The position numbers and the translations under genes are program-made. From positions 2,294,001 through 2,358,000 of the forward strand of contig NZ_VFPL01000001.1 of NCBI RefSeq assembly GCF_006716645.1: a stretch of 64,000 nt of DNA. The letters run 5' to 3'. The stretch is from Arcticibacter tournemirensis. Its GTDB lineage: Bacteria; Bacteroidota; Bacteroidia; Sphingobacteriales; Sphingobacteriaceae. The notes beneath the pieces are model-generated. The model was not told the origin of the DNA, searched no databases, and was given only the letters and a program-made list of their open reading frames with translations. Below are positions 1 to 64,000 of this stretch, piece by piece; position 1 is the stretch's first letter, and each line of letters begins with the position of its first letter.

Positions 1-1
1 G

Positions 2-745
2 TCGGCAAATGGCCTTATTGCCTCGGAAGGAAAAACACATGTCAGGAAGCTGACAGATGGCCGGATTATATATGAAACCGGCGGACCAGATAATAAGCAG
101 AAAACCTCATTATTCAATACAATATCAATACCAAGAGCCGGACAATACAACGTTACACTCCCCGACGGTACACAGGTATGGCTCAATTCAGAATCCACAC
201 TTATTTTTCCTGTGGCCTTTACAGGTCGTGATAGAAGAGTGAGACTGAAAGGGGAAGCTTATTTTGAAGTAGCAAATGATGCAAAGAAACCCTTCATGGT
301 AGAAACAGAAACTGCTGATATAGAGGTATTAGGTACCCATTTTAATGTTCGCGCCTATCCGGCTGATGACGCTGTTTATGCTACCCTTCTTGAAGGCGCA
401 GTTAAGTTAAATAATGGCCGGGACGGCAAAATACTGTCGCCCGGCGAGCAGGGCATCTCCTTATCATCAAATGATGCAATCAGCGTCAGAAAGGTTCGTG
501 TTAGCGATGCAATCGCCTGGAAGAATGGTTTGTTCGTCTTCCGCGATAACACTGTAAGAGAGATTATGGAACAGGTTGCAAGGTGGTATGACGTGGAAAT
601 AGAGTTCCAGGGAAACGTGGAGGAAAGAACCTTTGGCGGCGTGTATTCAAAAAACAGGGACCTGGCGCAACTTCTTGCCAGCATGGAGCTGACTGGATTG
701 GTTCACTTTAAAGCAGAAGGAAGGAGGATTATTGTTATGCCATAA
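2..745 (+). CDS. FecR-family anti-sigma factor (5' end outside window)
   Basis: The reading frame is open from base 2, so the start and the N-terminal cytoplasmic/membrane part lie upstream of the window. About 247 residues are visible. They show the FecR periplasmic beta-domain: a LPDGTQVWLNSES stretch, then RLKGEAYFEVA, then GTHFNVRAY and a TLLEGAV strand. A C-terminal secretin-like DUF4974 segment follows (FRDNTVREIMEQVARWYDVEIEF). In the family, FecR spans the inner membrane, holds an ECF sigma factor and is signalled by the TonB receptor. The following SusC has an STN domain, the usual FecR contact. A sigma gene is expected just upstream, out of view. The GTG at 212 is internal and not a start. 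Confidence 0.93.
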   Translation, partial: SANGLIASEGKTHVRKLTDGRIIYETGGPDNKQKTSLFNTISIPRAGQYNVTLPDGTQVWLNSESTLIFPVAFTGRDRRVRLKGEAYFEVANDAKKPFMVETETADIEVLGTHFNVRAYPADDAVYATLLEGAVKLNNGRDGKILSPGEQGISLSSNDAISVRKVRVSDAIAWKNGLFVFRDNTVREIMEQVARWYDVEIEFQGNVEERTFGGVYSKNRDLAQLLASMELTGLVHFKAEGRRIIVMP

Positions 746-863
746 ACACCGACCTAATATGAAATAGCCCGGCATGTTCGCTGCATACCAGGCCATTCGT
801 ACTGAAATTGTAAGCAATTTATTATCGCAGCTAACGACAATTGTAAATTAAACCTACATTCAA

Positions 864-3800
864 ATGTATAAAAAAAATACTGCATTCAGGTGCGGGAGGA
901 CCCATTACATCCTTACTAAAATCCTGCTCATTATGAAATTAAGCTTCATCCTACTTTTTTTGGCCATTATACAGGTGCGAGCTTCTTCCTTTGCGCAAAA
1001 GATCACCATCCAGGTGAAGGAGAAGAACTTCGAAGACTTTCTCATGGATATACAACAGCAAAGCGGGTATGATTTTATCTACAGTGCCAAACTGGCTAAA
1101 CATGCAAAACCCGTAACATTCAGTTGCAGAAATGCAGACATCGAAGAAGTATTGAAGAAATCGCTTTTTAATCAACCTTTCACATACGTCGTGCGGGGTA
1201 GAGCCGTCACGCTTATTGAAAAGCAACAAACCGTGCAATACGATCAGCAAGCGCAGGTAGCGGGCAAAGTAACTGACGAGAACAATCAACCCTTGCCCGG
1301 CGTGACGGTTCATGTAAAGAACAGTAGCGAAACAACGGCAACTAACGCCGAGGGAAATTATAAGATCACTGCCGGCGCCAATGCCGTCCTGATATTCCGC
1401 TTCATCGGCTTTGCAGAGCAGGAGATCGCCACGCAAGGCAGGAGCACTATTAACGTGAGTATGCGGCCCGATATAAAGGGACTTAATGAAGTTGTAGTGG
1501 TAGGATACGGAACGCAGAAAAAGGTAAACCTTACAGGTGCCGTGAGTTCGGTTTCGGGGGCTGATCTGGCACTGCGGCCAGCGGGACAAACCTCCGCTGC
1601 TTTGCAGGGCGTCGCTTCAGGCGTCACCGTGATCCAGGGCTCAGGTAGACCGGGAGGTGATAACGCCAGTATCCGGATCCGGGGGGTTGGCACCATATCC
1701 ACTGCCGACCCTCTTGTTCTGATCGATGGTGTCGAAGGGTCGATCAACAATATAGACCCCAATATTATTGAATCAGTATCTATTTTAAAGGACGCTGCGT
1801 CATCGTCTATTTACGGATCAAGGGCTGCAAATGGTGTTATTCTGGTTACCACAAAGAGAGGAACAGGTGACAAGATCTCTCTGGGTTATAATAATTATGT
1901 GGGATGGCAGAAAGAAACCAACACGCCCGATATTGTAAATGCCCTCGACCATATGTTACTGCTAAATGAAGCTTATGTCAACGCGGGCAGTACTCCCATT
2001 TATGCCGATACGCTGATCGAATCGTACAGGAGGCGGAACGGGGTCTCGTCAGACAGGTATCCCAATACCGACTGGCAAAAAGAAACGCTCACAGGGTCGG
2101 GGCTTCAGCAAAGCCATTTTCTTACCGTCAACGGGGGGACGTCAAAAATACGCATGCTGGCTTCTTTTGGCTATCTCGACCAGGCAGGCATTATTGAGAA
2201 TTCCAGTTTTAGAAGGTATACGGTCCGCAGTAATGCCGATATTCTTTTTTCAGAGAAGTTTACTGCGAGGATAGACCTCCAATACGTCAATGCCATTACT
2301 ACCGAACCGGGAGCCGGCTCCGGAGAGATCTTTCAATGGATTAACGGCATTCCGGCGAATCAGATTGCCATTAACGAAAACGGAACATGGGGCGTTGGCT
2401 GGAATGGATTTAATCCTGTCTCCGGTACCCGGGACGGTGGAACCAACCGCACAAAGGGGCCATTCGGAAGCATTAACGCAGTGATAAATTACAAACCATT
2501 TAAATGGCTAAATGCTGAGGTTGCTTATGCCCCTAAGTATGCGGAGTCGCTCACTAAAAACTTCCGCAAAGCCGTTCAGTCGTATCTGCCGAACGGAACA
2601 CCGAGTTATCTGGCTCCTTCCAAATCGACACTAACCCAGGGCAGCAGCCAGTCTGTTTACAATAATATGAGGGCAACGCTTACTGCCAGTCAGAATTTCG
2701 GGTCGCATTCTTTCAAGCTGCTTGCGGGGATGTCACGGGAAGATTATTCAACTGATTATATGACGGCATACCGCGATACCTATGTCCTTCCGGATTATCC
2801 GGTACTCGATGCGGGTTCTGCTGCGACCCAGACGGCAAGCGGTAAAGGCGATGAATGGGCTCTCCAGTCGTTCTTTGGACGGTTTAACTACAACTATAAA
2901 GAAAAGTACCTGCTGGAACTTAACGGCCGGTACGACGGATCCTCCCGCTTTATGAAAGGCAACCGCTATGGTTTTTTCCCTTCAGTATCAGCAGGCTGGC
3001 GTATTTCAGAGGAAGAGTTTATGAGGGAGATCAGAACGGTTATTGCAAATGCAAAAATCAGGGCTTCCTGGGGAAAGTTAGGAAACCAGCAAATCGCTGG
3101 CACTGACTATTACCCCTACATATCTTCATATACTCTTGGATCGTATACGTTAGGCGGAGCAGCGGGAACTATCGTCAATACCGCTACTCTTACTACACTG
3201 GCAAATAAAACCATTGCCTGGGAATCTACGGAAGAAAAAAATATAGGACTTGACCTAAATCTATTCTCCAAACTGGATGTAACTGCTGATTTGTATCACC
3301 GGCGGACTACAGGCATCCTTTTGAAGTTAGATATCCCATTAATCGTAGGTCTGGGAGCTCCCCCTCAAAATGCAGGGATTGTAGAAAATAAGGGCTGGGA
3401 ACTTGGTCTGGGGTACTCCGGCCAGGTAAGAGATTTGAAATATCGCATTGGCTTTAATGTGTCGGATGTAAAGAATGAAGTGGTAGATCTAAGAGGTAAA
3501 AATCAGACCGGTCTCACGGTACATCGCGAAGGACACCCTGCATACTCGATTTTCGGATACCAGGCCGACGGTTTTTTCCAGAGTGACGAAGAGGTAGCCT
3601 CACATGCTACCCAGTTCGGAACGGTAAAGGCCGGAGATATTCGTTACATAGATCAAAACGGCGACAATATCATCAACGAGGCGGATAAGGTAGTTATCGG
3701 GAGTACAATTCCCCGTTATACCTTCGGCTCCAATATCAATGCTTCATGGAAAGGTTTTGATATCAACCTCCAGATCCAGGGAGTAGGGAAGGCAGACGGT

Positions 3801-4193
3801 TACCTGTATGGACCCGGTATAATGCCTTTTAACGTGGGAGGAGCTATCGGCGGAACGATCCGTGAGGATAATAAGGACCACTGGACGCCCGATAACCGGG
3901 ACGCCAGCTTTCCCAGGCTTGCTTTCGGCGCTACAAATAATGAGCAGGCATCGAGCTTCTGGTTAAAGGACGCCTCCTACATCAGACTTAAGAACTTTCA
4001 GGTTGGCTATACCCTGCCCTCCACAATGTCAGGTAAAATTAAAGTGAAGCGACTGAGGTTATTTGCAAATGGAAGCAATCTGTTTTCTATCGATAATTTC
4101 TGGAATGGATATGATGTAGAGGCACCTGTCGGTCAGGGTAACTACTATCCGCAAGTTAAGGTGTACAGTTTTGGATTGGAAGCAAACTTTTAA
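864..4193 (+). CDS. SusC/RagA-family TonB-linked outer membrane transporter with STN domain
   Basis: Large outer-membrane importer of 1,109 residues. In order: a long signal region (residues 1-45, hydrophobic core at KLSFILLFLAIIQV), an STN (secretin/TonB N-terminal) domain at about 55-120, a carboxypeptidase-like beta-sandwich at about 131-215 (AGKVTDENNQPLPGVTV), the SusC signature NEVVVVGYGTQKK, a plug at about 215-330 and a barrel ending in aromatic F. The STN domain marks it as a signal-transducing SusC that works with the FecR directly upstream. Substrate import would be with the SusD 11 nt downstream. A second ATG at 933 also precedes a good signal peptide, but the longer start matches the usual form of STN-containing SusCs. 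The substrate cannot be read from the sequence. Confidence 0.95.
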   Translation: MYKKNTAFRCGRTHYILTKILLIMKLSFILLFLAIIQVRASSFAQKITIQVKEKNFEDFLMDIQQQSGYDFIYSAKLAKHAKPVTFSCRNADIEEVLKKSLFNQPFTYVVRGRAVTLIEKQQTVQYDQQAQVAGKVTDENNQPLPGVTVHVKNSSETTATNAEGNYKITAGANAVLIFRFIGFAEQEIATQGRSTINVSMRPDIKGLNEVVVVGYGTQKKVNLTGAVSSVSGADLALRPAGQTSAALQGVASGVTVIQGSGRPGGDNASIRIRGVGTISTADPLVLIDGVEGSINNIDPNIIESVSILKDAASSSIYGSRAANGVILVTTKRGTGDKISLGYNNYVGWQKETNTPDIVNALDHMLLLNEAYVNAGSTPIYADTLIESYRRRNGVSSDRYPNTDWQKETLTGSGLQQSHFLTVNGGTSKIRMLASFGYLDQAGIIENSSFRRYTVRSNADILFSEKFTARIDLQYVNAITTEPGAGSGEIFQWINGIPANQIAINENGTWGVGWNGFNPVSGTRDGGTNRTKGPFGSINAVINYKPFKWLNAEVAYAPKYAESLTKNFRKAVQSYLPNGTPSYLAPSKSTLTQGSSQSVYNNMRATLTASQNFGSHSFKLLAGMSREDYSTDYMTAYRDTYVLPDYPVLDAGSAATQTASGKGDEWALQSFFGRFNYNYKEKYLLELNGRYDGSSRFMKGNRYGFFPSVSAGWRISEEEFMREIRTVIANAKIRASWGKLGNQQIAGTDYYPYISSYTLGSYTLGGAAGTIVNTATLTTLANKTIAWESTEEKNIGLDLNLFSKLDVTADLYHRRTTGILLKLDIPLIVGLGAPPQNAGIVENKGWELGLGYSGQVRDLKYRIGFNVSDVKNEVVDLRGKNQTGLTVHREGHPAYSIFGYQADGFFQSDEEVASHATQFGTVKAGDIRYIDQNGDNIINEADKVVIGSTIPRYTFGSNINASWKGFDINLQIQGVGKADGYLYGPGIMPFNVGGAIGGTIREDNKDHWTPDNRDASFPRLAFGATNNEQASSFWLKDASYIRLKNFQVGYTLPSTMSGKIKVKRLRLFANGSNLFSIDNFWNGYDVEAPVGQGNYYPQVKVYSFGLEANF

Positions 4194-4204
4194 ACAGATC
4201 AACG

Positions 4205-5881
4205 ATGAACAAGATTTTATATTTCCGGCTTTGCGTAGCGCTTGTACTGATTTTGTCAGCCTGCGACAGCTATCTGGACCGTCAGCCACTCGGCGGTCCT
4301 TCAGATGAAAACTATTTTACGAACCAGGACGAGCTTATTCTTGCAGTGAACGGTATTTACGCTGCTAACAATTATGCGCCTCTTGATAATATGCCTGTTA
4401 ATATATGTATCGACAATGGCACCGATATTGGATGGGACCGCAACAACAGCTCTCTTCAAAGTCTGGGAAAAGGTAACCACGACAGCAATAATGGCTTTGC
4501 TATTTCTGTATGGACAAATGCCTATATCACCATTGCGAGATGTAATAATATACTGGACAACGCCGGTAGGGTGAAAGATAAGACCAATGCAGCCATTTTC
4601 GCACGTTCCATTGCAGAAGCACGGTTTATGAGGGCTTTCACTTACCAGTACCTCATCGACTATTTCGGAGGTGTGCCTCTGGTTACTCACTTGCTCGACC
4701 TTGCCGGTTCACAGGTCCCCAAAAGTTCGAAGGAGGAAGTGCTTGATTTTATTTTATCTGAACTCGACGCAGCAGCGCCAGATTTGCCGTTGAGCTACTC
4801 TGGAAGCGATGTAGGAAGAGCTACACGCGGGGCCGCCTTTGCTGTAAAAGCCCGCGCAGCACTGTATGGAGGAAAATGGGACATCGCCGCTGAAGCCGCA
4901 AAAACTGTGATGAACCTCAACGTCTACAACTTGCACAATGACTTTAAAGCCCTGTTTTCATATGCCGGTGAAAACTCCAGAGAGATCATCTTTGCACTGC
5001 AGTTTCTTAAAGCCTCGAAAACCAAAACGCACTCCACTCCAAACAACCTTCTGTCGAGAAACGCACTTGGCTTCTCAAACAAAGTACCTTCCCAGTCTCT
5101 TGTCGATTCATACGCATGTACCGACGGACTTGACATCGACAAATCGCCTCTCTATGACCCCGCACATCCTTTTCAGAACCGCGACCCTCGCTTAGGCTAT
5201 ACCATTGCTGTTCCGGGCTCCACCTTCTTCAATTTTCAGTTTGAAACGCACCGCGACAGTGTGAAGTGCTGGAATTACAACAACACACCGGCGACAAGGA
5301 TAGACAATCAGGATGCATTGAATGCTTTTGCTACGTTCACAGGCTATTGCTGGAAGAAGTACGTCGACCTCCAGGATAAGGACGATCGTGCAAACTCTGA
5401 ACTGAACGTTACTCAGATTCGCTATGCCGAAGTATTGTTAGTCTATGCTGAAGCGATGATTGAGGCCAATAAGATTGATGCCACTGTATACGATGCTATT
5501 AACCAGGTGAGGCAGCGCCCGGGAGTGAACATGCCTGCAATTACTGCCGGAAAGACTCAATCAGAAATGCGTTCGCTTGTCCGTAAAGAGCGTTTATACG
5601 AGCTGGCAATGGAAGGATTCCGTTTGTCAGACATCAGACGGTGGAAAATAGCGGAACAGGTGATGAATGGGTCTTTTTACGGCAGGATACAGCGAGGTCT
5701 GCTGGCTTCCGCTCCGGCCATTGACAACAACGGCACTCCCAATTATAGTAATGTTCCAAACAAAGACCAGCTTCGTGTAATTGAAGTACGTAAGTTTAAT
5801 CCCGACAGGGATTATCTCTGGCCCATTCCGAACATCGAGATCGTTACAAACTCAAACCTTGTTCAAAATCCCAACTATTAA
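4205..5881 (+). CDS. SusD/RagB-family surface nutrient-binding lipoprotein
   Basis: 558 residues. A lipoprotein signal with lipobox LILSAC (Cys20) is followed by SYLDRQPLGGPSDENYF, typical of SusD N-termini. The TPR-rich SusD fold shows in IAEARFMRAFTYQYLIDYFGG and in RYAEVLLVYAEAMIEANK. The C-terminus ends RDYLWPIPNIEI...NPNY, the family ending. SusD lids the SusC barrel and delivers the ligand at the cell surface. It starts 11 nt after the SusC stop, so the two are one transcription unit. A stem-loop lies immediately after its stop. Confidence 0.95.
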   Translation: MNKILYFRLCVALVLILSACDSYLDRQPLGGPSDENYFTNQDELILAVNGIYAANNYAPLDNMPVNICIDNGTDIGWDRNNSSLQSLGKGNHDSNNGFAISVWTNAYITIARCNNILDNAGRVKDKTNAAIFARSIAEARFMRAFTYQYLIDYFGGVPLVTHLLDLAGSQVPKSSKEEVLDFILSELDAAAPDLPLSYSGSDVGRATRGAAFAVKARAALYGGKWDIAAEAAKTVMNLNVYNLHNDFKALFSYAGENSREIIFALQFLKASKTKTHSTPNNLLSRNALGFSNKVPSQSLVDSYACTDGLDIDKSPLYDPAHPFQNRDPRLGYTIAVPGSTFFNFQFETHRDSVKCWNYNNTPATRIDNQDALNAFATFTGYCWKKYVDLQDKDDRANSELNVTQIRYAEVLLVYAEAMIEANKIDATVYDAINQVRQRPGVNMPAITAGKTQSEMRSLVRKERLYELAMEGFRLSDIRRWKIAEQVMNGSFYGRIQRGLLASAPAIDNNGTPNYSNVPNKDQLRVIEVRKFNPDRDYLWPIPNIEIVTNSNLVQNPNY

Positions 5882-5889
5882 ACTATGTG

Positions 5890-5915
5890 AAACAGACAGT
5901 AAAACCTGTCTGTTT
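5890..5915 (+). terminator. Stem-loop after susD
   Basis: Ten-base perfect stem (AAACAGACAG / CTGTCTGTTT) around a 6-nt loop, starting 9 nt after the susD stop and ending 23 nt before the next start. It is only moderately GC-rich and followed by CTTTG instead of a T run. It may be a weak terminator or an mRNA-processing hairpin that lowers expression of the oxidoreductase relative to SusCD. Confidence 0.5.
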
Positions 5916-5938
5916 CTTTGATTTGCAATTCTATAAAG

Positions 5939-7945
5939 ATGAAATTCATTACAACTAAAAGCTTCATATTGTTACTGGTCGGAGCAGTGTTCTTTTGCAG
6001 TCCCCCCGCAGCTGCTGCAACGGTGGAATATGATGTTTGCGTATACGGCGGTACATCAGCTGGCGTTATAGCGGCCTATAGTGCGGCGAAATATGGTAAG
6101 AAAGTAGTGCTTATAGAGCCAGGACATCACCTCGGAGGCATGAGCTCCGGGGGACTAGGATATACCGATATCGGAAATAAGTATGTAGTCACGGGACTTG
6201 CACGCGATTTTTACAGGCGGATCGGCCAGCACTATGGCAAGTTTGAGCAATGGATATTTGAACCAAAAGTAGCCGAAGCGCTATTTCAGGATTACGTGAG
6301 AAGAGGAGGCTTTAAAGTTCTTTTCAACCACCGACTGAAGGGTGTAAGCAAAGACGTTAACGTCATAAAGGTATTGAATGTGGAGAATACGGAAGCAGGG
6401 GCGGCGCTTCCGGGCCTCGGCATCAAAGCTAAAATATTTATCGACTGCAGTTACGAGGGCGATTTAATGGCAGCGGCTGGTGTGTCGTACACGGTAGGGC
6501 GCGAACCTAATAGTCAATATAATGAGACTTATAACGGCGTGCAACTGATGGATGGTCATCAAATACCCGATGGTGTGGATCCTTATGTTACTCCCGGTAG
6601 ACCCGAAAGCGGCTTGCTCTGGGGTATACGCCCGGGCGCCCTTCAGCCAGAAGGAACGGGCGACCACAAAGTGCAGGCATATAATTTCCGCATTTGTCTT
6701 ACAGACAAGCCTGAGAATCGTATTCCAATAACGAAGCCTGCCAATTATGATCCTGCTAAATATCAGCTCCTGCTAAGGCTTATGGCCCGCAAGCCCTGGA
6801 AAAACCTGAACGACGGATTTATCATCAGCAGAATGCCTAACGGAAAGACTGACATTAACAACAGGGGAGGTTTTTCAACCGACATGATCGGTGAAAACTG
6901 GAAATATCCCGAGGCTGGCTATGCAGAACGAAAGAAAATCATAAAAGCTCATGTCGATTATAGCAAAGGACTCTTGTATTTCATAGGGAACGACCCGGCG
7001 GTACCGGAGCATTTGAGGAATGAAATGAAACAATGGGGATATCCCAAAGATGAATACACCGACAATGGCCATTGGTCGCCGCAGCTGTACGTGAGAGAGG
7101 CCCGCCGCATGGTTGGAGAGCTGGTGATGACGCAGCACCACTGCGAAGGGAAGGAAGTAGTGCCCGACGGGGTTGGAATGGCTGCCTATACAATGGACTC
7201 ACACAATTGTGACCGCCTGGTAGTAAACGGTTTTGCGAAGAATGAGGGTAATGTTGAAATAGGGGGATTCGGCCCCTATCCGGTATCTTACAGATCGATT
7301 GTTCCGAAAGAGCGTGAGGCTGCCAATCTGTTTGTGCCTGTATGCCTTTCTGCTTCGCATATAGCTTATGGCTCGATACGCATGGAACCGGTGTTTATGG
7401 TGCTTGCCCAGGTAGCGGCGGTAGCGGGCTGCGAAGCAATTGATAAAGGGACCAGTGTGCAAAAGGTAGAAGTGGAGCAGGTAAACAGGCTGCTGAAAGA
7501 AAATCCTCTTTGTGATGGCAGTGTCCCTGAAATATTGATAGATAACCAGAATGCGGGGCTTGTAAGCATGTCGGGAACATGGAACAAGCACACATATGGT
7601 GGTTACGGCCCCGACTTTCTTGTTTCAGAACAGAAGCAGGGGGAAGAAACTTTTGTCGAGTTTAAGACCACTGTAGTATCGAAAGGAACCTACTCGGTCT
7701 ATGCCTATGTTCCGAAACTTCCGGACATTGCCGCTGAGATACCGGTAGTTTTATTCGACGGGAAGAGCCGGCGCAACTTAAGTATTCACACAGCCGAGCT
7801 GGAGGTTCAGGGGCAGACATCAGGTGAGTGGACTAAACTGGGTGATTTTAAGTTGGATAACAACAATAAAGTGTCTGTAAAGATTATTGCCGGGAGCGCT
7901 ATGACGGTAGCTGATGCGGTGTTGCTCGTTCCAAAAACAGACTAA
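5939..7945 (+). CDS. Secreted FAD-dependent oxidoreductase with C-terminal golvesin/xanthan-lyase-type domain
   Basis: 668 residues from the ATG at 5939; an upstream TTG in frame is less likely. A signal peptide (about residues 1-27, ending AAAAT) is followed by a dinucleotide-binding motif (YGGTSAGVIAAYSAAKYGKK) and GGMSSGGLGYTDIG, typical of the FAD_oxidored (PF12831) family. From about residue 530 a beta-rich module (IDNQNAGLVSMSGTWNKH...) resembles the golvesin/Xly carbohydrate-binding-like domain. Such proteins are common in SusCD loci and are predicted to act on polysaccharide-derived material, but no reaction is established from this sequence. It closes the FecR-SusC-SusD cluster. Confidence 0.85.
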   Translation: MKFITTKSFILLLVGAVFFCSPPAAAATVEYDVCVYGGTSAGVIAAYSAAKYGKKVVLIEPGHHLGGMSSGGLGYTDIGNKYVVTGLARDFYRRIGQHYGKFEQWIFEPKVAEALFQDYVRRGGFKVLFNHRLKGVSKDVNVIKVLNVENTEAGAALPGLGIKAKIFIDCSYEGDLMAAAGVSYTVGREPNSQYNETYNGVQLMDGHQIPDGVDPYVTPGRPESGLLWGIRPGALQPEGTGDHKVQAYNFRICLTDKPENRIPITKPANYDPAKYQLLLRLMARKPWKNLNDGFIISRMPNGKTDINNRGGFSTDMIGENWKYPEAGYAERKKIIKAHVDYSKGLLYFIGNDPAVPEHLRNEMKQWGYPKDEYTDNGHWSPQLYVREARRMVGELVMTQHHCEGKEVVPDGVGMAAYTMDSHNCDRLVVNGFAKNEGNVEIGGFGPYPVSYRSIVPKEREAANLFVPVCLSASHIAYGSIRMEPVFMVLAQVAAVAGCEAIDKGTSVQKVEVEQVNRLLKENPLCDGSVPEILIDNQNAGLVSMSGTWNKHTYGGYGPDFLVSEQKQGEETFVEFKTTVVSKGTYSVYAYVPKLPDIAAEIPVVLFDGKSRRNLSIHTAELEVQGQTSGEWTKLGDFKLDNNNKVSVKIIAGSAMTVADAVLLVPKTD

Positions 7946-7970
7946 GCAGAGAAATTTCTATCGCACATAA

Positions 7971-8000
7971 AAAAGGCCAGTCGTTTACCGCTGGCCTTTT
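7971..8000. terminator. Bidirectional terminator between convergent genes
   Basis: Perfect 10-bp stem AAAAGGCCAG / CTGGCCTTTT with a 10-nt loop. A-run and T-run flanks make it work in both directions. It lies between the oxidoreductase (+) and the siderophore receptor (-). Confidence 0.85.
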
Positions 8001-8025
8001 AAATTGTAGATATCAATGTTGTATT

Positions 8026-10416
8026 TTAGAACTTATAACCCAGATTAACGGCAAAAGAACGTGGCCGCATCGGTTCGATGGTCGACCATCCCTTATAGTA
8101 TTCTTTGTCGGTGAGGTTGTCGAGCTTGAAGATGAGGTTCCATTTCCGGAATCCGTACGAAGCCGACGCGTTTAATACCGTATAAGATGGGAGGGTAAAA
8201 GTTCCGGTAGTAGCACGGTTGAGTATTGGGTTTTCCCCGGCATAGTTGCCTCCGAAGCCCAGTCCAAATCCTTTGATTGCTCCTTTCAGAAATTTATAGC
8301 TTACCCATGCATTCGCGGTATGCTTCGGACCAGCTTCTTCTGGGCGACGCCCGGCATAGTCGTTAACCCCTGTTTGTGTGATCTTGCTGTTATTATAGTT
8401 ATATCCTGCAAGGATGTTCAGCCCCTCAATAGGGTTTGTGATGAAGTCGAAACTGATGCCTCTACTGTAATTCTCCCCGTCCTGAACATATTCGTTCATA
8501 GCGATCTGACGAACTTTGTCGGTTACCCGAATGTCGTAGTAGCTCAGGGTTCCCGTAATCTTTCCGTCCATCAGGTTGGTTTTAATACCTACTTCCCATT
8601 GATTTGCCTGTTCCGGGTCGAAAACAGTAACTACACCACCTGAAGTTACCGGCGCGACATTAGCAAAGCCATTTAAGTAGTTGGCGAATAAAGAAAGCTT
8701 ATCTAATACCGGCTGATAAACCAGGCCGAACTTTGGAGACCATGCTGTCTGCTCGTATTTATTATCCTCCGAAACGGTCTCGCCTCCATTTTTAAACCTG
8801 TCGATCCGCAGACTCAGCATGGCAGAAAGCTGCGGTGTGAAATTAATCACATCAGAAGCGTAAGCACTGAAAACCTGCTGTCTGCCATCGCTGGGAACAG
8901 CGGCATCCGCTGCAGCAATCAGGGCATCTACTCCTTCCGGAGTAAGGTTTCCTGTGTCGTTGCCATCTGTTGTAATGGCGCCATCAGCCACCCAGGCGCT
9001 GCTGTTATCTTTACTCCGGCGGTTAAAATAATCCAGTCCCACTACAAGCCTGTTGCGGAGTTGGCCAATATTGAAATCGCCAATAAAGTTCTGCTGAATA
9101 TCTGTAGTGTGGGTCTCTGCATCCTGACGGTTAATATAACGATCGAATATCTGATCAGTGGAGGTAGATTCCCGACCCCTTTCATACAGGTAAGAATAGT
9201 ACCCGTCCGATTTAGCTGATCCGGCAGACACCAGGGTTTGAGAGGTCCAGTGATCAGAAATTTTATAATTTATCTGGCCCTGGAAGGTAGTAATAGGATT
9301 TTTGATAGTCAGATCATTGCTTGTGAATGAGTTCTCTGGATTATAACCCACCTGATCCAGGTTTGTCCATAATAACGGCGCTGCCCGATTGAAGAAAAGC
9401 ATGGCAGCGTTCGTGTTTTTTGTGCTCAAAAACTCAGCGTTTACTTCAAAGCTCAACCGGTCATTCATCCGGTAAGTCAGTGAAGGAGCGATATAGCGGT
9501 TTCTCTTCAGTCCTGCATCTTGAAAACTGTTTTCATCGTGCCATGCAGCATTTACCCTGAAAAGCAATTTCTTTTCAGCATCGAGAGGGGAATTAAGATC
9601 AATAGCTGCACGGTTTAATCCGAAGCTGCCGGCAGTATAGTTCACTTCTGCCGAGAAGGTATCGAATGGCTTTTTTGTAACCGTATTGATTAAGCCGCCA
9701 TACGATATCACGCTGCTTCCGAACAAGGTGCCTGATGGCCCTTTGATTACTTCAATACGTTCGATATTGGCAACATCCAGAGCTCCATTTGTCAATCCGG
9801 GAAGCCCGTTGATCAGTGTAGGTTGTACCGCAAAGCCGCGAAGAGAGAAATAGCCCGCTCCATCGCCCGCCCGACCGGTAGATGACCATAGTTTGTCGAC
9901 ACCAGGCGCATTTTTAAGGGCATCGTCGAATGTGGTGATCACCTGTTCTTTAATCAGCTCAGAGGATACCACCGAGTATACCTGCGGATTTTCAAGATTC
10001 TTCAACGGCATTTTCGAAACGTATTGACTTTCCTTAACGGCAAATTTATTCGTACGGCTTCCGCTTACCACCACCTCCTGAAGTTGCTCGTCACTGGCAG
10101 CCAGAACGAGTTCAACATCGATAGTTTCTCCGGCGCGTATCACTGTTTCGCGGGAAACTGGTTTTACTCCAATCAGTCGGGCTGTTAAAGTATGTTTTCC
10201 CGATGGGATATTCTTCAAAGTAAACTCACCGTTCTTATTGGTAGTGGTGGAGGCAACACCCTTAATTAGCACTGTCACCAGCTCAGCAGGTGCTCCGTCT
10301 GAGGTACGAACCTTTCCAGCGATAGTTCCGGTTGTTGACTGTGAATAAGAAAGGGATATAGTAATTAACATCAACAGGACTGTTAAGTAAGATTTAGTAA
10401 GTGTGGGCCTTATCAT
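8026..10416 (-). CDS. TonB-dependent siderophore receptor
   Basis: 796 residues with a signal peptide ending near YSQ. A carboxypeptidase-like domain occupies about 28-110 (GTIAGKVRTSDGAPAELVTV). A plug with QEVVVSGSRTN and a KNAPGVDKL...GYFSLRGF stretch follows, then IERIEVIKGPSGTLFGSS, typical of FhuA/FecA-type siderophore receptors. The barrel ends with MRPRSFAVNLGYKF. It imports ferric siderophores across the outer membrane using TonB. Two AT-rich 19-bp boxes resembling Fur operators flank its promoter, and the second siderophore receptor at 18442-20901 has the same pair, so iron repression is likely. No siderophore synthesis genes are nearby, which suggests use of foreign siderophores. 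Confidence 0.93.
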   Translation of the reverse strand: MIRPTLTKSYLTVLLMLITISLSYSQSTTGTIAGKVRTSDGAPAELVTVLIKGVASTTTNKNGEFTLKNIPSGKHTLTARLIGVKPVSRETVIRAGETIDVELVLAASDEQLQEVVVSGSRTNKFAVKESQYVSKMPLKNLENPQVYSVVSSELIKEQVITTFDDALKNAPGVDKLWSSTGRAGDGAGYFSLRGFAVQPTLINGLPGLTNGALDVANIERIEVIKGPSGTLFGSSVISYGGLINTVTKKPFDTFSAEVNYTAGSFGLNRAAIDLNSPLDAEKKLLFRVNAAWHDENSFQDAGLKRNRYIAPSLTYRMNDRLSFEVNAEFLSTKNTNAAMLFFNRAAPLLWTNLDQVGYNPENSFTSNDLTIKNPITTFQGQINYKISDHWTSQTLVSAGSAKSDGYYSYLYERGRESTSTDQIFDRYINRQDAETHTTDIQQNFIGDFNIGQLRNRLVVGLDYFNRRSKDNSSAWVADGAITTDGNDTGNLTPEGVDALIAAADAAVPSDGRQQVFSAYASDVINFTPQLSAMLSLRIDRFKNGGETVSEDNKYEQTAWSPKFGLVYQPVLDKLSLFANYLNGFANVAPVTSGGVVTVFDPEQANQWEVGIKTNLMDGKITGTLSYYDIRVTDKVRQIAMNEYVQDGENYSRGISFDFITNPIEGLNILAGYNYNNSKITQTGVNDYAGRRPEEAGPKHTANAWVSYKFLKGAIKGFGLGFGGNYAGENPILNRATTGTFTLPSYTVLNASASYGFRKWNLIFKLDNLTDKEYYKGWSTIEPMRPRSFAVNLGYKF

Positions 10417-10441
10417 TGCGTTTTGTAATTCTTATAATGTT

Positions 10442-10514
10442 ATTTAGATTAATTTTAAACAAACATACAATAACTGGCTTTTTCTTAATGATATTGTTTA
10501 GAATTATTATAAAT
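10442..10514 (-). promoter_or_regulatory. Promoter with two Fur-like boxes upstream of siderophore receptor
   Basis: Two 19-bp boxes: ATTTAGATTAATTTTAAAC (10442-10460) and GTTTAGAATTATTATAAAT (10496-10514), 14 of 19 identical to each other. A -7 element TATGTTTG on the minus strand (10460-10467) abuts the first. One box therefore covers the likely transcription start and the other lies upstream of the -7. Two related boxes sit before the other siderophore receptor (20906-20982). The Fur assignment is inference from AT-rich TTTAGAAT-type symmetry and gene content. Confidence 0.6.
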
Positions 10515-10548
10515 AAGACAATGTTATGACATAAATGAACATGTGTCA

Positions 10549-10556
10549 TAACTTTG
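10549..10556 (+). promoter_or_regulatory. -7 promoter element for DUF3788 gene
   Basis: TAACTTTG matches the Bacteroidota TAnnTTTG box, 35 nt before the ATG at 10592. No clear -33 TTG was seen at the expected spacing, so this is a partial match. Confidence 0.45.
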
Positions 10557-10591
10557 TATATGCTCGCAGCGCACTAGTCAATTTTTAACCA

Positions 10592-11014
10592 ATGGAAAGC
10601 CAACTCCTCAGAGAACAGGATGTATATCCTTCGGAAAGCGTTATAAAGCAAGCCCTTGGGGCTAGTTATGCCGTATTTGCCGAACTTGAAAAAACAATAA
10701 CCAGCAATACGTTTGCATTAGTACCCGAATGGAACTATTATAAAGACGGTAAGGCCTGGCTCTGTAAAGTATTATATAAAAAAAAGACTGTCTTCTGGCT
10801 GTCGGTATGGCCGGGTTTCTTCAAAGTATCCTTCTATTTCACGGAGAAGAACCGCGATGTGATTCCAAGCTTATCTGTTGATATGGATATAAAGGAAGCT
10901 TTCATGCAAGCAAAGCCTATTGGAAGATTAATACCATTAACCGTTAATGTTAGTCGAAAAGAACAAATAAGCGATTTGCTAAAACTGGTTGAATGCAAGA
11001 AAAATCTGAAATAG
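10592..11014 (+). CDS. DUF3788 family protein
   Basis: 140-residue soluble protein with no signal peptide. The core WNYYKDGKAWLCKVLYKKKTVFWLSVWPGFFKVSFYF is the conserved block of DUF3788, given here only to its first words: WNYYKDGKAWLCKVLYKKK and then WPGFFKVSFYFTEK. The family function is unknown. It is divergent from the siderophore receptor and shares the 175-bp intergenic region with the Fur-like boxes, so co-regulation is possible but unproven. It stands alone downstream, facing the convergent YCF48-like gene 20 nt away. Confidence 0.8.
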   Translation: MESQLLREQDVYPSESVIKQALGASYAVFAELEKTITSNTFALVPEWNYYKDGKAWLCKVLYKKKTVFWLSVWPGFFKVSFYFTEKNRDVIPSLSVDMDIKEAFMQAKPIGRLIPLTVNVSRKEQISDLLKLVECKKNLK

Positions 11015-11034
11015 CATTGAACAAATATACAAAC

Positions 11035-12045
11035 TTAAAGGTCCAGCAAGGCAATTCGTCCGTCGCCTCCCGCGAGAATTGCTGTTTTTCCGTCCTTAAG
11101 CGCAGCGACTACGTGATAACCATCTTTTGAAATATTTGTCCACGTAAAACCTCCATCTTGAGATAGATCGGTACCCGATGTGCCGGTTGCTATCAATAGC
11201 CGGGCATTCATGTAAACAACGCACGAGCGGAAGCCCCAGGGTCGGATAAGAGGTTCCTTCCACGTTCTGCCACCATCTTGCGTTAATACGAGGTTTTTGT
11301 TTCTTAGGGTATCAATCTTATAGTCGCCGCCAACCACAATACCGTGTTTATGAGCGTAGAATGCAACAGAAAAAGGACCGCGAGATTCACCGCCCTGAAT
11401 GACAGGGCAGACAGAAACCTCCCAATGTCCCCCTTTATCGGCCGAATAGAATACCCGGGACTGGCTTCCTCCGGTAATGATCCAGGTTTTCCCGTCGCGA
11501 TGTGTTGTAATTCCCGTATTGCTTGCCGCAAAACTGGCTTCTCCTTCGGCCAGTTTGACCTGTAGGTTTTCTGAAATATTTACCCAGGTTTTTCCACCGT
11601 TGCCCGTCCTTAACAGCTGCATCTTTCCGTTGATAGGATCGCCATAAGCCAGGCCCTCACGGTCATTATAAAAGCTGATTCCATCCAGAAAAATGTCTTT
11701 TGAATCATTACGGTATGCCTCCGTCCAGCTAAGCCCACCATCTTCGGTATAGAGAATAAGTCCCGGTGTTCCCGAGCTCATCAGCACCGCACGTTTAGCA
11801 GAAAAGGCCTTTATTCCTCTGAAATCGTTTGACTTGTATTGCTTCAGCTGAGTCCATTTCCAGCTCTTTCCTCCATCAGTGCTCCTCGCAAAATTGCCGT
11901 TACTGCCGCTCAGCCATACTATCGACGGATTCACCACACTGACGGCACGTATACTGCTCTTATAACCACTTTCAACTTGCCGGATAGTTTGCGCTTCCAA
12001 GATTGAAAAACACAGAGAAATCAGAAAAAGAAAAAAGTATCTCAT
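11035..12045 (-). CDS. Secreted YCF48/BNR-repeat beta-propeller protein
   Basis: 336 residues with a signal peptide (MRYFFLFLISLCFSILEAQ). Repeated Asp-box motifs are visible: STDGGKSWKW, TEDGGLSWTEA, TGNGGKTWVN, SADKGGHWEV, TQDGGRTWKEP and SQDGGFTWTN. Spaced about 45-55 residues apart, they indicate a sialidase/YCF48-like propeller. Several homologues are annotated as oxidoreductases or photosystem-assembly-like proteins without evidence of activity. No catalytic residues of sialidases can be assigned here. Exported, probably periplasmic; role unknown. Confidence 0.82.
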   Translation of the reverse strand: MRYFFLFLISLCFSILEAQTIRQVESGYKSSIRAVSVVNPSIVWLSGSNGNFARSTDGGKSWKWTQLKQYKSNDFRGIKAFSAKRAVLMSSGTPGLILYTEDGGLSWTEAYRNDSKDIFLDGISFYNDREGLAYGDPINGKMQLLRTGNGGKTWVNISENLQVKLAEGEASFAASNTGITTHRDGKTWIITGGSQSRVFYSADKGGHWEVSVCPVIQGGESRGPFSVAFYAHKHGIVVGGDYKIDTLRNKNLVLTQDGGRTWKEPLIRPWGFRSCVVYMNARLLIATGTSGTDLSQDGGFTWTNISKDGYHVVAALKDGKTAILAGGDGRIALLDL

Positions 12046-12324
12046 AGATAAATTTTATTCACTTAAGCGGACAATGAGTGTTTTTGAAACAATTGTAAAA
12101 TAGTGTTTTCTGTGATATAATCAAAAATAAGTATGTTGCTGATATAGGTACGTAATATGAAGCAGATCCAGGTAATGGTATTGACATATTAAAACCGCTG
12201 CAAGAACTCCTGTTGAAAGTTTGAAATCGGAATGATTTTAAATTACCACCTGAATTCACTATTTTAATGTGCATAGCTGCATTTGCCAAACACTAACTAT
12301 GAGTTGATATTAAACACAAAATAA

Positions 12325-12690
12325 ATGAAACATAACGCGCTCTCAATAAGGCCATTCATTGGTGCTATTGATTTTGAACTTTGTCGTAACTTTTACTACG
12401 ATCTTGGCTTTCAGGAAGTCATTCTGTCTCCGGTACTATCCTTGTTTAAAACCGGACAATTAGGTTTCTATCTTCAGGACGCATATGTGAAAGACTGGAT
12501 TGAAAATACAATGATCTTTCTCGAAGTCGAAAATGTTAGTCAGTTTTGGAATGACCTGCAGGCTTTAGGTCTTAAAGAAAAGTACCCGAATGTAAAACTA
12601 AGTCCCATACGTGACGAATCCTGGGGGAGGGAATGTTTCGTCCACGATCCGTCTGGTAATCTATGGCACTTCGGAGAATTTGCCAAGTAG
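12325..12690 (+). CDS. VOC-superfamily (glyoxalase/bleomycin-resistance-like) protein
   Basis: 121 residues. One vicinal-oxygen-chelate module: an IGAIDFELCRNFYYDLGFQEV start, FLEVENVSQFWNDLQALGL in the centre, and ECFVHDPSGNLWHFGEF at the end, where the family usually has DPDGN. Metal-ligand positions are incomplete in a single module, so function depends on a dimer. It could bind a drug or a small metabolite; the substrate cannot be told. Single gene with its own 280-bp upstream gap, in which nothing beyond AT-rich sequence was recognised. Confidence 0.8.
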   Translation: MKHNALSIRPFIGAIDFELCRNFYYDLGFQEVILSPVLSLFKTGQLGFYLQDAYVKDWIENTMIFLEVENVSQFWNDLQALGLKEKYPNVKLSPIRDESWGRECFVHDPSGNLWHFGEFAK

Positions 12691-12740
12691 ATCGCTGGTA
12701 TGATATTGCTGTAGTAAACTGAGATTTTTGCCGGTTTACC

Positions 12741-12923
12741 GGCGGACTGCTGGCAGACTGACGGCAGACTGCTCTCAGGTTTATTCTTCAGCTATACTAC
12801 GGCCCGAGCCTGGTTATTCGACTCCGTGTCGATGAATTCTCGATGAAATCAGCATGCGTAGTCGATGAATTCTCGATCAAATGTGCCATTAGTGTGCCGT
12901 CAGTCTGCCGGAAGGGTGCCATC
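12741..12923. repeat. Intergenic mosaic of 11-bp and 17-bp repeats
   Basis: This 400-bp gap (12691-13092) has no gene. Three tandem degenerate 11-mers (GGCGGACTGCT, GGCAGACTGAC, GGCAGACTGCT; 12741-12773) face the same units inverted at about 12884-12923. The core inverted pair is 15 bp, perfect: GGCAGACTGACGGCA at 12752-12766 and its complement at 12895-12909. Between the arms, GTCGATGAATTCTCGAT occurs twice (12828-12844 and 12861-12877, 33 bp apart). The layout resembles a small non-coding repeat element and not a regulatory site. Confidence 0.7.
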
Positions 12924-13092
12924 AGACCGTCAATGTGGACTTTCGTGCTAACTTATTTTTGCGTACACCACTTGTCCGATTCCGGACAGGAATCCAAGTG
13001 AATAGTATGGCAACTAGTTGATTGTTAGTATGTTTTTTTGTTTGGCACTGCATTGGTGATAGTACTCTATCTGATCACCAGCATTAGTTGTT

Positions 13093-15525
13093 ATGATATT
13101 AAATTTCCTTAAAACCAGCCTTCGTTATCTTTACAGGAATAAGATGTTCACAGCCCTGAATATTTTGGGTCTAAGTATAGGCATTAGCGCATGCTGGGTC
13201 ATATTCTGTGTAGTGGATTATGAATTCAGTTTTGATAACAGCATCCCCCGCAAAGAGCATATATACCGTGTGATTTCAGGTTTTGTATACGATGGAAGAG
13301 AATCCTTAAACGGTGGTGTTCCCAAACCATTGCCTGAGCTTATCAATACGCAGGTTGCGGGGGTTACAAAAGTGGTCCGCGTTTATGCAGAGCAGATGGA
13401 TAAGGTTGGAATTACAGGCAGTAAGGGCTTTAACGAACCTGAGAACCTTGTAAGAACAGACAAGGGGTATTTCACTATGGTGCCATATAAATGGCTGGCG
13501 GGAAGCCCGGAAACGGTCTTCTCCGGAGAGGATGAAGTAGTATTAACTGAGAGCAGGGCAAATAAATACTTCCCGGGGATTAGTGCCGACAAGTTAATAG
13601 GAAAAACTATCTCTTATAATGATACGATAAAAAAAGCCATTTCAGGGGTGGTCCGCGATCTTGAGTTACCCACCGCTTTCATCGGTAAAGAGTTTTTTTC
13701 TATAAAGAAACGAGTATATGAGGAGGCTGAATGGACCAGTACAAACGGCGACGATAAAGTTTACATTGAACTCGCTGATCAGGCGGATCCTGAGAAGGTT
13801 TTAAAAGATATTAACCGGAACTCAAAAGAAAGATCAGATGCGTACAATCGAAAAACAAATGACTTTTTTACCGGGAATATAAAGCAATGGCATGAGTTAA
13901 GGTCTCTGAGAGACATACATTTTTCTCCTGAGATAGGTGAGGCGGGGCACAAGATGAGTAAGACCGTGGTTTATGGGTTAATGATCATTGGTTTTTTTCT
14001 GCTGTTGCTTGCAGCTATCAACTATGTTAACCTCAGTACAGCGCAAATACCGCAGCGAACAAAAGAGTTTGGCGTGCGGAAGACACTGGGTGGAGCCCGC
14101 AATCATTTAATAGGACAGATATTCACAGAAACATTTTTAATTGCGATATTTTCGCTTCTATTGTCGTTCGCGTTTTCCAGAATGATATTTATTGCTTTAA
14201 AAGACATTATCCCAGATGAAGTACCGCAATACATAAATTATAAGATAGGAGCAGCCTTTTTTCTGGTGATGGCAGTTTTCCTTCCACTGATTGCCGGAGC
14301 CTATCCTGCCGCATTGGTCTCTAAAGTCGATCCTCTTGCGATTATAAGGAAGCGTGTTTCCATTCCGCTAACGGGCAGGTTAAATCTCAGAAAAAGCCTG
14401 ATTGTTTTCCAGTTTTTAGTCGCCCAGATTTTTATCATTGCTACTCTTATTGTAGCCAGCCAGATGCATTTTGTGATGAGAAAAGAGCTCGGTTTTAATC
14501 GAAATGCCGTGGTTCTTGTAGATATTCCGTGGAACATTCGGCAGAAAGAAGAATATAAAAGTAAACAGTTCTCTTTGTTAAATGAGATACGGAACGTGCC
14601 CGGCGTTGTAAAGGTATCTTTGGGAGATCCTCCAATGCAAGGCGGATATTCAAGTAGTCAGTTTTCCTATAATGGCCCGAAGGGTAAAACAACGACCGGA
14701 CAGCTCTACAGAAAGGAGGTTGATAGCAGTTATATCGGTTTATATGGAATTAAACTTATCGCCGGAAGGAACCTTCGTCAGTCGGATATTGCAGGCGAAC
14801 TGGTAATCAATGAAACAGCTGTGAAACACTTCGGATTTAAGTCACCGGAAGATGCTCTCGGGAAAATGATGGAGAACGGGGATGGTAAATTGACAATAGT
14901 GGGCGTTATCAAAGATTTTCATTCCCAAACGTTTTATAATCGCATAGATCCAACAGCTCTATTTATGAATAAAGCCGAACTGGGTACTTTCAATATCAAA
15001 CTGAATAGCGACGCTTCCGAAAGCTGGCAGCAGACTATTGGGCTCATTCGAAAAAAATGGAACGAATTCTATCCGGCTGATTATTTTGGGTATAAATTTT
15101 ATGATCAGAACATCGAAGAAATGTATAAGCACGAAAAGAACGTTTCTTTACTAATAAACCTGTCGACTTTAATATCTGTTGTGATCAGTTGCCTTGGCTT
15201 GTTCGGATTAGCGTCACTTACTGCTTTTCAACGGACAAGGGAGATCGGTATACGTAAAGTTTTGGGCGCTACAGTGAGCGGGATCATAAAAATGTTATCT
15301 GTCGATTTTATTAAATTGATACTTGTTTCAATCACCATTGGACTGCCGATTTCATGGTATGCTATGAACAAATGGCTTGAAGGATTCGCTTATCGTATTC
15401 ACATACACTGGTGGATGTTGATTTCAGGGGGAACGGTGGTAATTGTCATTGCATTACTCACCATTAGTTTCCAGGCATTCAGGGCTGCATCCGCAAGGCC
15501 GGTAGAGAGCTTAAAAGTGGAGTAG
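13093..15525 (+). CDS. FtsX/MacB-type ABC transporter permease
   Basis: 810 residues, the length typical of Bacteroidota permeases with two FtsX units. An N-terminal helix (ALNILGLSIGISACWVIFCVV), a MacB-like periplasmic domain (about 50-285), three helices (about 295-430) with the FtsX signature RTKEFGVRKTLGGAR, a second periplasmic domain and a second FtsX unit (RTREIGIRKVLGATVSG) with terminal SARPVESLKVE are visible. These proteins move or sense lipids, peptides or drugs with a separate ATPase, but no ATPase gene is adjacent. A paralogue at 43844-47269 is split by an insertion sequence. Confidence 0.92.
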   Translation: MILNFLKTSLRYLYRNKMFTALNILGLSIGISACWVIFCVVDYEFSFDNSIPRKEHIYRVISGFVYDGRESLNGGVPKPLPELINTQVAGVTKVVRVYAEQMDKVGITGSKGFNEPENLVRTDKGYFTMVPYKWLAGSPETVFSGEDEVVLTESRANKYFPGISADKLIGKTISYNDTIKKAISGVVRDLELPTAFIGKEFFSIKKRVYEEAEWTSTNGDDKVYIELADQADPEKVLKDINRNSKERSDAYNRKTNDFFTGNIKQWHELRSLRDIHFSPEIGEAGHKMSKTVVYGLMIIGFFLLLLAAINYVNLSTAQIPQRTKEFGVRKTLGGARNHLIGQIFTETFLIAIFSLLLSFAFSRMIFIALKDIIPDEVPQYINYKIGAAFFLVMAVFLPLIAGAYPAALVSKVDPLAIIRKRVSIPLTGRLNLRKSLIVFQFLVAQIFIIATLIVASQMHFVMRKELGFNRNAVVLVDIPWNIRQKEEYKSKQFSLLNEIRNVPGVVKVSLGDPPMQGGYSSSQFSYNGPKGKTTTGQLYRKEVDSSYIGLYGIKLIAGRNLRQSDIAGELVINETAVKHFGFKSPEDALGKMMENGDGKLTIVGVIKDFHSQTFYNRIDPTALFMNKAELGTFNIKLNSDASESWQQTIGLIRKKWNEFYPADYFGYKFYDQNIEEMYKHEKNVSLLINLSTLISVVISCLGLFGLASLTAFQRTREIGIRKVLGATVSGIIKMLSVDFIKLILVSITIGLPISWYAMNKWLEGFAYRIHIHWWMLISGGTVVIVIALLTISFQAFRAASARPVESLKVE

Positions 15526-15832
15526 GCGTTAGAACATATTTAAACCTATCGTTCGGAAAGGCAGAGCAGCCAGCTTTTTTATTGGCGAATATAGTTTAAC
15601 CAAAGAACAAGGTTACTGGTCTTGTTATTTGGGGTGTGTCATTTGACTGATAGGAACAATACCCTGGATTGCTGATCTCCTCAAACTTGAAGCGTGGTTT
15701 GCGAAAAAGAAGGATACAGCCAATTCGAGATTGAACGAAAAGCAAATGCACTGGCTCAATTTAAGGACGATCCGGAAGTCCAGTTAATATGCTTAGTTGC
15801 TAATTTATCGTTGTGAAAAAGAAAACGATAGA
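15526..15832. other. Intergenic region without a recognisable gene
   Basis: A weak hairpin (AACAAG / CTTGTT, 15606-15626) followed by ATTT may end the permease transcript. The stretch 15660-15790 has short protein-like reading frames in more than one frame but none with a recognisable family; it may be a decayed gene end. Nothing else is seen. Confidence 0.4.
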
Positions 15833-17041
15833 CTATTGGTAGATAAGATATTTTTTGCGCATTTGCTTATAAGCGCTAAGCCCCGGCTCCCAGCTCCTGC
15901 GGATCTCTTCTTCGCTCAGTCCCGAGATGATTTGCTGCTTAAAAACGTCGTTACCAATCAGCCGCTCTATTCTTCCCATAGCAGTGCTTTGGGTATAATC
16001 AAAGAATTTTTCTTTTTCCGGATAAGCTTTATACAGTTCAATCATCCACTTTAGGTTGATACGTCCTTCTTTATGCATTTGTTCTGCATTGTAATTCCTC
16101 AAGTCCAGGCCGTAGCAGGTCTGGTTTTTATGCAAAGGCTCCTCTGATAATCCGTGAATAGATTTAGGAGTGAAGGAAAAATTATATAAGCCTTTTAATG
16201 CCGGACTTCCCAGTACGGTAAATGGCATATAAGTACCCCGGCCCTGACTGATGATTGTACCCTCGAATAAACATAGCGAAGGATAAAGCAATATAGACTG
16301 CTGAGTATTCAGGTTTGGAGAGGGCGACACAGGCAGCGTATACATCATATCGTGATTGTAATTCTTTACAGGAATAATACGGAGCTTACACCTCGTTTTT
16401 CCAGGAAGCCAGCCTTCGCCATTTATCATCTGGGCGAACTCTCCGATGGTCATGCCGTGAGTGACGGGTATGGGGAATTTTCCGATTCCCGATTGGAACT
16501 TCATATCAAGCACCGGACCGTCTACATAAGCGTTTGGATTGGGGCGATCGAGGATAATCAGTTCTTTTCCAGCCTCAGCACATGCTTCCATGATGTCAGC
16601 AAGGGTATTAATATTAGTGTAGAACCGACAACCTACATCAGCAATATCAAAGATCATAACGTCGATACCCGCCATGTTTTTTTCCGATGGTTTGCGTTTT
16701 TGTCCGTATAGAGATATGATTGGGATTCCGGTTTTCGGGTCAACTTCATCAGCAACATGAGCGCCGTTACTTGCATTGGCGCGAAAACCATGTTCCGGTC
16801 CGAAAATCATCCGGATGTCTACTCCAAGAGAGCGAAGACTGTCGACGCTCAGTGTATGCCCTATAATAGAAGTTTGGTTTACCAACATGCCTACCCGCTT
16901 TCCATTCAAATAGGGTAGATACTTTTCTGTCTGGTCAGCGCCAGTTACAACCGTCTTAGTTTTACTTTCTGAACAAGCTGGTTTGGCTGGTGTTTTTAAT
17001 GAAACCAGGATAAACAACAATAAGAATGATACGAACTTCAT
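15833..17041 (-). CDS. NamZ-like exo-beta-N-acetylmuramidase (DUF1343 family)
   Basis: 402 residues, full length for the family. A signal peptide (about 1-20) precedes GKRVGMLVNQTSI, FGPEHGFRANASNGAHVADEVD, GIPIISLYGQKRKPS, VMIFDIADVGCRFYTNI and ELIILDRPNPN, all conserved DUF1343 blocks. Characterised NamZ removes terminal MurNAc from peptidoglycan fragments, so a role in cell-wall recycling or use of foreign muropeptides is likely. It stands as a single gene. Upstream is 130 bp separating it from the PepSY gene, transcribed in the same direction. Confidence 0.9.
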   Translation of the reverse strand: MKFVSFLLLFILVSLKTPAKPACSESKTKTVVTGADQTEKYLPYLNGKRVGMLVNQTSIIGHTLSVDSLRSLGVDIRMIFGPEHGFRANASNGAHVADEVDPKTGIPIISLYGQKRKPSEKNMAGIDVMIFDIADVGCRFYTNINTLADIMEACAEAGKELIILDRPNPNAYVDGPVLDMKFQSGIGKFPIPVTHGMTIGEFAQMINGEGWLPGKTRCKLRIIPVKNYNHDMMYTLPVSPSPNLNTQQSILLYPSLCLFEGTIISQGRGTYMPFTVLGSPALKGLYNFSFTPKSIHGLSEEPLHKNQTCYGLDLRNYNAEQMHKEGRINLKWMIELYKAYPEKEKFFDYTQSTAMGRIERLIGNDVFKQQIISGLSEEEIRRSWEPGLSAYKQMRKKYLIYQ

Positions 17042-17170
17042 AGACCTGGATTATGTATGTTACCAAATATAATGAATAAACTAAAAACTGCAAAAGACTG
17101 CAGAAATGAGCAAAGGTGTGCGGAAAGACGCAGTCGTGTCATAAGAGAGGACGCGCTAGAAATAGAGCCT

Positions 17171-18406
17171 TTAAAATATATGAACCATCGGCCTGTTTTT
17201 AATCGATGATCGCATCGTGGCGACCCGAGAATTTTTATATTTTTTATTATGTTTTCCCCACCAGATGAGGAAACCGGTAATGGGTAAACTGGCACAAACC
17301 AAGCTGGCTATGAAGGCAAGGATTTTCGTCCACAATCCATAGATGCCGCCTGTGTGGATGTAATAATTTGAATTTCGCCACTTCATAGCTAATGATTTTT
17401 TTTCATGCGGCATTGTATCGAATAAACGCCCATCTCTTCCATCGAAATAAAAGTAACTGGCTCCTTTCCAGCCATCTTTATTATTGCTGATATGTACAAA
17501 GGCCATAGCTTGTTTATTGCTTTCATCCGGCAGATTAAGAACAAGATGTTCCCAGTCGTTTTTAACAGCCTTCCTCAATTTGGCATAGATTGCGTCGGTT
17601 TTGTTTAATGTTGTATCTGCTGTGCCCGTCAGTGCCGGAAGTTCCCGGCGAAATAATTTCTTGTCGTTTCCTCCCATGATCTGGTAAATGCCATTTTCCC
17701 ACCAGGAGAATGACCAAACCAATCCAGTCACAGCAATCAGCAGGGCAGCAGGAAGTACATAGAAACCAAGGCTGTTGTGAAGGTCATAATTGATACGTTT
17801 CCATTTTGAATTCCATTTTATTTTAATGCTCCTTTTAAATTGTTTATAGTTTTTAGGCCACCACAAAATGATACCGCTTAGGAGCATGAATACAAAAAGC
17901 AGGATACATATTCCTACTATTAATCTGCCAAGCGGCTTAACCAATAATAGCTGACGGTGCAGTTGCTCCACGATATTGAAAAATTCGTATTTTACATCTA
18001 CAATGCCCAGTACTTCGCCGGTATACTGATTTACAAAAACACGATTCATGTAATCCACCTGGCTGAAATAGGAAAGTCCCCATTCATCAGGCTTTTTAGC
18101 TTCATACGCTTCAAAAACAAAGCTTTTGTTTACTCCATTTTTTAATACCAACGTCTTTATCGGCTTGTCTTTTCCTAGTTTTTTTTGTGCATTGGCAATC
18201 AATAAAGAAACAGGCTTTTGTGGGCCTGTTTCTGCTACATGGGTAATTTTGGAGTGAAATATATCAAACAGCTCTTCTTCAAAGACGAAGAGACACCCGG
18301 TTATAGAAACAATAAATATCACTACACCCGTGATAATTCCTATCCAGAGATGCAGCCAGCCTATTATTTTTCTGAATCGTGATTTTGCAGGCTTTCTCTT
18401 TTTCAT
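17171..18406 (-). CDS. PepSY-associated transmembrane protein (iron-uptake partner)
   Basis: 411 residues. Four to five membrane helices are visible: WLHLWIGIITGVVIFIVSIT near the start, LIVGICILLFVFMLLSGIIL, a segment near 215-235 (GFYVLPAALLIAVTGLVWSF) and IYGLWTKILAFIASLVCASL at the end. This is the PiuB/PepSY-TM architecture. The gene follows the siderophore receptor at 18442-20901 by 35 nt on the same strand. Family members next to siderophore receptors are thought to reduce or release iron at the inner membrane. No catalytic motif is proven. Likely co-regulated through the Fur-like boxes before the receptor. Confidence 0.88.
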   Translation of the reverse strand: MKKRKPAKSRFRKIIGWLHLWIGIITGVVIFIVSITGCLFVFEEELFDIFHSKITHVAETGPQKPVSLLIANAQKKLGKDKPIKTLVLKNGVNKSFVFEAYEAKKPDEWGLSYFSQVDYMNRVFVNQYTGEVLGIVDVKYEFFNIVEQLHRQLLLVKPLGRLIVGICILLFVFMLLSGIILWWPKNYKQFKRSIKIKWNSKWKRINYDLHNSLGFYVLPAALLIAVTGLVWSFSWWENGIYQIMGGNDKKLFRRELPALTGTADTTLNKTDAIYAKLRKAVKNDWEHLVLNLPDESNKQAMAFVHISNNKDGWKGASYFYFDGRDGRLFDTMPHEKKSLAMKWRNSNYYIHTGGIYGLWTKILAFIASLVCASLPITGFLIWWGKHNKKYKNSRVATMRSSIKNRPMVHIF

Positions 18407-18441
18407 TACTATGTTTCCCGGTGTTAATCGTCCTGTTATTT

Positions 18442-20901
18442 TTAAAAGCTATATCCGATAGAGAATAAGTAACTTTCCGGGGTTCCCGGGAAAATGCGGA
18501 AATAGTCATATCCCCCCACCCAGTGTTTTTTGTTTCCAATATTGCTTGCGTTTAACTGCAGTTGCAATTTCCCAACATTATAATAAGCTGCGGCATTGAA
18601 AAGCGTAAATTGCGGAATGGTCAGCTGATTTTCAGGGGAAAGTGAGCTATCGTAGTTTAAATTTCTTTTATCCACATAATTGAACCCCGCCCCTATACCA
18701 AAACCTTTTAACAGTCCGCTGGTAAAATTGTATTTCGACCAAAAATTGGCTGTGTTTTTAGGTGCATTAGGCTTTTGCAGCCCTATTTCACCAGGATTAC
18801 TGCTTTCAACTATGATAGCTTCGTTATAAGAATACGATCCCATGACGCTCCAGTTCGGCAGAATCCGGCCGATTACATCAATTTCGATCCCTTTTGATTT
18901 CTCATCACCGATTTGTCTGAGCTCATTGCTGCCTGTTATGTTGTATAGAGCTCCTGTTTGACGGATCTCATAGGCTGCTACAGTAAGGGTAAGCAGATCA
19001 CGGAACCACGACGTTTTGGCACCCAGCTCTTTCATATTACTTTTCAACGGGTCAAAAGGTCCGCCCGCTTCCGGGTTGGCAATGGTAGCTGCAGTTTGCG
19101 GATTGTAACCTTCTACATAGCTCCCATACAAATTGATGTTTGGTGTAATGCTATATACCAGCCCTAATCGCGGCAACCACGCCTCTGAATGTGTTTTCTT
19201 TTCGTTGGTTAGCTTGTAATTGGCAAAATCAGTGTAATACTCATATCTGATCCCTAACAATGCCTGTAGTTTTCCAATAGTAAACTGGTTCTGCACATAC
19301 CCGGCATTGAGATAATAATAAGTAGGTGCTACATCTCCTTTAGTAAAAACGGATTTGCTGTCGTCTATCATCTTCTGTGAACCAAGCGGGTCGGAAAGGT
19401 TGAAGTGCGGAACATTTGGAATAGGAGCTCCGTTTTTATCGCGTGCGTATTTAAGGCTGTCTTTAGCAACATAACGCGTAATAACAGAATCTCTCGTTTT
19501 GTTAAGGTATCCTCCGGCTGTCATTTGTGAGCTTCCCACCGGTAGTTTCTCACTGCCAAAATCGTATCCTACAACAATATTATGCTTTATCGTTCCTGTT
19601 TTCGGTTTGTAATTAAGGTACCCCGACATGTTGTCAATGTAACGTTTCCGCTTCCTGGAGATAATCATCATACCGGCCATATTCTCCATGATAACCCCAT
19701 TTTTGTCTACCCCGTAAGTGCCTGACGTACGGTGCTCGTAAAGGTCTTCCTCGTATCCCGTTTTAATATAAGCAGCATTTAAACTCAGGATATCTGTAAT
19801 CTTGTGATTAATGGAAATCGTTACATTGTATGTAAGCTCATTCATATAATCATTAGCCGTGTTGAGCGATAAAGATTGTGGTGTAGAATTTAGTTCTGAA
19901 CTGCCAAATAGAGTTTGCCCGCGATCCAGCCTGCTTTTAGAGTCATTATAAACCAGGTCGAAGTTGATACTTGTTTTGTCAGTTGGTAAAAAAGTTAGAG
20001 AAGGGGCAATAACGATATTTTTATCAAACATAAGGTCGCGAAAAGAACCGGCATTTTCGTAACCAAGGTTCAGACGGTAAAGCAGGGAACTGTCTTTACT
20101 GGCCGGTCCTGTGAAATCTGCCAGGCCACGGAAGGTATTGAAGCTCCCCAACGAAAAGTTTACCGACCTGCGGGTTTCATCAAGCGGCTTTTTGGTTACC
20201 CTGTTTACCACTCCTCCGGGACTGGCATTACCAAATAGTGCTGAGGATGGACCTTTTAAAACCTCTACGCGCTCCAGATAGTTTGCCAGCGGTTGTTTCC
20301 AGAAGCCTGTACTGGTTCGTAGTCCATTAATCAGCTGAGTATTTGTCTGTCCATTTACTCTGAATCCCCTTATTGTAAGGTCATCATAGAAACTGGCCTG
20401 CGTAACACCACTTAAGTTTCTCACGATGTCCCCCACGCGCATCAACCCGCGATCGGCAATAAATTCCTTGCTGGCATAAGAGACGGACTGCGGAATATCT
20501 TTAATGTCCGTTTCTGCCTTCCCAATAAAGGACCGCGTGGTTTTATAGCTCTGTTCTTTACGCCCCATAACCTCTACCTGTTGCAGGGAAGATAATGAGG
20601 GCTGCATACGTACATTGAGCTCACTTAGATTACTGCTGCTTGTACTGATATTTTTAACTGTACTATTAAAGCCGATGAAAGAGAAGTGAAGTGTGTAATT
20701 ACCAGGCTTTACTTTTAATTGATATTGTCCATCCCTGTCTGCGGTTGTGCTGTAATTAGTACCTTCTGCAGTAATAGTAGCGCCCGGTAATGGCAGGTTA
20801 TCAAGGTCTTTTACAGATCCTTTAAGCACAATGGCCTGCTGACTAAGTGCTGATTTGAAAATTAAAAGGCAAAAAAGTGAAGTAGTAAGGAGTTTTAGCA
20901 T
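18442..20901 (-). CDS. TonB-dependent siderophore receptor
   Basis: 819 residues. Signal peptide ending ALSQQ; carboxypeptidase-like beta domain (about 25-105, KGSVKDLDNLPLPGATITAEG); a plug with AETDIKDIPQSVSYASKEF, FYDDLTIRGFRVNGQ and LERVEVLKGPSSALFGNASP followed by GGVVNRVTKKP. This is the classic ferrichrome/pyoverdine-type siderophore plug. The barrel ends in SYLFSIGYSF. It heads an operon with the PepSY protein. The plug motif DIPQSV and GGVVN make the siderophore call firmer than for the receptor at 8026-10416. The siderophore itself is not identifiable. Confidence 0.95.
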   Translation of the reverse strand: MLKLLTTSLFCLLIFKSALSQQAIVLKGSVKDLDNLPLPGATITAEGTNYSTTADRDGQYQLKVKPGNYTLHFSFIGFNSTVKNISTSSSNLSELNVRMQPSLSSLQQVEVMGRKEQSYKTTRSFIGKAETDIKDIPQSVSYASKEFIADRGLMRVGDIVRNLSGVTQASFYDDLTIRGFRVNGQTNTQLINGLRTSTGFWKQPLANYLERVEVLKGPSSALFGNASPGGVVNRVTKKPLDETRRSVNFSLGSFNTFRGLADFTGPASKDSSLLYRLNLGYENAGSFRDLMFDKNIVIAPSLTFLPTDKTSINFDLVYNDSKSRLDRGQTLFGSSELNSTPQSLSLNTANDYMNELTYNVTISINHKITDILSLNAAYIKTGYEEDLYEHRTSGTYGVDKNGVIMENMAGMMIISRKRKRYIDNMSGYLNYKPKTGTIKHNIVVGYDFGSEKLPVGSSQMTAGGYLNKTRDSVITRYVAKDSLKYARDKNGAPIPNVPHFNLSDPLGSQKMIDDSKSVFTKGDVAPTYYYLNAGYVQNQFTIGKLQALLGIRYEYYTDFANYKLTNEKKTHSEAWLPRLGLVYSITPNINLYGSYVEGYNPQTAATIANPEAGGPFDPLKSNMKELGAKTSWFRDLLTLTVAAYEIRQTGALYNITGSNELRQIGDEKSKGIEIDVIGRILPNWSVMGSYSYNEAIIVESSNPGEIGLQKPNAPKNTANFWSKYNFTSGLLKGFGIGAGFNYVDKRNLNYDSSLSPENQLTIPQFTLFNAAAYYNVGKLQLQLNASNIGNKKHWVGGYDYFRIFPGTPESYLFSIGYSF

Positions 20902-20905
20902 TGTT

Positions 20906-20982
20906 ATTTAGACTGATTAAAAATTACGCAATTATACAATAGTTTTTCCCCAGTGTGAATATTATTAAGAATAATTTTAAAT
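20906..20982 (-). promoter_or_regulatory. Two Fur-like boxes upstream of siderophore receptor/PepSY operon
   Basis: ATTTAGACTGATTAAAAAT (20906-20924) and ATTAAGAATAATTTTAAAT (20964-20982). Against the best box before the other siderophore receptor, the two match at 15 of 19 positions each. Spacing between box starts is 58 bp here and 54 bp there. The repeated architecture before two iron-related receptors supports a shared iron repressor; identity as Fur is inference. Confidence 0.6.
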
Positions 20983-21038
20983 AAGGTATGGTAGATGGAT
21001 CTTTGGTAGCGCCGGTTTCAGGAAATCGTTATAAAACA

Positions 21039-21066
21039 ACAGAGCCGGCTTTAGGCACGGCTCTGT
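21039..21066 (-). terminator. Terminator of the phosphatase gene
   Basis: Perfect 9-bp stem ACAGAGCCG / CGGCTCTGT with a 10-nt loop, followed on the minus strand by TGTTTTAT. It lies 67 nt past the stop of the phosphatase gene. Confidence 0.75.
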
Positions 21067-21132
21067 CCGGATGTCATCAGTCGAACAGTGTTGGCGTTAC
21101 GGTCTGACGGCGAGTGTGCAGGTGTAAATCAT

Positions 21133-23058
21133 TTATTTCGCCGCCTGTTTTTGATGACCTGAAGTGCTGAGGTTAATTATCTTGTCGAAAATCTCCGTAT
21201 TCTGATACATGCCGCTGAAAAGGTCTGAACGGGGGCCATAGGCAAAAACAGGAACCATGATGTTCGTATGGTCGTTTGTGCTGAAGGCCCCACTTATGTA
21301 TCCCTTTTTTTCATCAACGTCAAGCAGTGACAGCCCTCCGGTCTCATGGTCGGCAGTAACTACCACCAGAGTTTCGCCGTTTTCATCTGCAAACCGCAGG
21401 GCTTCTCCCACTGCCTGATCAAAATCGATCATTTCTGTAACCACGTAAGGCAAATCGTTAGCATGTCCTCCGTAATCTATCTGCGCTCCCTCGGCCATGA
21501 CAAAAAATCCCTTTTCGTTATCGTTCAGCAACGACAATGTTTTTTTTAGTAATACACTAAGAACATCTTTTCGCCCTTCTTTCACCGGTCGCATTACAGA
21601 ATCGGGCAATAGCAATACCTGTTTCTTTTTTTCTGAAGATAGAAAATCAGACAGCGCATAGCTTGTTTCGTATCCCTTATCCGACAACTTCTTTGCGTAT
21701 TCACCTCTTTTTTTTAGGTCGCGATAGGGGGCCGGAACGCTTCCTGCCAGTATATTCACATTGCTGTTTAAAAGATCAAGCGATATTTTTTCCGACCATG
21801 ATCTGTCTGGTTGCGAGGCAAAAAAAACGGCCGGCGTTGCGTCTGTGACGTCTCCAGTGCTTAACAGTCCACTTACTTTCCCTTCGCGGGCTAAGATATC
21901 CGGGATTTTCAGAACGGCCATTCCGGCGGAGTCCAAGCCGATCGTAGCGTTATTTGCTTTATGCCCGGTAGCTATAGCCGAACCTCCGGCCCCCGAATCA
22001 GTGTTCCCTGCATTTGCCGCCTCCGTACGGGAAAATCCTATGCTTTTAAAATTAGCAATATTTAAACTCCCGTGGTTAGCAGACAGGCCTGCTTTAATAT
22101 GCGCAAGTCCCATTCCATCACCAATTAATAGAATGATGTTTTTTACTTTGCCCGCACACCGGTCACTTTTATAAGAAGGTTTGTATACCGGGAGAGGTTT
22201 ATCGAGGGAATAGGTAGTAAACGGCAATTTTTTAGCGTAGTTGCTCAACGCTTCAGGCTGGTCAGTATTTATGATATCGGCACCCATCTTATGAAGTTCC
22301 ATCCAGGTATTCGGACTGTCGTGTGTTCCCCAAAAACGAAAGGGTTTTTTCCAGCGGCGGGCCTGCTCTATAACCTGGATCAACTTTGCCTTATGCTCTG
22401 GAAACGGCGTTCCTTTTCCATTCCAATCGGTGTATTCTTTGATATTATCGCTTATCATGGCCACTCTTGCCAGCTGATCTTCAGTGTATCGGATGTATGG
22501 CCTTCCGTCGTAAAAGATAAAAGCAGGATAATCGCCGAAGTGTGATGGGAGAGGCATATCCCCACTTAAAACAATACGTATTGCGTTAGGGTTGATCGCT
22601 GGGTCAAACACGTCTTTATAGGGTTTGAGCAGGCGAAGTAATGCCGGGATAACTTGCTGGTGCTTCTCTTTGATATCTATTACGATCTGTAATTTTTTGC
22701 GCTTGTTGGCAAATGGATACCCTCCGTTTTTGTGGAACAGGAAAGCAGCCCGTTTCAGGTATAAAGAATCGAGCGTATATCCGGGAATGATCTCCTTTAG
22801 TTCGTGGGCTACCATGAGCTTCCCGTTTTGTAAAAACACGTCGGCCTCGATGGATTCCATTCCTGCATAGTAAGCCCTGAGAAAGGGAATGTTCTGCTTG
22901 TAGTCGTTGTGACTATGACCGCGAAGTGTCTGCTGCTGCTCAAGTTTTTTTCCTCCGAACATCAGCTGTTCGAGCGAGCGGGGTTTTTCCTGCACTTGCC
23001 GGGCCACAGAGGCTCCGGCAAGTAAAAGGAAAGAATACATCAAAAAGTGTTTCTTCAT
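21133..23058 (-). CDS. Glycerophosphodiesterase-like / alkaline phosphatase fusion
   Basis: 641 residues from the ATG at 23058; a longer frame reaches 23121 but that part overlaps SusD debris. Signal peptide MKKHFLMYSFLLLAGASVA. Residues about 40-290 resemble a phosphodiesterase (PLC/GDPD-like) barrel: RGHSHNDY, MESIEADVFLQNG, VAHE, WGTHDSPNTW, ADIINTDQPEAL. Residues about 300-625 are an alkaline phosphatase: NIILLIGDGMGLAHI, nucleophile region NTDSGAGGSAIATGHK and metal-binding VVTADHETGGLS. The fusion suggests stepwise release of phosphate from phosphodiesters in the periplasm. Family members normally sit below a SusCD pair; here only remnants of such genes remain upstream. A terminator follows. 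Confidence 0.9.
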   Translation of the reverse strand: MKKHFLMYSFLLLAGASVARQVQEKPRSLEQLMFGGKKLEQQQTLRGHSHNDYKQNIPFLRAYYAGMESIEADVFLQNGKLMVAHELKEIIPGYTLDSLYLKRAAFLFHKNGGYPFANKRKKLQIVIDIKEKHQQVIPALLRLLKPYKDVFDPAINPNAIRIVLSGDMPLPSHFGDYPAFIFYDGRPYIRYTEDQLARVAMISDNIKEYTDWNGKGTPFPEHKAKLIQVIEQARRWKKPFRFWGTHDSPNTWMELHKMGADIINTDQPEALSNYAKKLPFTTYSLDKPLPVYKPSYKSDRCAGKVKNIILLIGDGMGLAHIKAGLSANHGSLNIANFKSIGFSRTEAANAGNTDSGAGGSAIATGHKANNATIGLDSAGMAVLKIPDILAREGKVSGLLSTGDVTDATPAVFFASQPDRSWSEKISLDLLNSNVNILAGSVPAPYRDLKKRGEYAKKLSDKGYETSYALSDFLSSEKKKQVLLLPDSVMRPVKEGRKDVLSVLLKKTLSLLNDNEKGFFVMAEGAQIDYGGHANDLPYVVTEMIDFDQAVGEALRFADENGETLVVVTADHETGGLSLLDVDEKKGYISGAFSTNDHTNIMVPVFAYGPRSDLFSGMYQNTEIFDKIINLSTSGHQKQAAK

Positions 23059-23071
23059 TACTGAACTTGTT

Positions 23072-23407
23072 TTACCAGCCCGGCGTTTGTTTATAAATCC
23101 CTCCGCTGCGCGAAATTTCATCAGGATTCATCGGCCAGGCCATATGTTGATCATTGAATTTGTTCCTGGCTTTTCGTCTGTGCCATACGTATATGGTTCC
23201 ATATATTTCTCTATCTGAAATCCTGACATGCTATTTGTAGAAAAGTATTCCTCCCTTTTTCAAAGAAAGTAAATTTATCTCCAAAAGAAAGAATCGTTAC
23301 CCCTCTTCTTGGGTCGTTCGATTCGTTTTCGTCATACAATTCTTCGTAGGGGCGAAGTATCCCCATCAGGTATACATCCCCACTGATTGCGAACTGTTTG
23401 CGGCGGC
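23072..23407 (-). pseudogene. Degraded SusD/RagB gene remnant
   Basis: Read on the minus strand, pieces of a SusD protein appear in three frames. From 23407: GDVYLMGILRPYEELYDENE then DPRRGVTILSFGDKFTFFEKG. Next, after a frame change, MSGFQIEKYMEPYTYGTDEK. Last, NDQHMAWPMNPDEISRSGGI ending QTPGW and a stop at 23072-23074, which is the typical SusD C-terminus. The middle and N-terminal parts are missing. It ends 14 nt before the phosphatase start, the position of a SusD gene in intact loci. Confidence 0.72.
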
Positions 23408-23412
23408 GAAGA

Positions 23413-23514
23413 AAGTTTATCAGCGTATCTCCTGTAAAGCAGTTCAAAAGCCCTCCTGTCGCTATTCTCATTTAATAAGAGCAAAAGGTCATTATCTGCG
23501 AGGCTATTGATCAT
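23413..23514 (-). pseudogene. Truncated ECF sigma factor, N-terminal remnant
   Basis: Starting at the ATG at 23514 the frame reads MINSLADNDLLLLLNEN and then SDRRAFELLYRRYADKL. This is the start of region 2 of a SusCD-type ECF sigma-70 factor. Similarity stops at about 23413, where SusD sequence takes over in another frame. Regions 2.2-4, an anti-sigma gene and a SusC gene are therefore gone, consistent with one large deletion joining sigma to SusD. Confidence 0.7.
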
Positions 23515-23606
23515 ACCCAGCAAATAAACATATGAGATATTAAGGTAACGTGAAGTAAAAGTTAATGCTCGTAACAAGGACCAAGATAATAAAATTGAAT
23601 AATAAC

Positions 23607-23637
23607 TTGTGAAACCGGATGGTTGCGCATATATTTG
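23607..23637 (+). promoter_or_regulatory. Promoter of the ArsR-SRPBCC-DoxX operon
   Basis: TTG (23607-23609), 20 nt spacer, TATATTTG (23630-23637): an exact Bacteroidota -33/-7 pair. The start ATG at 23670 follows 32 nt later with AAGGAG as ribosome binding site, unusually clear for this group. Confidence 0.7.
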
Positions 23638-23669
23638 CAACTGATCGTTTGCGTATATAAAAAGGAGAA

Positions 23670-23990
23670 ATGAGAAGAGATGTTTTTCAGGCTATATCTG
23701 ACCCTACCAGGCGGGCAATTATTTCGCTCATTGCATTACAGGCAATGACACCTAACACCATTGCCGAACATTTTGAGACAACCCGTCAGGCAGTATCAAA
23801 ACACCTGCGCATTTTGCAGGAATGCGAGTTGATAAGGGCCGGGCAACAGGGGAGAGAGATCTATTATCAGCTTGAGATAGACAGAATGAAAGAAATCGAC
23901 CAATGGCTGGAGCAGTTCCGGCAAATTTGGGAAACAAAGTTCAGCCAGCTTGACAATTTATTACTAACTATAAAAAATGAGAAAAAATGA
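23670..23990 (+). CDS. ArsR/SmtB-family winged-helix regulator
   Basis: 106 residues. Starts MRRDVFQAISDPTRRAIISL, the ArsR hallmark, with helix-turn-helix TIAEHFETTRQAVSKHLRIL and a wing ELIRAGQQGREIYYQL. Cysteine metal-binding motifs (ELCVC) are absent, so this is the metal-independent type that typically sits before SRPBCC proteins. Its stop overlaps the next start (ATGA at 23987), so it is translated together with the SRPBCC gene. Probably autoregulates the operon from the promoter 32 nt upstream. Confidence 0.93.
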   Translation: MRRDVFQAISDPTRRAIISLIALQAMTPNTIAEHFETTRQAVSKHLRILQECELIRAGQQGREIYYQLEIDRMKEIDQWLEQFRQIWETKFSQLDNLLLTIKNEKK

Positions 23991-24505
23991 AAACAGTACT
24001 GCTATTTGAATTTACCGTGGACAAGGGCAGTAACACGGTAAATGTAAGAAGGGAGTTTGCCGCAAATCTCAATCTCGTTTGGGATGCATGGACCACACCA
24101 GAGTTGCTCGACCAATGGTGGGCACCGAAGCCCTATAGAACAGAAACGAAATCCATGGATTTCAGGGAAGGTGGAAGTTGGTTGTATGCGATGATTAGTC
24201 CTGCCAACGAAAAACATTGGTGTAAAAATGACTATCACAAAATAGACGGGCATAAGAGTTTTACCGCACTGGATGCTTTTTGCGATGAAAACGGAGTGGC
24301 GAACCAGGATATGCCAAGAACCGTGTGGACTAACGTTTTCAGTGCAACCGGCGATAAAACTCTTGTTACCATTACAGCAAAATATGATAGTCTCGCCGAT
24401 CTTGAAAAAATTATCGAGATGGGCTTTAAAGAAGGCTTTACAATGGCGCTCGGAAATCTGGACGAGCTATTATTAACTTTAAGCAACAACCAGGATGAAG
24501 AGTAA
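23987..24505 (+). CDS. SRPBCC/AHSA1-family lipid-binding-fold protein
   Basis: 172 residues. Characteristic AHSA1 blocks: VNVRREFAANLNLVWDAWTTP, LLDQWWAPKPYRTETKSMDF, REGGSWLYAM and EMGFKEGFTMALGNLDELL. The fold makes a hydrophobic ligand pocket; the ligand is unknown. The first 15 residues before VRREF are longer than usual and an internal start cannot be excluded, but the ATGA overlap with the regulator supports this start. Overlaps the DoxX gene by 11 nt. Confidence 0.9.
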   Translation: MKTVLLFEFTVDKGSNTVNVRREFAANLNLVWDAWTTPELLDQWWAPKPYRTETKSMDFREGGSWLYAMISPANEKHWCKNDYHKIDGHKSFTALDAFCDENGVANQDMPRTVWTNVFSATGDKTLVTITAKYDSLADLEKIIEMGFKEGFTMALGNLDELLLTLSNNQDEE

Positions 24506-24872
24506 AATTTTAACTGTACTGTCCATCCTGTTCGGGCTCTTATTTATTAATGCTGGCTTGAATAAGTTCTTCAACTACATGCCGGTACCGGAAAATCTGC
24601 CCGAGCCATTGGCTAAGGACACTGCCGCTTTTCTAGAGATTTCCTGGTTAATGCCTTTAGTTGGCTTCGCAGAAATGGCAGGCGGCTTGCTTATCATGTT
24701 TCGGAGAACCAGGGCCTTAGCAGTATTGATTATTTTCCCTGTAATGGTAGGAATACTGCTTACAAACATTTTTGTAGCGCCCGATGGGCTTCCTGTTGCA
24801 CTTGTGATCTGGGGCATCCTGCTCTGGATAATTTATGATAACCGCCGAAGATATCTACCGATCATCGGTTAA
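24495..24872 (+). CDS. DoxX-family membrane protein
   Basis: 125 residues, four predicted helices: ILTVLSILFGLLFINAGLNK, EISWLMPLVGFAEMAGGLLI, ALAVLIIFPVMVGILLTNIF and LPVALVIWGILLWIIYD. This is the DoxX/SURF4-like layout. Third gene of the ArsR operon, overlapping the SRPBCC gene. The ArsR-SRPBCC-DoxX set is common in Bacteroidota and is of unknown function, possibly a membrane or redox stress response. Confidence 0.85.
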   Translation: MKSKILTVLSILFGLLFINAGLNKFFNYMPVPENLPEPLAKDTAAFLEISWLMPLVGFAEMAGGLLIMFRRTRALAVLIIFPVMVGILLTNIFVAPDGLPVALVIWGILLWIIYDNRRRYLPIIG

Positions 24873-24876
24873 ATAA

Positions 24877-24929
24877 AACCGGGGTCATTCTAAGGTTGCA
24901 GATATCTGCTGACTTTCAATGCCCCGGTT
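24877..24929. terminator. Possible hairpin between convergent genes
   Basis: AACCGGGG (24877-24884) pairs with CCCCGGTT (24922-24929), with A and T runs outside. The loop of 37 nt contains the palindrome GCAGATATCTGC. It overlaps the 3' end of the minus-strand gene at 24890. The large loop makes it uncertain. Confidence 0.4.
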
Positions 24930-25507
24930 GTTTTCTTCCATTGAGCCAATTCCCTGGTGTCCTGATTTTCTTCTTTTTCCATCAGATCGATGGTACGGTT
25001 GATCATCAGTAAATTGTTGTTTCGCAGTGTTTCTGGTGCGGGAAAGTCTGATTTATAGTTCTTTTCTGCTATAATATTTCCATATAACGTTTGCACTTCT
25101 TCGCCGTCGTCCTTGCTATAGGCGATCACCCTGAATGCGGCTTTCCCCGTCGCGGTGAGCTTTAATAAGCGAGTGCGGACCGCGAACTTTCCCGGACGAT
25201 CCGGAATATTAAAAAATATATCACCGTCCATCGTCACCTTGAATCTCTTTTTCGGCATGGAAGACATGTCTAGCTTTTCTTTATCCAAAACGTAAATACA
25301 GGTACTGTCAGGCAGCATGACGATTTCTGACGGAGATGGTATTTTCTTCTCAGTATTGGCAATATTAGTCGTTTCCTGTTGTGCTTCCAGGTTCGCATGC
25401 GATTCAGGACGATAGCTGATCAGGAAATAAATACCCGTTATAGCTATCAATAAAATAACAACAGCTAAAGAAAGGATTCCCTTCTGTTTTCTGCCAAACA
25501 TATCCAT
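24890..25507 (-). CDS. Membrane-anchored FecR-like domain protein, stand-alone
   Basis: 205 residues. A single N-terminal helix (ILSLAVVILLIAITGIYFLI) is followed by a linker and a beta-rich part whose order copies the FecR domain: MLPDSTCIYVLDKEKLD, RFKVTMDGDIFFNIPD, KFAVRTRLLKLTATGKAAFRV, VQTLYGNIIAEK and a final WKKTTGALKVSRYL. No sigma-binding N-terminal segment, no adjacent sigma gene and no SusC are present. It may be a solitary FecR-related sensor or a decayed anti-sigma factor. The FecR link is my reading of the pattern and is not certain. Confidence 0.6.
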   Translation of the reverse strand: MDMFGRKQKGILSLAVVILLIAITGIYFLISYRPESHANLEAQQETTNIANTEKKIPSPSEIVMLPDSTCIYVLDKEKLDMSSMPKKRFKVTMDGDIFFNIPDRPGKFAVRTRLLKLTATGKAAFRVIAYSKDDGEEVQTLYGNIIAEKNYKSDFPAPETLRNNNLLMINRTIDLMEKEENQDTRELAQWKKTTGALKVSRYLQP

Positions 25508-25666
25508 ATTACAAGCTAGATAAACTTCATTTATGCAAGTTTACATAAAGCTGTCTACAAAACAAGTCTCTGGAGTGTCTTCTTTAATCCCGTTTTGATA
25601 GTTGAATAGCGTTTCTAAGAGCGCGAAATCTTAGTCCCTTCGTCTTTTACATACACGCAAAAGGGC

Positions 25667-25936
25667 ATGGCACTGATTTTCATCATCGGATACTCGGTGC
25701 AGGGGCAGGAGGCGATTTATCCGTCCAATGACGAACTGGTAGTAAGCTACAGAATTTTGAACAACGGAAGTGAAACCAAAAGAGGGACTATAACTGTCAG
25801 GGAAGCGGGACAACCAGTATCAAATAGAAAGCTTAAATCGGCTAAAAAATTTACCTGGGCATACATTGATGATTATTATGGAGATATTCAGGGAATGAGC
25901 AAGTCTGTACTTAATCAGATCGTAGCTGAGATTTGA
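25667..25936 (+). CDS. Small possibly secreted protein of unknown function, or fragment
   Basis: 89 residues beginning MALIFIIGYSVQGQEA, which resembles the end of a signal peptide, then a hydrophilic body with KKFTWAYIDDYYGDIQGMSK. I do not recognise a family. It lies between the FecR-like gene and a broken GH3 gene in a region (25508-25977) that otherwise shows no gene. It may be the remains of a longer gene. Confidence 0.3.
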   Translation: MALIFIIGYSVQGQEAIYPSNDELVVSYRILNNGSETKRGTITVREAGQPVSNRKLKSAKKFTWAYIDDYYGDIQGMSKSVLNQIVAEI

Positions 25937-25977
25937 GACGTGTTGTTTTTTGAGAAGCAAAATAAGAAAAACGTTAT

Positions 25978-26553
25978 ATGGTTTATTCGGTTTGTCAGAA
26001 GTATCATCTTTGTACCCGCCTGAATGTATCTTTTCCAAGGAGCACTGGTAACACGCCCTGTTTCTACAATCATTTTGTCACTGATCGCGAGGAGCCCTTT
26101 GACCGCCCGGGAACACCCGACGACTCCAAAGGACACTATATTTTTGATATCCCCGATCCGCTATGGAACTTCGGGTCCGGCTTAAGCTATACGCAGTTTA
26201 AATACCTTAACTGCAGTCTGAAAGATTCTGTGTTAACACAGACTGGAACTGTCAGGGTTGAAATAGAGGTCGAGAATGCCGGTACCCGTGATGGGAAAGA
26301 GGTAGTTCAACTCTACGTACGCGACAAGTTCAGCTCTGTCGCCACGCCGATCCAGCAACTGAAAGCCTTTAAAAAGGAGTTTATCAAAGCGGGCAAACGT
26401 TCAAAGGTGATTCTTGAGGTTCCGGTGTCAGAACTTGGCCTCTACAACGATAGGATGCAGTATGTAGTGGAGCCCGGAGAGTTTGAAATCCAGGTTGGAA
26501 GTGCCTCTGATAATATTCATTTTAAAAAAACTGTAAGGGTGGGGAAGGAATGA
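25978..26553 (+). pseudogene. 3' remnant of a GH3 beta-glucosidase
   Basis: From about 26020 the frame matches the end of glycoside hydrolase family 3: NVSFPRSTGNTPCFYNHF, FDIPDPLWNFGSGLSYTQF and the fibronectin-III-like tail VENAGTRDGKEVVQLYVRD ending VGSASDNIHF. About 180 residues remain out of a usual 750-800. The catalytic (beta/alpha)8 domain and its nucleophile Asp are lost, so it cannot be active. The first 14 codons look unrelated. It faces the intact glycan locus on the other strand. Confidence 0.8.
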
Positions 26554-26606
26554 ACATAAACGCGTTTTCCGGTGGCCCCGCTGCCACCGGAAAACGCGTT
26601 TATGTT
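26553..26606. terminator. Perfect 24-bp hairpin between convergent genes
   Basis: The two 24-base arms (26553-26576 and 26583-26606) are exact complements around a 6-nt loop; the inner arm reads GCGTTTTCCGGTGGC. The GH3-remnant stop touches the left arm and the stop of the minus-strand glycosidase (26605-26607) overlaps the right arm. Strong bidirectional terminator. Confidence 0.85.
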
Positions 26607-27891
26607 AGTAAACCTGAAAAGGAATATTCACCGTTGAGGCAAAGCCGGTATTATCCAGTACATACACAAATAACCGGTAATTTCCGGGTTCCTTAACGGA
26701 GGTTTTTATTTGGTTCTTACCGGATGTGACCACCTCTCCATATCTGTCAGGACGTGGTTCATAAGAACCCCCAAATCCTAATACAGTGGCCTCTTTGAGA
26801 ATTTCCCATACATAAGTAAATTGTTTCTGTTCGCGGTCGGTAGCGTCCACTTCCGCTGCGATAATTTCCCCAACACGCACCCGTACATTGCCGGACGCGA
26901 CTTGCCGGTTAAGACGCATCGATTTGATTACCGGCGCAGTCTGCGGAGGTTCCTTCTGTGCCCAGACACGCTGCATAGCTTCCACCATAGGCGTTTTCTC
27001 GCCACTGACAGGAAGACCTTTAACATTTCTTTCTAAAAACATGCTGAACCAGGTAGGCGTACGCTCCTGTTTTTGTCCCCATAAAAAGACGAAAGACCCC
27101 AGACAACGTTTATTAGCCAGAATATAGTTGTTATACCGCTGCTCATATACCTGTCTTTTCTCTTCGCTGGTTTGTTCAAGTGGAGCCCCCCAACTGGTTT
27201 TCGGTACCTCCCAGAAGCCGGTCGGCCCCCATTCAGTCACCATAAAAGCGCCCTTATAGGCAGATTTATTGACCATGTCTGCTATCGAAACAATTGAGCC
27301 GTAACTATTTATACCTACAAAATCTAGCGAAGGGCAGAAGCGGGCAATCGAATCCAATGCCTCTGCGTTATGTGAAATCACGGTGATGACCAGATGTCGT
27401 TTATCAATCGATTTAATAAGCTGCGCAAGTTCTTCAATGAAAAGCCAGGCCGCCCTGATGTTGGCGTTGCCAAGTTCTATTTCGTTTCCAAGTGCCCAGG
27501 CAAGGATGCGGGGTTCGTCTTTATACGCCTCGGCAAGTTGTCGTACATCTGCACGCACCTTATTCTTATAATTTTCATCAAAGTAGGAGGCTGAATCCTT
27601 GGTCATAGAAATGCCTTGCAGGATGTACATATTGCTCGCAGCAGCCAGTTCTGTGTCGTTTTTAATCGACTCCACGGTGCCACCCCAGGTCCTGAATGCA
27701 TTAGCTCCCGAAGCACTCGCCACATCTATGGCGTTTGTGCCACCTACACCCTTGATATAGGTTTGTACACCATCTATATAAAGATGAAAACCGTCCCCGG
27801 CTTTTTTTACCGCAACTCCCTGTTGCGGTTGCCGGGCCGCCGCCGTGGTATACAGCAGCAGCCCGGCAAATAAAACAGATAAAATTTTCAT
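26605..27891 (-). CDS. Secreted glycoside hydrolase, GH2-type TIM barrel
   Basis: 428 residues from the ATG at 27891. Signal peptide MKILSVLFAGLLLYTTAAA. The catalytic barrel (about 25-300) shows YIKGVGGTNAIDVASASGAN, FRTWGG, RILAWALGNEIELGNANIRA with probable acid/base Glu at about 137, and FMVTEWGPTGFWEVP with probable nucleophile Glu at about 220. This matches clan GH-A enzymes of the GH2 barrel type without the usual beta-sandwich domains. About 310-428 is a beta-sandwich accessory domain. It is the last gene of the SusC-SusD-glycosidase operon, so it probably cleaves the glycan bound by that SusD. Confidence 0.82.
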   Translation of the reverse strand: MKILSVLFAGLLLYTTAAARQPQQGVAVKKAGDGFHLYIDGVQTYIKGVGGTNAIDVASASGANAFRTWGGTVESIKNDTELAAASNMYILQGISMTKDSASYFDENYKNKVRADVRQLAEAYKDEPRILAWALGNEIELGNANIRAAWLFIEELAQLIKSIDKRHLVITVISHNAEALDSIARFCPSLDFVGINSYGSIVSIADMVNKSAYKGAFMVTEWGPTGFWEVPKTSWGAPLEQTSEEKRQVYEQRYNNYILANKRCLGSFVFLWGQKQERTPTWFSMFLERNVKGLPVSGEKTPMVEAMQRVWAQKEPPQTAPVIKSMRLNRQVASGNVRVRVGEIIAAEVDATDREQKQFTYVWEILKEATVLGFGGSYEPRPDRYGEVVTSGKNQIKTSVKEPGNYRLFVYVLDNTGFASTVNIPFQVY

Positions 27892-27918
27892 AGCCAATAT
27901 CTCAATTCTGTCTGTTTT

Positions 27919-29472
27919 CTACCTTAAGTTAGTGTTCGCATCAAGCTGAGCTTGTGGGATTGGAACAAATTCGCTCTGTCCGGGAACAAACCGTGATCCA
28001 AAAACCTGTTGTGCGCGTCCGGTGCGAACCAGATCATTAAAACGCTCGCCCCACCATTCGCAGGCAAACTCTGCACGCCTTTCGTCGAGTATTTGTGCCA
28101 GCGTCACACCCGTTATAGGGTTAAGCTTCGCCCGCTCCCGTACCAGGCGGAATGGTGCGTCGCCGCTCTGGCCTTTGCGTACCCGTGCTTCTGCATTCAG
28201 TAGCAGAACATCAGAATACCGTAAGATGCGTACATTGTTATTCGCGCCATATTCCATGCGACCAGGCGTCATCTGCGAGGAAGGCAGGTAGGTCTTACCG
28301 TTAAAGTACTTGATGCCAAACGGATTGCCATATATGCGGTCCCCGCTGGGGGTTGTGGCATAGGTGTCTGTTGTAGCACCGTAACTCAGAATAGTTGTCT
28401 TAAGTCGCACGCTATCATTACGGGCATTCAGAAAATCTACAATGTTCTGCGAAGGGGGTACCCAGCCAGCTCCGGATATAGCACTGCCGCGCTGGTCGCC
28501 CGAAGGACCCTGCCATCTGAAAAATGTACCCCAGTCAACACCCGGGCGAACGATATCACCTGTTGCAAGTCCGAAGTCGGAATATTGTAACTCAAAAAGC
28601 GATTCGTTACTTAGTTTCCCAGGCAGCTTAAACAGCTGATAGAAGTCTCCATACAATGAGAATTTGCCGCTATTGATAATGGCGTCTGTGGCTTCCAAAA
28701 CCGTATTCCAATGCGGGCTGGCGTTATCATTGCCGGCGAGGTCAGCTGCTGCCTTTGCCTTCAGTAACAAGGCGGAATACCTGGTAACAGAGCCCTGGTG
28801 AGTAGCCTGGTTAGGTCTTAAGTCTTCAAGGTCGGGTATACAGGCGTCCATTTCATCGATGATAAACTGGCGAACCTGGGCTGCCGTACTTTTGCCGATG
28901 GTGGCTAACCTGGCGATGTCGTCGCTGTCTGTCAGAATGGGCACATCACCAAAAAGACGGCTCGCCATGAGGTGCGCGTAAGCGCGAATAAAACGTACTT
29001 CAGCCTGGTATCTGCGGTTCAAGGCAGCGTCGGCAGTATTGCCGGAGGGAATGGCGGCAGCGAACAGTTTAAGTTCTGTTAATGCACTGTTTGCGGCAAT
29101 AGCGAGACTGAAGTAGCTGATCCACGATTGGTTAAGGCCCCAATACGACTGTACCGTAGCGTCACGCTGAAAATTCTTGATACTCATCAGCTCGGGATTG
29201 TCATTAGCGCTGGGCGCTCCCTGCTGGTAGTCGTCCTCCCGTACGGTCCGAATTGAAAGGTCGATCCAATGCACGAGGCGGTCATCCGCCGCGGCCCGGT
29301 AGATGCCGGATACAGGAGCATACATCAATGAAAGATTGGTATAGTCGATTTCCTCAGAACGTTGCTGGTTTTCCAGCGGCTTGTCCAGGAATTTTTCACA
29401 TCCGCTGGTCAGGAATAAAACTAACAGATATCCTGCCAGTACTTTATATTTTATATTTTTCATGATAATCAT
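27919..29472 (-). CDS. SusD/RagB-family lipoprotein
   Basis: 517 residues. Lipoprotein signal with lipobox LTSGC (FLTSGCEKFLDKPLENQ). RRYQAEVRFIRAYAHLMASR is the SusD TPR motif, and the end (SQTEFVPIPQAQLDANTNLR type) is typical: EFVPIPQAQLDANTNLR. It follows SusC by 13 nt and precedes the glycosidase by 27 nt. Binds the glycan at the surface. Confidence 0.94.
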   Translation of the reverse strand: MIIMKNIKYKVLAGYLLVLFLTSGCEKFLDKPLENQQRSEEIDYTNLSLMYAPVSGIYRAAADDRLVHWIDLSIRTVREDDYQQGAPSANDNPELMSIKNFQRDATVQSYWGLNQSWISYFSLAIAANSALTELKLFAAAIPSGNTADAALNRRYQAEVRFIRAYAHLMASRLFGDVPILTDSDDIARLATIGKSTAAQVRQFIIDEMDACIPDLEDLRPNQATHQGSVTRYSALLLKAKAAADLAGNDNASPHWNTVLEATDAIINSGKFSLYGDFYQLFKLPGKLSNESLFELQYSDFGLATGDIVRPGVDWGTFFRWQGPSGDQRGSAISGAGWVPPSQNIVDFLNARNDSVRLKTTILSYGATTDTYATTPSGDRIYGNPFGIKYFNGKTYLPSSQMTPGRMEYGANNNVRILRYSDVLLLNAEARVRKGQSGDAPFRLVRERAKLNPITGVTLAQILDERRAEFACEWWGERFNDLVRTGRAQQVFGSRFVPGQSEFVPIPQAQLDANTNLR

Positions 29473-29485
29473 TTTAATGATTGAA

Positions 29486-32400
29486 TTAAAACGTAACGCG
29501 CATACCTAAACTGTAAGTTGACGATACCGGATATACATTAGCGTCGTATCCCATACCCGAGACTTCGGGTGTAAAGCCATTATACTTTGTGAAAATAAAA
29601 GGCCGGTCGGCCGTAGCGTAGATACGTACCGGGATAGATTTCTTCAGGTCAAAGCTGTATCCGAGCTGAATGTTCTGCACCCTGAGATAGGCACCGCTTT
29701 CAACGAAGAATGAACTTGCCTGCAAATTCCATGGAGCTACACTTCCCTGGGCCGAAGGGTAGCTGTTGGTAGAGCCTTCGCCGGTCCAGAGACCCTCAAT
29801 AAAGGCAGCATCTGCATTCATTTGTCCGTATTTGCGCCTCATAGCGCGGTTAAGGTTATGGATCTTGTTCCCAGATACTCCCTGAAGTACTGTGCTGAAA
29901 TCAAATTGCTTATAATTGAACGCGAGATTCAATCCATAAGTGAACTTAGGAAGGTAATTACCGAGATTAATACGGTCAGCCTGATCAAGCTCCCCATTAT
30001 CGTTCTGGTCTTTAAACTTTAAATATCCGGGTTGGATAGGGCCGCCGGGATTAGCCTGATTATATTTACTCGCTATAGGATCGGCATTAATTTCTGCTTG
30101 ATTCTGGTAAACGCCTGCCACCTCATATCCATAATAATAGTTTATCGGCTGTCCTTCTTCAATCCGGGCGGGGAACTCGGCAGACCACTCAGGGAAGCCA
30201 TTCATGATGTTGGCAAGTCCCCCGAGGTCAATTACTCTGTTTTTGAGTGTGGTCGCGTTCACCCCGATAGAATAGCCGAAATCTCCAGCCTTGTCGTTCC
30301 AGTTCAGGCCAATTTCCCAGCCACTGTTAGCAACCCGGCCCCAGTTTCCGTACACCTGGTCCCACATAAAAGGCAGCGGGCGGCTAAATGCCAAATCTCT
30401 GGTTTCGCGGTGGTAATAGTCCACAGTACCATTCAGGCGGTTATTCAGCATCGCAAAATCGAGACCTCCGTCCCATTCCTCAACAACCTCCCATCGTACC
30501 TGCGTAAAGAACCTGTTTACGGTGTATCCCGGTATACGGGTACCATTTGTCGATCCTACGCTTCCGAAGATCCCGGAGGTGTTATTGCCCGAATTGACGA
30601 TAGCGTATCCTGCGTTCGGCTGAATTGCGTCGTTACCCAGCAGCCCCCAGCTTCCCCTGATCTTCAGGTTGTCGAAGAGGGACTGGTCCTGCATGAAATT
30701 TTCCCGACTGATAACCCAGCCCAGACCTACAGAAGGGAAGTACCCCCATTTGGTTTGATATTTAGAGCTTCCGTCAGCCCTGAAGGTCGCCGTAAGCAGG
30801 TATTTATTGTCATAGTCGTAAGTACCGCGGGTAAAGTAGGAGACACCGGAGTTACGAAAACCACCTTCACCATATCCTGTAGCCGAGCCGGTCCCCTGGG
30901 CACCCTGGCCTACATACCAGAACTCACTCGACTCCGGAACATCGTTGGCTGATACCCATGTTTCGCGCCAGCGCTCTTCTCTAACCGATTGGCCAAGCAA
31001 TATTGTCCAATGATGCGGGCCAGCCCCATCGCGGTAAGTCAGCAAATTATCCAGAATGTAATCGGTATTGCGCGTTTGCGCCGAACGCAGATAAGATCTG
31101 TCTGAACGCTGGTTGTTATCAATGTAATAGATCGGCGTGTACTGGATGCCATGGGTAGACTGGTATCGCTGACTAATCTGCGAACGGAAGGTTAGCTTAT
31201 TATTCCAGAACTGCGCTTCTACGTATGCATTAGGCAATACCTGAAAGCCTTTGTTTTCGTTGTGATTATAATAAGCGGTAGCTAAAGGATTATTAAACCA
31301 AAAGCCACTGTTAATTCCTAATGACTGGCTCGTTCCGAATTTGACGGGCTTGGCTAACTCAAGGCTTTCGTCGTATACAGGATATAAGGGCGATGCAAAA
31401 TATGCCTGGCGGAATGCAGCATTGTTAGGTGAAAAGTTTTTGAAGTTGTTTAGATGTGCTGTAACTCCCACCTTTAACCAATCGAATACCTTAGCTTCGG
31501 CCTGCATGCGGATATTATACCTGCGCACATAGTTTTTGGCATCCATAATTCCGTCCTGATCCAGGTAGTTTGCTCCGAAAGTGTAAGTGATCTTTTCGCT
31601 GCCACCCTGTATGTCGACGTTGTGGTTTGTAATCATTGCTCCCGAGCGGAGCAGCGCTCCATACCAGTCTGTATTCATAGCAGGGTTGTCTGCCTGTCCG
31701 CCAAACTTGGCCACAGACGCATCTACAATGCCTTTCTCGCCCTTGGCAATGGCGTAAGCGGCGTACTGAGCTCCGTCGGCCATTTCCAGGACGTTGTTGG
31801 GAGTTTGAAAGCCTACGTAGCCGTTGTAGGTAATGCGTGGTTTCATGTTCAGCTTCCCCTTTTTGGTGGTGACAATAACAACACCGTTTGCGGCTCTTAC
31901 CCCGTAAATGGCGGCGCCTGATGCGTCTTTTAATACCGACATATCAGCAATATCATTAGGATTCAGGAAACTGATATCATTCATGAACATCCCATCGACC
32001 ACATATAGCGGACTTTCATTGTTAAACGAGCCTACACCCCTGATCCTGACGGTTGGAGCGGCCCCCGGTGCACCTGAGCTGACCACCTGCACGCCTGATA
32101 CCGTACCTTGTAAGGCCTCCATCGGTGCAGCAACGGTTCGTTTAACAGCCTGATTCATGTCAACTGTCGTTATAGGAGCTGTCAGATCTCCTTTGCGTTG
32201 CGTTCCGTAACCTACTACTACCACTTCATTTAAGTTAAGAGAACCATCCGGCTGCATCCGGATACGCATTGGTGCCGTGGATATCGCTACAGTTTGTCGC
32301 TCGTATCCTACAGCCGAAATAGTGAGGGAGTCGGCCGACTGAGGAACTGATAAGCTGAAAGTGCCCGTAGCAGAGCTTGTTGTTCCGATGCCGGGTGTTC

Positions 32401-32539
32401 CTTTTACTACTACCGAGCCGGTAACGGGGGCACCCTGTACATCTGTAATAGTGCCCGAGATCATTCTGTTCTGTGCTCTTACATAGGTGTTGGCAACAGA
32501 TAAGAATGCTACAATTAATAATGTAACTCTCTTTCTCAT
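29486..32539 (-). CDS. SusC/RagA-family TonB-linked transporter
   Basis: 1,017 residues without STN domain. Signal peptide, carboxypeptidase-like domain (ISGTITDVQGAPVTGSVVVKG), SusC signature NEVVVVGYGTQRKGDLTAPI, plug motif DGMFMNDISFLNPNDIADMS with VLKDASGAAIYG, and a long barrel ending YSLGMRVTF. With no STN domain it should not signal through a FecR; regulation is more likely by the divergent sensor-regulator at 32722. First gene of the operon SusC-SusD-glycosidase. Confidence 0.95.
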   Translation of the reverse strand: MRKRVTLLIVAFLSVANTYVRAQNRMISGTITDVQGAPVTGSVVVKGTPGIGTTSSATGTFSLSVPQSADSLTISAVGYERQTVAISTAPMRIRMQPDGSLNLNEVVVVGYGTQRKGDLTAPITTVDMNQAVKRTVAAPMEALQGTVSGVQVVSSGAPGAAPTVRIRGVGSFNNESPLYVVDGMFMNDISFLNPNDIADMSVLKDASGAAIYGVRAANGVVIVTTKKGKLNMKPRITYNGYVGFQTPNNVLEMADGAQYAAYAIAKGEKGIVDASVAKFGGQADNPAMNTDWYGALLRSGAMITNHNVDIQGGSEKITYTFGANYLDQDGIMDAKNYVRRYNIRMQAEAKVFDWLKVGVTAHLNNFKNFSPNNAAFRQAYFASPLYPVYDESLELAKPVKFGTSQSLGINSGFWFNNPLATAYYNHNENKGFQVLPNAYVEAQFWNNKLTFRSQISQRYQSTHGIQYTPIYYIDNNQRSDRSYLRSAQTRNTDYILDNLLTYRDGAGPHHWTILLGQSVREERWRETWVSANDVPESSEFWYVGQGAQGTGSATGYGEGGFRNSGVSYFTRGTYDYDNKYLLTATFRADGSSKYQTKWGYFPSVGLGWVISRENFMQDQSLFDNLKIRGSWGLLGNDAIQPNAGYAIVNSGNNTSGIFGSVGSTNGTRIPGYTVNRFFTQVRWEVVEEWDGGLDFAMLNNRLNGTVDYYHRETRDLAFSRPLPFMWDQVYGNWGRVANSGWEIGLNWNDKAGDFGYSIGVNATTLKNRVIDLGGLANIMNGFPEWSAEFPARIEEGQPINYYYGYEVAGVYQNQAEINADPIASKYNQANPGGPIQPGYLKFKDQNDNGELDQADRINLGNYLPKFTYGLNLAFNYKQFDFSTVLQGVSGNKIHNLNRAMRRKYGQMNADAAFIEGLWTGEGSTNSYPSAQGSVAPWNLQASSFFVESGAYLRVQNIQLGYSFDLKKSIPVRIYATADRPFIFTKYNGFTPEVSGMGYDANVYPVSSTYSLGMRVTF

Positions 32540-32721
32540 ACTTGGTAAATTTGATTAGCGATTAATTTTATTTATAATTAGTTCAACAAAAATAGGAGAG
32601 AAACATCTGGCTGGTGATAGTAAGGGGTACGTCATTTATCCTACAATCTGTGAAAGTCGTTTATTTAGCTATTTTTGTACTACGACATTTATACTACAAA
32701 AGTTTATTGAGCATCTATCAT

Positions 32722-35568
32722 ATGAAAAGATTTGACTGTTTGACAGTGTTCTTCGTATTGATTTTAGGTACAATCCCGCTCGCACTTTTAAGTCAGTCTT
32801 CTGCCAGTCTTCCCTGGGTAAAGGCATACAGCAAGGAGGATTTCCAGGGCGGATCGCGCACATGGGTAATTGAACAGGATAGTCGCGGCTATCTGTATTT
32901 TGCTAATAACGATGGGCTGCTCACATTTGACGGGAATTACTGGAAGAAGTTCCGGCTTCCCAATGGCACCATTCTCCGGTCGATATATATTGATAAAAAT
33001 AACCGGGTTTATGTTGGAGCTCAGGGAGAGATAGGTTACTTCGAGCCCGGGATTAACGGACGCCTGACATATACATCACTAAATAAACTGGTGCCTGAAG
33101 GCGACAGGAATTTTGCGGACGTATGGAATACAATAGCCATGGGCAGATCCGTGTTCTTCAGAACTACCGAGTATATTTTCGAATTGAGGGACAACAAGAT
33201 CACCACACATCCTGCTCCTTCAGCGTGGCAGTTCCTCGGGCGAACAAGTGAAGGGCTGATCGCCCAGGATAAGAAGAGCGGTATACTATATTACAGAAAC
33301 AACCAATGGTTGCCCGTTTCGCAAGAGGCACTTAGCAATGTGACTCTTTCCGCTGCACTGCCTGTAGGAGGGGATAGTACGCTGATCGCCACAATTGACA
33401 ACCGTACGTTCCTGCTTCGAAATGGTAAGATCACTCCAATGGATAAGACCTCCCGTCAGGATCTGTATACTCCATCGCTGGCGAGGATCGACAACCAAAC
33501 CTATGTGGTTGGGTCTGCCGCCGGTTGTTATATACGGCATATAGGGGGGCAGATACTGCAACACCTTACTACGGCCGAGGGGTTATCGAGTAATAATGTC
33601 ACAGCCGTATTTGTTGACCGGTCAAAAAATATATGGATAGGTACAGACGGTGGTATCGCCGTGATCGGATATAACAGCGCCGTGCGGTTTATCCATCCGC
33701 TGAAGAGCAGTGACCTTGTAGGTTACTCTGCACGTGTTTTTAAGGGAGGTTTATATTTGTCCACTTCAAATGGCGTGTACCGTGCAGAGATAAACCGTGC
33801 TGCCGGAAGCAAGCGTCTTTCATTCGGCGAGTTTAGCCTTATAAAAGGCACTGATGGCGGCGAGTCATGGCGGCTCGATGAAATTAACGGGGAACTATTG
33901 CTTGCCCATAATTCGGGTGTTTATGTCCTCGAAGGTAGCCAGGCGAAACCAGTTGCTGCAGGGATCGGTTCCTGGATGTTCCTGACTATGACATCGGCCT
34001 TTCCCATAAATCGCGTATTTGTTGGTACATATCAGGGTATCCGGGAACTGAGCTACGGTGACGGCGTTTTCCATGATGTCACTCAGCTGGCCGGCCACCG
34101 GGATTCTTACCGGTTCCTTGCCAAAACTGAAAATGGCGACATATGGGCTTCTCATCCTTACCGTGGCGTTTATCGCCTGCACCTTACAGCACCCGGAAGG
34201 TATAAAACCCGGCTCTATACGGATAAGGACGGACTGCCTTCAGCTTTCCAGAACTTCGTTTTTACGGGCAGGAACCAGAATTTATTTGCCACAAAAAAAG
34301 GGATTTACGAATTCGACACTAAACGCGACAGGTTCATTCCATCGCAGATATTCAAACAACTTAAAGATCTCGAGATAAATTATCTTAAGGAGGACGGTGA
34401 TGGGAACATCTGGTTTTACAGCGGCAAAAGATTAGGTGTATTGCGGCTCCGTCCCGCCGGGAGCAATAAGGCAGGTGTGGTTACTTTCTTTCCTGAATTA
34501 GATGGTTACAGCTCAGAGGGATTTGAAAGTGTTTATCCATATGACGTCAATAATGTCTTTATAGGTTGGGGCAAGGGATTTATACACCTGGACTTCGAAA
34601 AGTATCTCAAACAAGACTCCAGGCCCGTTATCGTATTGTCGGAGGTAACTGCCGTGGCAGAACACGATAGCACCGTATTCGGTGGTTTCAATAACCAGCG
34701 ATTGGGCACTGTCATTCTGCCGGCTGCTTTTAATGCTTTTCGCTTTGCGTATAGTGCAACTGAATATGGCATGGAAAACCGGACACAGTACAGCTATTGG
34801 TTAGAAGGATACGATGAGAAGTGGTCTGCCTGGAGCACAAGCACAGTGAAGCACTATACCAATTTACCCAGTGGCGAGTACCGGTTTAAAGTGAAGGCCC
34901 TGGATAACAGGAACCGAGAATCGGAAGTGTTCTTTTTCCCTTTTAAGATCAGTGCACCATGGTATGCCACCTTTTGGGCTTATGCCTGCTATTTAACATT
35001 GGCAATCGCCTGCGTTTTATTGTTATTAAGATGGCAGAGGCAGGTTTTTTACCGGCAGCAACAAAAATACGAAGCCCAAATGGCGCACCTGCGATATGTG
35101 CATCAGTTGGAAGTGGAAAAACATGAAAGAGAAAATGAAGTGCTGGCAAAGACAAAAGAACTAGCCAATACAAAAATGCAGTTAATGGAAAATACAGATA
35201 CTCTGGTGCGGCTTAAAGATGAGTTAACGAAATTAAACCTAAAGGCTGACGAGGATCCAAAAGATTTGAAACCAATTACCTTGCTGCTCAGGGATCTTGA
35301 AAGGAATAATAAAAATTGGAGTCAGTTCGCACTGCATTTTGATGCCCTCAACGACGGTCTGCTAACCCGTCTCAAGCAAAAACATCCCAATATATCCCGT
35401 ACCGACCTGAAGCTTTGTGCCTACTTGCGGCTCAATTTCTCCTCGAAAGAAATTGCCCAGTTGCAGAATATTTCCATCCGTGCAGTAGAAATGCACCGCT
35501 ACCGTCTGCGGAAGAAACTGGGTCTGCCCACAGAGTTGTCGCTTAGCGATTATCTCGCGGGGGTATAA
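32722..35568 (+). CDS. Triple-Y sensor regulator with LuxR-type helix-turn-helix
   Basis: 948 residues from the ATG at 32722; an in-frame GTG at 32614 would place coding sequence in front of the signal peptide. Signal peptide (about 1-25), then an N-terminal seven-bladed-propeller-type sensor (repeats such as LRSIYIDKNNRVYVGAQGEIG and KNIWIGTDGGIAVIG), a Y_Y_Y domain (YSYWLEGYDEKWSAWSTSTV), one transmembrane helix (ACYLTLAIACVLLLLRW), a coiled coil, and a C-terminal HTH (RTDLKLCAYLRLNFSSKEIA then RAVEMHRYRLRKKLGLP). It is a one-protein membrane-spanning regulator without kinase. It is divergent from the SusC operon and probably controls it in response to the glycan. Confidence 0.9.
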   Translation: MKRFDCLTVFFVLILGTIPLALLSQSSASLPWVKAYSKEDFQGGSRTWVIEQDSRGYLYFANNDGLLTFDGNYWKKFRLPNGTILRSIYIDKNNRVYVGAQGEIGYFEPGINGRLTYTSLNKLVPEGDRNFADVWNTIAMGRSVFFRTTEYIFELRDNKITTHPAPSAWQFLGRTSEGLIAQDKKSGILYYRNNQWLPVSQEALSNVTLSAALPVGGDSTLIATIDNRTFLLRNGKITPMDKTSRQDLYTPSLARIDNQTYVVGSAAGCYIRHIGGQILQHLTTAEGLSSNNVTAVFVDRSKNIWIGTDGGIAVIGYNSAVRFIHPLKSSDLVGYSARVFKGGLYLSTSNGVYRAEINRAAGSKRLSFGEFSLIKGTDGGESWRLDEINGELLLAHNSGVYVLEGSQAKPVAAGIGSWMFLTMTSAFPINRVFVGTYQGIRELSYGDGVFHDVTQLAGHRDSYRFLAKTENGDIWASHPYRGVYRLHLTAPGRYKTRLYTDKDGLPSAFQNFVFTGRNQNLFATKKGIYEFDTKRDRFIPSQIFKQLKDLEINYLKEDGDGNIWFYSGKRLGVLRLRPAGSNKAGVVTFFPELDGYSSEGFESVYPYDVNNVFIGWGKGFIHLDFEKYLKQDSRPVIVLSEVTAVAEHDSTVFGGFNNQRLGTVILPAAFNAFRFAYSATEYGMENRTQYSYWLEGYDEKWSAWSTSTVKHYTNLPSGEYRFKVKALDNRNRESEVFFFPFKISAPWYATFWAYACYLTLAIACVLLLLRWQRQVFYRQQQKYEAQMAHLRYVHQLEVEKHERENEVLAKTKELANTKMQLMENTDTLVRLKDELTKLNLKADEDPKDLKPITLLLRDLERNNKNWSQFALHFDALNDGLLTRLKQKHPNISRTDLKLCAYLRLNFSSKEIAQLQNISIRAVEMHRYRLRKKLGLPTELSLSDYLAGV

Positions 35569-35603
35569 CCTAAGGTGTTTTTCACCAAAGATGTACTGTC
35601 TTT

Positions 35604-35638
35604 TTGAACTAGTGTTTTCTTATCTAAAGCTATATTTG
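35604..35638 (+). promoter_or_regulatory. Promoter of the HD hydrolase gene
   Basis: TATATTTG (35631-35638) with TTG at 35604-35606, spacing 24 nt (slightly long). The ATG at 35658 follows 20 nt downstream. Confidence 0.5.
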
Positions 35639-35657
35639 CAATGCTTAAGCAGCTTAT

Positions 35658-36248
35658 ATGAACTTCGAACAACTTCAAAAACAGATTGATTTCATTCACG
35701 AAATTGATAAAATAAAATATATACAGCGTAGAACGCGTCTTTTTAATAGTGATCGCACAGAAAATGATGCAGAGCATAGCTGGCATCTTGCCTTGATGGC
35801 TATTGTTTTATCAGAGCATAGCGATCAAAAAATAGATCTGCTAAAAGTTGTGAAGATGTTATTGATCCACGACTTGGTGGAAATCGATGCCGGCGACGTC
35901 TTTTTATATGATACAGTTGTTAACCATACAAATACAGAAGCAGAATTAGCAGCGGCCCGGCGGATATTCGGTCTGCTGCCATCAGAGCAGGCAAATGAAC
36001 TTATTTCAGTTTGGGAAGAGTTTGAGGCAGGCGAAACGGCAGAATCTAAGTTTGCCCGTGCAATGGACCGGATGGAACCATTGTTACAAAACAGATCAAA
36101 CAGCGGCGGTACCTGGAAAGAGTTTAATGTGCAGTATGATAAGGTTGTAGAGAAGAAGAGCGTTATAAAGCATGGTTCGCAAGTATTGTGGAGTTATGCT
36201 AAAAAACTGATTGACCAGAGTGTTGAAGACGGCATTTTGCAAAAATAA
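35658..36248 (+). CDS. HD-domain hydrolase (YfbR/HDDC2-like nucleotidase)
   Basis: 196 residues. The HD motif series is clear: NDAEHSWHLALMAIVLSEH gives the first His, LLIHDLVEIDAGD gives the HD pair, and later KFARAMDRMEPLL gives the final Asp. It is close in length and layout to 5'-deoxynucleotidases of the HDDC2/YfbR group, so a metal-dependent nucleotide phosphohydrolase in nucleotide clean-up is likely. Single gene with its own promoter. Confidence 0.88.
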   Translation: MNFEQLQKQIDFIHEIDKIKYIQRRTRLFNSDRTENDAEHSWHLALMAIVLSEHSDQKIDLLKVVKMLLIHDLVEIDAGDVFLYDTVVNHTNTEAELAAARRIFGLLPSEQANELISVWEEFEAGETAESKFARAMDRMEPLLQNRSNSGGTWKEFNVQYDKVVEKKSVIKHGSQVLWSYAKKLIDQSVEDGILQK

Positions 36249-36304
36249 AATGGCTCGTAGCGTTTCATGCCCTTCGAACGTATTCTTAAAGAAAACCAAC
36301 GTAT

Positions 36305-36718
36305 ATGAAGAATCTGAACTTAATTACCATTATTTTTGCCGTTTTGCTGTTCGGTTGTAAAGAGGACCAGGTACAGCCAGAATCTCTCATTGGTACCTGG
36401 GAGTTAAGGCATGTTTTAGGAGTGCAGGTCGCCGGTGCCCCATCTGATTTTCCGAAAGGAAACGGGAGTATTATTCAGTTCTCAGCCGACGAATATCAAC
36501 GGATAGGGGATGGTAAAGTTATTTCAACAGGCACGTACCGGATTATTAAGGAATCAGCTGAGATAGACGGAACGAAATACGATCAGAGGATTATTTTCAA
36601 TGATGACCAATGGAAGACTTTTATTAAATTATCAGGAAATAAACTTCTTCTTTGCAGTGGAACAATAGCAGCTGATGGATCAACAGCTACCTATGAAAAA
36701 ATTATAACTTTAGAGTAA
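36305..36718 (+). CDS. Lipocalin-like lipoprotein of unknown function
   Basis: 137 residues. Lipoprotein signal with lipobox VLLFGC (Cys18). SLIGTWELRHVLGVQVAG followed by beta strands ending with LLLCSGTIAADGSTATYEKI is the pattern of Bacteroidota lipocalin-like proteins (WELR near the start). Ligand unknown. Fifty-six nt after the HD gene, same strand, but not clearly in the same operon. Confidence 0.7.
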   Translation: MKNLNLITIIFAVLLFGCKEDQVQPESLIGTWELRHVLGVQVAGAPSDFPKGNGSIIQFSADEYQRIGDGKVISTGTYRIIKESAEIDGTKYDQRIIFNDDQWKTFIKLSGNKLLLCSGTIAADGSTATYEKIITLE

Positions 36719-36842
36719 TAAACAACGCTAAATTAAGACTGCGAAGCTTGGAGCTTCTATATTTCACATCCGTTTGTCAGCTTTTTGATACACAGGGAAA
36801 TCTGCCACATTTTTTCAGAGATTAGCGGTTTTACTGTTTGTT

Positions 36843-38030
36843 ATGGTAACTTGTGAAATCGCCGTTATTGGCGGGGGAATAAGCGGACTTACATTCGCCC
36901 ATTATGTAAGCCTTAAAGGACATCAAGTTAAGGTCTTCGAAAAGGAAAAGGGTGGTGGTTGTATTCACAGCTACTTTATAGATCAACATTATATAGATTT
37001 TGGTGCGCATACTCTTACTAACAGATATGCTACCGTATTAGAAATTCTGGAACGTTATAAGGCTACAGATCAAGTTTGTAAACCTTTAACGCTGAAATTT
37101 GAAGGATACGGAAAGAAGGGTTTTTTCAGACTCTTCAGTAAAATCAATTGCATAGAATTGTTGCGTTCGGCCTTTACGGGATTCGGTACAAAGAAGCAGA
37201 ATTTGTCGGTCCGCTCTTTTTACTCGAAAATCCTGGGGACAAAGAACTACCTGAATTTCTTTCATTATTTATTCCAGGCTATTCTTTGCCAGGATCCCGA
37301 CCATTATCCCGCAGGGCAATTGTTCAGAAAAAGGAGACGTAACAGGAAATACCCCAAGTCATTTTCTTTAAAGAAGGGTCTCGATCAGATTCTTGATATT
37401 ATTGCCGGGAACCCTTCTATCAGTACAGAATACTATAATATAACCAAGATTACTAAAGAGGGTGAGTTGCATGTTTTGTGGAGCGGACCGGCACAGGTGG
37501 CACAAACAAAGTCTATATGCCTGGCTTGTGATCCGAAGAGTGCATCTCTTCTGCTGGGCGACGGCTGGCCAGCTCTTGCCGGATTACTCCGGCGTTTTCC
37601 GGTAGTGCAGGTACAGTCTCTTTTGATTGGAAGTAACAATGCAATGACGTTCAGCAAGCGGAACAAAAGTCTTATTGGATTTGATCAGCCTTTTTATTCA
37701 GCAATTCTTTACGTTATCGATGACATCAAGTACTGGCTCTTTCATTTTAAGGAAAATACGATGCCGGTAGCAGAGAGGATCCGCGTGATCGGCGAAATCT
37801 TTTCCGCCAAGCAGGATGAAATATTTGTTGTTGCTGCTAGATCGGCTTTACTGCCCGCTATATCTGTGGAGTGTTTGGCACTGCAGTCGGAAATAGATAT
37901 GCAGACCAGGGATTCGGCTATCTTTATCACGGGTAATTATATGAACGGTTTATCTGTCGAAGATTGTTGCTCGAGGGCAAAAAACGAAGCTGAAAGGTTT
38001 CATGCCGCAATTACTCAAAATCCAGGATAG
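36843..38030 (+). CDS. FAD-dependent amine-oxidase/protoporphyrinogen-oxidase-like protein
   Basis: 395 residues. N-terminal Rossmann motif VIGGGISGLTFAHYVSLKGH and VFEKEKGGGCIHSY, which mirrors protoporphyrinogen oxidase/phytoene-desaturase-like flavoproteins. The end (MNGLSVEDCCSRAKNEAERF) is the usual C-terminal FAD contact. It is shorter than HemG-type oxidases (about 450), and the substrate is not known. The residue preceding GGGC is basic, as in the family. Followed after 2 nt by the remnant at 38033. Confidence 0.8.
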   Translation: MVTCEIAVIGGGISGLTFAHYVSLKGHQVKVFEKEKGGGCIHSYFIDQHYIDFGAHTLTNRYATVLEILERYKATDQVCKPLTLKFEGYGKKGFFRLFSKINCIELLRSAFTGFGTKKQNLSVRSFYSKILGTKNYLNFFHYLFQAILCQDPDHYPAGQLFRKRRRNRKYPKSFSLKKGLDQILDIIAGNPSISTEYYNITKITKEGELHVLWSGPAQVAQTKSICLACDPKSASLLLGDGWPALAGLLRRFPVVQVQSLLIGSNNAMTFSKRNKSLIGFDQPFYSAILYVIDDIKYWLFHFKENTMPVAERIRVIGEIFSAKQDEIFVVAARSALLPAISVECLALQSEIDMQTRDSAIFITGNYMNGLSVEDCCSRAKNEAERFHAAITQNPG

Positions 38031-38032
38031 TA

Positions 38033-38179
38033 GTGAAATTATTTAAAATCGCATCAATCGTATTCCTTCTGGCATTCTGTTCAGCGGCTATTGCTCAGGA
38101 AATTGACCGGAAGGCAGTCGTCGGCCGTCACGAGGTAACCGTTAGCTGTATGGATACCTTAAGTTCACTCACTCTTTGA
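38033..38179 (+). pseudogene. 5' remnant of a secreted glycoside-hydrolase-like gene
   Basis: A GTG start 2 nt past the FAD-oxidoreductase stop begins a 48-residue frame: signal peptide KLFKIASIVFLLAFCSAAIA, then QEIDRKAVVGRHEVTVS and DTLSSLTL, then TGA. This is a typical N-terminus of large secreted six-hairpin-type glycosidase-like proteins of Bacteroidota, where the text continues SVGNG. The rest is missing; the LytTR gene ends 37 nt further on the other strand. Confidence 0.5.
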
Positions 38180-38215
38180 GATTGCAGCGGAATACGCTGA
38201 AGCAGGAGTTGTTTT

Positions 38216-38938
38216 TTACTTGCTCAAAATCTTTCTGGTTACAAATTCATTGAAAAAGTAGTCCCTGTAAATATTGCCGATCGGAATTTCGTTTTCCCCA
38301 ATATATACTGTATTGTTATCTACAGAATCTATGTTGTTTACATTGATGATGTAAGATTTGCTGACTCTGACAAAAAAACTTTTCGGAAGCAATTCATGAA
38401 TAGTTTTAATATTCATAAGAGTGATCACTTTTTGTGTTTCTATGTAAATGATAACATAATCCTTTAACCCTTCAATATAAAGTATATCTCTAAAATGTAC
38501 TTTGAATATTCTGCGTTCTGCTCTTACAAAAATATAATCAGCAGTTATGTTTTCTATGTTGCTGTTTGTATGTTCAGTATGAAATAACTTACAATACGTA
38601 TGTGCTTTTTCAACCGCTTTTTTAAAGCGCTCCAACTTTACAGGCTTGATCAAATAGTCAATAGCGTCTACGTCATAACTCTCGGAAGCAAACTCATGAA
38701 AAGCTGTGGTAAACACCACTAAGGTGTTCTTAGGAATAGTTCTGGCAAATTCAATTCCATTCACTCCTGGCATTTGAATATCAAGAAATACTAAATCAAC
38801 GGTATTATTTTTTAGAAATTCTCTTGTAGCATCTGCTCCGTTAAATGAAGCTATAGATTCCAGATTTTCCGTCTCGTTAACCAGTTTTTGGATTGCTTTT
38901 CTTGCTAAAGGCTCATCATCTACTATTATGCAGTTCAT
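38216..38938 (-). CDS. LytTR-family response regulator
   Basis: 240 residues. Receiver domain (about 1-120) with acidic pair DDEPLARKAIQ, phospho-acceptor Asp in LVFLDIQMPGVNGIEF, Thr in VVFTTAFHEFA and Lys in DYLIKPVKLERF. The C-terminal LytTR DNA-binding domain (about 137-235) shows IFVRAERRIFKVHFRDILYI and VRVSKSYIINVNNIDSVD. Starts directly after the kinase stop. Likely regulates the divergent TonB receptor/DUF4249 pair 340 bp away, or its own operon. Confidence 0.95.
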   Translation of the reverse strand: MNCIIVDDEPLARKAIQKLVNETENLESIASFNGADATREFLKNNTVDLVFLDIQMPGVNGIEFARTIPKNTLVVFTTAFHEFASESYDVDAIDYLIKPVKLERFKKAVEKAHTYCKLFHTEHTNSNIENITADYIFVRAERRIFKVHFRDILYIEGLKDYVIIYIETQKVITLMNIKTIHELLPKSFFVRVSKSYIINVNNIDSVDNNTVYIGENEIPIGNIYRDYFFNEFVTRKILSK

Positions 38939-39985
38939 TTATAATTTTAAAGTTAAGGTAACGCAGTACGTTTCCGAATAGTCTTCAATTTTTAAATCAT
39001 GTAAAGAAGGGAACAATAGTTCTAATCGCCTTTTAATATTAGCCAGGCCTAATCCCTCGGATTTATTAACTGCTTTTACGGCAGGTTTTGAGTTTATGCA
39101 TTTGAAAAAAAGCTCATTATGGCGAACATCAAAAAACAAATTTACATAGGATAATTTCGCTGAGTCATTATTGTGTTTTACAGCATTTTCAACAAATGAG
39201 ATAAATAATAAGGGAGGAACCTGCACTCCACTCAATTCACCCTCTTTGGATATTAAAAAATTAAAATTATCCCGCCTGACCTTTTCCAGGTTTAAAAAAT
39301 CTTCTAAGAAATGGATCTCTGAGGTTAATAAAACCTTATCTCTCGAACTGTCATAAAGTTGATAACGAAGCAGATCGCTTAGTTTCATCAAAACCTGCGA
39401 AGCTTTTTTAGGGTCATCTTCAATTAAAACATTAGCATTGTTGAGCATATTAAAAAGAAAATGCGGATTGATCTGATTCTTGAGTTGTTTCAACTCAGCA
39501 TTAGTTTTGGCCAGGTCCAGATCATGAATCAGTTGAGCGTCCGATATCCACTGCTGAAATAACTTAACTGCTGCCGATGCTATAATAAGCACCATAGTCA
39601 TAAAAGAAAACGTAAAAAAGTTAATATTATCGTCCTCGTTAGGCAGCAAATCACGTTTAAAAGAAAAAGCAAAAACTTCGTGGACGTAGTAGGAAAGAAT
39701 CATGCCTGAAATCACAAAGAGGCCATAACTGAGGTATTTGTTCCTAAACAAAAATTTGGGAACGAAAAAATACATATTACTGTAAGCCAATAGAATTATC
39801 TGAAAAAAAATAACCACTCGATTGTAGGTCTCGAAAGGTTCGACGTAGTCCGGGGGACTGTAATACAAAACTACAATACAAAAGGCGATCAGTAACAAGT
39901 GACGTTGAAACAGGTATTTCTCTGAAACGATCAACTGAAGCATCCAATTGGCATCCATAATTTTTTTGTGTAAAGGTTTACCCAT
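38939..39985 (-). CDS. LytS/YehU-type sensor histidine kinase
   Basis: 348 residues. Four predicted helices in the N-terminal half (for example LLLIAFCIVVLYYS, VVIFFQIILLAYSNMYFFV, YGLFVISGMILSYYVHEVF, FSFMTMVLIIASAAVKLF), then the His_kinase domain with phospho-His in QINPHFLFNMLNNANVL, and an ATPase part with FISFVENAVKHNND (N box) and EGLGLANIKRRLELLF (G box). Makes a two-component pair with the adjacent LytTR regulator; its stop touches the regulator start. The signal is unknown. Confidence 0.94.
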   Translation of the reverse strand: MGKPLHKKIMDANWMLQLIVSEKYLFQRHLLLIAFCIVVLYYSPPDYVEPFETYNRVVIFFQIILLAYSNMYFFVPKFLFRNKYLSYGLFVISGMILSYYVHEVFAFSFKRDLLPNEDDNINFFTFSFMTMVLIIASAAVKLFQQWISDAQLIHDLDLAKTNAELKQLKNQINPHFLFNMLNNANVLIEDDPKKASQVLMKLSDLLRYQLYDSSRDKVLLTSEIHFLEDFLNLEKVRRDNFNFLISKEGELSGVQVPPLLFISFVENAVKHNNDSAKLSYVNLFFDVRHNELFFKCINSKPAVKAVNKSEGLGLANIKRRLELLFPSLHDLKIEDYSETYCVTLTLKL

Positions 39986-40326
39986 GAGCTTAAAATTTCG
40001 GACAAATCAAGCTATACGACAGAAATAAAAAAGTTTACTATACAAAAGCCCATTAATAATATACCAAAATAACATTTACAGATGATATACCCGTCTTTAA
40101 GGTTTGAATAATAAAATCAGCCGGTCAGCCGCTTTGTCGGCATAGCGTTGAAGAAAAGATCCTTTTTGGATTGATTTTTTGCTGAATCTTAAGGCGCGTT
40201 TATTTTACTATATGTGAAAGCTGCTTTAATATATAAACAAATGCGTTTCGTATATATAAAAATCGCGGGGTCTGTAAAACTATAGTTTAGCGGAAAATTG
40301 TAGCTGTTAACCTTAAAGTTTTATAA
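39986..40326. other. Regulatory gap between LytS/LytTR and TonB receptor
   Basis: 341 bp without a gene, AT-rich, shared by the two divergent units. One perfect 12-bp palindrome AAACTATAGTTT lies at 40277-40288, about 40 nt before the receptor start, and could be an operator. No clear TAnnTTTG box was identified for either side. Confidence 0.45.
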
Positions 40327-42702
40327 ATGAAAAGTAGAATTCTATCCGTGCTTGCACTCCTTTTTGCCTCCGTATTCCATGCCTATTCGCAGGAAAAAGT
40401 CACACTTAGCGGCATAATAACTAACAAGTCAAATACCGAAACACTCATTGGCGTAAGCATTTACATTCCCGAAGCGAAGGTGGGCATGACTACCAATTCT
40501 TACGGGTTTTATTCCACAACACTGCCAAAAGGAACTTATACCATTGTCATCAGCTACGTAGGTTATGATCGGCTGGAGGAGAGTATCACGCTGACCGAAA
40601 ACACAAAAAGGAACTTTGGGATGAGGGAAAGCAGCAAGACGCTCGATGAAGTTTTAATTACAACCAACACAATGCAAGCAGACATCCGCACACCTGAAAT
40701 GAGTACCAATAAACTATCTATCGCCACGGTCAAAAAGATGCCGGCTGTTCTGGGTGAGGTAGATGTTCTAAAGTCTATCTTACAGCTTCCCGGGGTTACC
40801 AATGCCCAGGAAGGTGCGTCGGGATTTAATGTAAGAGGCGGCTCTGTAGATGGAAACCTGGTGCTGCTAGATGAAGCCGTTGTATATAATACCTCGCATT
40901 TATTCGGATTCTTTTCTGTCTTCAACGCTGATGTGATCAAAGACCTGAAACTTTACAAGGGAGGGATCCCCGCTAATTTCGGCGGACGTATATCATCGGT
41001 ACTGGATATTTATCAAAAAGAAGGAAACAACCAGGAGTTTCATGTTAACGGCGGGATCGGATTAGTATCAAGCCGGTTGCTTGTTGAAGGTCCTATCGTC
41101 AAAGATAGAAGCTCTTTCGTGGTTGCGGGCAGAGGATCTTACGCCCATCTTCTTTTGAAACTGGCTGATGAACCAAATTCAGCCTATTTCTACGATCTGA
41201 ACACCAAGTTCAATTACAGGTTCAATGATAAAAATAATGTTTTTGTATCAGGATATTTTGGCAACGACGACCTCAATCTTAACAACAGTTTTATAAACAC
41301 CTATGGCAATAAACTCCTTAATCTACGATGGAACCATATATTTTCAGATAAGATCTTCTCTAATGCATCTGCCATTTACAGTGATTATGACTACCAGATC
41401 AAAATAAAGACCATTGGGCTTGACTGGAAAGCAGAGGTAAAGAACTACAATTTTAAATATGATTTTAAACATTATGTTTCAAATAACCTCACGTTAGATT
41501 ACGGTATAAACTCAATTTACTACGCTTTTAATCCCGGAACGATCAGGCCGTTTGGAGCAAGCTCGCCGATCAATCCGGACCAGTTGGCCAAAAAATATGC
41601 TTTTGAAAACGCAGCATATATCAGTGCTGGCCAACGCTTGTCCGATAAGTTATCTTTGAATTACGGACTCCGATACAGTAACTTTCAGCGAGTAGGCGCG
41701 CAGGAAGTGTACACTTATGCCAATAATCAGCCGGTTATTTACAACAAGGAGTTTCATATTTACGAAGAGGCTGATCCAACAGGGACTATAAGCTATAAGA
41801 AAAACAAAAAAATAGCCAACTTTGGCAATCTGGAACCAAGGGTCGCCCTTGCTTATTCGCTGAACAATGATAATTCTATCAAGGTAAGCTACAATAGAAT
41901 GAGCCAATATGTTCATTTAATCTCCAATACCGCTTCTGCAACCCCGCTTGATATATGGGCTCCGTCTGACCAATACCTTAAACCGGAAATCTTAGATCAG
42001 TTAGCACTGGGTTACTTCCACAATTTCAAAGACGACAAGTATTCACTGGAAGCTGAGACTTTCTATAAGAAAGTAAAAAACAAGGCAGATTATATCGACG
42101 GTGCAGATCTGCTGGGGATCGATGCTGTCGAAAGAGTGCTATTGAACGGCGAAGGAAGGGCGTATGGTCTGGAAATGATGTTGAAAAAGAATACAGGAAG
42201 GCTGACTGGCTGGGCTTCCTACACGCTTTCTAAAGCGCAGCAAAGAACACCGGGCAGGAATGCAGATGAGCCGGGTATAAACAACGGAGATTGGTACAGG
42301 GCTAATTACGACAAATTGCACAATCTGTCTGTTACCGGCGCTTATTTCTTGAGCCCGGGATGGTCTCTTGGGGCTATTTTCACTTTTCAGAGCGGAAAAG
42401 CAGCAACATTTCCTGATGGGAAATACCTGTACCAGGGCGTTACTGTTGCGAATTACGGAGCGAGAAATGAGAATTCTTTATCGGCCTACCACCGTTTAGA
42501 TGTGTCTGCAACCTATACTCCTAAACCCCGCAAGAAAAAAGGATGGCAGGGAGAATGGAATTTCAGCATCTACAATCTTTACAACAGGAACAATGCTGCA
42601 TCGTACTCTTTCAGGCAGAATGAAGAAACGGGAAGAAACGAGACAAGAAGAATATCCATTTTCGGTATTGTTCCGAGTGTAGCCTACAACGTGAAATTTT
42701 AA
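40327..42702 (+). CDS. TonB-dependent receptor (DUF4249-partnered type)
   Basis: 791 residues. Signal peptide to about SQEKV, carboxypeptidase-like domain (LSGIITNKSNTETLIGVSIY), a Bacteroidota receptor plug (KMPAVLGEVDVLKSILQLPG, VTNAQEGASGFNVRGGSVDG, NLVLLDEAVVYNTSHLFGFF, LYKGGIPANFGGRISSVLDI) and a barrel ending IVPSVAYNVKF. It is not SusC (no long C-terminal loops, no NEVVVVGYG). The next gene 35 nt later encodes a DUF4249 lipoprotein, the usual partner of this receptor class, so both likely import one unknown nutrient. Divergent LytS/LytTR may control it. Confidence 0.93.
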   Translation: MKSRILSVLALLFASVFHAYSQEKVTLSGIITNKSNTETLIGVSIYIPEAKVGMTTNSYGFYSTTLPKGTYTIVISYVGYDRLEESITLTENTKRNFGMRESSKTLDEVLITTNTMQADIRTPEMSTNKLSIATVKKMPAVLGEVDVLKSILQLPGVTNAQEGASGFNVRGGSVDGNLVLLDEAVVYNTSHLFGFFSVFNADVIKDLKLYKGGIPANFGGRISSVLDIYQKEGNNQEFHVNGGIGLVSSRLLVEGPIVKDRSSFVVAGRGSYAHLLLKLADEPNSAYFYDLNTKFNYRFNDKNNVFVSGYFGNDDLNLNNSFINTYGNKLLNLRWNHIFSDKIFSNASAIYSDYDYQIKIKTIGLDWKAEVKNYNFKYDFKHYVSNNLTLDYGINSIYYAFNPGTIRPFGASSPINPDQLAKKYAFENAAYISAGQRLSDKLSLNYGLRYSNFQRVGAQEVYTYANNQPVIYNKEFHIYEEADPTGTISYKKNKKIANFGNLEPRVALAYSLNNDNSIKVSYNRMSQYVHLISNTASATPLDIWAPSDQYLKPEILDQLALGYFHNFKDDKYSLEAETFYKKVKNKADYIDGADLLGIDAVERVLLNGEGRAYGLEMMLKKNTGRLTGWASYTLSKAQQRTPGRNADEPGINNGDWYRANYDKLHNLSVTGAYFLSPGWSLGAIFTFQSGKAATFPDGKYLYQGVTVANYGARNENSLSAYHRLDVSATYTPKPRKKKGWQGEWNFSIYNLYNRNNAASYSFRQNEETGRNETRRISIFGIVPSVAYNVKF

Positions 42703-42737
42703 AAACAACCATCCCTACTTTAAAAAAATAGAAGAAA

Positions 42738-43559
42738 ATGAAACCACTTAAAATAATGCTAATGGTATTCGCTGGACTGTTTGTAACAGGATGCGAAAAA
42801 GTTATTAAAGAGGATCTTAAAACAGCAGCGCCTAGATTGGTTGTAGACGCCTCTATTGATTGGGTTAAAAACACAGCAGGAAATGAACAGAAAATCATAT
42901 TGTCTACAACGACAGGTTATTTCAGCTCCGAATTCCCGGGCGTTTCCGGAGCAATAATTACGGTAACAAACCCTTCTAATATCGTTTTTGATTTTGTTGA
43001 AATGCCTGGAACAGGGCAATACATCTGCAACAATTTCCTTCCTGTTATTGGTCAGACCTATAATTTAAAAATCGTTTTGAACGGAGAAACCTACACCGCC
43101 TCGGAAACCTTTACCCCCGTTCCTGAAATCGAAGATAACATTGATCAGAACAGTAAAGGAGGCGAGGCCGGTGATGAAATGGAGATAACATTTTACTACA
43201 AGGATGATGCAAGTCAGAAGAATTCTTATCTGAACAGTATTACTGAGCCTCATTCAGCTTTTCCCGAGCTGGAAGTTGAAGACGATGAACATACCAACGG
43301 TAATTTAATGCAGGAGTCCTATTCTCAGGAAAAATTAAAGGCTGGCGACCAGGTAGACATAAAATTGTACGGAATTTCAAAAAGCTACTACAATTACATG
43401 TTCAAATTGATAGTAGCTTCCGGGAATGACGGCAACCCTTTCCCTACAATACCAAGCGCCGTTCGCGGAAATATCGTCAACCAGACTGATAATAATAATT
43501 ACGCTTTCGGGTATTTCAGGCTGGCAGAAGTTGCTACTAAAAGTTATACAATCAAATAA
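42738..43559 (+). CDS. DUF4249 lipoprotein, partner of TonB receptor
   Basis: 273 residues. Lipobox LFVTGC (Cys19; FVTGCEKVIKEDLKTAAP), followed by PRLVVDASIDWVKNTAG and beta-rich DUF4249 sequence with GQTYNLKIVLNGETYTASET. The family occurs behind TonB receptors of this type and is thought to play a SusD-like role at the surface. It is shorter than many members (300-400 residues) but ends without obvious truncation. Confidence 0.85.
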   Translation: MKPLKIMLMVFAGLFVTGCEKVIKEDLKTAAPRLVVDASIDWVKNTAGNEQKIILSTTTGYFSSEFPGVSGAIITVTNPSNIVFDFVEMPGTGQYICNNFLPVIGQTYNLKIVLNGETYTASETFTPVPEIEDNIDQNSKGGEAGDEMEITFYYKDDASQKNSYLNSITEPHSAFPELEVEDDEHTNGNLMQESYSQEKLKAGDQVDIKLYGISKSYYNYMFKLIVASGNDGNPFPTIPSAVRGNIVNQTDNNNYAFGYFRLAEVATKSYTIK

Positions 43560-43568
43560 TCAGGTTTT

Positions 43569-43619
43569 GTGAGCGGAATAAACATTGCAGGTTATGCGTC
43601 AGGTCAGAATTCCGCTCAC
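43569..43619 (+). terminator. Hairpin after DUF4249 gene
   Basis: GTGAGCGGAAT (43569-43579) and its exact complement ATTCCGCTCAC (43609-43619) enclose a 29-nt loop; TTAGTTTTGG follows. Likely the end of the receptor operon, although the loop is long. Confidence 0.5.
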
Positions 43620-44584
43620 TTAGTTTTGGAGCAAGTTCAGCGATTCCCATAATGCTTATTGATACAGTGTTTTCTGTGCACAATTGGATAAGGAGCTAAC
43701 TTTGTGAACTATTGTAAAAGAACAGTGATTGTTCGTATTCGAACACCTTGTTATTGTTAAGTGTTTGGTAGTCAATCGTTTTAAATTCGGCACTCTTAAT
43801 GTGATACAATAAGTGAACTATACGTTGTCTCTAAACTTGTGGTATGATAAAAAGCTTTTTCAGAATTGCTGTTCGCAGCTTCTTTAAAAATAAGGTACAG
43901 TCGTTTGTTAATATAGCCGGACTGACGGCCGGGATGTTCGTTACGATACTGATCGGACTTTGGATTTTCGATGAGCTTACCTTTGATAAATATCACCGCA
44001 ATTACCATCAAATTGCCCAGGTGATGCAGAACCAGTACATGGGCGGCACAACGAAAACCGGGGCAGCAATACCACGGCCACTGGAGTTTGAGCTGAAGAA
44101 GAATTTTGAACATACGTTTAAGCATATTGTCATGTCGTCGTGGAAATGGGGACATTTGCTGGGCGTAGGCGGAAAAACCATCAAACAGTCGGGTGTATTT
44201 ATGGATTCCGGCGCACCTGACATGCTTGGTCTGAGAATGATTGCCGGAAGCCGGAATGCCCTGCAAGACCCTTCGTCAGTGCTACTGTCGGAATCGGCAG
44301 CTAAAGCGCTTTTCGGCAAAAAGGATATATTAGGACAAACGATTAAACTGGATGCGCGATTCTCGCTAAAAGTGGCTGGTGTGTATGAGGATCTTCCATA
44401 TAATACAACGTTTAACGATGTTCATTTTATTGCACCCTGGGACTTTTACGTTACTACTGAAAGGTGGCTTAAAGAAGCTGCTGATAATTGGTTTAATAAT
44501 TCTTTTCAGCTTTTCGTTCAGCTGGCCGGCAATGCCGATATGCAGCAGGTATCGCATGAGATAAAAAATGTTAAATTAAATAAT

Positions 44585-45620
44585 ACCCGTTGTGCGGTTT
44601 AAGCGGCAAGGGCATGTTTTAAGTGATTAATGGGTTTGTTGTTTTTGAAATTGATCAACTGCAGAACGGCTACGCCACTTATCTTTGAACACATCCTTGT
44701 GAAGAGCCCGCTGAGCGATTTTGCATAATTCCTTTTGATGTAAAGGTGGTCGCAAAGCTGAGAAAACAGAGTTTCCACTCTCTTGCGGACGTATCGGTAA
44801 GAAGGATTCCAGAGGGTTGTTCTTTTCTTCATATTATTCCTTAAAGGGGTGATTAACCGAATCCTGTCCTGTTCAAAAAGAGTGGTTTGATAGGGCAGGG
44901 ATAAATATCCTTTATCTGCAATTAATTCACATTCATTTAGTTCCAGATTTTCAAGCTGGCTGAGATAGTGTACATCATGTACATTAGCAGCCGTTATTCC
45001 CATTGATACCGGAACACCGGCTTTCGAAATAATCAGTTGCATTTTGAACCCGTAATAATGCAGCCTGTGAGATGCATGATACCCTCTGGAAGGTTGTACA
45101 TGCAAATCTTCTCTGCAAATGCTGGTCCTGGAAATCCTTACATTCTGACAAATAGGAACAGGTACCGAATCTATAATAAACTGGTGGTTATCGGGATTGA
45201 TTATTTCCGATATAGGTTGAGCCACCAGGGCAATATAATCCTGAAGTCTCTTTCGTCTTCTGTTGTAATTAGACCGGTCTATTAAATTAGGAAACTCCCC
45301 GCTATATTCTGTTCTAAGTTTAGAAAACAGCAGGTTTTCCGAGTCAATACCCAGTGCTTCGGAACTAATAGACAAAGCAACTATCTCTATATCTGACAGT
45401 TTTGGCAAATTCCTGTACTTGAAGAAGTTGCCATCCGCTAACATATATTCTGTCAAAGCAAGTTTGCTAATCTCAAGAATCTTATCGAAATTGGTCTTTA
45501 AGTTGTGCATGTAAGAAAATGTCGAATACTTTCTTAATTTACTGCTTATCAGTAACGTGCACAACTTTATTCCTTCTTCTTTTTTCATTTATTTACTTTT
45601 ACTCAAACCGCACAACGGGT
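44585..45620. mobile_element. IS982-family insertion sequence, 1,036 bp, complete
   Basis: Terminal inverted repeats: left end ACCCGTTGTGCGGTTT (44585-44600), right end its complement AAACCGCACAACGGGT (45605-45620), 16 bp perfect. The flanking sequence TAAATAAT at 44577-44584 and 45621-45628 is an 8-bp target duplication. An end at ACCC is usual for IS982. One transposase gene on the minus strand. If the ends were taken as CCCG, the duplication would read 10 bp. Both ends and the frame are intact, so the element is probably recently active. Confidence 0.93.
44599..45510 (-). CDS. IS982-family DDE transposase
   Basis: 303 residues from the ATG at 45510 (MHNLKTNFDKILEI); an earlier ATG at 45588 would add 26 residues and is possible. 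The catalytic triad is recognisable: Asp in FIIDSVPVPIC, Asp in CELIADKGYLSLPY and Glu in YRYVRKRVETLFSQL. KRTTLWNPSYRYVRKRVETL is typical of the family. Full length with stop inside the left terminal repeat. Confidence 0.93.
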   Translation of the reverse strand: MHNLKTNFDKILEISKLALTEYMLADGNFFKYRNLPKLSDIEIVALSISSEALGIDSENLLFSKLRTEYSGEFPNLIDRSNYNRRRKRLQDYIALVAQPISEIINPDNHQFIIDSVPVPICQNVRISRTSICREDLHVQPSRGYHASHRLHYYGFKMQLIISKAGVPVSMGITAANVHDVHYLSQLENLELNECELIADKGYLSLPYQTTLFEQDRIRLITPLRNNMKKRTTLWNPSYRYVRKRVETLFSQLCDHLYIKRNYAKSLSGLFTRMCSKISGVAVLQLINFKNNKPINHLKHALAA

Positions 45621-47308
45621 TAAATAATATAAATAAGGACGAGCGGCAGTTTAAGCCCGAATTGTTCCTGCACCCTATGGAGAAATGGCATCTCTATAGT
45701 GAGTTTAAGGAAGGCATTAACACAGGCGGACGCGTTGAATATGTGTGGTTATTTGGCATCATCGGAGTTTTTGTACTGTTTCTGGCTTGTATTAATTTCA
45801 TGAACCTGAGCACTGCAAGGTCAGAAAAAAGAGCCCGGGAAGTAGGAGTTCTGAAGTCGATTGGTTGTGACAGGAAAACCCTCATTTTTCAATTCTTCGG
45901 CGAGTCGATGTTGCTCGCTTTTCTAGCATTGGTGTTCGCTCTTTTCCTGGTATATCTAAGCTTGCCTGCGTTTAATTTAATAGCAGATAAAAAGATAGTG
46001 ATCCCTGTAGCAGATGTATTTTTCTGGCTGAGCTGCATCGGTTTTACCTTCGTTACCGGGATTGTCGCTGGGAGCTATCCTGCCCTATACCTCTCTTCAT
46101 TTAAACCTGTTAAGGTATTGAAAGGCACTTTCAGAACAGGGAAGGCCGCTGCTATTCCGCGGAAGGTGCTGGTGGTGATACAGTTCTCGGTGTCGGTGAT
46201 GCTGATTATCGGCACGATTGTAGTTTTTCGGCAAATACAACTTACCAGGAACCGGCCGATTGGTTATTCGCCCGCCGGACTCATATCGGTTACTTCTTAT
46301 ACCAATGATATTCACAACCATTTCGATGCACTGCGTAATGAGTTAATGGGTTCTGGCTTTGTAGTAGATATGGCCGAATCGAACAGCCCGCTAACCGGCA
46401 TCAACAGCAATTCAAGCGGTTTAACCTGGAAGGGAAAAGACCCCAGCATGCCTGCCGATTTCGGAACGGTAGGAGTTAGTCAAAGCTTTGGAAATACCGT
46501 GGGCTGGCAGTTTAAAGACGGCCGGGATTTTTCTGGAGAACTTGCGACAGACAGTTCTGTTTTAATAATAAACGAGGCGGCAGTGAAGTATATGGGCATA
46601 AAAAACCCGGTAGGTGAGACACTTCATTGGGGAAAAGATTACCGCATAGCGGGTGTGATTAAGGATATGGTGATGCAGTCGCCTTACGAGCCATCAAAGC
46701 CTACTGTCTTTTATTTGCGCGACGATCCGGGGGAAACTGTCACCCTCCGCATTAACCCGTCTAAGGGTATAAAAGAATCGCTTCGTTTTATTGAGGGCAT
46801 CTATAAAAAATATTCGCCTGAGAGTCCTTTTGAATACACATTTGCCGATGCAGAGTACGGCAGGAAGTTTGAAGGGGAAGAGCGTATTGGCCGTCTCGCA
46901 GGAGCTTTTGCGGTTCTGGCTATTTTTATCAGTTGTCTGGGCCTCTTAGGTATGGCCGCCTTTACTGCCGAGCAGCGGACAAAGGAAATTGGGGTACGAA
47001 AGGTACTGGGCGCCACCGTTCTGCAACTATGGCAAATGATGTCGACCGACTTTGCGCTATTGGTAATCATATCTTTTTGTATCGCAGCTCCTATGGCTTA
47101 TTGGCTAATGGATCTTTGGCTACAGAAATTCTCCTTCCGTTCTGATATTCCTTTCTGGATCTTCCTGTTGTCGGGCACCGGGCTCCTCCTTGTCACGTTG
47201 CTCACAACAAGCGCTCACATCATTCGCGTTGCTGTGAGTAATCCGGTGAAAAGCCTTCGTTCGGAATGATTTTTTTATACCTTTACCTATACCAAACCGA
47301 CAGGGATT

Positions 47309-47737
47309 ATGAAATTTAGATCCGATACCGATATCTTCTTTGACGTGTTCATATTTGGACCTGTTCTGATACTCCTGATACCGTTGTCAGAAATAATCAT
47401 AAATATCAACGATAGCTCAGCAATTCTTTCGCTGATTGTTATTCTGGCGGTTATTGCGTTTTTCGTATGGGTGCGGTTCGGCACCTATTACGTGATTAAA
47501 GAATCTCAGTTGCTCTACCGCAGCGGGCCAATAAGGGGATCGATTGACATTCAATCAGTTCATACATTAATCAAAAACAAGACCCTCTGGGTGGGAACGA
47601 AACCGGCCCTGGCGAGGAAAGGAATTATCCTGAAATATAACAAGTACGACGACATCTACATATCACCCAAAAACAAAGACCAGTTTATTGCAGAACTTTT
47701 GAAAAGAAACAATAATATACAGGTTGAGGAGTCTTAA
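47309..47737 (+). CDS. Membrane-anchored PH-domain (bPH) protein
   Basis: 142 residues. Two N-terminal helices (VFIFGPVLILLIPLSEIIIN and SAILSLIVILAVIAFFVWV), then a short bacterial PH domain: VRFGTYYVIKESQLLYRSGP, IDIQSVHTLIKNKT, ALARKGIILKYNKYDDIYIS. The general role is unknown. It lies 39 nt after the split permease, same direction, so IS-derived transcription could reach it. Confidence 0.7.
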   Translation: MKFRSDTDIFFDVFIFGPVLILLIPLSEIIININDSSAILSLIVILAVIAFFVWVRFGTYYVIKESQLLYRSGPIRGSIDIQSVHTLIKNKTLWVGTKPALARKGIILKYNKYDDIYISPKNKDQFIAELLKRNNNIQVEES

Positions 47738-47763
47738 TATTAACTCATTTTTCGGACAGAACA

Positions 47764-48210
47764 ATGCTTAACGATACCTTAAAAAAACTGTACAGCAGAG
47801 ACCTTGTTAAATTAAAACAGGAGTTGGAATTATATAACAACGAAGATAACATCTGGAATATCAGCAAGGATATTTTAAACTCTGCCGGAAATCTAAGCCT
47901 TCATCTTATAGGAAACCTCAATACATATATAGGAGCTGAACTGGGCGGCACCGGCTATGTAAGAAACAGACCCGAAGAATTTTCACTGAAGAATGTCCCC
48001 CGCCAGGAATTGATCAGTAAAATAGAGCGTACTATCGAAATGATCGACGCTGTACTTCCTTCGCTCACTGAAGATCAATTAAAAAGCGAATACCCACAGG
48101 CTGTGTCTGTTGGCAAAGTATCAACAGAATATTTTCTCGTTCATCTCGCGACCCATTTAAGCTATCATTTAGGGCAGGTAAATTATCACAGAAGACTGCT
48201 GGATTACTGA
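47764..48210 (+). CDS. DinB-superfamily protein (DUF1572-like)
   Basis: 148 residues, four-helix-bundle pattern. Three His positions fit the DinB metal site: LSLHLIGNLNTYIG, then FLVHLATHLSYHLGQVNYHR with the last two. Such proteins act as thiol transferases in some cases; the substrate is unknown here. Starts 27 nt after the PH-domain gene and may share its transcript. Confidence 0.8.
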   Translation: MLNDTLKKLYSRDLVKLKQELELYNNEDNIWNISKDILNSAGNLSLHLIGNLNTYIGAELGGTGYVRNRPEEFSLKNVPRQELISKIERTIEMIDAVLPSLTEDQLKSEYPQAVSVGKVSTEYFLVHLATHLSYHLGQVNYHRRLLDY

Positions 48211-48259
48211 TGCCTTAACCGTGAAATTTTGAGGGCTGTTCTTTTGAAGCTCTGTGCTG

Positions 48260-48622
48260 CTACAAAGGCAATATTCTTATCCTTTGAGAAGTTTCATCAA
48301 TTATTATCAGCGCCCCTTTTTGTAAAACTTCTTCATAACGCTGGAGTACGGGAATTAAGATATTCTTAAGGTGACTAACTGTAACGTCCTGCGTTCTCAC
48401 CTGAATCACGCTAGGCTTATCGGCACGTGTTAAAGCCAAGGCCGTTCCAAAGTCAAGATCATGAGAGAAAACAATATAATCATGTTCTTTTGCCCATTGA
48501 ATCAGCAATACATCCGGAGCATCATACTTACCAATGGTACTCCAGTGAACAGCAGATATTCCACTCTCTTGCATAACTTCAACCCATTCGGGCGATAAGT
48601 TCATGTCGATTAAAATTCTCAT
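48260..48622 (-). CDS. DUF5615 PIN-like nuclease-fold protein (toxin-like)
   Basis: 120 residues. N-terminal RILIDMNLSPEWVEVMQESG, then HWSTIGKYDAPDVLLIQWAK, and DYIVFSHDLDFGTALALTRA: the three acidic clusters (D5, D35 region, D52/D54) that define DUF5615 in the PIN-like clan. Its start overlaps the DUF433 stop by 4 nt (ATGA), so the two are co-translated. Pairs of DUF433 and DUF5615 behave like type II toxin-antitoxin modules by context; no activity data are implied by the sequence alone. Confidence 0.87.
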   Translation of the reverse strand: MRILIDMNLSPEWVEVMQESGISAVHWSTIGKYDAPDVLLIQWAKEHDYIVFSHDLDFGTALALTRADKPSVIQVRTQDVTVSHLKNILIPVLQRYEEVLQKGALIIIDETSQRIRILPL

Positions 48623-48849
48623 GCCCTGGCAAGCGGAACCTCAATTTCTTCAGAACGCCAGGCTGCATAAGAAAGAGCCTCGCTGAGATCTTCAAACTCC
48701 ATATATGGATACATTTTTAGAATCTCTTCAGCGGTGTATCCAGATGCAAGCAAACCAATTACGGTACCAACAGTAACCCTTAGGCCTCTAATACATGGCT
48801 TTCCGCCCATAACGTTTGGATCAAGAGTAATTCTTGTTAAATGCTTCAT
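48619..48849 (-). CDS. DUF433 antitoxin-like protein
   Basis: 76 residues. RITLDPNVMGGKPCIRGLRV is the DUF433 signature, followed by TVGTVIGLLASGYTAEEILK and a short helix pair typical of its helix-turn-helix fold. First gene of the pair with the DUF5615 protein. Its upstream has TATTTTTG on the minus strand (48866-48873), a likely -7 box 16 nt before the start. Confidence 0.88.
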   Translation of the reverse strand: MKHLTRITLDPNVMGGKPCIRGLRVTVGTVIGLLASGYTAEEILKMYPYMEFEDLSEALSYAAWRSEEIEVPLARA

Positions 48850-48940
48850 TTCTCAAGTGTTTATACAAAAATACATATATAAAGTGAATAAACCGGGAAA
48901 GACTGATGCCTTGCGAAAGCCGTAACCGCGCATAAACTAA

Positions 48941-49606
48941 TCAGATGATCCAGTGATCCTTACAGTAAGCAATCAGCTGTTCGTTCTTGGAGAAGCCCAA
49001 AGCATCCCGGATCTGCCCCAACCGCTTTTCCACGCTGCTTAAGCTGCACGCTTTGAAGCCCTTTTGCTCCAGGACAAAAGGGATATTTTTCTGGTAAGTG
49101 CCCTGCGCCAGTTCAGAAATAATGATGATATCATAATTCGTAAAGTCGTGCGCATTCTTTGCCCGGACGGCCTGTTGAAATTCACCTGGAATATAAATCT
49201 GGTGTTTCGCGATCTGACTAAGAGCCTGCCTCATATCCTCTTCATCACGCGGACCTTTAGGCACATACCCATTGATCTCAAAACGCTCATAGAGGCTTCC
49301 GGCAATAGCAGGCTGATCTTCAGCAGAAAATACCAATATTTTCAGTCTCGGCTGAAGTCTCCTGGCGGCAGCGATCAGTTCGGTGCCGTTGTGCAGTTTT
49401 TGTTCTTTCCGGTCTTCACGGAACGAGAGATCGGTAATCAAAAGGTCGAAAGGAGTGCTCTCGCGGAGAGCGATCTCCAGCAACTTAAATGCATCGTCGC
49501 AATAATGAGCCTGCCGGATTTCAACAGTACCCAATGCTGTTAAAGTTTGCTTAACCCAGCTATTGACACTATGATGGTCTTCGGCGATTAAAACACGTTC
49601 AAACAT
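48941..49606 (-). CDS. Response regulator with divergent C-terminal output domain
   Basis: 221 residues from the ATG at 49606, ten nt after the kinase stop; a longer frame to 49672 overlaps the kinase and is unlikely. Receiver domain: AEDHHSVNSWVKQTL, phospho-Asp in DLLITDLSFREDR, Ser in LKILVFSAEDQ and Lys in GYVPKGPRDEED. The C-terminal 60 residues (YDIIIISELAQGTYQKNIPF, ACSLSSVEKRLGQIRDAL) look like a shifted LuxR/NarL HTH (ISELAQG... VEKRL) that has diverged. Works with the TPR kinase upstream. Confidence 0.85.
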   Translation of the reverse strand: MFERVLIAEDHHSVNSWVKQTLTALGTVEIRQAHYCDDAFKLLEIALRESTPFDLLITDLSFREDRKEQKLHNGTELIAAARRLQPRLKILVFSAEDQPAIAGSLYERFEINGYVPKGPRDEEDMRQALSQIAKHQIYIPGEFQQAVRAKNAHDFTNYDIIIISELAQGTYQKNIPFVLEQKGFKACSLSSVEKRLGQIRDALGFSKNEQLIAYCKDHWII

Positions 49607-49616
49607 AATAATCTGT

Positions 49617-51287
49617 TTATGCAAAGGGAAAGGAGATATCGATCCTAAGTCCTTTTCCCTCGTTTGCGCCAAAAATAATACGGCCGCGGATAGAATTTAT
49701 ACGGGTTCCCGTATTTGTTAACCCATTCTGATGAACGGTGCCAGGCTCTATACCAATGCCATCGTCGATATAAGTTATGTGGCAGGTATCACCCTTTGCT
49801 TCAAATTTCACAACCACATTTGCAGCCCGGCTATGCTTCTGCATATTGACCATCATTTCCTGCAGGACATATTTCAATTCCAGTTTCGCTTCTGCGCCCA
49901 CCCTTTGCCACAAAGCCTGTTCATTGCCCACTACCAATACTTTGGTGTTTTCCGTTCCGAAGGATTTTAGCAGATCGCCGATTCTTGCCGGGAAAAATTC
50001 ATCAGTATCGGCCAGTATTTCGTAGGAGATGTTCCTCGATCGCTTGTACACAAGCTCCGTGTGGCTCTGTAACCAGCTCCTATCCAGCACCTCGTCATGT
50101 TTGATCCTTTTCATGAGCAGATAGATGTCATTAGAAAGAGAATCATGCACATCTTTAGACGCCTTACGCCGGGTTTCCAAAATGGCCTCCTGTTTTTCCA
50201 GCTCTTTTCGTTTTTTCCACTTGTTGTATCGCATGCGCGCCACAATCATTAAAATCAACAGTACGACAAAAGCACTAATGAGTAATACATTGCGCACTAC
50301 CAGCTGATATTTTTTCTCTGCGTTATCTTTTTGAAGCTTCAGGTTCTCTGTTTGATTTCGCTCTACATCATACCGTATCAGGGCGAACTGGTTCCCGGCA
50401 GCTCTCCGTGCATTTACCAGGCTATCATTCAATTGCTGATATTTTCCGAAAAAAGCCTTGGCCGCCTTTGGCTCACTCAGCCGGATCAGATACCCCAATG
50501 CTTCCAGTTCATCATCCGGACTTCCAATTTGCCTGGCAGCTTCGTGCATAGCCTTTGCATAAAACAACGCAGAATCAGGACGGGACTGCGTATAATACTC
50601 AGCCAGGTGTGCAAAGCTAGCGCTCAGGCCCCACAGGTCCTTTTCATCCCGGCGAATTTTCAATGCTCTCAATAACTCTCCTAATGGATTATAGTCGGGA
50701 TGATGTCGCCATTTGCTGATCGCCATATTCGTTAATATCCGGGCATACGTTTTTTTACGCGCAGTCTGAGGCAAGATCTTCGAATATATTTTTAAGGCTT
50801 CCGGATAGTTGTTCATTCTTTGATAGGCCAGGGCCTTGTTATTATAGATTGCCAACCGGAATTTATGGTCATTCGAGAACCTGAGTGCCAGATCAAAGTA
50901 ACCCGGAGCAACAGTATAGTGTTGTAATTTTATGCTTGCAACTCCCAGTTCGTTATAATCAGAAGCCAGGCATTTATAGTGTTTTTCATTACGGTGATCT
51001 AGAAACCGAAGCGACATAGACAGGCTTTCCTGGGCGCCGAAATAGTCACCCGCGTCCGACTGAATAACAGCCATCTCGTTGTAGGCTATAGCTATCTGCA
51101 GGCTATCTTTCGAAGCTGTGGCTACTTTGTTCAGATAGTAAAATGCAGAATCATTTTGCTTATCCAAAAACGACTCGGCCTTTTGAAGCTCAGGAGAAAT
51201 AATGATAGGTGGCGGAGGCGGATCCTCCCGTCGGCATGCTAAAAAGCCGGTGATTAGCAATAGAAGAAGTGACAGGCGGTAATACAC
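49617..51287 (-). CDS. TPR-containing lipoprotein histidine kinase
   Basis: 556 residues. Lipoprotein-like N-terminus (LLLLLITGFLACRREDPPPP, Cys18), then about six TPR helices (40-290: GDYFGAQESLSMSLRF, APGYFDLALRFSND, YPEALKIYSKILPQ), a transmembrane helix (VVRNVLLISAFVVLLILMIV), a DHp of the HisKA_3 type with DVHDSLSND, and an ATPase domain with EMMVNMQKHSRAANVVVKFE, DDGIGIEPGT and GLTNTGTRINSIRGRI. Common in Bacteroidota as a partner of NarL-type regulators. Signal unknown. Operon with the response regulator. Confidence 0.9.
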   Translation of the reverse strand: MYYRLSLLLLLITGFLACRREDPPPPPIIISPELQKAESFLDKQNDSAFYYLNKVATASKDSLQIAIAYNEMAVIQSDAGDYFGAQESLSMSLRFLDHRNEKHYKCLASDYNELGVASIKLQHYTVAPGYFDLALRFSNDHKFRLAIYNNKALAYQRMNNYPEALKIYSKILPQTARKKTYARILTNMAISKWRHHPDYNPLGELLRALKIRRDEKDLWGLSASFAHLAEYYTQSRPDSALFYAKAMHEAARQIGSPDDELEALGYLIRLSEPKAAKAFFGKYQQLNDSLVNARRAAGNQFALIRYDVERNQTENLKLQKDNAEKKYQLVVRNVLLISAFVVLLILMIVARMRYNKWKKRKELEKQEAILETRRKASKDVHDSLSNDIYLLMKRIKHDEVLDRSWLQSHTELVYKRSRNISYEILADTDEFFPARIGDLLKSFGTENTKVLVVGNEQALWQRVGAEAKLELKYVLQEMMVNMQKHSRAANVVVKFEAKGDTCHITYIDDGIGIEPGTVHQNGLTNTGTRINSIRGRIIFGANEGKGLRIDISFPFA

Positions 51288-51379
51288 TGTTTTTTAGGCA
51301 AAATAACAAAAAATTAAAACTCCTGACATACACCTGTCATAAGGCCCGCCGACATTTGTGTCAAATAAAATAAAAACAA

Positions 51380-51793
51380 ATGATAAATCTCGTTTCGATC
51401 AGGATCATTACTGAAAATGTAGGTAAACTTTTAGAGTTTTATGAGCATATAACCGAAGTTAAGGGCATTCGCTTTACAGATGACTTTGCAGAATTACAAA
51501 CTGCTCATGGAACACTCGCTATTGGCAGTACGAGAACATTGCAGCTCTTCGGCGGATCGGAAGTAGCTAAAGCAGCCCAAAACCACACGGCAATAATTGA
51601 ATTCATTACAACCGATGTAGACAAGTTCTATCAGGAGGAATCTGTGTTTCTGGCACCCTATTTAGTGCAGGAGCCAACGACAATGCCATGGGGCAACCGT
51701 TCACTACTGTTCCGCGATCCGGATGGTAATCTCGTCAATTTTTTTACCCCGCTTAGCGCAGAGGCCATTAAAAAATTTGAAGGTAAGATTTAA
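51380..51793 (+). CDS. VOC-superfamily protein
   Basis: 137 residues. Single VOC module: LVSIRIITENVGKLLEFYEHI, IIEFITTDVDKFYQEE, and SLLFRDPDGNLVNFFTP with the DPDGN turn. Similar layout to bleomycin-resistance/dioxygenase folds; ligand unknown. Divergent from the TPR kinase. Downstream gene debris begins 9 nt after its stop. Confidence 0.85.
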   Translation: MINLVSIRIITENVGKLLEFYEHITEVKGIRFTDDFAELQTAHGTLAIGSTRTLQLFGGSEVAKAAQNHTAIIEFITTDVDKFYQEESVFLAPYLVQEPTTMPWGNRSLLFRDPDGNLVNFFTPLSAEAIKKFEGKI

Positions 51794-51801
51794 CAGCGGA
51801 G

Positions 51802-51942
51802 CTAGTGGTCGCCACCCGGTATGATTTCGAGCCGGGAATTCTTAATATGAGAATGAATTAACATGGTGTGCTGTTTCTTCACTACATCAAATTCACCTGC
51901 AGCTACCAGTACAGGTACGGCGATACGTGTATAATCCTTACC
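51802..51942 (-). pseudogene. C-terminal remnant of an alpha/beta hydrolase
   Basis: On the minus strand: TRIAVPVLVAAGEFDVVKKQ, then HTMLIHSHIKNSRLEIIPGG and DH before a stop at 51802-51804. The pieces vPvLv.GeFDvv and iiPGGDH match the last strand and the catalytic Asp/His of alpha/beta hydrolases, but the nucleophile region and the rest are missing. Its other end abuts a long palindrome. Confidence 0.6.
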
Positions 51943-51953
51943 CCTCTTTAGGG

Positions 51954-51998
51954 AAGATGCCTCAGTTGTTCGGAATTTCCGAACAACTGAGGCATCTT
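51954..51998. repeat. 22-bp perfect inverted repeat containing a rhuM piece
   Basis: Two 22-base arms (51954-51975 and 51977-51998) with one central T are exact complements. The central 27 bp and the following ATCTTATGACACTAACTT are also in the rhuM remnant 840 bp downstream (52795-52852), where the arms are only 13 bp. Thus a second copy of rhuM sequence has extended symmetry. Confidence 0.75.
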
Positions 51999-52044
51999 AT
52001 GACACTAACTTAACTATACGATGTTATCGTTAGGCCGTTTAAAG

Positions 52045-52077
52045 TTTTGCTTCAAATAGAAATTTTTAGGATATTTG
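52045..52077 (+). promoter_or_regulatory. Promoter just before small ORF 52082
   Basis: TTTTG (52045-52049), spacer 20 nt, GATATTTG (52070-52077; one mismatch to TAnnTTTG). The ATG at 52082 is only 5 nt after the -7 box, so the mRNA may be leaderless or nearly so. Confidence 0.45.
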
Positions 52078-52081
52078 TAGT

Positions 52082-52258
52082 ATGAAAGCAGTGAAAAAAA
52101 CAGCTACGGATAAATCTGCCGGCGGTAAAAAAGCTGCCGATAATAAAGATAATCCTTTTTTTAAATTGATGGAGGACAAAAAGCGTATTGCCAAAGCGGT
52201 AAGTGAAAACGTGTCATTGTCATCACTTGAGGATATTAAGTTTGTCCGCCCTCTATGA
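52082..52258 (+). CDS. Small basic protein, partner of DUF6169 gene
   Basis: 58 residues. Lysine-rich N-terminus, then DNPFFKLMEDKKRIAKAVSE, NVSLSSLEDIKFVRPL. The ending SLKDIKFV.PL is a recurrent C-terminus of very small Bacteroidota genes that precede larger toxin-like or DUF genes. It overlaps the DUF6169 start by 17 nt in another frame, so co-translation is likely. An antitoxin-like role is inference from size and layout only. Confidence 0.6.
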   Translation: MKAVKKTATDKSAGGKKAADNKDNPFFKLMEDKKRIAKAVSENVSLSSLEDIKFVRPL

Positions 52259-52652
52259 CATAGAAAAAGCCGACGACGGCACTTCTTATAAGTTCACTAC
52301 AACTTCCGGATTAGTTTACGTTGCTTATTTTACTGAGTTTATCCTGCTCGATGTTAATGGCGAGGAAATTCAGGTCGTTTCATTCGGTTTTGCCTGTGAC
52401 CGCCCCGATGAAACAAAAAGGCATGATAGTCGGGTCAAATTGACGATCATTTATATTGTTGAAGAATTTTTTGCGACTCAATCAGATGAAGCACTTTTGT
52501 ATATGTGCGTGGATGGTGACGGTAAAGGTAAAGGGCATAATCGCTATATTACCTTCGGGCGCTGGTTTCGGGAGGCAGGCGGCCTGTTGGAGAAATATAA
52601 TTTTGCATCCAGGGATCCCAAGGCCCGCTTCTATAGTTATTGGGGACTATAG
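52242..52652 (+). CDS. DUF6169 family protein
   Basis: 136 residues if read from the TTG at 52242 (GAGG nine bases before), inside the end of the small upstream gene. A longer frame from GTG at 52203 adds 13 unlikely residues. DUF6169 pattern: SYKFTTTSGLVYVAYFTEFI, VVSFGFACDRPDETKRHDSR, VKLTIIYIVEEFFATQSDEA, LLYMCVDGDGKGKGHNRYIT, FGRWFREAGG. Function unknown; found with small antitoxin-like partners. Directly after the stop begins a rhuM remnant in the same frame. Confidence 0.72.
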   Translation: MSALYDIEKADDGTSYKFTTTSGLVYVAYFTEFILLDVNGEEIQVVSFGFACDRPDETKRHDSRVKLTIIYIVEEFFATQSDEALLYMCVDGDGKGKGHNRYITFGRWFREAGGLLEKYNFASRDPKARFYSYWGL

Positions 52653-52964
52653 ATCTTAAAAATTGATACTCGTTTACAGGATGAAACCGTCTGGCTATCG
52701 CAGGCACAACTTTGTGAACTATTTCAAAAGTCGAAAGCAACAGTAAGCGAACATATTAAAAATGTTTTCGAGGAAGAAGAATTAGATGCCGGTACAGTTG
52801 TTCGGAATTTCCGAACAACTGCTTCTGACGGTAAATCTTATGACACTAACTTCTATAATCAATCCGGCGACTTCAAAGATCATTCCGAAGGCAGTCGTTC
52901 GGGAACCAAGGGCAATGGTTTTGATAGCCGGGCGTTTGAAGAGTTCAGTTCATTCTGTCGTTAA
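52653..52964 (+). pseudogene. rhuM (virulence RhuM family) N-terminal remnant
   Basis: Open frame directly after the DUF6169 stop, without a good start. LQDETVWLSQAQLCELFQKS, KATVSEHIKNVFEEEELDAG, TVVRNFRTTASDGKSYDTNF are the first domain of RhuM, the DNA-binding part. Similarity ends at YDTNFYN (about 52860), before the ISVGYRV block that should follow; the remaining frame to 52964 is unrelated. The full gene is about 330 residues. Confidence 0.75.
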
Positions 52965-53045
52965 GTTGTGTAAATTTGTTATAATGATAGTTACCATCGC
53001 ATAATCCGGCGAACCGTTGCTGACATATACAAACGGACAGGTCTA

Positions 53046-53639
53046 ATGACAGTTAAATTAAAAGACATATCTTCTGAAGACATTGGTGATGTTTTATTGA
53101 AAGCAGAGAAATCGTTTGGCTTTAAGTTCAGCGACGACGAACTCAAGGATGTAAAGACATTCGGCGAACTATGTGACATTATTACGCACAAGACCCAGGG
53201 TGTTAATTCTGACGACTGTACCACGCAACAGGCATTTTATAAGCTCAGGGGAGCGATAGGCACAGCTCTTCAAATCGATAAAAAAGAGTTGACTGTTGAT
53301 ATGAAGTTGGAGGATCTGTTTCCACGAAAGCACAGACGAAGACAAATCAGAGAAGTTGAACTTATTTTAGGTTTTCAGGTCAAGGTGCTACAGCCGAAAC
53401 AACTGTTAGTAACCCTGCTTATTGTCTTTCTATGTGCGTCTCTAATTGGATTGTTCTTTGATTGGCAGGCAGCGCTTGCAGGCTTATTACTATCAATTGC
53501 CGGATTCCGAATTTCGGAAAGATTTGGAAAGGAGTTTAGTCTTGAAACAATCGGACAACTTACGGAGAAGATTGCAAGAGAAAATTATAAAAAAGTAAGG
53601 CGTAACGCAGAAACAATAAACCGGGTTGAGGGGATTTGA
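53046..53639 (+). CDS. Membrane protein with acyl-carrier-like N-terminal region
   Basis: 197 residues. Residues about 5-95 (SSEDIGDVLLKAEKSFGFKF, SDDELKDVKTFGELCDIITH, LEDLFPRKHRRRQIREVELI) resemble the four-helix shape of acyl carrier proteins. A DSL serine for phosphopantetheine attachment is not seen. Two hydrophobic segments follow (LLVTLLIVFLCASLIGLFF and AALAGLLLSIAGFRI). A TAAATTTG box at 52971-52978 may be its -7 element. Role unknown; two secreted proteins follow. Confidence 0.6.
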   Translation: MTVKLKDISSEDIGDVLLKAEKSFGFKFSDDELKDVKTFGELCDIITHKTQGVNSDDCTTQQAFYKLRGAIGTALQIDKKELTVDMKLEDLFPRKHRRRQIREVELILGFQVKVLQPKQLLVTLLIVFLCASLIGLFFDWQAALAGLLLSIAGFRISERFGKEFSLETIGQLTEKIARENYKKVRRNAETINRVEGI

Positions 53640-53676
53640 TTGTAGAGAAACGTAATAATAATGGTATTTTAGTGCA

Positions 53677-54057
53677 ATGAAACTGAAGAACTTTATCCTC
53701 TGTCTTATAATATCTGCTCCCATTATAAGTTATGCACAGCCAACCGATCCTGCACTTATAAAAAAGCTTAGCGTTAACGGATTTTGCCTTTGTAAAACAT
53801 CCCTAAGCAACCTGAAGCAATCATTGCCCGACTTAAGGCAAGTAGAAGTAGAGGAAATGGATTTACCCAAAAAATGTTTCGGGCAAGACTCCAGATATAT
53901 AGCAGGTACAGGTTATGTTTCTGATAAGCAGGCAGGGATAGTATTTCAAAAAGATCCGGAAACGGACTATATCAGTAAGATTAGATTGACCCGGCAGTTT
54001 AAAGGGAACTTACCCGACGGTCATTACATCGATTTAGGTTCGCTCCGCTTAAAATAA
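53677..54057 (+). CDS. Small secreted protein of unknown function
   Basis: 126 residues with a signal peptide (LKNFILCLIISAPIISYAQ). Body includes GFCLCKTSLSNLKQSLPDLR and LPKKCFGQDSRYIAGTGYVS; three Cys could make one disulfide. No family recognised. It lies 8 nt before the following C39-like gene and 37 nt after the membrane protein, so the three genes may form one operon. Confidence 0.65.
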   Translation: MKLKNFILCLIISAPIISYAQPTDPALIKKLSVNGFCLCKTSLSNLKQSLPDLRQVEVEEMDLPKKCFGQDSRYIAGTGYVSDKQAGIVFQKDPETDYISKIRLTRQFKGNLPDGHYIDLGSLRLK

Positions 54058-54065
54058 TGTAAATC

Positions 54066-54629
54066 ATGAGAAAGATTGTCTTTAGTTTAATCGTGTTACT
54101 ATCCACCTCTGTTATTTTTCATGCGAAGGCTCAAACAAAAAAAACCGATAATTATGATTTTTTTGATTCTGTCGTAAATAATCACAATCAAATCTTTCAA
54201 TTGTCTTGCATCCCATCAGCTGTTGAAATGGTACTGAAGTATTATAAAGTCGTAGGTTCTGATTTCTACGACTTGCAAAATGAATGGAAAAACAAAACTG
54301 ATGGTTCTTTCCGTGACTTTAACAATAAAGAATTATACGGAATTACTTTTTTTCAAAAATTTGTATTGCCCCGGGATACAACCTTTCCGATAGACAGCCT
54401 TTTTCAAACTATAGAAAATGAATTGAAGTCTGGGAGAAAGGTGATTATCTCACTTCCGTCGGATACGGGCTGGCATATGTTTGTCATCTGCAAACAAACG
54501 CCGGATGGAGAATTTGTTTCATATAGCAAACTTGGAAGCCATACGTTAATACTTAGAAATACAAAAGAAATTGTGAAAAAATCTAACGGTACGGAAATCA
54601 TGACTTACAGTACTCCCCCTGGTTTGTAG
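54066..54629 (+). CDS. Secreted papain-like (C39-type) peptidase-like protein
   Basis: 187 residues. Signal peptide (VFSLIVLLSTSVIFHAKAQ). LSCIPSAVEMVLKYYKVVGS has the Cys and helix of C39 peptidases; later VIISLPSDTGWHMFVICKQT supplies the His. The third active-site residue, Asp or Asn after the His strand, could be in YSKLGSHT. Likely a cysteine peptidase or inactive relative acting outside the cytoplasm. Probable operon with the two genes before. Confidence 0.62.
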   Translation: MRKIVFSLIVLLSTSVIFHAKAQTKKTDNYDFFDSVVNNHNQIFQLSCIPSAVEMVLKYYKVVGSDFYDLQNEWKNKTDGSFRDFNNKELYGITFFQKFVLPRDTTFPIDSLFQTIENELKSGRKVIISLPSDTGWHMFVICKQTPDGEFVSYSKLGSHTLILRNTKEIVKKSNGTEIMTYSTPPGL

Positions 54630-54734
54630 GGAAGAGGATATGCCAGTTTTTTATTCAGTAAGGAAACACCAGCAAATATTGAGCTGCCGTGTTATTTTTG
54701 GGGAAAGCTTAAAGCTCCTTATTTAACTGCACGC

Positions 54735-55071
54735 TGTTTAATAACCCTGGCTAATGTGGCTCGGTCAAGTTTCAATTTGTCGCCGTTCCAGATGGCTCTG
54801 TTAAAGGATCCGATAGTAACCTCTGGTGGCGAAAAAATTCGTTTCGAGGGTTTCTCGCATTCAGGCAATGATATCTTCGTTGTGTGCGATAGAGCGAAAT
54901 GAGAGTGTATTGTTGTCGGTCGGTCGCAAAGAAGTAACCTTAATACGATCGGAAAACACAGTCAGGGAACGAAAGGTACCCTTGCCTGTGAAGTGGATAA
55001 AAGCACTTACGTCTGTGCAAACGTATCTTTCATGCTTTGTAACGCAGCTTGCTTTAAACTTGCTTCAATGA
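54735..55071 (+). pseudogene. SWIM zinc-finger family protein, remnant
   Basis: Two adjacent pieces in different frames. The first (to TGA at 54900-54902): VARSSFNLSPFQMALLKDPI, VTSGGEKIRFEGFSHSGND. The second: ISSLCAIERNESVLLSVGRK, EVTLIRSENTVRERKVPLPV, KWIKALTSVQTYLSCFV. Both look like the N-terminal part of SWIM zinc-finger proteins, where a segment between them and the whole SWIM finger are missing. Upstream and downstream sequence (54630-54734 and 55072-55335) shows no gene. Confidence 0.55.
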
Positions 55072-55335
55072 CTCATCGATGTAGCTAATCTATCCCTGGC
55101 ATTTGTGAAAAAGATACGAGGGAATTAAATAAGAAAAAGTAGATTACTCTTATTATATCCTCTTCCTACATCTTCGATCGGCAGCGAGCAATACGGCAGC
55201 ATTACGGTAGCCTGGCGGTGGCAATGTGGCAGGATCTCAAACCAGGGTTAGAACAGGGATGGTACTATTTAACCCGTTTGAAGTAAACCCTGAGTCATAG
55301 CAGGTTGCTCCCCAAACCAGTACATTACAAAACGA

Positions 55336-55367
55336 TTGTGAATTATATCTGTTAAATAGTAATTTTG
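55336..55367 (+). promoter_or_regulatory. Promoter of PIN toxin-antitoxin operon
   Basis: TTG at 55336-55338, 21-nt spacer, TAATTTTG at 55360-55367; ATG at 55386 is 18 nt downstream. Good match to the Bacteroidota promoter. Confidence 0.6.
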
Positions 55368-55385
55368 ATATAAGAGTTAAAAGAT

Positions 55386-55623
55386 ATGCCACAGAACATT
55401 TCAGCAAAGGAAAAGCGCGGATTGAATGAGCAACAATTGCAAATGCTGAATCTTTTTAAGAAGCCAATGGCAGAAGAAGATTACAATGAAATCAGACGGG
55501 CTGTAGTCAGGATACTGGCCCGGAATGTCGACATTGAAATGGAACAGCTCGAAAAGGAAATGGAACGAGGAAACCTATAATCAATGGGGCAAGGAACATA
55601 TGCGTACGCCCTATAAACCATGA
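55386..55623 (+). pseudogene. Antitoxin of PIN module with C-terminal frameshift
   Basis: Frame 1 reads MPQNISAKEKRGLNEQQLQM, LNLFKKPMAEEDYNEIRRAV and goes off to stop at 55580 after EKEMERGNL. One extra A in GGAAATGG (55557-55564) would restore the family ending EKEWNEETYNQWGKEHMRTP followed by YKP, whose TGA overlaps the PIN start (ATGA at 55620). The shifted tail is the part that should neutralise the toxin. Confidence 0.65.
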
Positions 55624-55871
55624 AGATTGTATTAGACGTTAATATTCTTTTACAATCTATTGGCAGAACCAGTCTTTACCGCCCAGCTTGGGCTGCGTAC
55701 TTAAATGAGGAATTTCAGTTATTAGTTTCTAATTCAATGTTAATGGAATATGAAGAGAAAATAGCTGAAAAGACAACAGAAACAGTAGCTTTAAACGTAC
55801 TGGCATTGATTGGTGAGGCCGTGAATACGCAGTATATAACAATATATTACGAATGGAATGCTATCAGGTAG
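55620..55871 (+). pseudogene. PIN-domain toxin, truncated
   Basis: 83 residues: MKIVLDVNILLQSIGRTSLY, RPAWAAYLNEEFQLLVSNSM, LMEYEEKIAEKT, then a stop after YYEWNAIR. This is the N-terminal half of a PIN_3-type RNase with the first acidic residue D6 and the E of MEYEEK. The second half, which has the remaining active-site Asp residues (DPDDN block), is absent, so it should be inactive. Follows a frameshifted antitoxin. Confidence 0.7.
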
Positions 55872-56040
55872 GATAAATGGCGTATCCCTGATTTTTATTG
55901 ATGTCTTATAGCTTCTTAATAATTAGCGTATGAGTGCTTTCCGGATGAGGGCTGGAGCAGATACCATATCGCTCAGAACATCCAGGAAGTGATTATATTT
56001 TGCGAGAATTGGATGCACAACGGGAGTAGCATTGGTTTCG

Positions 56041-57207
56041 TTAGTTTTTTGGTAAAATTTCCTGCAGCCGATTCCATGGAAGTACCTGCATCCCATTACT
56101 TCTTTTTTGTAAGTCGTTTCCAGCATATATAACTGCTCCGGCCGGAGAGCCTGTTATTTTTTCCCAAAATTGAAGATTTTTAAAGTAATCACTGGTGATT
56201 GTTTTTCCGGCCTTTACTTCCACGGGATATAAATAGGTGCCTTTATCTATAATAATGTCTATCTCATTTCCGCTGTTATCACGCCAAAAGTAAAGATCAA
56301 AGGGAGTATTCCTGTTGTAGCGATCTTTTATGAATTCACCGACGACATAATTTTCAAAAATGCTTCCTTTTAAAGGATGGAGAGTCAATTGAGAGACACT
56401 TTTTATGCCTAATAGCGAGCAGGCAACACCAGTATCGCAAAAGTACAATTTCGGCATTTTAACCAGCCGCTTGTTGAAGTTTTGGTGATGCGGTTTTAAT
56501 AAATGTATAATAAAGCTACTTTCAAGTACACTTAACCACGAAGCAATCGTTTTGGAATCTACCCCTGCCTCTATAGCCAGGCTGCTCATATTCAACAATT
56601 GTCCAATACGACCTGCGCATAACTTCAGGAATCGCTCAAATTGATTTAAATTACTAATGTTTTTTATTTGTCTTACATCCCTTTCGATGTACGTAGAAAT
56701 ATAATTAGGTAACCACTTCCCGGGGGGGATTTGATTATCAAATATCGGAGGATAGCCGCCGGAAAACAACGCCTCTTCAACAGAGAGTGATCTTTGAGCC
56801 GCCTTCTGTACTTCTTCAGTTGAGAAGGGGAGTAAGTACAAATAACCAATTCTGCCGGCCAGGCTTTGAGATATATTCTCTTGCAATAAAAAGTTATTAG
56901 ACCCTGTTAAGATGAATTGCCCTTTTTCAGAACTTTCATCAAGAATCTGTTGCAGATACGAAAATAGTTCGGGAACACGCTGCGCCTCATCAAAAACAGC
57001 TCCTTCTTTGTATTGTTCCAGAAAACCGCGTGGGTCTTCCTGTGCAAATCTTCGTGTATCGGGATTTTCCAGCGACACATACGGCTTACTGCTGAAAACA
57101 TTTCTGGCAAGGGTTGTTTTGCCCGATTGTCTTGGGCCAACAATAGCAACAGCCTTAAATTGCCTGGCCAGGATTTTTACCTCCCCGGTAGCTTCCCTTA
57201 TAATCAT
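56041..57207 (-). CDS. AAA ATPase with DUF4143 domain
   Basis: 388 residues. Walker A AIVGPRQSGKTTLARNVF (residues 21-38), Walker B GAVFDEAQRVPELF, sensor-like GQFILTGSNNFLLQEN, then about residues 170-388 DUF4143 with KLCAGRIGQLLNMSSLAIEA, FCDTGVACSLLG, GSIFENYVVGEFIKDRYNRN and YFWRDNSGNEIDIIIDKG, which contains a nuclease-like DxxIDI...VEVK pattern. Function unknown; widespread and often variable between strains. Its promoter is covered by a perfect 35-bp palindrome. Confidence 0.93.
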   Translation of the reverse strand: MIIREATGEVKILARQFKAVAIVGPRQSGKTTLARNVFSSKPYVSLENPDTRRFAQEDPRGFLEQYKEGAVFDEAQRVPELFSYLQQILDESSEKGQFILTGSNNFLLQENISQSLAGRIGYLYLLPFSTEEVQKAAQRSLSVEEALFSGGYPPIFDNQIPPGKWLPNYISTYIERDVRQIKNISNLNQFERFLKLCAGRIGQLLNMSSLAIEAGVDSKTIASWLSVLESSFIIHLLKPHHQNFNKRLVKMPKLYFCDTGVACSLLGIKSVSQLTLHPLKGSIFENYVVGEFIKDRYNRNTPFDLYFWRDNSGNEIDIIIDKGTYLYPVEVKAGKTITSDYFKNLQFWEKITGSPAGAVIYAGNDLQKRSNGMQVLPWNRLQEILPKN

Positions 57208-57211
57208 AATG

Positions 57212-57250
57212 CAAATTTACAATTTCGGAATTGAATTCCGAAATTGTAAA
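57212..57250 (-). promoter_or_regulatory. Promoter-overlapping palindrome before the DUF4143 gene
   Basis: Two 17-bp arms around one central G (57216-57232 and 57234-57250) are exact complements; the centre reads CGGAATTGAATTCCG. On the minus strand a -7 box TAAATTTG (57212-57219) overlaps the end of the palindrome, and the ATG is 4 nt after it. A protein bound here would block the promoter, so the palindrome is a likely operator; a nearly leaderless transcript is implied. Confidence 0.6.
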
Positions 57251-57851
57251 AATATAACAAAGCTACAACTCCATGACCTCACAAAAAACAACAATTCCTG
57301 AGTTCCGGATGGTAAAGGAGATGATCAGATAGCTGATTTGGCAAATGTCACGATTGAATTTGTACAGAAAGTTCGTTCAGAACTGGCAAAGAAAAAGCGA
57401 TAGCTGCATTTCACTCTCCAAGGAAAGCTTCAAGTTACAACCGATACGGATCACTTTTACGCTTTTACCTTAAAGACCAGAGTTCCGGGATTTGGTAAAT
57501 AGAATAACCTACCAGTATTTTGAAAAAAAGCTCTTCTCTTTCGTTCCGTATATTAATCACGAGCCTCTGCAAAGAACTTGACTGATTATTAGCTCAAACA
57601 TGGGGCGCAATAGTAAATCTTCCTTTGATGCACTTTGCCCAACTGCTCCATGAAAAGAAACTGCTTGGATGTCCAATGAAGGTAAGCTTAGCTGAACATC
57701 CCTCGGCTGGATTGGATAAAGAGCCCGTTCTTAGCGAGTTTTGCCTGATCTTTACCACACAAGCCATTTTCATTAATGAAGTTACGGGTGAACCGAAAAT
57801 TTTCTAATTTAAGCCCGACTTCAAACCTATTTAAAGGGTAAGAGTGCGTAA
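57251..57851. other. Decayed intergenic stretch with gene fragments
   Basis: No intact gene. It starts with a 40-bp sequence also found at 59368-59409. Next is the tail of a Rpn-like gene (57308-57403). Later frames look protein-like but belong to no recognised family: FRDLVNRITYQYFEKKLFSF (about 57490-57570), and an open frame from about 57625 to 57807 without homologue that I know. Likely an accumulation of dead genes. Confidence 0.45.
57308..57403 (+). pseudogene. C-terminal tail of a Rpn/PD-(D/E)XK transposase-like protein
   Basis: 31 residues: DGKGDDQIADLANVTIEFVQ then KVRSELAKKKR and a stop. The pattern (I)ADLt.vs.efV..vr.el resembles the end of Rpn-family recombination-promoting nucleases and related proteins. 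Too short for certainty. Confidence 0.35.
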
Positions 57852-58283
57852 TTAGTCTGTTAAATATCTTTCGGAATAGTTATTCAGGTTCGTTAACAAC
57901 ATTGAATCCGATAAAAAGAACTTTTGGCTAACATTTCTTTGTCTGGTTGATTTGAAAAACTCGATTAATAATGTCAGTTCATCTGAGTTTAATGAAGAGT
58001 AGGCATTATAGACGGATACCTTTTTAAACTCATCAAAGTTGATACTGTTTATTTTTTCGTTAATCTTAGCCGTACTCCAATTTTTCGTTTGTCCTGCAAA
58101 TTTTATTCTTGAAGTGCAATAGGCGGTAAAAAAATCTTTTAGTCCACTTGTGTTCACGAGTTCGTCAATAAGTTTGCTGTTGTTGTTTGATGGCATTGCC
58201 ATTGCGGGAGGCGGGCCTTGTGCCAGAACGGAGATAGAGCCTGTGAGAAGTGTAATCAGAAAGAGTATTTTGATCGATTTCAT
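57852..58283 (-). CDS. Small secreted protein, DUF2059-like
   Basis: 143 residues. Signal peptide (MKSIKILFLITLLTGSISVLAQ). Helical body with LIDELVNTSGLKDFFTAYCT, SLNSDELTLLIEFFKSTRQR and NVSQKFFLSDSMLL resembles DUF2059 (ELINISGL...LsEeel..i..Fy.S), unknown function in the cell envelope. Single gene. Confidence 0.6.
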   Translation of the reverse strand: MKSIKILFLITLLTGSISVLAQGPPPAMAMPSNNNSKLIDELVNTSGLKDFFTAYCTSRIKFAGQTKNWSTAKINEKINSINFDEFKKVSVYNAYSSLNSDELTLLIEFFKSTRQRNVSQKFFLSDSMLLTNLNNYSERYLTD

Positions 58284-58343
58284 GGTTTAAAATTATTAGA
58301 CTAAAGTATTGAAAAAGCATGAGTTTGAAGAGTAAATATTGAG

Positions 58344-58808
58344 CTACTCGAGCCTGTATTTAGTTCCAAAGTTCTTGTCGTCTGTAATTATATGATACTT
58401 AATGTTAAACCTGTTTGCCACAAAAAAATATGGAATCATTTCAGCTACCAGTGAATTGGAGAAGAACAACAATTCACTGGCTTTATTCCAGCCGGCCTTG
58501 AGTACATAATCGGAAGACCGGTCGCCTATAAAAAAGTTTCCATACTTCGGTATTTTATTATTCTTTTTAATGACCGAAATATGCAAAGGGCCATCGTTAT
58601 GAATACTATTATAACGGTAACAGGCTAACACGTATTTGCCATCGGGAGAAGGACTCTGTGAAACTATATTAAGAGTGTCTCCGGGATTGATATAATCAAA
58701 AGGAGACACATTTACCCTTATTCCGTTCATGGTTGTATCGGGCATATGAGCCTTTACTCCCGACCGGATAGATTCCATAATGTCGGCTTTGTCAGACAGT
58801 GTACCCAT
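58344..58808 (-). CDS. Hypothetical protein, possibly N-terminally shortened
   Basis: 154 residues from the ATG at 58808, which has GGGAGG eight bases before; a GTG 21 nt upstream is possible. Beta-rich body with VNVSPFDYINPGDTLNIVSQ, SPSPDGKYVLACYRYNS and AEMIPYFFVANRFNIKYHII. No family recognised. Relatives of this kind usually are lipoproteins, and no signal peptide is seen here, so the 5' end may be lost. Confidence 0.5.
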   Translation of the reverse strand: MGTLSDKADIMESIRSGVKAHMPDTTMNGIRVNVSPFDYINPGDTLNIVSQSPSPDGKYVLACYRYNSIHNDGPLHISVIKKNNKIPKYGNFFIGDRSSDYVLKAGWNKASELLFFSNSLVAEMIPYFFVANRFNIKYHIITDDKNFGTKYRLE

Positions 58809-59062
58809 ATTGGCCTCCCTGAGGTCCACCTTCTTTTAGTACATTATTAACGTTTATTGTAAATAAAACATACATTAGCCAGTACAGGGGGGAGAAATGC
58901 AGAGTTCGTTTTCGTTAGTTATGTGCTTAAGAATTAGGAGGGTAAAAGGCGTGTAGCACATCCTCGAAAGCAGACTGAGGTAAAGCTTCAGCAAAACAGA
59001 TAATAAAATATATACGGAGTACCAAAAGTTCTGTTTTACGAAGATACGTTCGACCATGCATT

Positions 59063-59209
59063 GTGAAAGGAAATTATGTGGTTATAATTCGATTTACAGG
59101 GATGTTAAAAGCCAAATTCGTTACGGCTTATGAAAAGGATGATATTTCAAACATTCTAAACTCGCCAGACTTCATTAAGTGTAAAGAATTTTTCGGTGAA
59201 AAGGCATAA
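59063..59209 (+). pseudogene. Tail of a possible BECR-fold nuclease toxin
   Basis: 49 residues from a GTG: VKGNYVVIIRFTGMLKAKFV, TAYEKDDISNILNSPDFIKC, KEFFGEKA then stop, followed by a terminator 5 nt later. The YVVi...FvTAYE pattern resembles the last strands of Barnase/RelE-like nucleases. No N-terminus is present; upstream 58830-59062 has no gene. Confidence 0.35.
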
Positions 59210-59213
59210 AAAA

Positions 59214-59236
59214 AACGTTGATTCGGGTTCAACGTT
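59214..59236. terminator. Terminator after the nuclease-tail remnant
   Basis: AACGTTGA / TCAACGTT stem (8 bp) with a 7-nt loop, A run before and AAAAA/T-poor sequence after. Looks bidirectional but works best on the minus strand. Confidence 0.45.
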
Positions 59237-59367
59237 AAAAACCTTTGTAGATTCCATACCAAGGGTAAAGAACAATGCAAGGGTAATGAATTAATGCGTT
59301 ACCTGCAAATATTTTCCCTCCTTCCGGTTTCCCGTAAAATAATCCCTCAGCCTTCCTATAGCTTTGA

Positions 59368-59409
59368 AATATAATCAAAGCCGCAACACCATGACCTCAC
59401 AAAAAACAA
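59368..59409 (+). repeat. Second copy of a 40-bp intergenic repeat
   Basis: AATATAATCAAAGCCGCAAC (59368-59387) and the 21 bp that follow it correspond to 57251-57291 with four differences. The last 21 bp are identical in both copies. It begins with ATGACCTCACAAAAAACAA in both, but no intact frame follows either copy. Confidence 0.6.
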
Positions 59410-59523
59410 TCAAAAATGACCGTGGTCATTTTTTTCTATCAACATACCCTGTAACTTTCATAAAACTTTATTCAACAGCAGAAACAAACTAACCAAATAC
59501 CGTTCAACCAAGCCAATCACAAT

Positions 59524-60330
59524 ATGGACTTTCGAGATTCAATACTGCAGTTTGCGCCCTCACCTCCCTTTATACAGTTGCTGGGCTACGATGTATTTAA
59601 CCCTTTCGAAGTGAACCCCAAGTTCATAGCCGACATCGGGATCAAGAAAGGGGAGAAGGTAGACTACGCCATTATGCGCGAAGGCAAGCCTATCCTGCTG
59701 ATCGAATGTAAACACTACAGCGAAAACCTCGACCCGCACAACTCGCAGTTGTTTCGTTACTTCCATACCACGGAAGCGAAGTTCGGACTGCTCACCAACG
59801 GCATCACCTTCCGGTTTTATACCGACCTGGTGACACCTTTCACCACCATCACCAAGAAGGCCTTCAACCTGATCGTGAGCGACCTCATAAACGACCGCCT
59901 CAAGTCGGCACTGAAGACTGAAACCGCCGAGGCCGAGCCGCTTACCGGGGAGCAGGAAGAGCAGGATGTAAAGGTGGAAAACGGAATTGAAACCACCCAG
60001 GAAGAAGCAGAGGCATACCTCATCATCAAGTCGATCCTCCGGCAGAAGATCGACCCCCAGCGGATCCATTTAAGAGATGCGCAGTCGTATTGCGCCATCC
60101 TGTTCGACGATAACAACCGGAAGCCCATCTGCAGGCTCTATTTTAACGGGAAGAAGAAGTTTGTGGAGATTCCGGATGAGAATAAGAAGTTCAGCAAACA
60201 TGAGATACAGGTGCTGTATGATATTTTCGGGTTGGGAGATAAGTTGATGGAGGTGGTGGAGGGGTATGAAAGGTCTCGTAGACGGATGATATGGAGATGC
60301 AATTTAATAGAAAGTATAGCACTCTGTTAG
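59524..60330 (+). CDS. Stand-alone HsdR-N-type (PD-(D/E)XK) nuclease-like protein
   Basis: 268 residues, similar to the N-terminal domain of type I restriction subunit R (HSDR_N_2): LLGYDVFNPFEVNPKFIADI, KGEKVDYAIMREGKPILLIE then CKHY. The catalytic pattern D47, E61, K63 is complete. Relatives have about 20 residues (SIHTEEATKNAFIMP type) between MDFRDSILQ and PFIQ; here FAPSP is directly joined, suggesting an in-frame deletion. The last 20 residues do not fit the family and lie where the base composition drops, so the 3' end may be replaced. Base composition is clearly GC-richer than its right neighbours. Confidence 0.78.
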   Translation: MDFRDSILQFAPSPPFIQLLGYDVFNPFEVNPKFIADIGIKKGEKVDYAIMREGKPILLIECKHYSENLDPHNSQLFRYFHTTEAKFGLLTNGITFRFYTDLVTPFTTITKKAFNLIVSDLINDRLKSALKTETAEAEPLTGEQEEQDVKVENGIETTQEEAEAYLIIKSILRQKIDPQRIHLRDAQSYCAILFDDNNRKPICRLYFNGKKKFVEIPDENKKFSKHEIQVLYDIFGLGDKLMEVVEGYERSRRRMIWRCNLIESIALC

Positions 60331-60343
60331 ATAATTTAGCATT

Positions 60344-61141
60344 ATGGAATTTGAGAAAAGAAGAAAACTCTTAAATTATAGAAGAAAGAAGAGTGAATCG
60401 TTTACTGCGTTAAAAAAGACAGTGAAATCAACATGGTATTACATCTACTATTTTGGAATATACGAAATTCTCTTTTTGTTTGTGGAAAAGGAAAAAGATG
60501 CTCTTCAGAAGTTGACCGATAACGAATACAGAGAGATCTTTATAAAAGGACGAACCAAAGAACAAATTCAGATGAGTTATCAAAAAGCATGGGAGGCAAA
60601 AAACTTTGAGATTGATCTTTATTGGAGACGCGCGACTTATTTCTGGGCTTTTCAAATAGCAAGTTTTGCGGGTTATTTCACTGTGCTGAATTCTAAGCAA
60701 TTTGAGGAGAATAATCCTAAAGATCATGTAATATTATACTTTGTTGTATGCATTGGCTTTATTACTGCTTTAGCGTGGGCTCTAATCAATCAGGGTAGTA
60801 AAACATGGCAAAGGCATTGGGAGATACATGTTGATATGCTTGAAGATGAAATAACCGGACCTCTTTATAAGATTGTCACGACAGCTAAGACTTATTCAGT
60901 GTCAAAGATAAATGATTTAGTTAGTCGATTTTTTACATGTGTATGGATACTTCTGGCTATCCACTATTTCGGCAATTATATTACATTTAATCCATACTCT
61001 AATGGCGGATTAAATTGGATAGTTATTTTGATAAGTATAATTGTATTATTCTTTGTTGGATCTATGCAATGGGGATATGGACGTGGTAGATTTGGTGAGA
61101 GAGTCGTTCGGTTTTATTCAAGAAAGTTTAAACCACAGTAA
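60344..61141 (+). CDS. RipA-like four-helix membrane protein
   Basis: 265 residues. Four hydrophobic helices at about 98-116, 128-149, 195-215 and 224-244, with charged cytoplasmic parts at both ends. Between helices 1-2 and after helix 2: FEIDLYWRRATYFWAFQIAS and INQGSKTWQRHWEIHVDMLE, the signature of the RipA family of octameric membrane proteins as I recall it. Its neighbours are a SIR2 gene 70 nt downstream and a HerA gene after it, so it is probably the membrane component of the same defence cluster. AT-rich codon use, different from the gene before. Confidence 0.65.
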   Translation: MEFEKRRKLLNYRRKKSESFTALKKTVKSTWYYIYYFGIYEILFLFVEKEKDALQKLTDNEYREIFIKGRTKEQIQMSYQKAWEAKNFEIDLYWRRATYFWAFQIASFAGYFTVLNSKQFEENNPKDHVILYFVVCIGFITALAWALINQGSKTWQRHWEIHVDMLEDEITGPLYKIVTTAKTYSVSKINDLVSRFFTCVWILLAIHYFGNYITFNPYSNGGLNWIVILISIIVLFFVGSMQWGYGRGRFGERVVRFYSRKFKPQ

Positions 61142-61211
61142 CTATAGAGGCAAGATACTTTAAGAAGATGCTGATGGATATTTAAAGATTATTGAGTATA
61201 TTATTATACAT

Positions 61212-62384
61212 ATGACTACTAGTTTTTATACTGATTTTACAGAATCGGAGAAGGAGGTTTTAAAAAGGTCTGATGTTATTGATGCCCTAGACAAGCTAAA
61301 TAGTCTTTTGCTACAAAATAAGCGAATTTTCCTGATTGGTGCAGGTTGTTCTAAATGCGTGGGATTGCCACTTATGAATGAACTTACGACTAATGTTTTA
61401 AATGCCTGTAAGGCTACTGTTGCAGGTAATATCCTAAATGAAATAAGAAAACAATCAAACGATAATGGAACTATAGAAGACTTCGTAAGTGAATTAATTG
61501 ATTATCTAGCTATAGGTGAAAGAAGATCTGCGCTTTGCGGCGATGAAGCTAATGCAACAAAAATAAAAATAGGGGAAGTAGAATATGATTGTTCAGTTCT
61601 TAGAAGCTCGATTAATTTAATAAAGGAGGAAATAAGAAAAGTTATTGATCAGAAAGTTAATATTGATATTCATCGTTTATTTGTTAGGCATTTACACAAT
61701 ACTCAACGACCAGGCAAACCGAGTGAAAGGGAGAAGGTCGATTATATAATTTTAAATTACGACACGTTGTTCGAAGATGCCTTAGCTTTTGAAAATATAA
61801 CGTTTGTTGATGGCCTTAGCGGGAACTCATCTGCATATTGGTGTCCTGAATTGTTTTGTGCAGAAAATCAGTATGCCAGAGTAATTAAGCTTCATGGTTC
61901 AATAGACTGGATCTTATTTGATAAAGATAGCTTACCTAGAAGAGTAAGTCCAAGAATTATTGATGGAAGAGTTGCGACATCGACCATGATTTACCCAGCT
62001 ACGACCAAGTATGCAGAAACCCAGCTTGATCCATTCGCAAGGCTATTTGATGTAGCGAGATCAAGCCTCAAAACATATAAGGAATCTCAAAAGGTATTGG
62101 TTATAATAGGGTACAGTTTCGGAGATGCACATATAAATAGAGAGGTTGAAAACGCTCTTTTGACTGCGGAAGGTCACTTAACTGTGATTATATTCGCAAA
62201 TGATGAGAATAACATAACTATAAAAAGATGGCGACACTCGGGAATGTTCGGTAAGAATGTACTAGTATACGCTGATAAAGGAGTTTTTCATGGAACTAAA
62301 GAAATCGTTTCTTTGAAGAATGGAGAAGCCCTTGAATGGTGGAAGTTTGAAAAATTGACCAAATTAATAAGAGGAGAAGCATGA
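61212..62384 (+). CDS. SIR2-family NADase-type defence effector
   Basis: 390 residues. SIR2 fold motifs: FLIGAGCSKCVGLPLMNEL (GAG at 43-45) for NAD binding, DYIILNYDTLFEDALAF (N182, D184), catalytic His228 in VIKLHGSIDWILF, and VLVIIGYSFGDAHINREVEN near the C-terminus. These proteins with a helical insert degrade NAD in several antiphage systems. The start of HerA overlaps the stop by 4 nt (ATGA), so both are co-translated. With HerA this is the SIR2-HerA arrangement, where the ATPase and SIR2 form one complex that depletes NAD upon infection. Fusion partners are not visible. Confidence 0.9.
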   Translation: MTTSFYTDFTESEKEVLKRSDVIDALDKLNSLLLQNKRIFLIGAGCSKCVGLPLMNELTTNVLNACKATVAGNILNEIRKQSNDNGTIEDFVSELIDYLAIGERRSALCGDEANATKIKIGEVEYDCSVLRSSINLIKEEIRKVIDQKVNIDIHRLFVRHLHNTQRPGKPSEREKVDYIILNYDTLFEDALAFENITFVDGLSGNSSAYWCPELFCAENQYARVIKLHGSIDWILFDKDSLPRRVSPRIIDGRVATSTMIYPATTKYAETQLDPFARLFDVARSSLKTYKESQKVLVIIGYSFGDAHINREVENALLTAEGHLTVIIFANDENNITIKRWRHSGMFGKNVLVYADKGVFHGTKEIVSLKNGEALEWWKFEKLTKLIRGEA

Positions 62385-64000
62385 GAAATATTGACGATCC
62401 TAGACATGTAATAGAAAATTTATTTATAGGGGAAATAATTGAAGTCGATGGCTCTCACATCGTTGCAGAACTTGATAAGTCTTTATCTGAATTAGCGCGA
62501 ACTTATGAAGGGAACACCTATTTGGTAGGTCAATTTGGTTCTATTATCAAAGTGCACTTTGCCCATAAGATTCTTTACGCATATGTGGGGCGGTTAAGAA
62601 TGAGGTCTGAGTATGAAGCTGAAAAGGGGATAGTTGTTACTGACGCTTCAGATGAAAGAGTAGTGGAAGCGGATCTTTTCGGAGAAGGGACATGGATTCT
62701 TGATTCAGGAGAATGGAAATTGTCATTTGGTCGAGGCGTTTCCTCTTATCCTCTTCCTCAACAATATATATATCTTACTCCACAATCTGAACTTAAATAC
62801 ATATTTGGGAACAATAAAGAAGACGTAATTTTACTGGGCGAGCATGTAAGCTCAAGCGGTACGCCGTGTTACGCCAATATTAATGAATTAGTAGGCAAGC
62901 ACACAGCGATTTTGGGCTCTACGGGATCAGGTAAATCTGGGACTGTAGCTAAAATTATGCATTCTTTAATTGATTATGGAAAGGATAAGGAGGCTTGGAA
63001 TCCTAGAATTATAGTTTTGGATCCACACAACGAGTATAGCAAAGCATTTCCGGCAGGCAATCTGCTTTCAACAGACGAGGGCACTTTAAAACTTCCCTAC
63101 TGGTTTCTAAGTTATACAGAAATTGTCAATTTGGTAATTGGGAAAACGGAGTTTGCTGCGACATCTCAAACAAATATAATTAAGAACGCTTTGCTTGTAG
63201 CAAGAAAGGAAGGCGCTGCAAAAATTGGTTTGGACCCGGATAAAATAAATGTTGATTCTCCTATACCGTTTCTTTTAACCCGGTTTAAGGAGGTTATTGA
63301 AGCCGAGAAGCCACCCCAAGCTTCTAAACAGGATTCACATAATTCAATACTTCAAAAGCTTGAAAGCTTGGAAAGGGATGTACGTCTAAAATTCATGCTG
63401 GAGGAATGGACGGTCGAAGCTGACCCTTTTATTGAGATCCTAACACTATTAATTTCAAAAAGTCAACCATGCATTATAAACCTTTCTGGCGTTCCAGATG
63501 AAGTGGCGGGAATAACAAGTTCTGTTATTGCTCGTACACTATTTAATTTAAAAGTTTGGCAAACATTAGAAGAAAGAAAACAAGATCCTATGCTCTTAGT
63601 TTGTGAAGAGGCTCATAGATATGTGCCAAATCGAGGTGAAGCGCAGTATGAAGCTGCGCAGGAAGCAATTAAAAGAGTGGCAAAAGAAGGTAGAAAATAT
63701 GGTATAGGCTTATTGCTTGTTTCTCAACGGCCTGGCGAATTGGAGCCAACAGTGTTGTCTCAATGTAATTCATGGCTTGTTCATCGGATTACCAATGATA
63801 ATGATCGTGAGAGCATTAAATCTTTTTTTCCCGACAGTATGTCCGGGTTAGTCAAGATGTTATCAGGACTTCGACGTAGAGAGGTTATATTCGTTGGACA
63901 AGCGGCTGCATTACCTTCACGTATTTTGATTGAGAATTTGGACGATGACAAGTTGCCAAAATCTAATGATATATCTTTTACGAAGGGATGGGTAAATGCT
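62381..64000 (+). CDS. HerA/DUF87-type ATPase (3' end beyond the window)
   Basis: 540 codons visible, no stop before the window ends. Residues 1-150 form a HAS-barrel-like beta domain; Walker A GSTGSGKS at 179-186; hydrophobic Walker B and catalytic Glu in PMLLVCEEAHRYVPNRGEAQ (about 403-420); KEGRKYGIGLLLVSQRPGEL and VHRITNDNDRESIKSFFPDS are typical of HerA helicase/translocases. Forms hexamers and, in defence, binds SIR2 or other effectors. Starts at ATGA inside the SIR2 stop. A family length of about 550-650 suggests the end is near. Confidence 0.92.
   Translation, partial: MRNIDDPRHVIENLFIGEIIEVDGSHIVAELDKSLSELARTYEGNTYLVGQFGSIIKVHFAHKILYAYVGRLRMRSEYEAEKGIVVTDASDERVVEADLFGEGTWILDSGEWKLSFGRGVSSYPLPQQYIYLTPQSELKYIFGNNKEDVILLGEHVSSSGTPCYANINELVGKHTAILGSTGSGKSGTVAKIMHSLIDYGKDKEAWNPRIIVLDPHNEYSKAFPAGNLLSTDEGTLKLPYWFLSYTEIVNLVIGKTEFAATSQTNIIKNALLVARKEGAAKIGLDPDKINVDSPIPFLLTRFKEVIEAEKPPQASKQDSHNSILQKLESLERDVRLKFMLEEWTVEADPFIEILTLLISKSQPCIINLSGVPDEVAGITSSVIARTLFNLKVWQTLEERKQDPMLLVCEEAHRYVPNRGEAQYEAAQEAIKRVAKEGRKYGIGLLLVSQRPGELEPTVLSQCNSWLVHRITNDNDRESIKSFFPDSMSGLVKMLSGLRRREVIFVGQAAALPSRILIENLDDDKLPKSNDISFTKGWVNA

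Follow-up and report, generated by a model that had tools for sequence, protein, structure and literature searches.

Among the described systems with which the present locus can be compared, the closest is PUSII of Flavobacterium johnsoniae DSM2064, which consists of the PusCD2 pair (Fjoh_3250/1) and the phosphatase PhoA1 (Fjoh_3249) (PMC8115612). Its description includes an extra pf13653 (GDPD_2) domain in this PhoA1, proposes that the enzyme acts on organic phosphorus, and reports that the PUSII pair is induced under phosphate depletion (PMC8115612). Here we describe a locus found in the window, i.e. the whole 64,000-nucleotide stretch of Arcticibacter tournemirensis DNA that was analysed. 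This locus is very probably the relic of a PUSII-type locus of the order ECF sigma - FecR anti-sigma - SusC/PusC - SusD/PusD - GDPD/alkaline phosphatase fusion. Its features are the following; L183 is an intact locus of a relative (genome G158), whose SusD gives the residue numbers.

21133..23058, minus strand: intact GDPD + alkaline phosphatase (PhoA1-type) fusion, 641 residues (Pfam, conserved columns)
23072..23170, minus strand: C-terminal SusD remnant, ending in KQTPGW and a stop (tblastn, own-genome search)
23146..23259, minus strand: SusD remnant, residues ~354-387 of the L183 SusD, in a third frame (tblastn, own-genome search)
23262..23380, minus strand: SusD remnant, residues ~309-348 of the L183 SusD, in two frames and with one stop (tblastn, own-genome search)
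23413..23514, minus strand: N-terminal remnant of an ECF sigma-70 factor, ~34 codons (profile of intact-locus sigma N-termini; aligned with L036, L188, L194 and L195)
23521..23555, minus strand: candidate Pho-box-like promoter, two 11-bp units and a TTTG end (own-genome pattern search; matrices)

The fusion enzyme stayed intact. Its ATG at 23058 lies 13 nt after the SusD stop codon, a gap that had earlier been given as 14 nt. Pfam recognised an Alk_phosphatase domain (PF00245, 2.1e-52) and a GDPD_2 domain (PF13653, 2e-6; 28.5 bits, the cut-off being 27), and the protein is a PhoA-type phosphatase bearing the PF13653 domain. By reading, its N-terminus resembles a signal peptide. Among 104 relatives, 133 columns reach a conservation of at least 98%; the enzyme has the family residue in 128 of these and departs from it in five. 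The residues kept include H48, E71, D73 and H85 in the GDPD half and D314, D354-S355, E523, D528, H532, D570 and H571 in the phosphatase half, residues with catalytic roles in these families. Residues 304-631 align with the alkaline phosphatase structure 2w5v (E 6.2e-66). The phosphatase half is like that of 2w5v and 2iuc, which are presumably both TAB5 alkaline phosphatase, and the 375-residue chains of these structures align there only, leaving the GDPD half uncovered. The family search brought up no close intact copy, the nearest fusion relatives being at most 59% identical.

Upstream of the enzyme, the relic occupies 443 nt of the minus strand (23514-23072), in which about 34 codons of an ECF sigma gene are joined to stretches of SusD. 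In the tblastn comparison, residues 315-348 of the L183 SusD correspond to 23363-23262 (73.5% identity over 34 residues), residues 354-387 to 23247-23146 (68%) and residues 503-534 to 23170-23075 (69% over 32 residues), the last being followed by a TAA at 23074-23072. A further stretch, residues 309-320 at 23380-23345, comprises 12 residues including a stop and is weak alone. All four stretches are 67-74% identical to the L183 SusD and they are spread over three frames; residues ~387 to ~503 are absent. With the SusD of L036 (genome G035) as the query, a whole-genome search independently recovered three pieces, with E-values of 2.8e-10 (23262..23380), 1.6e-11 (23146..23259) and 4.7e-8 (C-terminal piece), and a SusD profile scored 21.9 bits on the relic compared to at most 3.1 in 300 shuffles. 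The earlier note, which had allowed for SusD-like pieces without any hits, was right to read them as out-of-frame SusD; their number has to be revised, there being four stretches rather than three.

The sigma remnant begins with the ATG at 23514, and its frame passes into other sequence after ~34 codons and then stops. It scored 17.6 bits against a profile of intact-locus sigma N-termini, the maximum in 300 dinucleotide shuffles being 7.3, which bears out the sigma N-terminus of 34 residues proposed earlier. Many sigma genes of the relatives seem to begin upstream of their first ATG. An earlier, poorer profile had given 7.7 bits versus 6.9 for the best shuffle, and it was the use of full N-termini that improved it. 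Pfam alone yielded a SusD_RagB match at E 0.15 for the C-terminal SusD piece and nothing relevant for the other SusD pieces or the sigma piece. Given the shuffle controls for both profiles, the relic region is not a product of chance. The order is that of an operon: the sigma start, the SusD pieces in operon order, and the fusion directly downstream. Nothing recognisable as FecR or SusC was detected in the 443-nt remnant, and the former presence of both genes would follow from the relatives described below. A translocation of the SusCD pair to another place in the genome was considered and rejected: no intact SusD approaches the similarity of the remnant (the best-scoring intact match is 32% identical over residues 12-505), and the best SusC reaches only 37%. 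That SusC belongs to another sigma-FecR-SusC-SusD locus (C1 4356184-4363421) with other downstream genes.

Two observations concern the surroundings. A divergent cassette adjoins the relic at 23670-24872 (plus strand) and encodes an ArsR-type regulator, an AHSA1/SRPBCC protein and a DoxX-like protein. At 25978-26553 (plus strand), 2.5 kb away from the relic, a 191-residue ORF matched only a C-terminal Fn3-like domain (PF14310, 5.8e-21), without any match to a catalytic part; this domain is, we assume, of the kind that ends GH3 beta-glucosidases, and the ORF may be a second truncated gene.

The earlier note had proposed a comparison with intact loci of related genomes, and these loci make the extent of the loss apparent. 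The archetype, sigma-FecR-SusC-SusD-fusion, is found in L036. In the genus of the window, L038 shows the same order, and L037 starts at the contig start with FecR-SusC-SusD-fusion (gene names by reading). Upstream stretches were fetched for 60 loci, 59 of them SusD-bearing and one collapsed. In the first 20 of these, the sigma, the FecR and the start of SusC could be read in order in 19, the twentieth being the collapsed L200. A profile search over 61 regions (the 59 fetched SusD-bearing loci, L036 and L038, all from the close clade, in which 85 loci bear a SusD) found sigma, FecR and SusC, in this order, ahead of SusD and the fusion in 59; the exceptions were L215, with SusC only, and L218, without sigma. 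The segment that runs from the sigma ATG to the SusD stop measures 7,082 nt in G158 and 6,999 nt in G035, compared to 443 nt in the window. Thus ~6.6 kb is gone relative to these two genomes, including all of FecR and SusC. With the enzyme retaining 128 of 133 conserved columns, it was correct to propose that most of a phosphate-scavenging SusCD locus had been deleted and the enzyme kept. The gene order is shared with L036, L183/L188 (both G158), L037 and L038, which, in contrast to the window locus, are intact. The SusD of the window locus is 63-74% identical over the main pieces to those of the L036 and L183 loci, and its fusion enzyme is 52-55% identical to those of intact loci of the same family. 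A search that included five further genomes of the genus yielded no close relative with the same remnant, the most similar fusion being 55% identical. A scan of genome contigs for relatives returned only three loci at 41% identity and was uninformative.

With regard to the distribution of the enzyme, 184 of the 399 genomes in the family search have the fusion when matches are required to reach E <= 1e-100. We compared the neighbours of 112 loci, comprising 100 of the top-scoring places among the matches listed and 12 of the 13 from the first search; L046, which has the GDPD half only, was left out. A SusD gene was adjacent in 88 loci, absent in 22 and partial in 2, and the 1.5 kb that precede the fusion gave no SusD match at E 1e-3 in any of the 22 solo loci. 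The close clade, with 105 rows including the window, contains 85 SusD-bearing loci, 18 without SusD and 2 with remnants. A tree over 113 rows requires 13 changes between the SusD-bearing and SusD-free states, 11 of them forced by strong branches. The tree does not fix their directions, and with an unclear root and g15 group they should not be counted as so many losses. Physical proof of loss exists only in the window and in L178; in L131, which branches among SusD-bearing loci, the enzyme stands alone. L178/L200 (G376) resembles the window in that its fusion is intact and a broken piece of SusD (58 residues, E 1.6e-15) lies in the gap before it. It differs in the part of SusD that survives, in the lack of a sigma piece (by reading) and in the lack of a Pho-box-like site. 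In L184 (G211), which was counted among the SusD-bearing loci, SusD is split over two frames (243 + 321 residues) with SusC and the fusion intact, so that either decay has just begun there or the sequencing is in error. A different arrangement was read in L035 (G039:C12, 3671-15000), where the fusion clusters with a PI-PLC-like gene, a second alkaline-phosphatase-like gene, SusCD and a further GDPD-like gene, possibly a phospholipid head-group locus.

Most sigma genes of the intact loci are preceded by a recurring motif, TTAACATTAAG, followed by an 11-bp unit with AA-A and then TAnnTTTG, i.e. it is built of 11-bp TTAACA-type repeats plus TAnnTTTG. The motif was learned from 59 sigma promoters, the window and the solo loci being held out, and some members, mainly of g17, fit it poorly. 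With <=2 mismatches allowed, it occurs 9 times in the genome of the window and the reversed pattern not at all; at <=3 mismatches the genome-wide enrichment is modest (38 versus 25). Four of the nine matches precede phosphate or phosphoester genes by Pfam: a PhoU_div gene, next to which lies a PiT-like permease (by reading), a polyphosphate kinase gene and two genes for calcineurin-type phosphoesterases, one at 19 nt and the other at 363 nt. Three others precede the sigma gene of another SusCD locus, a SusC gene and a lipoprotein-like gene (the latter two by reading), and the remaining ones precede an ORF without a Pfam hit beside pst-like genes (by reading) and, at L252, no sensible gene. For a Riemerella PhoP studied by DAP-seq, TTTAACA is given as the most conserved bases (PMC9603813), and Pho boxes have been predicted at plcP clusters of marine bacteria (PMC4796936). 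A Pho-box promoter would be expected to have direct repeats with an 11-bp spacing immediately before the -7/-10 element, in common with other phosphate genes of its genome. Given its matches before phosphate-related genes and its likeness to the Riemerella TTTAACA, the shared motif looks like a Pho box. In the partial texts that made up the literature searched on phosphate boxes and SusCD decay, we met no report of this box for such loci and no relevant report of the decay of SusCD loci. Two places in the genome of the window with Pho-box-like matches were noted in addition. A second sigma-FecR-SusC-SusD locus (L278, C1:4354452-4363566) has the motif 110 nt before its sigma gene and, after SusD, two ORFs with endonuclease/phosphatase-type motifs (by reading). 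At L279 (C1:4946366-4950720), three matches (<=3 mismatches) lie around lipoprotein-like and TonB-receptor-like genes, which may correspond to the PUSIII/PUSIV-type genes of F. johnsoniae.

Two alternatives concern the origin of the relic. Frameshifts alone could be errors of sequencing or assembly in an otherwise intact operon. However, ~6.6 kb with the whole of FecR and SusC is missing inside a contig of 5,185,936 bases, and single-base correction therefore cannot restore the operon. The recovery of a full sigma or SusD gene by error correction, which would have spoken against the earlier reading, is beyond such fixes, and we rejected this explanation, whose probability is negligible. The enzyme might also have been inserted beside an unrelated sigma/SusD ruin of which it was never part. 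The fusion and the SusD pieces do indicate different nearest clades: the fusion stands beside a g17 clade in the tree (support 93), whereas the best matches of the SusD pieces are SusDs of g14 and g7. The occurrence of the fusion without an adjacent SusD in 22 of the 112 fetched loci points in the same direction. Nevertheless, SusD lies directly upstream of the fusion in 85 of the 105 close-clade rows, and the SusD C-terminus of the relic precedes the fusion by a gap much like that in the SusD-bearing loci, so that we regard such an insertion as highly improbable.

A weightier alternative accepts the collapse of a PUSII-type locus and concerns the promoter that now serves the enzyme. The site at 23555-23521, which reads CTTCACGTTACC-TTAATATCTCA-TATGTTTATTTG and ends 6 nt before the ATG of the sigma remnant, would formerly have stood before the sigma gene and is now the candidate promoter of the fusion. 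It could instead be a decaying leftover or a chance match, the enzyme being transcribed from a new or internal promoter and no longer regulated by phosphate. The site has 3 mismatches to the pattern and is weaker than the genome set at <=2 mismatches, and its score of 11.4 with a 34-nt matrix is reached by 2 of 200 shuffles. In L178, which is also collapsed, such a site is missing (73 of 100 shuffles score as well). Upstream of the fusion, 11 of the 22 held-out solo enzymes score above every one of 100 shuffles; in the close clade it is only 8 of 18. There is, moreover, a sigma-70-type match at 23613-23586, although Bacteroidota promoters differ from this type. Against this, the spacing of both 11-bp units and the TTTG end matches that of the intact loci, and the site lies where it would be expected, immediately ahead of the sigma ATG. 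With a 44-nt matrix, none of 60 shuffles reached its score. No better site was found inside the relic, nearer to the enzyme (9 of 200 shuffles as high). A strong copy of the motif (score 27.8) ends 65 nt before the fusion ATG in L131 (G301). Inheritance of the promoter is thus plausible in the window and has good sequence support in L131, but it is not a general rule. We consider a new promoter a real possibility, just short of an even chance, and lean slightly towards survival of the old sigma promoter, which would now transcribe the enzyme through a ~455-nt relic leader.

Comparison with the intact loci shows that deletions took away whatever followed the sigma N-terminus, the complete FecR and SusC genes and the greater part of SusD, together with an internal segment of the SusD end, and that frameshifts accumulated in the remnants; the order of these events is conjectural. 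With the old promoter surviving, low phosphate would still induce the enzyme via a PhoB/PhoP-type regulator, without the sigma/anti-sigma relay and without a dedicated outer-membrane transporter. The enzyme would then act on glycerophosphodiesters and phosphomonoesters that are present in the periplasm or enter it by other routes. A broader proposal, which we put forward tentatively and consider rather doubtful, is that, in this family, organophosphate loci coupled to SusCD lose everything but the enzyme time and again, and that the old Pho-box promoter of the sigma gene then takes over the enzyme; the window, with its relic leader kept, and G301 would represent two stages. If this is true, a transporter-coupled, relay-controlled system is converted into a short one under direct phosphate control.

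The window locus shows that the enzyme of a PUS-type locus can persist after its outer-membrane transporter and its control by sigma and anti-sigma are gone, and the GDPD-PhoA1 fusion would accordingly seem to be of use even where no dedicated SusCD accompanies it. The motif gives this bacterial family a specific Pho-box candidate, with which prediction of the phosphate regulon would become possible, and the window locus offers a clean test case for the role of the ECF relay in such loci.

The comparison with PUSII rests on a SusCD pair beside a PhoA-type phosphatase with pf13653, and the likeness covers this pair and the enzyme; the term phosphate-scavenging fits it. In PUSII the pair is intact, whereas the window keeps scraps of sigma and SusD. 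The window locus is a relic and no functional PUSII-type locus, because it lacks intact adjacent SusC and SusD genes: no SusC was recognised, and SusD occurs only as out-of-frame pieces. The event itself is ordinary gene loss and decay in a known type of locus. What is new in comparison with the known systems is the shared promoter motif and an enzyme that has outlived its transporter in more than one lineage.
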